DNA from: a virus
Strand: one strand, 5' to 3'
Length of the DNA: 25,778 bases
Virus record (IMG/VR): IMGVR_UViG_3300009152_000181
Span: 1 to 25,778 of that record
Below are positions 1 to 25,778 of the stretch, piece after piece. The number at the start of each line of letters is the position of its first letter. Position 1 is the first letter of the stretch. The position numbers and the translations under genes were made by a program. The notes under the pieces were generated by a model that was not told the DNA's origin, did not search any database, and was given only the letters and a program-made list of their open reading frames with translations.

Positions 1-872
1 GATTCAATGGCTTTGCAAATAGCAACAATGCGTTCTTCAACTCCTTCTGAGCCTGTACCGTATTCATAAATAAAATCAAGCAACTCATGCCCTTCTTTGC
101 GTGTTACGTCCATAGCCTCCTCCCCCGTCAGCCCTACCCATGTGCGCTGTGATGGGGCGGTGTAGAGGGGTACGCGGTCTTCACCCGCAGTCTTGTAAAT
201 CGTGCCGCACCCAACTGAACCAAAATGCTTACGAACCTCGTCAATCTTCACCCAGCCTTCAACCGCATTCCAGTATTCAAAGGGTTCAAGCGACTCCTCC
301 TGCACTGGTTGCGGCGTGGTGTAAAGCGGTTTGTAAGTCCAGCCATCAAGCAAATGCCCTTCTGGGTTTTCGTAGTGGATGTCATCCTCCTCCCCATACT
401 CGTTGATTGTCATCCACGCCACAGGCTCTTGCTCTGTGCGCTGTGGTGGGTGGGTGTAGAGGGGTTCAACCCAACCTTTGTGATTTGGATTTCTTTTATT
501 CCAGTCATCCGCATAGCTTTCGTTGTTTTCGTAAGTCTGGTAGTCATATCCACCTTCACCATCAAACGTGCGCCACGCCACAGGCTCTTGCTCTGTGCGC
601 TGTGCAAGATGCACAGCCCTTGGTGTACAAGGCTTTAAACAAGTATCGTATTGCTGACAGCAAATATCTAGCGGCTCATCGGGGCAGTCTTCGCACTTCG
701 TTTTGCAGCCGTTCATCTTCATGCACCAAGGCTCTTGCTCTTTTGCCAAGGCTTTTTTGATGGCGGTTATGGCTTTGTCAAAAGCGGGGCGCTCATATTT
801 CAAGCGATAGCTATTTACGCAATCTTCCAGCAATGGAAGCGCCAGCTTCAATGCTTCAGTAGTGTTATCCAT
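1..872 (-). CDS. Repeat-containing phage protein, 3' end beyond window (partial)
   Basis: The minus strand is open from an ATG at 872 to the window edge: 290 codons with no stop, so the C-terminus is missing. A GGGAGG ribosome-binding site precedes the ATG, which overlaps the upstream gene by 8 bases. Residues 94-100 and 147-153 are identical (EQEPVAW) and lie 53 residues apart. PLYT recurs at 137-140, 182-185 and 235-238, and a degenerate copy (KEQEPW) lies at 44-49. Residues 50-82 are Cys-rich (C50, 56, 60, 63, 71, 72, 78, 82) and could bind metal. Residues 245-252 read WVGLTGEE. Proteins built of EPVAW...PLYT...WVGLT modules occur widely in phages and prophages of Proteobacteria, with unknown function. 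The reading frame is secure; the role is not known. Confidence 0.85.
   Translation of the reverse strand, partial: MDNTTEALKLALPLLEDCVNSYRLKYERPAFDKAITAIKKALAKEQEPWCMKMNGCKTKCEDCPDEPLDICCQQYDTCLKPCTPRAVHLAQRTEQEPVAWRTFDGEGGYDYQTYENNESYADDWNKRNPNHKGWVEPLYTHPPQRTEQEPVAWMTINEYGEEDDIHYENPEGHLLDGWTYKPLYTTPQPVQEESLEPFEYWNAVEGWVKIDEVRKHFGSVGCGTIYKTAGEDRVPLYTAPSQRTWVGLTGEEAMDVTRKEGHELLDFIYEYGTGSEGVEERIVAICKAIE
414..604. repeat. 32-bp direct repeat pair (414-445 and 573-604)
   Basis: The same 32 bases occur at 414-445 and 573-604, exactly 159 bp (53 codons) apart. They lie in frame within the repeat protein and encode the QRTEQEPVAW module. Near-perfect DNA identity suggests recent internal duplication or gene conversion of a module. 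Confidence 0.85.
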
Positions 873-1083
873 TTCTGTCTGCCTCCCATGTGCCGTCTTC
901 AATTTGTTTAAGCTCGTTGCGCTGTGCGCTGGTTAATTGCTTTTGCCACAACTCACGTTCTTGCTTTGTCTGCGCCAACAGCTTGCCAATAATTCCGTAG
1001 CAAGCGGCATGAAGATTGTTTGCTTCTTCGTAATTGCGTGTGCCAACCTGACACCGTTTCATTATTTGCTCTGCTTCTTTCAT
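865..1083 (-). CDS. Small phage protein of unknown function (72 aa)
   Basis: A 72-aa hydrophilic, charged protein, predicted largely helical. It starts MKEAEQIMKRC and has no membrane segment. Its start overlaps the stop of the gene at 1080-1310 in an ATGA junction, and its own stop overlaps the next ATG (872) by 8 bases, so it sits inside a translationally coupled chain. I do not recognise the family. Confidence 0.7.
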   Translation of the reverse strand: MKEAEQIMKRCQVGTRNYEEANNLHAACYGIIGKLLAQTKQERELWQKQLTSAQRNELKQIEDGTWEADRNG

Positions 1084-1310
1084 GATTCAATTCCAAAATG
1101 TTCTTTCAACTGACCACCATCTGCATAAGAAACAACTTCGCCGCTATGTTCGTCTATGTCAAATGCGGCATCAACCAAGGTTGCACATTCCACAATAATC
1201 AACTCGGCAAATTTTGACTCAAATGCTTCAGACCAAGTGGGTTCACCTCTAAAGTTTTCATCAGCATATTTTTCAGCTTGTTCCGAAAGTTGTTTAATCC
1301 GTTTGTTCAT
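1080..1310 (-). CDS. Small acidic phage protein of unknown function (76 aa)
   Basis: A 76-aa protein starting MNKRIKQLSEQAEKYADE. The N-terminal half looks helical, and the C-terminal half (DEHSGEVVSYADGGQLKEHF) is acidic. Proteins starting this way, followed by W-x-E-x-F-x-x-K-F-A-E-L-I, are common in phage accessory regions, and none that I know has an assigned role. It is joined to both neighbours by 4-base ATGA overlaps. Confidence 0.72.
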   Translation of the reverse strand: MNKRIKQLSEQAEKYADENFRGEPTWSEAFESKFAELIIVECATLVDAAFDIDEHSGEVVSYADGGQLKEHFGIES

Positions 1311-1540
1311 GCTTCACCTCTGGCTCTGATAAGTTTTGCGGCATCAACAACCTTGTCCCAACCCCAATACTCTTGTGCCTCTTGACACACTTTTGCACAG
1401 GCTTCACGTTCTTTGGCGGCTACAAGGTTGGCAAATGCCAGTATGCAAAATTCAAACTTGGCTTTGTCCATACCAAGCCCGAACAACTTCAAGCCAGTAG
1501 CTTCTGCTGCTGCAATAATTTCTTCATCAGTCATGTTCAT
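1307..1540 (-). CDS. Small phage protein with AAKEREACAKVC motif (77 aa)
   Basis: The open frame extends to 1579, but I place the start at ATG 1540. It overlaps the stop of the upstream gene (ATGA), as at the neighbouring junctions, and has a GGGAGA ribosome-binding site 5-10 bases upstream. A second ATG six bases further in (1534) is also possible. The protein is 77 aa. Residues 40-52 read VAAKEREACAKVC, a motif seen in many small phage proteins near their C-terminus. Function is unknown. Confidence 0.72.
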   Translation of the reverse strand: MNMTDEEIIAAAEATGLKLFGLGMDKAKFEFCILAFANLVAAKEREACAKVCQEAQEYWGWDKVVDAAKLIRARGEA

Positions 1541-1821
1541 TTTGCTTTCTCCCGTAGTGTTTTGATGTGGTCGTCCCACTTAAGTCCGTTCCTGTGTTTC
1601 CATTTCTCCAACTTGTCAGCTATGAACCGTTCGTTGCCTTTGAACAAGCGTGTGTTCATTGCCATGTTTGCCACGACTTCCATGTCAACAGCGTGTTCAC
1701 GGTTTTCCACCGCCTTGTTGTGCATACCATTGATGGCAAAGTTAATGATGGCTCTTGCTGTCTCTGGGTCTTTTGCACGGTGTTCTACTTCAAGTAAAAA
1801 CTTGTGTTCATCAATGTTCAT
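1537..1821 (-). CDS. Phage protein of unknown function (94 aa)
   Basis: A 94-aa protein starting MNIDEHKFLLEVEHRAKD. It has a Lys/Arg/Trp-rich C-terminus (DKLEKWKHRNGLKWDDH) and several His residues, but no recognisable domain. It has ATGA overlaps on both sides (1818-1821 and 1537-1540). Confidence 0.72.
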   Translation of the reverse strand: MNIDEHKFLLEVEHRAKDPETARAIINFAINGMHNKAVENREHAVDMEVVANMAMNTRLFKGNERFIADKLEKWKHRNGLKWDDHIKTLREKAK

Positions 1822-2141
1822 TTGTTACCTTCCGTTGTTATTTCTTCGGTGCGATTGCGTATGCAGTTTTTGCCACAAGATTCTGTGTAGTGACGCACAG
1901 TGTTTACCTGTTCGCCGCAACGTGTAAAGTAGTGCGTCCCATCATCCACAAACTTGTAAACCCTGCAACCATCCGATTCGGACAAGAGTCGCGGCACACG
2001 CATCTCGATCCTCTGTTCATCGCTTGGGCCAAATGTTGACTGCAATACCCAAATAAAACCAAGCATAGAACCAAGCGCAACTAATGCTGCAAGAATTACA
2101 AAGCCCGTGATTTTGAAGCTGTCTATGATGTCATCTCTCAT
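1818..2141 (-). CDS. Single-pass membrane protein, DUF4884-like C-terminal part (107 aa)
   Basis: Residues 11-33 (ITGFVILAALVALGSMLGF and following) form one strong transmembrane helix after a short charged N-terminus. The C-terminal part contains CRVYKFVDDGTHYFTRC, a Cys-flanked pattern like that of small phage proteins annotated DUF4884. Further Cys residues (ESCGKNC) may form disulphides if the domain faces the periplasm. Topology and role are inferred. The gene overlaps both neighbours by 4 bases. Confidence 0.72.
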   Translation of the reverse strand: MRDDIIDSFKITGFVILAALVALGSMLGFIWVLQSTFGPSDEQRIEMRVPRLLSESDGCRVYKFVDDGTHYFTRCGEQVNTVRHYTESCGKNCIRNRTEEITTEGNK

Positions 2142-2434
2142 TTCTTCATCTCCCTGATGTAGATAGCCAGTGAACTGGTGGTATCGTTACCAAAGCCCTT
2201 GAGCTTCTCAACGTGCAGCGCCACTTCTTCAATGGTGTCGTTTCTTGTAAGGTGAAAAAGGTAATTAAACTCCTTACCCAAATCCTCCCTGACATTTACA
2301 CCATAAAGATATAGCTCATTTGTCATTTCTTTAATACCAGATTCAGCGCCAATTCTGTCTAGCCTTGTTGTTATGGCTTCAAATTGTGGTTTCTCAGGCA
2401 ATGTCTCTGGTGTTGGTCTGTTGAATTCAGTCAT
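2138..2434 (-). CDS. Phage protein of unknown function (98 aa)
   Basis: The frame is open to 2482, but I place the start at ATG 2434. It overlaps the upstream TGA as ATGA and is preceded by AGGGAGAAAGC, the same leader style as at 1540. The product (MTEFNRPTPETLPEKPQF...) is acidic and mostly helical, with no domain I recognise. Confidence 0.7.
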   Translation of the reverse strand: MTEFNRPTPETLPEKPQFEAITTRLDRIGAESGIKEMTNELYLYGVNVREDLGKEFNYLFHLTRNDTIEEVALHVEKLKGFGNDTTSSLAIYIREMKK

Positions 2435-2637
2435 GCTTTCTCCCTTGTGATCTTCGGCTTCCTGCGTAGGACGTACAGCCAATACTTAAATGACTTATGT
2501 CCTGCTCTCCATGCGCCAATGTTTAAACGGACTGCGTACAAAAAGATGCCCCACCTGTACCCCCATGCAAGGTCTTTCTGCATGGCATCCCAGTCGGCAA
2601 AGCAACCATCGCTGTATGTGATGCGGTATTTAGTCAT
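2431..2637 (-). CDS. Small aromatic-rich phage protein (68 aa)
   Basis: I choose ATG 2637 (MTKYRITYSDGCFADW) because GGAGGCGGAG lies directly upstream; the open frame begins at 2676. The product is rich in Trp, Tyr and Arg/Lys, and its C-terminus is strongly basic. It overlaps the preceding microprotein gene by 8 bases and the next gene by 4. Function is unknown. Confidence 0.65.
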   Translation of the reverse strand: MTKYRITYSDGCFADWDAMQKDLAWGYRWGIFLYAVRLNIGAWRAGHKSFKYWLYVLRRKPKITREKA

Positions 2638-2749
2638 CTCCGCCTCCGTTCTGCATCCAGAATATCGCCCATCCAATCAGGGCGCAGATAGTAATCAGCG
2701 CGACTGCACCGAAACCCATCAGTACCACAGTTATTAGTACATCCCACAT
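2630..2749 (-). CDS. 39-aa membrane microprotein
   Basis: ATG 2749 is preceded by an excellent GGAGG site that lies inside the end of the upstream gene; that gene's stop (2753-2751) is one base from this ATG. The product begins MWDVLITVVLMGFGAVALIT and continues hydrophobic to about residue 32, giving a single transmembrane helix. The tail is NGGGDD. The stop overlaps the next start by 8 bases. Its ribosome-binding site, tight packing and hydrophobic composition support it as a real gene. Function is unknown. Confidence 0.7.
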   Translation of the reverse strand: MWDVLITVVLMGFGAVALITICALIGWAIFWMQNGGGDD

Positions 2750-2750
2750 A

Positions 2751-3266
2751 TCAACCTCCAAAGATTTTCTTGAGGGCATCGTACAGGGTGCGTGCCTGCA
2801 CAATACTCATGGTGTCGAGCACTGTGTCTACGTCCCACGGAGTTGTTGTACTTTGAGGTGTCAGCGCGGCAATGCCTTGCCCCTTTACCACCGCCTTGGG
2901 CTTGTTCACAATTTTGTTGACACGCTTACCCTCTGCCCGAAAATGCTTGGTTGCTTTCAGTGGTGTGTACTCAGGCACGATAGTGTTGTATCTACCATTG
3001 GCATCTTTCGATACTTGCCCTTGCTTTAAGAACTGCGTGATGAGGGAACCCACTGACCCTGCGTTGAACCCTCGCGCTGTCAGTGCGGCACGTATCTCAC
3101 CGCTGCTACGAAAAGGGTTGTTCTTGACGTAGTTGAACGTCTCGCGTGACACGTTGTTGGTTGGGGTGAATATATTTTTTGGCACTTGCTTCTCCTGTTG
3201 AATTCGTTTATCGTCTTGTTCCCACGTTGAAAGCGCCGTGGTCAGCGCCGTCTTTATGTCAGGCAT
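2751..3266 (-). CDS. Putative winged-helix DNA-binding phage protein (171 aa)
   Basis: Residues about 39-97 look like a winged helix-turn-helix: helices in SRETFNYVKNNPFRSSGE and IRAALTARGFNAGSVGSLIT, then a wing-like KDANGRYNT. A basic, Lys/Arg-rich stretch follows (about 103-130). The C-terminus (about 144-171, WDVDTVLDTMSIVQARTLYD) is a compact helical tail of the kind conserved among related phage proteins. It lies just downstream of the DUF3150/MoxR/VWA genes in the same leftward block, so it could be a regulator or DNA-binding partner. This is inference from pattern only. Confidence 0.6.
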   Translation of the reverse strand: MPDIKTALTTALSTWEQDDKRIQQEKQVPKNIFTPTNNVSRETFNYVKNNPFRSSGEIRAALTARGFNAGSVGSLITQFLKQGQVSKDANGRYNTIVPEYTPLKATKHFRAEGKRVNKIVNKPKAVVKGQGIAALTPQSTTTPWDVDTVLDTMSIVQARTLYDALKKIFGG

Positions 3267-3281
3267 GAGTGTTCCCTCTTC

Positions 3282-4169
3282 TTAGAAACTGAATTTACTT
3301 AAGATTGCATCGACGTTCTTCTTGACATCTTGACGCACAGCCTCGTTCCTACGTAACTCAGTCGGTGTTACACCAACCAGTACTTGTTCGAGGTCACGCC
3401 GCGCTGTCTCCAACGCGGGGTCGTTCACAATGTTGAGTGCCTTAGTCAAGTCACACAACTCAAGCGCACCTTCTACCAACGTATCGTGGAAACGTCGAGG
3501 CTTAGCTTCACCCTGCACATAGTCAGTAGTCAGCCTGTCGGACATGCGCTTCAGGTGAGCACTCAGTCGTTCACGCACATCTGACATGGCGTTGTCGATA
3601 CGTTCTTGGGTCAGCTTGTCCAGCTTAGCTTTCAGCTCAGCCTGTGCGGCATTGCCTACGTCTACGCGGAAGTCACCCGCTGTGGGTACGGGCATGTAGT
3701 TAACGCGGAACGAAAACTTAGTCATGATCTCATTCGCGGTGGGGTAGGCATCTCTCTTGAACATGTCACCTAAAGCCATAGCCTGAGCAGTAATCAGCGT
3801 GGGATAGATTGTCACGAACGACTTGACCAACGCAGTGAACTCATGCTCGAAGTCATCGAGCTTCTCAGTGAATGCCATGAACGATATGTTCGGCAACAAG
3901 CGCAAGCCGGAGTCAGACCAAGGCGATGTCTTGTCGTAAACATACTGACGCGCACGACCAACAGCTTGTTGGATAACTTCCAACTCTGTGCGACCTGCAA
4001 GCAGGTGCACGTTGACACGCGCCGCATCTCTAGCGGCGGCATGCTTGGTTGCTACAACCTCATCGGTTGTTGTCTTGTCCAGCTTACGTGCTGTCCATAC
4101 GGACGCGTTGAATTCAACAAGCATCGCGCATGTGTCGATGTTGTAACGAGGGGTGGTGTTTGTATTCAT
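3282..4169 (-). CDS. DUF3150-like protein, partner of the MoxR ATPase/VWA pair (295 aa)
   Basis: I place the start at ATG 4169 (MNTNTTPRYNIDT), which follows AAAGGAAAGC; the open frame extends to 4265 into the upstream gene. The protein is 295 aa, mostly helical and highly charged, with no signal peptide or membrane segment. Length, position and the N-terminal pattern (WTARKLDKTTTDEV, then HAAARDAARVNVHLLAG) fit the DUF3150 family. In phage genomes that family is typically encoded beside a MoxR/CobS-type ATPase and a VWA protein, as here. Family assignment is from memory of this context, not from a search. Biochemical function is unknown. Confidence 0.62.
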   Translation of the reverse strand: MNTNTTPRYNIDTCAMLVEFNASVWTARKLDKTTTDEVVATKHAAARDAARVNVHLLAGRTELEVIQQAVGRARQYVYDKTSPWSDSGLRLLPNISFMAFTEKLDDFEHEFTALVKSFVTIYPTLITAQAMALGDMFKRDAYPTANEIMTKFSFRVNYMPVPTAGDFRVDVGNAAQAELKAKLDKLTQERIDNAMSDVRERLSAHLKRMSDRLTTDYVQGEAKPRRFHDTLVEGALELCDLTKALNIVNDPALETARRDLEQVLVGVTPTELRRNEAVRQDVKKNVDAILSKFSF

Positions 4170-4194
4170 GGTTTGCTTTCCTTTGGTTGGTTGA

Positions 4195-5319
4195 TTACTT
4201 AGTGCCGAAAAAGATTTTGTGCTCAGCCAACATCTTGCCGAAGTTAGTGTTGGTAACGAACACACCTACGCGCTGAGATGTAGACACTGTGTTGCAGAAG
4301 ATTGACTGCATCTCTGCACGCATACGCCACACATACTCAGTGACTGCTGCTGCTTCGTCTCTGGTCTGTGCACGCGACACAAACTGAAAGACTTGAATCA
4401 ACTGCGCGGTGGGATTGTCAGACAGCGGTGCCTTAGCAGGGTCAGCGATCACACGCGCATAGTCACAGATGTCACGACCGAAGCGAACGAACGATGCCAT
4501 CGCCTCAGCAGTAACGATACCGACAGTGCCTATCAATGCTTGCTCAAGAGTGTCGTCGTCAAGTACGTGCATGCCCTCATCCAAGATGTCACCAGCGGCG
4601 GCGAGTGAACGAGGAGTTGCATACGCGAGTTGCACAGACTTGGGATTGAAGATGTGTCCGTTGTCTTTGGATAACGTCTTGCCCTCAAACTTGCCGCCCT
4701 TCTCGTAGTCAAGGAACGAGTCCATCACCATCGGGTTGTTGTCAACGAATGCGATGACCATAGGATTGATACCCGCATCGGTAGCCCAACGCACCCACTC
4801 GACCGCATTCGGCTTACGCATCTTGACGAACACAAGACGGTTACGCAAGTGCGCTTGGATGGAATCGCCAAGACCCTCGACCGATAGATTGGTAGCGGCA
4901 AAGACAACACTACCCTCAACGAAGTGGTAGTTACCAACGCGTTGCTCGTACACGATAGGCGCGAGTACGTTCTTGATGAACTGCGGTGCCTTGGCGATCT
5001 CATCTAAGAACGCCATGATTGGCTTGCCGCCATTGACACCGCGTTGATTAGTCTTGCTGACACCGAAGCGTTCATTGGGAAGCTCACGCGACACGCCGTT
5101 GTCGCGGTCAAGGTCAGGCATCCACACCGAACCATCGGACAACTGAGTGCAGTCGATAGGGTCAACGGCAATGTGGTCAGCGAACTTGGGCATGCGCTTG
5201 AGTTGATGGAACAGCGCGGTCTTACCGATACCGTTCTCACCCTCAACGATTACTGTGCGCTTGTGACCGATAGCGGCGATGAGGTTGATGACCTGAGAAG
5301 AAGAGAGATATTGATTCAT
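4195..5319 (-). CDS. MoxR/CobS-like AAA+ ATPase (374 aa)
   Basis: An AAA+ ATPase. Walker A is GENGIGKT (27-34), Walker B is IMAFLDE (101-107, with D106 and E107), sensor 1 is AATN (141-144), and an arginine-finger candidate sits in HLRNR (157-161). The compact AAA+ core with a short lead-in resembles the MoxR/CobS/RavA group, which work as hexameric motors on a VWA-domain partner. The VWA partner lies immediately upstream in the same operon (5341-6537) and a DUF3150-like gene immediately downstream. The start at 5319 is preceded by AAAGGAAAG. Likely role: remodelling or metal/cofactor insertion on an unknown phage or host target. The ATPase call is firm; the target is unknown. Confidence 0.9.
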   Translation of the reverse strand: MNQYLSSSQVINLIAAIGHKRTVIVEGENGIGKTALFHQLKRMPKFADHIAVDPIDCTQLSDGSVWMPDLDRDNGVSRELPNERFGVSKTNQRGVNGGKPIMAFLDEIAKAPQFIKNVLAPIVYEQRVGNYHFVEGSVVFAATNLSVEGLGDSIQAHLRNRLVFVKMRKPNAVEWVRWATDAGINPMVIAFVDNNPMVMDSFLDYEKGGKFEGKTLSKDNGHIFNPKSVQLAYATPRSLAAAGDILDEGMHVLDDDTLEQALIGTVGIVTAEAMASFVRFGRDICDYARVIADPAKAPLSDNPTAQLIQVFQFVSRAQTRDEAAAVTEYVWRMRAEMQSIFCNTVSTSQRVGVFVTNTNFGKMLAEHKIFFGTK

Positions 5320-5340
5320 GGTTACTTTCCTTTGAGTTGA

Positions 5341-6537
5341 TTACAGAGAGATGTTTAACAGCTTGCCGTGAGTGGGAACGAACGAGTCGTTGTCCACCAC
5401 ACCCCACAGTGACGGCATCGGGGTGCTAGGCGTATCGCAACCGAGGTACCCATCGGTCAGCCATACGATTCCTTTTGCTTCTATCTTGTGCTCACGAATG
5501 TAGTCAACGACAACTTGTGGAGTTGTGCCGCCACCGCCTTGAGGTTTCAAGAGAGATGCAATTAACTCGTACTCAGTTGGCTTGAACAACTGGTCACCAC
5601 ATACAGCGTTGTCCCACCACAGGATACGAACAGCTTCGGGCTTGACCAGTTGACAGATGCGAGCAACCTCGCCAAAGAGTAAACGATAGTAGGGATACAT
5701 CGAACCAGATGTATCGCATGCGAGTATCAACTCGCCGACTGACTCAGTGAAGTGCGATGGCATGATGAAGCCAGACGCAAGCAGTCGTTTGTTGGGAGGG
5801 CAGAAGCGTGAGTTGTCATCGCCTTGGGACATGGAAGTTATCCAGTCCTGCATAGCAGGTCGCCAGTCAGTGATGCGTTCCTTGGCATGACCAAAGATGT
5901 CACGACCACCTGCACCTTGACCCGCTAGCTTGCGAGCAAGCATCTCGCCTTGACGATTGGCATCGTCAATCTGTTTGCTTAGCTTCTCTTTATCGTCCTC
6001 AGCAAACTCGCCATCCTCATGCGCGTCGATGGGTTCATCGTGTCCGTTGTCACCATCGCCATCACCGTCACCTTCTTCGGGTTCCTTACGTCCCTGTTTG
6101 ATGAGGTCATTGAGTACCTGAGGGAAAGACCAACCGAAGTATTTGCGGTCAATCAGTAGCGTCTTTGTGGGGCGTTCAACAAACTCGAAGTTAGGGTCAA
6201 GCTCTTCGATGAGTGCATTGACCACGTAGTCCTGCGCTATGTTGCACAGCTTAGGCATACGCTTGACCTCTGCGCGATACAACACACAATGCTTGAGTGC
6301 AACGTGGAAGTTTTCATGCAGTGCTAGATACCGCAGTTGCTTGCGGTTGAGGGGTGTGATGAAAGACACGCCATACTTCTTGTCACGCCCATTGGTGGAT
6401 GCAGTAGGCACCTTGTCTGATACCTCAGACTTGCCCATGCAGATCACTGCGCTGAGCAGTGCAAACTTTGGATGCCGCATGCAGTCTATGTTGACCGCTT
6501 GTATGCGTTGGTTGAGGGTCATCTTCTCGAAACTCAT
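5341..6537 (-). CDS. VWA-domain protein with metallopeptidase-like N-terminus (DUF2201 type, 398 aa)
   Basis: The N-terminal half has a zinc-peptidase-like HENFH (74-78) followed by H83, within a region like the DUF2201 N-terminal domain. An acidic Gly/Asp/Glu-rich linker lies at about 150-182. The C-terminal half is a von Willebrand factor A-like domain with an intact MIDAS metal site: DTSGS (275-279), a Thr in GGGGTTP (334-340) and TDG (361-363). In MoxR systems the VWA protein is the adaptor or substrate partner of the ATPase, and the ATPase is the next gene downstream (21 bases). ATG 6537 follows AGGAGAAG. Whether the HExxH site is catalytic cannot be told from sequence. Confidence 0.85.
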   Translation of the reverse strand: MSFEKMTLNQRIQAVNIDCMRHPKFALLSAVICMGKSEVSDKVPTASTNGRDKKYGVSFITPLNRKQLRYLALHENFHVALKHCVLYRAEVKRMPKLCNIAQDYVVNALIEELDPNFEFVERPTKTLLIDRKYFGWSFPQVLNDLIKQGRKEPEEGDGDGDGDNGHDEPIDAHEDGEFAEDDKEKLSKQIDDANRQGEMLARKLAGQGAGGRDIFGHAKERITDWRPAMQDWITSMSQGDDNSRFCPPNKRLLASGFIMPSHFTESVGELILACDTSGSMYPYYRLLFGEVARICQLVKPEAVRILWWDNAVCGDQLFKPTEYELIASLLKPQGGGGTTPQVVVDYIREHKIEAKGIVWLTDGYLGCDTPSTPMPSLWGVVDNDSFVPTHGKLLNISL

Positions 6538-6560
6538 TTACTTCTCCTGTTATGTTTAAC

Positions 6561-6600
6561 ACTATATCACAATCTGTCAAAGCTTGGACAGCCTTGACAG
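6561..6600 (-). promoter_or_regulatory. Candidate leftward promoter with three abutting 9-bp half-sites
   Basis: On the minus strand TGATATAGT (6569-6561) is a good extended -10 element 24 bases upstream of the VWA gene start. Upstream lie three back-to-back 9-mers: CTTTGACAG on the minus strand (6582-6574), and CTTGGACAG (6583-6591) and CCTTGACAG (6592-6600) on the plus strand. The outer two form an inverted repeat (8 of 9 matching). This is the only sizeable gap (72 bases) in this part of the operon. Operator or activator sites feeding the VWA-ATPase-DUF3150 genes are likely. There is no well-spaced -35. Confidence 0.5.
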
Positions 6601-6609
6601 TACTAGGAC

Positions 6610-7566
6610 TTACCCGAACACGATGTTGGTACGCGGGTAGTCACTCTCCACAACGAATTGTGGAATCTCTACTTTCTCGGAACGTTGGTCACCTCCTGTC
6701 AGTCTGTTGATACGCCCAATGATGGCGGTGCGAAACTCGGGCGGGGTTATCTGCTTCTCCAGCTTGTCGATGGAGTCAACAGTGCGGTTCTGCCATGACC
6801 CCATGTTGAAGTCGCGTTGGTTGTATGCACGCTTGGATGCGAGCACGTCGTATGCGTTCTGACACAGCTCGAAGAAGTGATTGATAGCTAGCTGGTCAGT
6901 GCTACCTTTTGCCATATCACATACCGAGTCCTGATACCTACGCTCACTGCCCCCACTGAATGGAGAACCAGTGTTGCGGGTCACCTCTGCGTTGTTGTGG
7001 AACTCAGGCATCCGCATCTGCGCCAACATGATGTAAGGCTCGAACAACTTGACCACCTCAGCACGCGCCGCTCTGTCGTCTTTGCTTGAGACTTTGCGGT
7101 AGTGCTTGGTGTGCACTGAGTTGGTGGTATCCAACACGCCATCCACGTAGTGGTAGTCGGCACTGAAGTTAGCGCCGTCGTGATGTAGCGATGACCTGTG
7201 GTAGATGGGTGCTATCACTACCTTATTCTCATCCGCAAGTATCTCTCTCTTGCCGCTACTAACACCCAGCACGTGGTACATGAAGTCTCTACTCGTTATG
7301 GATTGGTCGCCCATATACAAGCGTCGTTCGTGTAGCTTGCCGTCGATTACCTGCGGTGTGAAGTACCTTGCCATCACTGTGCTGTACAGAACCAAGTCAT
7401 AGTACTCAGCGTGTTTGACTAAACGATAGTGGTGGTAGGTTTTATAGATGGGGCGTTCGTTCTCTGCCCAAGTCTTACTACGCACCGCACCGCGTACATT
7501 GAATTGTTTCTCTGCCTCTTCGTATGTGCGTACATAAGGCATGTGTCTTGTTGTGTTTCCAAACAT
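6610..7566 (-). CDS. Conserved-type phage protein of unknown function (318 aa)
   Basis: A 318-aa soluble protein rich in Tyr, His and Arg, starting MFGNTTRHMPYVRTYEEAEK. No catalytic motif, membrane segment or repeat is evident; many His and Tyr residues cluster at about 44-62 and 120-155. The N-terminus KQFNVRGAVRSKTW followed by RPIYKTYHHYRLV suggests a mixed alpha/beta fold. It lies directly before the promoter of the VWA/MoxR genes and after a set of other unknown phage proteins. I cannot assign a function. Confidence 0.75.
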   Translation of the reverse strand: MFGNTTRHMPYVRTYEEAEKQFNVRGAVRSKTWAENERPIYKTYHHYRLVKHAEYYDLVLYSTVMARYFTPQVIDGKLHERRLYMGDQSITSRDFMYHVLGVSSGKREILADENKVVIAPIYHRSSLHHDGANFSADYHYVDGVLDTTNSVHTKHYRKVSSKDDRAARAEVVKLFEPYIMLAQMRMPEFHNNAEVTRNTGSPFSGGSERRYQDSVCDMAKGSTDQLAINHFFELCQNAYDVLASKRAYNQRDFNMGSWQNRTVDSIDKLEKQITPPEFRTAIIGRINRLTGGDQRSEKVEIPQFVVESDYPRTNIVFG

Positions 7567-7571
7567 GTTGT

Positions 7572-7973
7572 TTACTCCTGTGTTGTTGCTGCTTGTTTAA
7601 GTGCGGGGAAATCTGTGTGTACTTGGTGTGATGAGTAGATGTATTCGTGAAGCTCAGTGGTATCGTCCCCACCCTCGTTAATTGTTTCAACTCCATCCTC
7701 ACCGACCTGCATGATGCGATACCCTGCGTTCTTGTACAGCTCGACTGCCCACTCCATGATTACGTTGTGTGCTTCCACATAATCAAAGCTCTCGTACCAC
7801 TTGATGTCTTCCGCGTAGTAGGTGATGATCGGTGCCTCATACCTTGTCTCGCAGTCGTTGATTGCTTCTGTCAGTGCGTCATCTCGACGATGCCTGACTA
7901 GCTCAGTGAACACATCGCGTTCATCTGTTGTGTGAAAGCGTATGACATACGCTACGTTTGATCTATACCCCAT
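7572..7973 (-). CDS. Phage protein of the MGYRSNVAY type (133 aa)
   Basis: The protein starts MGYRSNVAYVIRFHTTDERD, a start I associate with a family of small phage proteins of unknown function found in many tailed phages. It is acidic, with a central WYESFDYVEAHNVIMEW stretch. It overlaps the end of the upstream gene by 11 bases and is 5 bases from the downstream start. The frame is well supported; the function is unknown. Confidence 0.75.
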   Translation of the reverse strand: MGYRSNVAYVIRFHTTDERDVFTELVRHRRDDALTEAINDCETRYEAPIITYYAEDIKWYESFDYVEAHNVIMEWAVELYKNAGYRIMQVGEDGVETINEGGDDTTELHEYIYSSHQVHTDFPALKQAATTQE

Positions 7974-8607
7974 CTGTTAGCTCTCCCTTGTTGTTGAATC
8001 TCCAGCCATTGATGTAAATGAGTTCTTTAAAGTTTTCTTCACTTGTATAGCCCTCATACGCCTCTCTCAAAGCGTCATAGATTTCATCGGCGTATTCTTT
8101 TGCCCGACTGATCGCAAACTCTTCAAGCTCACAGACCAAGCGCTCGGTGTCGATTGCTTGGTTTAACTCACACACTGGCGCACCTTGCAAGATGCCGTGC
8201 TGTATAACGTCGCCGTTGTCCTCACCCAAAGACGCATAGCATCTGATGCCCTCATAGCTCATCGTCCCTGAGTGGTTGTAGTGGAAAGACTTGCGTTGCA
8301 CGCCCATGCGTGTATCCACCCAATCGTTTCGCAGTAGTTCCAATAGTACTGTGTACCTTGAGAACTCAGGATGTTCGTGTGTGACGAAGTGCTCAATGAA
8401 CGTCATCAAATACACACGCCCTGTCCACGAAGCACCATCGCCTTGAGAATAGAACCCGCTGAATTGAATGTCATCAAGGTCAAACCCTTTAGCGAGTCCA
8501 TCATCTTTGAAGCGTGCGTACACACACTCGTACCAATCATCAGGCGGCTCGCCATACAGTTGTATGGCGTTGTCCTTTGCTCGTTGGTCGAGGTCTTCAA
8601 ATTCCAT
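7963..8607 (-). CDS. Phage protein with FSGFYSQGDGASW motif (214 aa)
   Basis: A 214-aa acidic protein. Residues 47-63 (IQFSGFYSQGDGASWTG) form a motif I recognise from a group of phage proteins, some large-phage members of which have been labelled toxin-antitoxin related without clear proof. A helical C-terminal half (about 140-190) follows. The start at 8607 overlaps the previous gene by 11 bases and the end overlaps the next by 11. It shares an acidic character and gene adjacency with 7572-7973 and 8597-9157. Function is unresolved. Confidence 0.72.
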   Translation of the reverse strand: MEFEDLDQRAKDNAIQLYGEPPDDWYECVYARFKDDGLAKGFDLDDIQFSGFYSQGDGASWTGRVYLMTFIEHFVTHEHPEFSRYTVLLELLRNDWVDTRMGVQRKSFHYNHSGTMSYEGIRCYASLGEDNGDVIQHGILQGAPVCELNQAIDTERLVCELEEFAISRAKEYADEIYDALREAYEGYTSEENFKELIYINGWRFNNKGELTDGV

Positions 8608-9157
8608 TCATTTTCTCCAGTAGTTTCTTCAATACCTCCACCATTTTCTTTTCAAGTATTTCCTCCACAGTTTCAATAATCATCTCCTCCACGCGGTCTG
8701 CGTCAGGGTAGTCGTTGTCGCTGAGGTATGTCTCTATCTTGTCGTCAACGTCATACGCATCAAACTTGTCATCGAAGTCGTAGTCAGTGATTGCGTCATG
8801 CACTTGGTCGCTGATGTCGGTGTCACGCACCTCTCTGCGTACTTGTTCGGTAATCCTATCGTCCATTAACTCCAACACCGAGTCATTGTTCAGATGTTCC
8901 TCTGTGTCGTTGTGCTCGCTTATAGATTCTTCTGCGATGTCCTTGATGGTCTCCCTGAACGCCTCGTCGATATATCGCACGGCACTATGCGCTTCAAGCA
9001 CGGCGCTGACCTTTGCGTCAACTTGTTGGTCAATGTGCTCATTAATTGCGTGAAGCAGGGTGTGGATAAGCGTGGTCTTTGGCTGAGGGGTTACCTCGGG
9101 GGTTGGTTGTGCTACTTGTTCCACTGCGTTGATTTCGGTTTGGTTTACTTGGTTCAT
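8597..9157 (-). CDS. Very acidic coiled-coil phage protein (186 aa)
   Basis: A 186-aa protein. After a Pro/Gln-rich N-terminus (about 1-28) it is almost continuously helical and charged, with dense Asp/Glu (for example DYDFDDKFDAYDVDDKIETY near 128-147) and a C-terminal amphipathic helix (about 157-184). ATG 9157 is preceded by AAAGGAAAGTAATC, a strong leader shared with the genes at 4169 and 5319. The acidity could mean DNA mimicry or a scaffold role, but nothing proves either. Confidence 0.72.
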   Translation of the reverse strand: MNQVNQTEINAVEQVAQPTPEVTPQPKTTLIHTLLHAINEHIDQQVDAKVSAVLEAHSAVRYIDEAFRETIKDIAEESISEHNDTEEHLNNDSVLELMDDRITEQVRREVRDTDISDQVHDAITDYDFDDKFDAYDVDDKIETYLSDNDYPDADRVEEMIIETVEEILEKKMVEVLKKLLEKMNGI

Positions 9158-9159
9158 GA

Positions 9160-9276
9160 TTACTTTCCTTTACTGGTTTGTTGGTGAAGCGCACCAACGA
9201 CGCAACTCGCAGACACCATGTCTGCCAGTTTTTCTACGATGAGTGTTCCCGACGTGCCTTGGCTTACAAGTAGCAC
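9160..9276 (-). CDS. Possible 38-aa peptide containing KLADMVSAS (low certainty)
   Basis: A minus-strand frame from GTG 9276 to TAA 9160 reads VLLVSQGTSGTLIVEKLADM and on to TSKGK. Its stop is 2 bases from the start of the next gene, and the ribosome-binding site for that gene (AAAGGAAAG) forms its last codons, the usual arrangement in this operon. It overlaps the 45-aa membrane-protein gene at its start. The 25-bp palindrome is read in frame as LADMVSAS. The start is weak (GTG, no clear Shine-Dalgarno), so it may be untranslated spacer. Confidence 0.35.
   Translation of the reverse strand: MLLVSQGTSGTLIVEKLADMVSASCVVGALHQQTSKGK
9204..9230. repeat. LADxxSAS palindrome, copy 1
   Basis: A 25-bp imperfect palindrome (9205-9229 core) with arms ACTCGCAGACA and TGTCTGCCAGT around CCA, extended by one A/T pair each side. 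It lies 34 bases beyond the stop of the 45-aa membrane-protein gene on the minus strand. Read on the minus strand it encodes KLADMVSAS; read on the plus strand it encodes LADTMSAS. One of five copies in the window. Confidence 0.9.
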
Positions 9277-9401
9277 ATCACACCTGTATGCACGCGCCAC
9301 ACGAACAGGTCGAGGGCGAGAACGATGAACGCTGTCAGATACGCACCCACAAAGGCGATGCGTATTGGTGTGAATGTTGGTGTTGGTTTGAAGCGTGTCA
9401 T
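9264..9401 (-). CDS. 45-aa membrane microprotein
   Basis: ATG 9401 overlaps the TGA of the upstream gene (ATGA), the standard coupling in this block. The product starts MTRFKPTPTFTPIRIAFVGA and has a clear transmembrane helix at about residues 14-34 (RIAFVGAYLTAFIVLALDLF), then a short tail RVHTGVMCYL. Coupling plus hydrophobic composition make this a believable gene despite its size. Function is unknown; a small host-membrane modulator is one possibility. Confidence 0.7.
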   Translation of the reverse strand: MTRFKPTPTFTPIRIAFVGAYLTAFIVLALDLFVWRVHTGVMCYL

Positions 9402-9625
9402 GCTGTGTACACCGTTGTTAACTTCTCACGCACTTGGTTGAGTACATCGAAGCGGCGTTGTATCTCGCCTATCTTCACATTGCGCCACGCCTCATCCTGT
9501 TCTTCGTAGCGTGAGTCCACATACTCGCGCACATTTCCTCCCGCCCTTTTGTAGATGTGTCCCTGTATGGCGATGAACAATGCCTCTGCTTGTTCCACTG
9601 TTAAGGTTATTTGTTTGTGTGTCAT
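9398..9625 (-). CDS. Small phage protein of unknown function (75 aa)
   Basis: The protein starts MTHKQITLTVEQAEALFIAI and is mostly helical and charged. The opening pattern (a short beta strand, then VEQAEALF...) is typical of small phage proteins of unknown role. ATGA overlaps join it to the genes on both sides. Confidence 0.7.
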   Translation of the reverse strand: MTHKQITLTVEQAEALFIAIQGHIYKRAGGNVREYVDSRYEEQDEAWRNVKIGEIQRRFDVLNQVREKLTTVYTA

Positions 9626-10044
9626 GTTGTTAACTCCTTGGGTATCTCGACTTCATCGCCGAGTTTGCTTGCTACATAGCACCGCATGGCGGCTTCAAGT
9701 AGCGTCTTTCCGTAGTACCTCTTCGCCTCTGTGTCGTTGGCTATGTCGTAACAGCCTTGAGCAATCCAGTCGCCGCCGTTCGTCCTCATCAGCATCGGCA
9801 CTTCCCTCTCAACAATCTCCCCACCTTGCCACCAGCTACCGCTTGGGTTGTATGTCCAGTCCACAAAGTAAGCGAGTGTCGGGTTCTCCACACGCACCAC
9901 CCACCTATCGTCTGACCCATCCGCAAGATACGCTTCCTTGTCCCAGTCCTCGGGTCTACCCAAGCGTGGGCGGTACACCTTGTCACCTTCGGCTTGCGCC
10001 ACCGCCCAGTTAAGGGCGTGTCCTGTCAGTTGATTTGTTTTCAT
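9622..10044 (-). CDS. DUF2591-like phage protein (140 aa)
   Basis: The protein begins MKTNQLTGHALNWAVAQAEG and has a central WQGGEIVEREVPMLMRTNG, WIAQG, then a C-terminal GKTLLEAAMRCYVASKLGDE with a final VEIP. This order (L-x-W-x-VA-x-AEG, GG-x-I-E, W-x-A, GxTxLxAAMRCxVxxxxGDxV) is that of DUF2591, a family common in phages of Proteobacteria and of unknown function. It is ATGA-coupled on both sides. Confidence 0.75.
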   Translation of the reverse strand: MKTNQLTGHALNWAVAQAEGDKVYRPRLGRPEDWDKEAYLADGSDDRWVVRVENPTLAYFVDWTYNPSGSWWQGGEIVEREVPMLMRTNGGDWIAQGCYDIANDTEAKRYYGKTLLEAAMRCYVASKLGDEVEIPKELTT

Positions 10045-10259
10045 TCTGCTTCTCCCTCTGTTATGTCCATGTATTTACGCAACTCTTCAAAGTTGTAGAC
10101 GAAGCGTCCATGCTCATCACGAAAGCGCCACTCATCACAGACAGCGCACCCTGCCTCATAGGTACGGCATCGCTTGCCTATGGCACCACGCAAGAACTTG
10201 AAGCCTTCCTCTGATATGTAGTGGGTCTTAGCCCTTTGGCGTATCTGTCTGACTTTCAT
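10041..10259 (-). CDS. Small basic phage protein with CAVCDEW motif (72 aa)
   Basis: A 72-aa protein, basic at the N-terminus (MKVRQIRQRAKTHYISEEGF). Cys residues at C32 and in CAVC (about 38-41) could form a metal site, but a full four-ligand set is not obvious. The stop is ATGA-coupled to the next gene, and the start abuts the stop of the upstream gene (10260). Function is unknown. Confidence 0.7.
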   Translation of the reverse strand: MKVRQIRQRAKTHYISEEGFKFLRGAIGKRCRTYEAGCAVCDEWRFRDEHGRFVYNFEELRKYMDITEGEAE

Positions 10260-10532
10260 TTAAACCCCCTCATTGAATAAGTCCTCGAATGTGTACCCCT
10301 CCCCCTTTTCAAAGTCCTCCTCTTGCAACGGCGGCAACTGCATTGCCTTCTCCATCATGTGCCACACATCACGCATGGACTCAGGCGTTTCTGACCCTGT
10401 GCATGGGTTGCCATAGCCTGTGGGTTTGCCGTCGTTGTATGTCACCTCTTTCAGACAGTACCAATCCTCCCCGTTGTTCTCTGACTTGGCGTTGACGATG
10501 CGGTAGTTCCATGTGAAATCAAAGTCACTCAT
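10260..10532 (-). CDS. Phage protein with WNYRIV motif (90 aa)
   Basis: A 90-aa acidic protein starting MSDFDFTWNYRIV, with YCLKEVTYNDGKPTGYGNPC in the middle. The pattern W-N-Y-R-[IV] ... E-V-x-Y-x-x-G-K-P is shared by a family of short phage and prophage proteins of unknown function. ATG 10532 is preceded by GGGAGAAG. A 25-bp LADxxSAS palindrome lies just upstream. Confidence 0.72.
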   Translation of the reverse strand: MSDFDFTWNYRIVNAKSENNGEDWYCLKEVTYNDGKPTGYGNPCTGSETPESMRDVWHMMEKAMQLPPLQEEDFEKGEGYTFEDLFNEGV

Positions 10533-10558
10533 TTACTTCTCCCAAAGTTGTTTATACA

Positions 10559-10585
10559 AACTCGCAGACACCATGTCTGCCAGTT
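10559..10585. repeat. LADxxSAS palindrome, copy 2
   Basis: The 25-bp core (10560-10584) is identical to copy 1, and the first arm on the minus strand overlaps the TAA stop of the gene at 10584-11222. In that gene's frame the sequence after the stop reads LADMVSAS, then LYKQLWEK and a second stop directly before the next ATG. Stop-codon readthrough would therefore append the repeat peptide. Spontaneous readthrough is not shown by anything here. Confidence 0.9.
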
Positions 10586-11222
10586 ACTTACGCCGAGCCA
10601 ACAGCTCGGGCACTTTCATGCTCGCCTTGTCCTCCTTTCTTATGCTCATCCACCTGTCACGCAAGGACTCGACTCCGAAGTCGGACACCAAGTCCCACCA
10701 GTTTCTCTTCTCGTTTTTATATTTATGTGGGTCTGCCTCGTAGTCGAGCAGGATGCGGCTCTTCTCCCTTGTCAGTACTGACAAGTACTTCTCCAGCAGT
10801 TTTAAATACTCGTCATTGTTTACTTCTTCAGCGTAGCGTATCTGCGCCCGCACCTTGTGTATCTCGTATGTCATTGGCGACAACACCGCTTTTAATTCTT
10901 TGCGCCACTGGTCAACCCACGCCTCATATCTCGCCTTGCTCATCACAAGCCTCGCCATGCGTTGGCGTTCTGCCAGTATCTCCAGCATGCGTGCCTCTTT
11001 GATGTCGCCACTCACCACCATGTTGTGTAGTTGCTTGGGCGTTTGCTTGCGCGGCGGCTTGCGTTTGGGTTGGCAGTCCTTGCAATTCTTTGAACTGATG
11101 GTCATCAGCACGGCACCTTTCATACCTCGTGCTTGCATTTGTGCACGAGATAGTCGGCGTTTGAATTGTGCAAGGGGCTTTTCTGTCCCGCATTTAGCAC
11201 ATTTTTTGTAGTCCTTTTGCAT
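10584..11222 (-). CDS. Zinc-ribbon phage protein (212 aa)
   Basis: I place the start at ATG 11222 (MQKDYKKCAKCGTEK), preceded by GAAAGG; the open frame goes to 11288 through operator-like sequence. C8-x2-C11 and C47-x2-C50 make a four-Cys zinc-ribbon pattern, as in phage proteins that start KxCxKCGxxKPLxxF and as in some HNH endonucleases, but no HNH active-site motif follows. Residues about 60-212 are helical and strongly basic, with KRNWWDLVSDFGVESLRDRW near the end, suggesting nucleic-acid binding. It is the first gene left of the GATACCC-box region, so it may act in replication or regulation. Confidence 0.68.
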   Translation of the reverse strand: MQKDYKKCAKCGTEKPLAQFKRRLSRAQMQARGMKGAVLMTISSKNCKDCQPKRKPPRKQTPKQLHNMVVSGDIKEARMLEILAERQRMARLVMSKARYEAWVDQWRKELKAVLSPMTYEIHKVRAQIRYAEEVNNDEYLKLLEKYLSVLTREKSRILLDYEADPHKYKNEKRNWWDLVSDFGVESLRDRWMSIRKEDKASMKVPELLARRK

Positions 11223-11241
11223 GAGAAAGACCTTTCTTTTT

Positions 11242-11364
11242 AGTGGGAGATACCCACTTGTTGCCTTGTGATACCCACCATTTTGCATGAGGGGACAAAC
11301 ACGCGGGTATCAGGATTGTCCCGTGGTTATTGGTAATTTTACTACTCCATACCTCGATACCTAC
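11242..11364. promoter_or_regulatory. Cluster of GATACC[C/T][A/G]C boxes (four of six)
   Basis: GATACCCAC at 11249-11257 and 11270-11278, GATACCCGC on the minus strand at 11311-11303, and GATACCTAC at 11356-11364. The first is part of an inverted repeat, AGTGGG (11242-11247) and CCCACT (11253-11258). Two more boxes lie at 11519-11527 and 11560-11568. The boxes sit just upstream of the leftward zinc-ribbon gene and look like binding sites for one phage protein (repressor or replication initiator). Confidence 0.65.
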
Positions 11365-11415
11365 CTGATTTCCAGAATACTAAAACCTTTTTTCTTTTTT
11401 TCAAACAAAACCACA

Positions 11416-11479
11416 CCCACTTACCCGTATATATATATATCTATCTTTTAATCTCTTATATATATATAGGTATTGTGGG
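11416..11479. other. AT-rich dyad, candidate DNA-unwinding element
   Basis: Alternating TA runs at 11428-11440 and 11457-11468 flank an AT-rich centre. The flanks mirror each other: CCCAC (11416-11420) with ACC, and GGTATT then GTGGG (11475-11479), so the whole 64 bp is a long imperfect inverted repeat. A T-rich stretch (11381-11401) lies to its left. It is surrounded by GATACCC boxes in a 352-bp non-coding gap (11289-11640). An origin of replication is the simplest reading; a cruciform operator is an alternative. Confidence 0.55.
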
Positions 11480-11518
11480 CTGGACAACGCTTGAAGCCCC
11501 GCAGGTATTGACGATGCC

Positions 11519-11589
11519 GATACCCGCGTGTGTGTCACGATGCGCAAAATGGTGGGTATGATACCCACTACTGTATTTAAACACAGTAG
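11519..11589. promoter_or_regulatory. Operator-like palindromes next to the AT dyad
   Basis: A GATACCCGC box lies at 11519-11527. A perfect 17-bp palindrome, GTGGGTAT-G-ATACCCAC, spans 11552-11568. Sharing its last base, a second, different imperfect palindrome (CTACTGT...ACAGTAG, 20 of 22 positions symmetric) spans 11568-11589. Two unlike dyads side by side suggest two DNA-binding proteins, or one operator beside a hairpin. Confidence 0.6.
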
Positions 11590-11605
11590 AAGGATTAGTT
11601 ACTGT

Positions 11606-11630
11606 ACTGGCAGACAGTGTGTCTGCCAGT
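11606..11630. repeat. LADxxSAS palindrome, copy 3 (perfect)
   Basis: A perfect palindrome of 11-bp arms (ACTGGCAGACA and its complement) around GTG. It lies 10 bases beyond the stop of the 55-aa gene (11641). The minus strand reads KLADTLSAS in a frame that stays open to 11456, though that frame crosses the origin-like region and is probably not a gene. Confidence 0.9.
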
Positions 11631-11640
11631 TTGCCTGTTG

Positions 11641-11808
11641 TCAGAGGAGGTTTAGCTGTTTGCATTGGGTCTTTATGGTGTGCCAGTCCTCTTTCCAGCG
11701 TGCCTGTCGCAGTATCTCTGCACGCCGTGGGTCTTTGAGTCTGAGTTCTTCGTCGGCTTTGAGTTGCGCCTTGAGGGCACTGAGTTTGGCTTTGATGGAT
11801 GGTTTCAT
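11641..11808 (-). CDS. 55-aa basic microprotein
   Basis: ATG 11808 follows TTAAGGAAGAACACC (AAGGA site, good spacing). The product MKPSIKAKLSALKAQLKADE continues ELRLKDPRRAEILRQARWKE and ends KQLNLL. It is a single long, highly charged helix, net basic, likely an oligomer-forming coiled coil or nucleic-acid binder. It is the last of three tiny genes in a row and is followed by palindrome copy 3. No family recognised. Confidence 0.65.
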   Translation of the reverse strand: MKPSIKAKLSALKAQLKADEELRLKDPRRAEILRQARWKEDWHTIKTQCKQLNLL

Positions 11809-11819
11809 GGTGTTCTTCC

Positions 11820-11927
11820 TTAAACGAACAGATACCAGATTGGTGTGAAGCTACGCTTGCAGACGATAGCCATGCGGTACTCATGCGCCATGATTTGGCG
11901 GATCTCTTTCAGTTGTGCTTTGGTCAT
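11820..11927 (-). CDS. 35-aa microprotein
   Basis: ATG 11927 follows CTAAGGAAACATC, in which the stop of the preceding gene (TAA) is part of the ribosome-binding site. The product is MTKAQLKEIRQIMAHEYRMA followed by IVCKRSFTPIWYLFV: a charged helix, then a hydrophobic/aromatic end. Its own stop TAA is again fused to the next gene's AAGGA site. Function is unknown; the tight, repeated gene-junction design is the main evidence. Confidence 0.58.
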   Translation of the reverse strand: MTKAQLKEIRQIMAHEYRMAIVCKRSFTPIWYLFV

Positions 11928-11936
11928 GATGTTTCC

Positions 11937-12071
11937 TTAGTATTTGCGGAAGGTTGGGTTGTCGAGCAGGAAGGCTTTGAGTTCTTCGCCAATGGCTTTA
12001 GCCCAACGGCGTTTGTTCGTGCGGAAGCAGTAGTCTTGAAGCGTTAAGAGTCGCAGGTAGTGTTGTGTCAT
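11937..12071 (-). CDS. 44-aa microprotein
   Basis: ATG 12071 follows CTGGAAAGTCATC. The product begins MTQHYLRLLTLQDYCFRTNK and ends DNPTFRKY, mixing aromatic and basic residues. It is followed 9 bases later by the next microprotein gene. The spacing and leader resemble those of its two downstream neighbours. No family recognised. Confidence 0.6.
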   Translation of the reverse strand: MTQHYLRLLTLQDYCFRTNKRRWAKAIGEELKAFLLDNPTFRKY

Positions 12072-12190
12072 GATGACTTTCCAGTTGAGTTGAGTTGAAT
12101 GCGACCGATCAAATTATTTGAACGATCAGGGGCTGAATGGACAAGAAAAGAAACAGCGGCGGGACAGGACATCCACGCCGCTTTGAAAAA

Positions 12191-12215
12191 ACTCGCAGAC
12201 AACTTGTCTGCCAGT
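12191..12215. repeat. LADxxSAS palindrome, copy 4
   Basis: Arms ACTCGCAGACA and TGTCTGCCAGT around ACT. It begins one base past the TGA stop of the gene at 12217-12609. The minus strand reads LKLADKLSAS and stays open to the start of the 44-aa gene at 12071. The plus strand reads ALKKLADNLSAS. The 145-bp gap 12072-12216 holds nothing else I can support except a short TCAAAT-T-ATTTGA palindrome (12109-12121). Confidence 0.9.
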
Positions 12216-12216
12216 T

Positions 12217-12609
12217 TCAGATTGAAGCCAAGAAGCGACGCTTCTCAGCCGCAGTCATTCCCTCGTACGCTGTCACAAGGCGAGCAACCTTGTCCTTCTT
12301 CTTGCTTGTCTTTGGTTTCTTTGCGTCTGCCTCGACATCCACAAAGATGTTGTCGAGAATCCTGTCGGTGCGTTTCTGCTCAGCAGTGCCTCGCCCGAAT
12401 GTCCAACCCCGCTGACCCTCGTAAGGCTTGCGTGTGGCACTAGGTAACTCAGAGACATAGAACACGACATAAGGCACTGCATCCTTGCGTGTACCTATCC
12501 CGTTCTTGAGCAGTGTGTCTAGCAGACTGGCAGACGTGATGTCTGCGAGTTTCAGAGTAGGCACGATAGCCTGATAGATGTTGCTGTTGATGTGTGTTGC
12601 AAGTTTCAT
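12217..12609 (-). CDS. First gene of the leftward operon, unknown function (130 aa)
   Basis: I choose ATG 12609 (MKLATHINSNIYQAIVPTLK) because GGAGAG lies 7 bases upstream; the frame is open further, through a terminator and promoter. Residues 20-28 are KLADITSAS, the peptide form of the dispersed palindrome. The middle (residues 41-78, GTRKDAVPYVVFYVSELPSA and following) is mixed; the end is strongly Lys-rich (KKPKTSKKKDKVARL) with MTAAEKRRFLASI. As the promoter-proximal early gene it could be a DNA-binding regulator or host-takeover protein, but no family is recognised. Confidence 0.72.
   Translation of the reverse strand: MKLATHINSNIYQAIVPTLKLADITSASLLDTLLKNGIGTRKDAVPYVVFYVSELPSATRKPYEGQRGWTFGRGTAEQKRTDRILDNIFVDVEADAKKPKTSKKKDKVARLVTAYEGMTAAEKRRFLASI
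12526..12550. repeat. LADxxSAS palindrome, copy 5 (inside a gene)
   Basis: Arms ACTGGCAGACG and TGTCTGCGAGT around TGA. It lies inside the coding sequence at 12217-12609, read in frame on the minus strand as KLADITSAS. It is the most diverged copy: besides the wobble-position differences it has one change next to the centre. It is the only copy that is unambiguously translated. Confidence 0.88.
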
Positions 12610-12621
12610 TGTTAACTCTCC

Positions 12622-12648
12622 AAAAGAAAAACCCCGCAACTGGCGGGG
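12622..12648 (-). terminator. Intrinsic terminator in the leader of the leftward operon (attenuator)
   Basis: On the minus strand a 6-bp GC stem (CCCCGC, loop CAGTT, GCGGGG) is followed by TTTTTCTTTT. It lies between the leftward -10 (12685-12690) and the first gene start (12609), so a transcript from that promoter would meet it after about 30-55 nt. This layout implies attenuation or antitermination. Without a promoter upstream it would serve only as an insulator. Confidence 0.75.
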
Positions 12649-12684
12649 CGACAGAACGACTGAGTTCCCCCAATCGATAAATCT

Positions 12685-12737
12685 ATTATAGCACAAACAG
12701 GTTGTGGTATCCCCTTGACATGGTATATGTGTATACC
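12685..12737 (-). promoter_or_regulatory. Leftward extended -10 promoter with operator-like sites
   Basis: The minus strand has TGCTATAAT (12693-12685), a consensus extended -10. No TTGACA occurs at the proper spacing; instead GATACCAC (12711-12704 on the minus strand), close to the GATACCCAC boxes at 11.2-11.6 kb, overlaps the -35 position. Just upstream is a perfect palindrome GGTATA-TGTG-TATACC (12722-12737). This is probably the main early leftward promoter, under control of the protein that binds the GATACC boxes. Confidence 0.62.
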
Positions 12738-12924
12738 TTAGACCCCACCATACCCCCATCCCCCTTTGTGGACAGCGACGACCCGTCTGGCCGTGAACAC
12801 TATTCCCCTCCGATTCCCAGCACTTCTGTAATACTTAATACCACTCCAATCCCACAACACCCCCCGTCAAGTCAAAACGCCCCTACCCCCATAAATTTTT
12901 ATAAAATTTAGAAATAACCGCCCA
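12738..12924. other. Non-coding, strand-biased C-rich (plus) / G-rich (minus) segment
   Basis: No credible gene is present. The plus strand is C-rich, with runs at 12743-12746, 12753-12757, 12760-12764, 12851-12853, 12860-12865, 12880-12883 and 12886-12890. The minus-strand complement has four G-runs of at least three within 12851-12890, compatible with a G-quadruplex. An AT-rich patch follows (12890-12916). Such a segment just before terS could contain a packaging start site or rightward promoter, but no clear sigma-70 promoter is visible. Confidence 0.4.
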
Positions 12925-12925
12925 T

Positions 12926-12954
12926 AAAAAAACCCCCGGCATTGCTGACGGGGG
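12926..12954 (-). terminator. Leftward intrinsic terminator between the divergent gene blocks
   Basis: On the minus strand CCCCCG (12954-12949), a 10-nt loop and CGGGGG (12938-12933) are followed by seven T (12932-12926). No minus-strand gene lies upstream, so it probably stops antisense transcription coming from the late genes, or a circular read-through, before it reaches the early region. Confidence 0.75.
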
Positions 12955-12960
12955 CTAAAA

Positions 12961-13053
12961 GACTTTGCAGTCTAGGAGAAGCAGCGGTTGCCCGCAACTT
13001 GAAATAAGTGTACACTGCAACCCAACGCGCAACAACCCTGTGTAAAAACACAG
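12961..13053. promoter_or_regulatory. Run of inverted repeats just upstream of terS
   Basis: GACT-TTGC-AGTC (12961-12972), GTTGC-CC-GCAAC (12987-12998), the 10-bp palindrome AGTGTACACT (13007-13016), a longer-range pair TTGCAGT (12965-12971) with ACTGCAA (13014-13020), and hairpin CTGTGT-AAAA-ACACAG (13038-13053). The last ends 9 bases before the terS ATG. The set could be a late-promoter leader or a terminase recognition (cos/pac) site; no promoter consensus is evident. Confidence 0.45.
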
Positions 13054-13062
13054 CTTATAAAA

Positions 13063-13671
13063 ATGTTGGAGCATTTGGTGCAGTTTTCCCCAGACGACAC
13101 CGGTCTGGAAGATTTCGTAACAATAGCTGCTGTAGATACGGCGGAACTTCTGTCGGCGCAAATTGCCACCGCGCAGTGGCTAGAAGAATTGGGCGCAACG
13201 CCTGACGAGAAGATACATACAGAAACCCAGACCCATCTGGCACGCGACGCTTTTAAGATGATCGTGTCTGACCAAGACACCGACGAACAGAAAACAAAAC
13301 TCCTGCAACTCAAAACCCCCGCCGCTGTGCGCCACATCACGGGCATGCTCACAGCGTACGACTGGGAATTTGTACAGATGGCCAAGGAACTCCGTGGGTA
13401 CACGGTGGCCAAGTTGTTTGAGGAAACGCAATCCCCCAACGCCAACATTCGCCTGAAAGCTTTAGGCTTACTGGGTAAAGTTACAGAAGTCGGGCTATTT
13501 ACCGACAAGATTGAAATCAAAAAGACCGATCTGACAGACGAAGAGATCGACCGCAAGCTCAAAGAAAAGCTGGCCAAGTTCATGGGCGTGACCGACGCTG
13601 AACCAATAGAAGACATAGAGATAAACGAAAGCCGCAATGAACCTGAACGAACTGACGCTCAGCCCGACTGA
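13063..13671 (+). CDS. terS: Terminase small subunit (202 aa)
   Basis: The first late gene, overlapping the large terminase by 35 bases. The protein is 202 aa, helical and acidic, with a C-terminal region (about 120-175) NIRLKALGLLGKVTEVGLFTD and TDLTDEEIDRKLKEKL that resembles other phage small terminases. A classical DNA-binding HTH is not obvious. Small subunits recognise the packaging site and regulate TerL. ATG 13063 lacks a ribosome-binding site; GTG 13078, preceded by GGAG at 6 bases, is an attractive alternative start. The call rests largely on position. Confidence 0.72.
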   Translation: MLEHLVQFSPDDTGLEDFVTIAAVDTAELLSAQIATAQWLEELGATPDEKIHTETQTHLARDAFKMIVSDQDTDEQKTKLLQLKTPAAVRHITGMLTAYDWEFVQMAKELRGYTVAKLFEETQSPNANIRLKALGLLGKVTEVGLFTDKIEIKKTDLTDEEIDRKLKEKLAKFMGVTDAEPIEDIEINESRNEPERTDAQPD

Positions 13672-15175
13672 AGCGCAGGCGATTCAACGCGCCCTCCCAA
13701 CGCTTTCTCTTAAAGAGAAAGTGGAATTAATGGACATGTTGGAGGAACGTGAGAAACGGTACGCGCTGGTGGCCGGGCGCACAGACATGATTAAGTTTGC
13801 CATGCACGTCTACCCCGGATTTAAAGTCGGGCCGCACCACAGGAAGCTGGCCAAGATATTTCAGGACGTGATTGCCGGTAAAAAGAAGCGCGTCATCATC
13901 AATATTGCGCCACGGATGGGTAAGTCCGAGTTCTCCAGCTATCTGTTCCCCGCGTTCTTCCTAGGTAATTTCCCTAATAAGAAGATCATCATGGGAACGC
14001 ACACCGCATCGCTGTCCGAGGACTTCGGACGCAGAGTCAGAAACTTACTGGACGATGAGCAATACCATGAACTTTTTCCTCAAACGCTTGTGGCTGACGA
14101 TCAGAAGGCTGCTGGAAAGTGGTCTACTGCTGCTGGTGGTCAGTATTATGCTGCCGGTGTTGGTGGTGCTCTGGCTGGTCGGGGAGCTGATCTTTTCGTT
14201 ATCGACGACCCGCATTCTGAGCAAGATGTTAAAGCCAATAGCCGACTCGCCTTCGACACGGCGTGGTCGTGGTTCCAGACAGGCCCACTCCAACGACTGA
14301 TGCCGGGCGGGGCGATCATTGTCATCATGACGCGCTGGGGGCCGTTGGACTTGACCGGTCGCCTAATACAGTACCAAGCCAATAACCCAGACTCACCCCA
14401 GTGGGAGATCGTGGAGCTACCGGCCATTCTGAACGAAGGTAAGGAGAACGAGAAGTCACTCTGGCCAGAGCAGTGGCCACTGGAGTCCCTCCTGAGCGCC
14501 AAGTCCTCAATGGAGCCACGGTACTGGAACGCGCAGTACATGCAGCAGCCAACCAGCGACACGGCGGCGATCATCTCCAGAAAACATTGGCGCATATGGG
14601 AACCCAAAGAACCCCCCAGTTGTGAATACATAATCCAGAGCTGGGACACGGCACACGAGACAAAGAGCACATCTGACTACAGTGCGTGCACAACGTGGGG
14701 CGTGTTCTACAACGAAGAAGAGAACAACAAGGCGCAGGTGATCCTGCTGGACGCGTTTAAGGACAGGATGGCGTTTCCTGAACTCAAGGTCTCTGCCTTC
14801 AAGCACTGGACGGAGTGGGAGCCGGATGCGTTCATTGTGGAGAAGAAAGCCGCTGGTGGCCCCCTAATCCAAGAGCTTCGGGCGATGGGCATCCCGGTGC
14901 AGGAATTTACACCCAGCCGTGGAAACGATAAGATGGTGCGTGTCAATGCCGTGGCCGACATGTTTGCATCCGGCTTGGTGTGGGCACCTGACACACGCTG
15001 GGCACGCGAAGTGATTGAAGAAGTTGCGGCCTTCCCTGTGGGGGAGAACGATGACTACGTGGACACAACCACCCAAGCACTGCTGCGCGTCAGACAAGGC
15101 GGCTTCATCAGAATCGACACCGATGAGCCGGACGAACCCCGATTTTTCAAGCGCCGCGTGGCGGCGTACTACTGA
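13637..15175 (+). CDS. terL: Terminase large subunit (512 aa)
   Basis: The DNA-packaging motor and nuclease. The ATPase domain has Walker A APRMGKSE (91-98), Walker B DLFVIDDP (185-192) and coupling motif MTRW (231-234). The C-terminal RNase H-like nuclease has acidic residues D337 (SWDTA), E402 (VEKKAAG) and D472/D473/D476 (NDDYVDTT). Length and order are normal for a complete TerL. It overlaps terS and is followed 6 bases later by the portal gene, matching the packaging module of tailed phages. Confidence 0.96.
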   Translation: MNLNELTLSPTEAQAIQRALPTLSLKEKVELMDMLEEREKRYALVAGRTDMIKFAMHVYPGFKVGPHHRKLAKIFQDVIAGKKKRVIINIAPRMGKSEFSSYLFPAFFLGNFPNKKIIMGTHTASLSEDFGRRVRNLLDDEQYHELFPQTLVADDQKAAGKWSTAAGGQYYAAGVGGALAGRGADLFVIDDPHSEQDVKANSRLAFDTAWSWFQTGPLQRLMPGGAIIVIMTRWGPLDLTGRLIQYQANNPDSPQWEIVELPAILNEGKENEKSLWPEQWPLESLLSAKSSMEPRYWNAQYMQQPTSDTAAIISRKHWRIWEPKEPPSCEYIIQSWDTAHETKSTSDYSACTTWGVFYNEEENNKAQVILLDAFKDRMAFPELKVSAFKHWTEWEPDAFIVEKKAAGGPLIQELRAMGIPVQEFTPSRGNDKMVRVNAVADMFASGLVWAPDTRWAREVIEEVAAFPVGENDDYVDTTTQALLRVRQGGFIRIDTDEPDEPRFFKRRVAAYY

Positions 15176-15181
15176 GGATAA

Positions 15182-17668
15182 ATGATGGCCACCAATATAG
15201 ATAAAGCTCTGTACCAGCAACCCCAAAGCATGGACGACCTTGCCCAAGACGAGGAGCCGATTGAAATTGAGATCATTGACCCGGAAGAGGTAAACATCCA
15301 CGCAGGGGACTTGGAGCTGAGCATCAAGCCCGGTGAAGAGGAAGACACCTTTGATGAGAACTTGGCCGACACTCTATCCGAAGATGACATCATGGAGATG
15401 GCTTCTGAGTTGGCTGGAGACATTGAGCAAGACAAGAGTTCCCGCAAGGACTGGGAACGCGCATATACAGAAGGCATCAAACTGCTGGGCTTGCAGTACG
15501 AAGAACGCACGGAGCCGTGGAACGGCGCATCTGGTGTGTTCCACCCCATGATTACAGAGGCGGTTGTCCGGTTCCAGTCAGAGACCATCACCGAGACATT
15601 CCCCGCCCAAGGGCCGGTACGTACAAAAATTCTGGGCAAAGAGACCCCCGAGAAGAAAGAAGCGTCCATCCGCGTTGAAGAAGACATGAACTACGAGCTG
15701 ACAGAAGTCATGCGCGAGTTCCGTCCCGAGCATGAGCGCATGCTGTGGAGCTTGCCAGCCACCGGCTCGGCGTTCAAGAAGGTGTACTACGACCCCAACA
15801 TTGGCCGTCAGATTTCAATATTTGTACCGGCTGAAGACATTCTGCTGCCCTACGGCACATCCGATCTGGACACCTGCTACCGCCTGACGCACGTCATGCG
15901 CAAGACAAAGAACGAGATTGTCAAACTGCAACAGGCAGGTTTTTACCGCGACATTGAGTTGCCTGACCCCAGCAAGGAACAAGACAACATCAAGAAGGCC
16001 AAGGACAAAGAAACAGGCTTCTCTGATATAAATGACGACCGCTACACACTATATGAGTCACATGTTGACTTGGTGCTCAAGGGTGATGAAGACAAGGATG
16101 ACGACGGCGAACCGACCGGCATCACGCGTCCATACGTAGTTACCCTAATCAAAGGCTCGAACGATGTTTTGGCCATCCGTAGAAACTGGGAACAGGAAGA
16201 CCCACTTGAAATTAAACGACAACACTTTGTTCACTATCAATACATCCCGGGTTTTGGAGCGTACGGCTTCGGCCTTTTCCATCTCATTGGAGGGTATGCC
16301 AAATCTGCCACGAGTCTCATGCGCCAACTTGTTGACGCAGGTACTCTCTCAAACTTGCCCGGGGGACTCAAATCCCGTGGCATGCGCATCAAAGGTGACG
16401 ACACCCCCATCGCTCCCGGAGAATGGCGTGACGTAGATATTGGTTCCGGTGCGCTGCGCGACAGTATCCTGCCCTTGCCATACAAGGAGCCAAGCCAAGT
16501 TCTGATGGGTCTGCTTGGCCAGATCGTGGAAGAAGGCCGCAGGTTTGCGGCCACTGCCGACATGAAAGTGTCGGACATGTCCGCCCAAGCACCTGTGGGC
16601 ACCACACTAGCTCTGCTGGAGCGCCAGCTTAAAGTCATGAGCGCCGTGCAAGCGCGGCTGCACTACACATTCAAACAAGAGCTGCGTCTGCTGGCCGCGA
16701 TCATCCGCGACTACACCGACCCAGACTATGACTACGATCCGATTGATGCCCCACGCAAGGCCAAGGCTGCTGACTACGACCACGTAGACATCATCCCCGT
16801 GAGCGATCCGAACGCAGCCACCATGAGTCAACGGGTGGTTCAGTACCAAGCAGTCATACAAATGGCTCAAATGGCACCGGATATTTACGACTTGCCCCAG
16901 CTTCACAGGCAGATGCTGGCGGTGCTGGGTATCAAGGATGCTGACAAGCTCGTGCCCCTGCCGGACGACCAGAAGCCAAAAGACCCTGTGTCTGAGAACA
17001 TGGCTGCGCTGCGCTTGGAGCCACTGAAGGCATTCTTCTACCAAGACCATGAGTCCCACATCAAGGTGCACATGATGGCGATGCAAGACCCCATCGTCAT
17101 GGAACTGATTGGCCAGAACCCCAAAGCTCCGCAGATTCAAGGTGCAATGATGGCGCACGTTGCCGAGCACGTTGGGTACGCATACCGTCAGAAGATTGAA
17201 CAGCAGATGGGTATGCCCCTGCCACCGGAAGACGATAAGCTGCCGCCTGAGATGGAGATTCAACTCTCCGGCATGATGGCCCAAGCTGCACAGCAAGTGC
17301 TCCAGCAAAGCCAAGCGCAGCAAGCTCAGAAGCAAGCTCAGCAACAACAGCAAGACCCGATGATCCAGATGCAGCAGCAAGAGTTGCAGATCAAGCAACA
17401 AGAACTCCAAATCAAGCAGCAGGACTTGCAACTCAAGGCGCAAGAGATGCAGGGTCGGTTGGAGCTGGACAACAAGCGGCTTCAGATTGATGCCATGAAC
17501 AAAGCCGGTCAACTGCAACAGCAGAAGTCAGCGGCAAACATCTCTGCAATGGGCAAGGCGGGGGACATAAAAACCAAGCGTGAACAAATGCAGATGACCG
17601 AGCGCCAGCAGTCCGTGCAGCGCATTCATGATCTGACCAACAAACAAAAGGAGCCGCCTAAACAATGA
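15182..17668 (+). CDS. Portal protein with Gln-rich C-terminal region (828 aa)
   Basis: A ring-forming portal through which DNA enters and leaves the head, called from its place right after terL, its size and its sequence style. The N-terminal 60 residues are acidic; GLQYEERTEPWNGASGVFHP (about 103-122) and FPAQGPVRTKIL are typical of large podovirus portals. The last about 130 residues (about 698-828) are very Gln-rich with repeated QELQIKQQ units and should form a coiled coil, as in the P22 portal barrel. GAGGATAA precedes tandem ATGs (15182, 15185); either could be used. Confidence 0.92.
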   Translation: MMATNIDKALYQQPQSMDDLAQDEEPIEIEIIDPEEVNIHAGDLELSIKPGEEEDTFDENLADTLSEDDIMEMASELAGDIEQDKSSRKDWERAYTEGIKLLGLQYEERTEPWNGASGVFHPMITEAVVRFQSETITETFPAQGPVRTKILGKETPEKKEASIRVEEDMNYELTEVMREFRPEHERMLWSLPATGSAFKKVYYDPNIGRQISIFVPAEDILLPYGTSDLDTCYRLTHVMRKTKNEIVKLQQAGFYRDIELPDPSKEQDNIKKAKDKETGFSDINDDRYTLYESHVDLVLKGDEDKDDDGEPTGITRPYVVTLIKGSNDVLAIRRNWEQEDPLEIKRQHFVHYQYIPGFGAYGFGLFHLIGGYAKSATSLMRQLVDAGTLSNLPGGLKSRGMRIKGDDTPIAPGEWRDVDIGSGALRDSILPLPYKEPSQVLMGLLGQIVEEGRRFAATADMKVSDMSAQAPVGTTLALLERQLKVMSAVQARLHYTFKQELRLLAAIIRDYTDPDYDYDPIDAPRKAKAADYDHVDIIPVSDPNAATMSQRVVQYQAVIQMAQMAPDIYDLPQLHRQMLAVLGIKDADKLVPLPDDQKPKDPVSENMAALRLEPLKAFFYQDHESHIKVHMMAMQDPIVMELIGQNPKAPQIQGAMMAHVAEHVGYAYRQKIEQQMGMPLPPEDDKLPPEMEIQLSGMMAQAAQQVLQQSQAQQAQKQAQQQQQDPMIQMQQQELQIKQQELQIKQQDLQLKAQEMQGRLELDNKRLQIDAMNKAGQLQQQKSAANISAMGKAGDIKTKREQMQMTERQQSVQRIHDLTNKQKEPPKQ

Positions 17669-17859
17669 TTTCCGAATTCGCACGCGTATTGCGCGAAAAA
17701 ATACGTACCGACATGAACAACTACGCAGATGACTGCGCTGGTGGTGGGTGTCGCACTTTTGAAGAGTATCAAAAACTTTGCGGTGTTATTCAGGGTCTAG
17801 CTATCGCAGAGCGCCATCTCCTTGACCTTGCTGAGAAAGTAGAAAAATCCGATGAGTGA
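17665..17859 (+). CDS. Small phage protein between portal and co-chaperonin (64 aa)
   Basis: MISEFARVLREKIRTDMNNY, then ADDCAGGGCRTFEEYQKLCG; helical, with four Cys residues. Proteins of nearly this sequence pattern are found after the portal gene in related phages, with no assigned function. ATGA overlap with the portal stop and an 8-base overlap with the following gene indicate coupling to virion assembly genes. Confidence 0.75.
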   Translation: MISEFARVLREKIRTDMNNYADDCAGGGCRTFEEYQKLCGVIQGLAIAERHLLDLAEKVEKSDE

Positions 17860-18286
17860 ACTCGTTCTAGAACCGGGGCAATTTGCCCTGCCTGAAATCC
17901 AACCCGTCGAAGCGCCAGCGCAAGACGCAACAGACGATGAAAAAGCCACCATGCTGCCAGAGCCGACAGGCTGGAAGTTGCTGTGTGCCGTACCCGACAT
18001 CTCCGAAAGGATTGACGGTACTGAGCTTGATCTCGTGAAAGCCACCTCCTCCATGCGCCAAGAAGAACATGCAACAACTGTTCTGTTTGTGCTCAAGGTT
18101 GGCCCAGACGCGTACAAAGACCAGACCAAGTTCCCCGCAGGAGCATGGTGCAAAAAAGGTGACTTTGTGCTCGTGCGTACATATTCCGGTACGCGCTTTA
18201 AGATTTTCGGAAAAGAGTTCCGGCTCATCAATGATGACCAAGTGGACGCTGTTGTGCAAGACCCTCGTGGGCTTACCCGCGCTTAA
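17852..18286 (+). CDS. GroES-like co-chaperonin (144 aa)
   Basis: Residues about 40-140 follow the GroES fold order: first strand GWKLLCAVP, a mobile-loop-like stretch (ERIDGTELDLVKATSSM), TTVLFVLKVGPDAYKD (equivalent to the GroES VLAVG region), PAGAWCKKGDFVLVRTYSG (VKVGD region) and the final KEFRLINDDQVDAVV. About 38 extra N-terminal residues are acidic and Pro-rich. Phage co-chaperonins such as T4 gp31 replace host GroES to let GroEL fold the major capsid protein. Placement beside portal, scaffold and capsid genes fits that role. The loop lacks a clear IVL tripeptide, so GroEL contact may differ. Confidence 0.82.
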   Translation: MSELVLEPGQFALPEIQPVEAPAQDATDDEKATMLPEPTGWKLLCAVPDISERIDGTELDLVKATSSMRQEEHATTVLFVLKVGPDAYKDQTKFPAGAWCKKGDFVLVRTYSGTRFKIFGKEFRLINDDQVDAVVQDPRGLTRA

Positions 18287-18297
18287 AAGGAGTAGAT

Positions 18298-19248
18298 ATG
18301 GCCGAATACAAGTTCCCCGACGAACTTGATGACGACAAGAATCAGAAGGTTGAAATTCAAACCGAAGATGATGTTGAAATTGAAATCGTTGACGACACAC
18401 CTGAACAGGATCGTGGTCGTCGCCCCCTTGACAAAGAGGTAGCAGACCCAACCGATGATGAGATTGAGTCATACACCCAAGGTGCCCAAAAACGCATCAA
18501 AGAGTTGACCCACGCCCGTCACGACGAACGTCGAGCCAAAGAGACCCTTTTACGGGAAAAGCAAGAGCTTGAGCGTCTTGCACAGCACTACGTCAGTGAA
18601 AACAACAAACTAAAGCAGTACGTAAGCAACGGCACAGAACAGTACGGCGCAATGGCCAAGTCTGCTGCCGAGGCTGAATTGGACAAAGCACGCCGGGATT
18701 ACAAGGCCGCACAGGAGTCTTTTGACTCTGATGCCATCCTTGCCGCCCAAGAAGCGTTGTTTGAAGCCAAAACAAAAGTGCAAAATGCGCAGAATTTTCG
18801 TCCACCCCCTTTACAGAACGAAAATTATGAGGTACAACAGCGACAACAAGCACCCGAACCGGTGCGTGCTGACGAAAAAACCTTGCGCTGGCAAGCAAAA
18901 AACCAGTGGTTTGGCACAGACGGGTTTGAAGAAGTTACCAGCTTTGCACTAGGGCTGCACCAGAAACTAGTCAACAACGGGGTCGATCCCCGCAGCGATG
19001 ATTACTTCGAGCAGATAGATGCTCGCGTGAAGTCGAAGTTCCCTGAAGTTTTCGGTGGAAGCGACGAAAGGCCTAGGTCGAGTGAGACTCCGAGGCGTCC
19101 ATCATCCGTGGTGGCCCCTGCATCACGTTCAACCGGGACAAGGAAGATACAGTTAACGCCAACACAAGCGGCGTTAATTAAAAAGTACAACCTCGACCCG
19201 AAAAAATATGTTGCAGAAGTTTTAAAATTGGAGAATCAAAATGGCTGA
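18298..19248 (+). CDS. Capsid scaffolding protein (316 aa)
   Basis: An acidic N-terminus (1-60), a long coiled coil (about 60-170, KELTHARHDERRAKETLLRE and on), a Gln/Pro linker (about 165-190) and a basic C-terminus (LTPTQAALIKKYNLDPKKY) that would contact capsid protein. This domain plan and its place two genes before the major capsid gene are typical of scaffolds. AAAAGGAGTAGAT precedes ATG 18298. No protease motif is seen. Confidence 0.82.
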   Translation: MAEYKFPDELDDDKNQKVEIQTEDDVEIEIVDDTPEQDRGRRPLDKEVADPTDDEIESYTQGAQKRIKELTHARHDERRAKETLLREKQELERLAQHYVSENNKLKQYVSNGTEQYGAMAKSAAEAELDKARRDYKAAQESFDSDAILAAQEALFEAKTKVQNAQNFRPPPLQNENYEVQQRQQAPEPVRADEKTLRWQAKNQWFGTDGFEEVTSFALGLHQKLVNNGVDPRSDDYFEQIDARVKSKFPEVFGGSDERPRSSETPRRPSSVVAPASRSTGTRKIQLTPTQAALIKKYNLDPKKYVAEVLKLENQNG

Positions 19249-19693
19249 AAACCGTAACCCTCGTGACAATGTGTCACGCGAAAAGCAAGCTCGTGCTGTA
19301 TACGTACCGCCGACTGCACTGCCCGATCCGACACCTGAACCCGGATATATCTACCGTTGGGTAGCTACACATGTCTTGGGTCAGCACGAACCGACCAACG
19401 TGTCACGCAAGTTCCGCGATGGCTGGGAGCCGGTGAAAGCAGTAGATCATCCTGAGTTAATGATTGTTGGTAGTGAAAAAACGGGTAACGTTGAAATTGG
19501 TGGCCTAATGCTTTGCAAGATGCCTTCTGATAAAGCGGATGCACGTAATGAGTACTACGACAAACAAGCTCAGAACCAGATGGAATCAGTGGACAACCAC
19601 TTCATGCGAAACAACAATCCGATAATGCCGCTGTTTGCCGAGAAAAAATCGTCAGTCAGTCGCGGAGCCGGATTTGGTTCAGGTTCTAAATAA
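19241..19693 (+). CDS. Conserved-type phage head-region protein (150 aa)
   Basis: MAENRNPRDNVSREKQARAV, then PPTALPDPTPEPGYIYRWVA and a C-terminal Gly/Ser tail. Small proteins of this type (YxYRWVxTHVLGxxxPxNVSxxxxxGWEPV) occur between scaffold and capsid genes in related phages; role unknown. It overlaps the scaffold end by 8 bases. Confidence 0.75.
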   Translation: MAENRNPRDNVSREKQARAVYVPPTALPDPTPEPGYIYRWVATHVLGQHEPTNVSRKFRDGWEPVKAVDHPELMIVGSEKTGNVEIGGLMLCKMPSDKADARNEYYDKQAQNQMESVDNHFMRNNNPIMPLFAEKKSSVSRGAGFGSGSK

Positions 19694-19708
19694 ACAAGGA
19701 GTCCTTAA

Positions 19709-20335
19709 ATGGCATCAGTAGCATCCCCTTACGGCCTAAAACCCGTAAATGAGTTGGGCGGCACACCATATGCAGGTGCGACCCGTTCTTATCTCATCGA
19801 CCCCGCAGGCACTGCCTCGAGCATTTACAACGGTTCGCCCGTGTATGTGAACTCGTCTGGCTATCTGGCTGTGGCAACCGCAACCGGCGCTGACGCGACC
19901 ACCAATGGCTTTCCTACTGGCACCGCTAATACCGGTATCGTGGGTGTGTTCGTTGGCTGTTCGTACATCAACACGCAAGGTCAAGTGATCTATGCACAGT
20001 ACTACCCCACAGGTGTTACTGGCGTAATTAACGCTTACGTTGTGGATGATCCCGGTGTTGTGTTCCAAGTCCAGTCCGCTGGTACTGTTGCACAAACTGC
20101 ATTGGGCGCAAACATATTCTTCTCAACCAGCGCTGTGGCAACAGGCAGCACATCAACAGGTAACTCTACGGCTTCTGTCGTGGTTGGTTCCTCTGCTGTG
20201 ACTACCACCGCAGCTTTCCGTGTTGTTGGGTTCGTTAATATGCAAGGCTTCTCGACTGTAGGCGATGCTTACACCGACATACTTGTCAAAATTAACCCCG
20301 GCTATCACTCATTTACCAACGCAGTTGGCCTGTAA
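19709..20335 (+). CDS. Putative head decoration/capsid-accessory protein (208 aa)
   Basis: MASVASPYGLKPVNELGGTP followed by a Gly/Ser/Thr/Val-rich beta-structured protein without charged helices. The ASPYGLKPVN opening is common to phage proteins encoded directly before the major capsid gene. A decoration (capsid-stabilising) role is inferred from composition and position. ATG is preceded by AAGGAG. Confidence 0.7.
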   Translation: MASVASPYGLKPVNELGGTPYAGATRSYLIDPAGTASSIYNGSPVYVNSSGYLAVATATGADATTNGFPTGTANTGIVGVFVGCSYINTQGQVIYAQYYPTGVTGVINAYVVDDPGVVFQVQSAGTVAQTALGANIFFSTSAVATGSTSTGNSTASVVVGSSAVTTTAAFRVVGFVNMQGFSTVGDAYTDILVKINPGYHSFTNAVGL

Positions 20336-20348
20336 GGAGTAACTCAAA

Positions 20349-21278
20349 ATGGCAATTTCACGCGCACAACTACTGAAAGAGTTGCTCCCCGGACTGAACG
20401 CATTGTTTGGTATGGAGTACGCACGCTACGGCGAAGAGCACAAAGAAATCTACGAAACAGAGAAATCTGAGCGTAGCTTTGAAGAAGAGACCAAGCTTGC
20501 TGGTTTCGGTGCCGCTCCCGTAAAGAATGAAGGTTCTGCAATTTCTTATGACAATGCGCAGGAAGCTTTCACCGCACGTTACAACCACGAAACCATTGCT
20601 CTGGGTTTCTCGATCACTGAAGAAGCGGTCGAAGATAACTTGTACGACAGCCTGTCTGCTCGTTACACCAAAGCTCTGGCCCGTGCCATGTCCTACACCA
20701 AGCAAGTCAAAGCCGCTTCCGTTATCAACAACGGTTTCAACGGTTCATACTTGGGCGGTGACGGCGTTACCTTGTTTGGTAACAACAGCTCCAGCACTCG
20801 TGTTGGCCACCCGCTGGTGAACGGCTCTGTTAACTACAACAGCCCCACCACTGGTGTTGACCTGAACGAAACCTCTTTGGAAAATGCCGTGATTCAAATC
20901 GCAGCATGGACTGATGAGCGTGGTCTGTTGATCGCCGCCAAGCCTCGCAAGATGGTTATTCCACCTTCACTGATGTTCGTTGCCAAGCGTTTGCTTGACA
21001 CTGAACTGCGTGTCTCTACTGCTGACAACGACATCAACGCGTTGAAGCAGATGGGTGCAATCCCTGAAGGCTACACCGTCAATCACTTCTTGACCGATGT
21101 CAACGGCTGGTATTTGATTACTGACGTTCCCAACGGCATGAAGCACTTTGAGCGTATGCCTCTGGCTAACTCAATGGACGGCGACTTTGATACCGGCAAC
21201 GTCCGTTACAAAGCTCGTGAGCGTTATAGCTTCGGCTGGTCTGATCCCCTCGGTATGTGGGGTTCTGCTGGCGCGTAA
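20349..21278 (+). CDS. Major capsid protein (309 aa)
   Basis: A 309-aa protein with an N-terminal helical arm (AISRAQLLKELLPGLNALFG), a P-loop/E-loop like region and a central alpha/beta core (QIAAWTDERGLLIAAKPRKM, PPSLMFVAKRLLDTELRVST, MGAIPEGYTVNHFLTD), typical of HK97-fold capsid proteins of the Mu-like type. It follows scaffold and decoration genes and is ended by the strongest terminator in the window. AAGGAG precedes the ATG. No N-terminal delta-domain cleavage site is evident. Confidence 0.92.
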   Translation: MAISRAQLLKELLPGLNALFGMEYARYGEEHKEIYETEKSERSFEEETKLAGFGAAPVKNEGSAISYDNAQEAFTARYNHETIALGFSITEEAVEDNLYDSLSARYTKALARAMSYTKQVKAASVINNGFNGSYLGGDGVTLFGNNSSSTRVGHPLVNGSVNYNSPTTGVDLNETSLENAVIQIAAWTDERGLLIAAKPRKMVIPPSLMFVAKRLLDTELRVSTADNDINALKQMGAIPEGYTVNHFLTDVNGWYLITDVPNGMKHFERMPLANSMDGDFDTGNVRYKARERYSFGWSDPLGMWGSAGA

Positions 21279-21288
21279 GCAAAAGCTG

Positions 21289-21316
21289 AAAAGGGGGCTA
21301 GCGCCCCCTTTTCTTT
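21289..21316 (+). terminator. Strong intrinsic terminator after the capsid gene
   Basis: A 10-bp stem, AAAAGGGGGC paired with GCCCCCTTTT, around TAGC (21289-21312), followed by CTTTT. The A/T ends make it usable in both directions. It splits the late region into a packaging/head transcript and a downstream transcript. Confidence 0.88.
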
Positions 21317-21336
21317 TGAGGTATATTCAAACCATT

Positions 21337-21414
21337 CCGGGGTTTCCGGTGTATCTGACAGTCCCGGCTGACGACATGCAGACAGATACGCTAACTTGCA
21401 TGTAAGGAAAAATC
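21337..21414 (+). promoter_or_regulatory. Structured leader RNA candidate (possible pseudoknot) before a structural gene
   Basis: Between the capsid terminator and ATG 21415, GGTGTATCTG (21348-21357) can pair with CAGATACGCT (21383-21392), a 10-bp stem with two G-U pairs. ACATGCA (21374-21380) can pair with TGCATGT (21397-21403). The arms interleave, giving an H-type pseudoknot or two competing hairpins. The second stem ends directly at the AAGGA ribosome-binding site (21404-21408). CCGGG (21337-21341) can also pair with CCCGG (21363-21367). Translation control is inferred. Confidence 0.5.
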
Positions 21415-21957
21415 ATGGCACGCACTACGTTTCAAGGCCCAGTTCGTTCATTGGCGGGTATGTACAACCAAGGCCCAGCCGCTGTTGTTGCAATCACTGC
21501 TTCAACCACATTAAACCCCACCGATCACGCTGGCCGCATTATTTCTGTTGGTGGCACATTGGCCGCAGATGTCGTTTTGACTTTGCCCGCCATTGACGTT
21601 TCAACTAACCCCACAACCTCTGGCCCCGGCCAAGACCCAAGTACATCAAACAACCAAGGCGTTGTGTACACAATCTGGGTTCCCACAACCATTGCTACCA
21701 GCTCATTGAAGATTGGCACAAACGGCACTGACAAGTACGTTGGCACAATCCTTTTGAATGACACTGACAGTGACGGCGCTACTATGCTGGGTTACTCAGC
21801 CGCAGCCGCAAACGACTTCATCAATTTGAATGGCACAACCACTGGTGGTGTTGCTGGTTCATGGGTGCAGATTTTTGCAATCGCCGCCAACAAGTACATG
21901 GTCAATGGTTTGGTGATGGCTACTGGTTCTGTTGCCACACCGTTTGCCAACTCTTAA
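21415..21957 (+). CDS. Virion structural protein, unknown detail (180 aa)
   Basis: MARTTFQGPVRSLAGMYNQG followed by a Gly/Ser/Thr-rich beta protein. Its small size, lack of charged helices and similarity in composition to the decoration protein at 19709-20335 suggest a capsid-surface or fibre-like component. AAGGAAAAATC precedes the ATG. A structured leader lies directly upstream. No family name is claimed. Confidence 0.68.
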   Translation: MARTTFQGPVRSLAGMYNQGPAAVVAITASTTLNPTDHAGRIISVGGTLAADVVLTLPAIDVSTNPTTSGPGQDPSTSNNQGVVYTIWVPTTIATSSLKIGTNGTDKYVGTILLNDTDSDGATMLGYSAAAANDFINLNGTTTGGVAGSWVQIFAIAANKYMVNGLVMATGSVATPFANS

Positions 21958-21967
21958 TCAACCCAAC

Positions 21968-21981
21968 GGGGCTTCGGCCCC
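21968..21981 (+). other. GGGGC-TTCG-GCCCC hairpin between genes
   Basis: A 5-bp GC stem capped by an exceptionally stable UUCG tetraloop, 11 bases after the stop of the previous gene. Only CTGTT follows rather than a T-run, so it is more likely an mRNA 3'-end stabiliser or processing barrier than an efficient terminator. A similar UUCG hairpin occurs at 22507-22520 inside the end of another gene. Confidence 0.6.
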
Positions 21982-22002
21982 TGTTAAATCAGGAGTTTGA
22001 TT

Positions 22003-22284
22003 ATGACAATGCAGACAGACGTAAAAGCCGCGCACGTAGAAGCTACAGGCACAGTGGTATCTGAGCGCAACCGCCTAAAGGCATATCATTGCATTTCTGG
22101 CGGAACAGCGGGAGATGTTATTTTCCGAGACGGGGGTGCTTCTGGCACGATTCGTTTGCAATTTAATATTGGCACTGGCACGCAACCAATCACGCTATCT
22201 GTTCCGGGCGAGGGCATTTTGTTTACAACAGACATTCATGTAACGCTACCCGCAACCGCAAAAATTACGACGTTCTATGGCTAA
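22003..22284 (+). CDS. Small beta-rich phage protein (93 aa)
   Basis: I choose ATG 22003 with AGGAG 7 bases upstream; a TTG six bases earlier is less likely. The product MTMQTDVKAAHVEATGTVVS is followed by a beta-rich Gly-rich body and ends LPATAKITTFYG. Small virion proteins of this sort are common in related late clusters. An 8-base overlap joins it to the next gene. Function unknown. Confidence 0.7.
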   Translation: MTMQTDVKAAHVEATGTVVSERNRLKAYHCISGGTAGDVIFRDGGASGTIRLQFNIGTGTQPITLSVPGEGILFTTDIHVTLPATAKITTFYG

Positions 22285-22531
22285 GTCAGCAGCATGGACA
22301 CGCAAGGAAGGGAAATCCGAGAAGGGCGGCTTGAACGCCAAAGGTCGGGCTTCCTACAACAAGGCGAACCCCGGCAAGCCGGGTCTGAAAGCTCCTCAAC
22401 CAGAGGGCGGCAAACGCCGCGACTCTTTCTGCGCCCGGATGGAAGGCATGAAGAAGAAGCTGACAAGCGCCAAGACCGCAAAAGACCCAGATTCGAGGAT
22501 TAACAAAAGCCTTCGGGCTTGGAAATGTTGA
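22277..22531 (+). CDS. Small basic phage protein, DUF6321-like (84 aa)
   Basis: MAKSAAWTRKEGKSEKGGLN, then GRASYNKANPGKPGLKAPQP, FCARMEGMKKKLTSAKTAKD and C-terminal SRINKSLRAWKC. This order is highly characteristic of a widespread small phage protein family (I believe DUF6321) of unknown role. It is strongly basic and may bind DNA or be packaged. Its last codons contain an AAGCC-TTCG-GGCTT hairpin. Confidence 0.82.
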   Translation: MAKSAAWTRKEGKSEKGGLNAKGRASYNKANPGKPGLKAPQPEGGKRRDSFCARMEGMKKKLTSAKTAKDPDSRINKSLRAWKC

Positions 22532-22539
22532 GGTAAATC

Positions 22540-22830
22540 ATGGCAAAGAACATCAAAGCACCGGATGAACCGGATGACGCATCAGCAGGCCGAAAGTTTG
22601 GCAAAAACGAACCCGGTATGCCTGAGATGCTTGGTAGCGGTATCCGGGTTACCCCGTTGCCTATTGCTACGCCCGATGCTGCAAAAAACCTGAAAATGGA
22701 TAAAGGTCTTGCTCCAGCAAATGTGGGTAAAGACGTGAAGATGCAGAAACTGGCAAAAGGCGGCATGACAGCTTCCAAACGTGCAGACGGCTGTTGCGTC
22801 AAAGGCAAAACAAAGGGTCGGATGGTATGA
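22540..22830 (+). CDS. Small basic GG-motif phage protein (96 aa)
   Basis: MAKNIKAPDEPDDASAGRKF, a Pro-rich middle, then MQKLAKGGMTASKRADGCCV and KGKTKGRMV at the end. The C-terminus matches part of the protein at 23017-23385 (VKGKTKGKM). It is low-complexity, basic and probably disordered. Function unknown; its stop is ATGA-coupled to the holin-like gene. Confidence 0.72.
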   Translation: MAKNIKAPDEPDDASAGRKFGKNEPGMPEMLGSGIRVTPLPIATPDAAKNLKMDKGLAPANVGKDVKMQKLAKGGMTASKRADGCCVKGKTKGRMV

Positions 22831-23033
22831 CAGAACACACAGACAACGTAAAAAACGTATTGGATTTCGTGGCTATTTTCAGCACGTTTGGCGCGTTCTT
22901 GGAAATGTTTAACCCACTGTTTGCCTTGATTGGCGCAGTAGTGGGGGCCATGCGCATTTACGAAATGGCCACAGGTAAAGATTTTTACAAACTGCTCAGT
23001 AAAAAGAAGGCAGACGATGCCGAGCACGAGTAA
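22827..23033 (+). CDS. Holin-like membrane protein (68 aa)
   Basis: I place the start at ATG 22827, overlapping the previous stop (ATGA). The 68-aa product has two candidate transmembrane helices (about 10-27 VLDFVAIFSTFGAF; about 29-46 LFALIGAVVGAMRI) and a basic, charged C-terminus (KLLSKKKADD). This fits a class II-type holin or other small late membrane protein. No endolysin gene is adjacent, so the holin label is tentative. Confidence 0.62.
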   Translation: MTEHTDNVKNVLDFVAIFSTFGAFLEMFNPLFALIGAVVGAMRIYEMATGKDFYKLLSKKKADDAEHE

Positions 23034-23385
23034 GAAGCAACACAATTTCATGGCGGCGGTGGCTAACAACCCGTCGTTTGCCAAGAAAGTCGGAGTCCCG
23101 CAGTCTGTGGGCAAGGATTTTTCAACTGCCGACAAAGGCAAAACTTTTAAAAGAGGTGGTGATATGGCTAAAGCAAACCCGTTCATGGAAATGATTGCCA
23201 AGAAAAAAGCGATGGCAGCAGGTAAGAAACCAGAAATGCCAATGAAGAAGATGGCCTCTGGCGGCATCACTTCTGCCAAGATGGGTTCAGTAAAAACTGC
23301 TGCCCCCAGCCGTGATGGTGTTGCTGTCAAAGGCAAGACCAAAGGCAAAATGATTACCATGAAATCCGGCGGAAAGATGTGCTGA
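23017..23385 (+). CDS. Lys-rich GG-motif phage protein (122 aa)
   Basis: The start MPSTSKKQHNFMAAVANNPS then FAKKVGVPQSVGKDF is a well-known opening in small phage proteins of unknown function (resembling DUF3008-like sequences). The rest is Lys/Met/Gly-rich, with FKRGGDMA, KKMASGGITS and MKSGGKMC, and shares VKGKTKGKM with 22540-22830. It may combine a folded N-terminal unit with a disordered basic tail. It overlaps the holin-like gene by 17 bases. Confidence 0.75.
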   Translation: MPSTSKKQHNFMAAVANNPSFAKKVGVPQSVGKDFSTADKGKTFKRGGDMAKANPFMEMIAKKKAMAAGKKPEMPMKKMASGGITSAKMGSVKTAAPSRDGVAVKGKTKGKMITMKSGGKMC

Positions 23386-23386
23386 G

Positions 23387-23638
23387 ATGAGAGCCAGCCG
23401 TGGAATGGGGGACATCAACCCCTCCAAAATGCCCAACGGTGTGAAGAAATCACGCCGCGATGACACCGACTTCACTCAGTACAAAAAGGGTGGAGCCGTG
23501 TGGGACAAACCACGGCCAAAGGATTTGGGTGCCCCCAAGAAACTGTCTTCCGACAAAAAAGCCAAAGCTAAGGCTGCGGCAAAAGCTGCTGGTAGACCCT
23601 ACCCCAATCTGATTGACAACATGCGGATGTCTAAATAA
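23387..23638 (+). CDS. Small basic phage protein (83 aa)
   Basis: MRASRGMGDINPSKMPNGVK, then FTQYKKGGAVWDKPRPKDLG and an Ala/Lys helix (SSDKKAKAKAAAKAAGRPY). It is strongly basic and carries the K-x-GG motif of its neighbours. It starts 1 base after the previous gene and its stop shares a base with the next start. Function unknown; virion DNA-condensing or structural use is possible. Confidence 0.72.
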   Translation: MRASRGMGDINPSKMPNGVKKSRRDDTDFTQYKKGGAVWDKPRPKDLGAPKKLSSDKKAKAKAAAKAAGRPYPNLIDNMRMSK

Positions 23639-24567
23639 TGGCGAACACCTCTGGATCAACAGGCTTCAATTTAGACCTCACCGAACTGGTAGAGGAAGCT
23701 TTTGAGCGTGCTGGTTCAGAGTTGCGCACCGGTTATGACTTGAAAACTGCACGGCGATCACTGAACTTACTGTTTGCTGACTGGGCAAACCGTGGCATCA
23801 ACATGTGGACGTTTGAGCAGGGCACGATTACCTTTGAGCAGGGGTTAAATACCTACGCCATCCCCACCGATACGGTGGATTTGCTGGATCATGTGATCCG
23901 AACCAACGCAAACGTGGCCGCAACCCAGTCAGATTTGACAATCACACGCATCAGCGTGTCAACCTACGCAACCATCCCCAACAAACTGACCCAAGCCAGA
24001 CCGATTCAGGTCTGGTATCAGCGTCTGGATGGCCAGAATGCTCCTTCTGGCGTGACTTTGGCGACCACCATCACGTCCACAGACACCACAATCACCCTCT
24101 CCAGCACAGTTGGTCTGGCCACATCGGGCTACATCACGCTGGACAGCGAGACGATCTACTACACATACGTGGACGGCAACGACTTGGGTGACTGTTTCCG
24201 TGCCCAGAACAACACGACCGCCGCAGCCCACACCGCTGGCGCGGCTGTCTACGTACCCAACCTCCCCCGAATCACTGTCTGGCCCACTCCTGATGGCTCC
24301 CAAACCTATCAATTCGTGTACTGGCGCATGCGCCGGGTGCAGGATGCTGGCAGTGGTGTCAACGTCATGGACGTTCCCTTCCGTTTTGTGCCCTGTATGG
24401 TGGCTGGATTGGCCTACTACATCGCTTTGAAGGTTCCGGGTGGCATGGATAGGTTGGTGGTGCTGAAAGCCCAGTATGACGAGGCTTGGATGTCGGCGGC
24501 GGATGAAGATCAAGAACGCGCCGCGTTGCGTCTCGTGCCCAGACAGATGTTCATTGGGGGCGGCTGA
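23638..24567 (+). CDS. Head-tail connector, P22 gp4-like (309 aa)
   Basis: The N-terminal part (ELVEEAFERAGSELRTGYDL, KTARRSLNLLFADWANRGIN, MWTFEQ) is characteristic of the podovirus tail accessory/connector proteins related to P22 gp4, which bind below the portal. A beta-rich middle (about 135-215, Thr/Ser-rich, SGVTLATTITSTDTTITLSS) looks like an inserted domain and makes it longer than gp4. The C-terminal part returns to helices (VPGGMDRLVVLKAQYDEAWM, DEDQERAALRLVP). Confidence 0.78.
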   Translation: MANTSGSTGFNLDLTELVEEAFERAGSELRTGYDLKTARRSLNLLFADWANRGINMWTFEQGTITFEQGLNTYAIPTDTVDLLDHVIRTNANVAATQSDLTITRISVSTYATIPNKLTQARPIQVWYQRLDGQNAPSGVTLATTITSTDTTITLSSTVGLATSGYITLDSETIYYTYVDGNDLGDCFRAQNNTTAAAHTAGAAVYVPNLPRITVWPTPDGSQTYQFVYWRMRRVQDAGSGVNVMDVPFRFVPCMVAGLAYYIALKVPGGMDRLVVLKAQYDEAWMSAADEDQERAALRLVPRQMFIGGG

Positions 24568-24995
24568 TGGGAAATCGGTTTGCCAGTGGCAAAAACTCAA
24601 TTGCCGAGTGCGACCGTTGCGGTTTCCGGTTCAAGCTCACGGCGCTCAAGAAGCTCGTTGTCAAAACCAAGACATACGACTTGAAAGTGTGCCCTGAGTG
24701 CTGGGAACCAGATCAGCCGCAGTTGTTGCTGGGTATGTACCCAGTGGATGACCCGCAAGGGGTGCGTGATCCGCGTCCTGACCTGAGCTACCAAGTATCT
24801 GGGCGCACAGGTTTGCAAGTGGTTGAGACGGATAGCACTGCCGAAGATGCACAGGGCATACTCAGTGGGGGTAGCCGGATATTTCAGTGGGGCTGGAACC
24901 CGGTTGGTGGAGCAGCGTTCTTTGACGCAGCTTTAACACCAAATAACTTGGTTTTAGTGGTGGAACTTGGTACAGTTACGATTGCAACGACATAA
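24567..24995 (+). CDS. Zinc-ribbon late phage protein (142 aa)
   Basis: MGNRFASGKNSIAECDRCGF with C15-x2-C18 and C42-x2-C45 (VCPECW) forms a zinc ribbon, followed by a conserved DDPQGVRDPRPD segment and a Gly-rich C-terminus. Proteins with this start are common beside gp4-like connectors in related phages; function unknown, perhaps a tail or head-completion factor. It shares one base with the connector stop. Confidence 0.8.
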   Translation: MGNRFASGKNSIAECDRCGFRFKLTALKKLVVKTKTYDLKVCPECWEPDQPQLLLGMYPVDDPQGVRDPRPDLSYQVSGRTGLQVVETDSTAEDAQGILSGGSRIFQWGWNPVGGAAFFDAALTPNNLVLVVELGTVTIATT

Positions 24996-25005
24996 GGAGT
25001 CGATC

Positions 25006-25203
25006 ATGGCAGAAGACAAGAAAGATTTGGCACAGGACAAGAAGATGATTAAGTCCGCCGTTGGTAAGCATGAAAAGAATATGCACCCCGGCAAGCCGAT
25101 GACAAAGCTCAAGGCTGGCGGTAAAACCAACGGCGACATGCTCAAGTACGGACGCAACATGGCCAAGGTCATGAACCAGCGTTCTGTTGGTCGCGGAGGC
25201 TGA
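25006..25203 (+). CDS. Small basic GG-motif phage protein (65 aa)
   Basis: I use ATG 25006 with AAGGAG upstream; the frame opens earlier. MAEDKKDLAQDKKMIKSAVG, then HPGKPMTKLKAGGKTNGDML and a basic C-terminus. It shares the K-x-GG motif with the proteins at 22540, 23017 and 23387. Function unknown. Confidence 0.72.
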   Translation: MAEDKKDLAQDKKMIKSAVGKHEKNMHPGKPMTKLKAGGKTNGDMLKYGRNMAKVMNQRSVGRGG

Positions 25204-25204
25204 A

Positions 25205-25405
25205 ATGGCTGAATACAAACAACCCAAAACTATCCCGACCGTGGATGTGTACAACCAGCCCAACAAAGAGTATTTGCGTGAAGCAAACGTCTCTGTGGCC
25301 AACGTGCGCAGCGGAGACTACAAGGGCACCAAGACTGACGGCATTAAAATCCGTGGTACTGGCGCAGCCACCAAAGGCGTGATGGCCAGAGGCCCGATGG
25401 CATGA
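25205..25405 (+). CDS. Small phage protein (66 aa)
   Basis: MAEYKQPKTIPTVDVYNQPN, then a polar, Gly/Thr/Lys-rich remainder ending KGVMARGPMA. It is one base after the previous stop and overlaps the next start (ATGA). Probably a small virion-region protein; no family recognised. Confidence 0.68.
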   Translation: MAEYKQPKTIPTVDVYNQPNKEYLREANVSVANVRSGDYKGTKTDGIKIRGTGAATKGVMARGPMA

Positions 25406-25778
25406 ATTACGCCCAGCTTGTAATTGCAATTCAGGATTACACGGAGAATAGTTTTAACTATTCGACTGATCCTACGCCTATGAATACATTTATTCAGCAG
25501 GCGGAGCAACGCATTTACAACACGGTGCAGTTCCCATCTCTGAGGGCAAATAAGACAGGTGTAACAACTGCAAGCAACAAGTACTTATCTTGCCCCGGCG
25601 ATTTCTTGGCGGTATATTCATTGGCGGTAATTGATGCAGCGGGTACGTACGAGTATCTGCTGAACAAAGATGTGAACTTCATACGGCAGGCATATCCCGC
25701 ACCAACAGATACGGCCATTCCAAAATACTACGCTTTGTTTGGCCCGACCACAACCTCTGGTGCAAGCCCTGTGGTAAC
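25402..25778 (+). CDS. Adaptor/tail-type structural protein, 5' part (partial)
   Basis: ATG 25402 (ATGA-coupled) opens a frame to the window edge: 125 complete codons. MNYAQLVIAIQDYTENSFNY, TFIQQAEQRIYNTVQFPSLR, SNKYLSCPGDFLAVYSLAVI and YALFGPTTT form a pattern I know from phage adaptor-type proteins encoded after the gp4-like connector (SU10-adaptor-like). An adaptor or tail-tube-proximal role is inferred. The C-terminus lies outside the window. Confidence 0.72.
   Translation, partial: MNYAQLVIAIQDYTENSFNYSTDPTPMNTFIQQAEQRIYNTVQFPSLRANKTGVTTASNKYLSCPGDFLAVYSLAVIDAAGTYEYLLNKDVNFIRQAYPAPTDTAIPKYYALFGPTTTSGASPVV

Follow-up and report, generated by a model that had tools for sequence, protein, structure and literature searches.

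Dispersed palindromes change together with the first gene of a leftward operon in a group of phages and are putative operators for its product

Five 25-bp palindromes lie in the 25,778-nucleotide stretch of freshwater phage DNA analyzed here (the window; positions 1 to 25,778 of record IMGVR_UViG_3300009152_000181). Palindromes hold fixed positions in this locus, and across the phage group their sequences are replaced in coordination with the N-terminal portion of the protein from gene 1, the first leftward gene. We propose, with a probability of roughly 0.7, that they are operators for an autoregulatory, sequence-specific DNA-binding protein encoded by gene 1, which would act as a repressor. 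We infer the binding of the gene 1 product to the sites, its dimeric state, and an outcome of repression, as opposed to activation or some other role for the bound DNA.

The five palindromes and their setting

A sequence scan of the window recovered all five copies exactly where a preliminary description had placed them (Table 1), with 0, 0, 0, 0, and 1 mismatches to ACTSGCAGACANNNTGTCTGCSAGT. None is expected by chance (100 dinucleotide shuffles), confirming that the palindromes are genuine. Their gene context is also as described, with four copies at or near gene stops and site 5 inside gene 1. Site 1 lies 34 nt past a 45-aa open reading frame (ORF) and precedes the start of the gene at 8597-9157(-) by 47 nt; site 2 overlaps the stop of the zinc-finger/endonuclease-like gene by 1 nt, and 10260-10532(-) starts 27 nt downstream of it; and site 3, kept in relatives including a distant one, lies 10 nt past a 55-aa ORF (both ORFs are mechanical calls). 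The AT-rich stretch near site 3, a putative origin, contains a 50-nt inverted repeat as well as repeats of GATACCC.

Table 1. Positions of the palindromes and neighboring features in the window
Feature	Position	Strand	Description
Site 1	9205..9229	.	Operator-like palindrome ACTCGCAGACACCATGTCTGCCAGT; position and flanks kept in relatives
Site 2	10560..10584	.	Sequence identical to site 1
Zinc-finger/endonuclease-like gene	10584..11288	-	Between sites 3 and 2; weak PHROG match to HNH endonuclease
Site 3	11606..11630	.	ACTGGCAGACAGTGTGTCTGCCAGT; adjoins AT-rich non-coding stretch 11290-11605
GC hairpin and TGTTTCTTTTCTTGTCC	12138..12181	-	Directly after site 4
Site 4	12191..12215	.	ACTCGCAGACAACTTGTCTGCCAGT; ends 1 nt past gene 1 stop
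Gene 1	12217..12609	-	130-aa product; proposed cognate DNA-binding regulator; first leftward gene
Site 5	12526..12550	.	ACTGGCAGACGTGATGTCTGCGAGT; within gene 1; minus strand encodes LADITSAS
Leader hairpin, then T-run	12631..12649	-	Resembles a terminator; lies between gene 1 and the promoter-like box
Extended -10 promoter-like sequence TGCTATAAT	12685..12693	-	Upstream of gene 1; from sequence

Boxes comparable to the -10-like box of the window are present in 89 of 111 gene 1 leaders, and several of the other lineages have a palindromic site where the window has the leader hairpin. The GC hairpin with TGTTTCTTTTCTTGTCC is conserved in most lineages, although the adjoining palindrome changes. 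We rejected the idea that the palindromes are a general promoter element because extended -10 boxes are no commoner downstream of 297 sites (3 downstream, 2 upstream, 5 random), though -10-like hexamers are somewhat enriched within 60 nt on the downstream side (60 of the 297 sites, versus 34 upstream and 24 random).

Fixed places, changing types, and co-variation with gene 1

The motif is present at the same five places in related phages. Four near-complete relatives (57 to 66 kb) have exactly five copies each, all within this locus, and about 34 contigs carry copies at orthologous places with conserved flanks. Where close relatives lack the window motif, repeated palindromes of a different sequence occupy its positions (0 to 2 in shuffled controls). 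Even phages with nearly identical terminases differ greatly at those places, the types including GGGGACA, GGGTCAC, GTGGACA, GAGAGAGAA, CAGTATC, GGGGGTA, and others, and between lineages the type changes in place within alignable flanks. The palindromic sites are 19 to 25 bp long and usually number 4 to 6 per contig. The site just past the gene 1 stop is kept in nearly all lineages regardless of palindrome type, at a distance of -2 to 19 nt from the stop codon (90 loci); a second is usually near the gene 1 start and the remaining ones are at downstream gene junctions, and gene 1 is bracketed by sites in most lineages. The cultured phage Pag-Yong1 has 38 CGGTTCAGNCTGAACCG-like sites genome-wide, many of which precede a start codon by about 20 nt, and its first leftward gene shares the C-terminal motif of gene 1. 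Such sites are absent in some terminase relatives (HTVC027P, HTVC023P, and DSL-LC04), and a genome collection scan found no repeated palindrome family with at least 3 copies in three MAG contigs.

What, then, determines the type of palindrome? Across 87 contigs, motif distance correlated with gene 1 distance (rho 0.66), and the partial correlation controlling for the large and small terminase subunits (TerL and TerS) was 0.59 (permutation p 0.001); the raw correlations of the motif with TerL and TerS were 0.06 and 0.39, respectively. The N-terminal part of gene 1 tracks the palindrome type (partial correlation 0.55, versus 0.08 for the C-terminal part), and the C-terminal part, with the motif DKVARLV..Y..LTAAEKRRFL, is exchangeable between lineages: 23 pairs have swapped C termini and retained the palindrome motif. 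Gene 1 homologues of the type seen in the window occurred exclusively alongside CTSGCAGACA-like sites, and three pairs of contigs with near-identical TerL and TerS nevertheless differ in both gene 1 and motif (L132/L137, L144/L143, and L003/L025). The correlation between motif and gene 1 may be inflated because gene 1 and the sites could move jointly as a single early module; the split between the N- and C-terminal parts and the in-place swaps reduce this concern, though they do not remove it. This co-variation supports a putative protein-binding site, one of the options in the preliminary description. The neighboring zinc-finger/HNH-like gene was rejected as the specificity determinant (partial correlation with the motif -0.04, p 0.58).

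Sequence searches with gene 1 gave no clear match in Pfam, PHROG, or PDB, and profile comparison with hhalign of the most divergent gene 1 families (A2, A3, and A4) detected no mutual homology. An AlphaFold2 model, which was better with an input of 26 sequences than with 8, shows three helices, a beta hairpin, and then a helix (pLDDT 77). This order of elements is compatible with a winged helix, a topological suggestion because gene 1 has no recognized DNA-binding domain and Foldseek found no significant match (two models against PDB, one against viral structures).

As the preliminary description noted, the palindromes encode (K)LADxxSAS in frame on both strands, and this arithmetic is correct. 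However, positions 4 and 22, which it took for synonymous wobble positions, also vary between C and G in the copies that are not coding, which makes the apparent wobble a coincidence arising from the motif. Selection at the peptide level is not supported either, because other lineages carry unrelated palindromes at the same junctions. Site 5 is the one copy that a conserved gene translates, and its peptide changes along with the operator: CTCGCAGACATCACGTCTGCCAGT encodes LADITSAS in the window, versus LVDNQSTS from CTGGTGGACAACCAGTCCACGAGT in a relative of the GTGGACA type. The LADxxSAS reading is incidental to the operator sequence.

Other explanations for the palindromes

A centromere-like or origin-associated role for the palindromes is unlikely, though conceivable; gene 1 would then bind them to organize or partition DNA, or to control the AT-rich putative origin, rather than to repress transcription. 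A few dispersed palindromes with a cognate specificity recall phage N15, whose genome has four inverted-repeat (IR) centromere sites for SopB, a protein that differs in specificity between relatives (PMC7205306); moreover, site 3 lies beside the stretch with the GATACCC repeats and the inverted repeat. However, SopB depends on the ParA protein SopA, and no ParA-type ATPase (PF13614) was found in the 14 near-complete genomes. Unlike the N15 sites, the palindromes bracket the regulator gene and are repeatedly tied to its start, its stop, and gene junctions, and in Pag-Yong1 about 38 of them are spread across the whole genome.

The palindromes could also act as RNA, as intrinsic terminators or regulatory hairpins, with gene 1 encoding an RNA-binding antiterminator similar to lambda N acting at boxB. 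We consider this improbable. Site 4 is often followed by 5 to 6 T residues, three copies in the window score as terminator-like, and N-like proteins are known to diversify in specificity. However, the T-run is missing in several lineages, and an Rfam search of the window gave no match. Base pairing speaks against the 3'-end RNA hairpin of the preliminary description: of 61 distinct sites, 39 have C-C or G-G at positions 4 and 22 (CC 20, GG 19, GC 10, CG 10, other 2) and only 20 to 21, roughly one third, can pair there, so that pairing is not maintained by compensatory change and a hairpin is not supported. Dyad symmetry combined with a free choice of G or C without pairing fits recognition of double-stranded DNA.

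We give very little credence to packaging (pac) sites recognized by the small terminase: the TerS gene adjoins and shows the raw correlation given above, but this drops to 0.17 when gene 1 is controlled, and TerS was rejected as the binder since pairs at a TerS distance of 0.00 to 0.03 (L132/L136, L132/L137, L144/L143, and L003/L025) carry different palindromes. Hardly more credible is a small mobile element of the RPE or REP type, perhaps retained for its LADxxSAS reading, because relatives hold the palindromes at the same five places, their type swaps in place, and near-complete genomes have no copies outside the locus, even though the repeats are identical, lie at gene ends, and are readable in frame.

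A proposed early repressor and its relation to known systems

We hypothesize that gene 1, which opens the leftward early operon, is made early and that its product, probably a homodimer, occupies the palindrome within or close to the start of the gene, which would lead to autoregulation. The protein would also occupy the sites at downstream gene junctions, where it may block or dampen transcription of early and replication genes, the palindromes serving as stoperator-like roadblock operators.

Early regulators and their sites also diversify in step in systems of the lambda N/boxB and T7 polymerase/promoter types; those recognize an RNA hairpin or a promoter, whereas the sites described here are symmetric DNA sites in which pairing is not conserved. 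In cluster A mycobacteriophages (L5, Bxb1, and TipsytheTRex), numerous repressor sites are scattered through the short intergenic gaps of transcribed regions, the site motif and the repressor co-vary between phages, and a site near the repressor gene was proposed to be autoregulatory (PMC6550527, PMC9283540). The sites described here are likewise multiple, dispersed, and intergenic in transcribed regions, and their motif co-varies with the candidate repressor gene 1 between related phages. However, cluster A stoperators are asymmetric 13-bp sites that follow the direction of transcription and are recognized by a monomer carrying two DNA-binding domains, whereas the sites here are palindromic, 19 to 25 bp long, and usually present in 4 to 6 copies per contig, though Pag-Yong1 has 38. 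Gene 1 heads the early operon and, unlike the L5-family repressor with its helix-turn-helix and stoperator domains, has no Pfam match and no sequence or fold match in PDB; moreover, tyrosine integrase (PF00589), resolvase (PF00239), and ParA were not found in the 14 near-complete genomes. The SAS and ESAS of cluster K mycobacteriophages are dispersed repeats just 5' of start codons, the former asymmetric 13-mers and the latter inverted repeats with imperfect 17-bp half-sites, a variable spacer of mostly 4 to 13 bp, and a consensus that varies by subcluster (PMC3203893). Their function was unknown in that study, whereas here the co-variation allows us to propose a cognate protein.

Close relatives of this freshwater phage replace the protein and its sites together, as though every lineage had a lock and key of its own for controlling early genes. 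It is possible, and we suggest it tentatively, that each lineage has a private early repressor with matching operators, forming a superinfection-immunity-like system despite the lack of recognizable lysogeny genes. The specificity module (the N-terminal part of gene 1 and the site cores) would then be exchanged under diversifying selection, dividing phages that have near-identical terminases into about ten "immunity types" foreign to one another.

In summary, natural co-variation ties an unnamed protein family to probable DNA sites of some ten types, and such co-variation is rare material for decoding protein-DNA recognition. Pag-Yong1 is cultured and appears to hold a version of the system, and uncultured phages are perhaps not needed for testing it. 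The finding raises the question of why phages showing no signs of lysogeny have rapidly diversifying pairs of operators and regulators: these may serve early shut-off, the exclusion of relatives, or the control of replication.

Palindromic sites at conserved places

The five 25-bp palindromes and the first leftward gene of the locus (gene 1) most likely constitute a real regulator/operator family of putative function, as judged from comparative sequence analysis. The coordinates of the palindromes in the preliminary description were exact, and no such site is expected by chance. Scanning IMG/VR recovered the motif in 38 stretches from about 34 contigs, and once mismatches were allowed, the copies in relatives matched those of the window in their five positions and in flanking sequence. 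Near-complete relatives of 57-66 kb carry exactly five copies, all within this locus. The small intervening genes differ, and the spacing of the sites varies accordingly; the places of the sites relative to conserved genes are kept. This positional conservation excludes a small mobile palindromic element, as which the copies had also been read.

Features of the window
Feature	Position (strand)	Remark
Site 1	9205-9229	
Site 2	10560-10584	
Site 3	11606-11630	
Site 4	12191-12215	just past gene 1 stop
Site 5	12526-12550	inside gene 1
Gene 1	12217-12609 (-)	130 aa
Zinc-finger protein gene	10584-11288 (-)	between sites 3 and 2
AT-rich stretch	11249-11600	non-coding, 59% AT, five GATACCC/GGGTATC repeats
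Inverted repeat	11271-11320 / 11510-11559	50 nt, 80%, in AT-rich stretch
GC hairpin and TGTTTCTTTTCYTGTCC tail	12138-12181	after site 4
Terminator-like hairpin	12631-12649	gene 1 leader
MoxR-like AAA ATPase, VWA/DUF2201 and DUF3150 protein genes	3282-6537	

The AT-rich stretch is a candidate replication origin; a similar stretch follows site 3 in a relative's contig, L056. The VWA protein carries the PHROG label "HNH endonuclease", as opposed to DUF2201 assigned by Pfam to its relative.

Relatives without the window motif (half-site type GCAGACA), collected via the large terminase (TerL) and via gene 1, often have a repeated palindrome of a different sequence in this region, with half-sites GGGGACA, GGGGAA, GGGGTAG, GGGGGTA, GAGAGAGAA, GGGAGAGA, CGGGTCAC, GTGGACA, GTGGAACA or ACTCAGTATC. 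The first leftward gene in each encodes a protein of about 114-157 aa. In 90 loci that carry two or more copies, a site starts -2 to 19 nt from the end of the gene 1 stop codon; a second usually lies near the gene 1 start, whether inside the gene, about 33-50 nt upstream of it or farther upstream, at the promoter. A strict criterion finds no site-4 palindrome in some of 112 loci, but most of those without one by this criterion have an imperfect one by eye. The GC hairpin and its tail are kept in most lineages while the neighboring palindrome changes, and the leader hairpin is replaced by a palindromic site in other lineages. In the stretch examined, two TerL relatives on bacterial MAG contigs (Rhodocyclaceae; Chitinophagales, 83.8 kb) had no obvious family of repeated palindromes.

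Gene 1 and the specificity of the palindrome

Which protein does the palindrome follow? Over 87 contigs, motif distance correlated with the distance of gene 1 (Spearman 0.66), the small terminase TerS (0.39) and TerL (0.06). With TerL and TerS controlled for, the partial correlation for gene 1 was 0.59 (permutation P = 0.001; maximum over 999 permutations, 0.096). These tests regard one contig as interchangeable with another and account incompletely for shared ancestry, and gene 1 and its sites may travel together as one module. Splitting gene 1 gave a partial correlation of 0.55 for the N-terminal part and 0.08 for the last 40 residues, and in 23 pairs with similar N termini but exchanged C termini the motif was little altered (mean distance, 0.14 versus 0.32 overall). 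The C termini comprise at least three unlike segments (TAAEKRRFL, KLASTAxAQAF and KAEFDALIxELR types), found with differing N-terminal types across loci, as if shuffled among them. The zinc-finger protein, considered as an alternative reader, added nothing (partial correlation, -0.04; P = 0.58; n = 19).

In three contig pairs (L132/L137, L144/L143 and L003/L025), TerL and TerS are nearly identical (distance ≤0.03), and gene 1 and the palindromes are unlike. In L003, gene 1 and three of the sites belong to the CAGTATC type, but site 2 has remained GCAGACA. The surroundings of that site align with L129, which has a CAGTATC palindrome as its own site 2; the surroundings of site 4 align with L025 (GCAGACA type), where TAACT[CAGTATC..GATACTA]AGTTTTTTCCAAGCGG in L003 stands against TAACT[CGCAGAC..GTCTGCG]AGTTTTTTCCAAGCGG in L025. 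Hence, site cores change and flanks stay. From these alignments, L003 appears to be a natural recombinant that combines two site specificities, with three CAGTATC sites and one GCAGACA site. Two further contigs (L209 and L214) carry gene 1 and GGGGACA sites, yet their TerL is just 49-54% identical to that of the window, and the module may also move between more distant phages.

Gene 1 had no match of weight in Pfam or PHROG, none in PDB by sequence and no significant one in a fold search. In the better of the AlphaFold2 models, built from 26 sequences (pLDDT, 77), helices span 9-24, 30-35 and 41-54, followed by a hairpin at 63-70 with a conserved GQRG and a helix at 76-88; this predicted order of elements is compatible with a winged helix, without proving one. 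Full-length alignment was possible for gene 1 proteins of the window, CAGTATC, GTGGACA and GGGTCAC types; those of the GGGGACA and GAGAGA types were too divergent for hhalign to join.

Among cultured phages, Planktothrix phage Pag-Yong1 (OL906435; TerL, 43% identical) has 38 matches to CGGTTCAGNCTGAACCG with up to 3 mismatches, versus 0-1 in shuffled sequence; many of the 38 lie between genes and precede a start codon by about 20 nt. Its first leftward gene shares the C-terminal end motif of gene 1 (hhalign probability, 93%; E-value, 4e-7). Pag-Yong1, MinM2 (OQ594354) and Pra-JY27 (PP438419) bear the names of different cyanobacterial hosts, and all have 65,014-bp genomes with an identical gene 1 protein; they may represent a single phage, or a contaminant. 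HTVC027P, HTVC023P and DSL-LC04 had no comparable site set in the stretch examined.

RNA hairpin and peptide readings

The palindromes had also been proposed to form 3'-end RNA hairpins or to be selected as a peptide, LADxxSAS. Distinct sites combine positions 4 and 22 as C-C (20), G-G (19), G-C (10), C-G (10) and others (2), a descriptive count because the source sequences are related. Pairing is therefore not maintained, contrary to what is expected of a functional RNA stem. The peptide is a by-product: the same G/C freedom occurs in non-coding copies, and unrelated palindromes occupy the same junctions in other lineages. The start-proximal site of the window type, within coding sequence, reads LADITSAS, and the GTGGACA-type site, at the corresponding position in the protein, reads (L/A)VDxxSTS; hence, the peptide follows the operator.

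A putative autoregulated repressor

With gene 1 as the putative regulator at the head of the early operon, one site lies near its start, another past its stop and others at gene junctions. This layout is that of an autoregulated repressor whose operators sit inside the transcribed region, and we infer that gene 1 acts by repression. Of known systems, the stoperator network of cluster A mycobacteriophages (PMC6550527, PMC9283540) comes closest, with differences in site symmetry and protein family. The sites and gene 1 would work like stoperators; they are not members of the stoperator family. A regulator/operator family of this kind is not described in the titles and passages searched, a body of literature with most subscription journals outside.

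Fourteen near-complete genomes contained no tyrosine integrase, resolvase or ParA, and classical lysogeny is therefore not indicated. Likely uses of the proposed repressor are early shut-off or the exclusion of co-infecting relatives.
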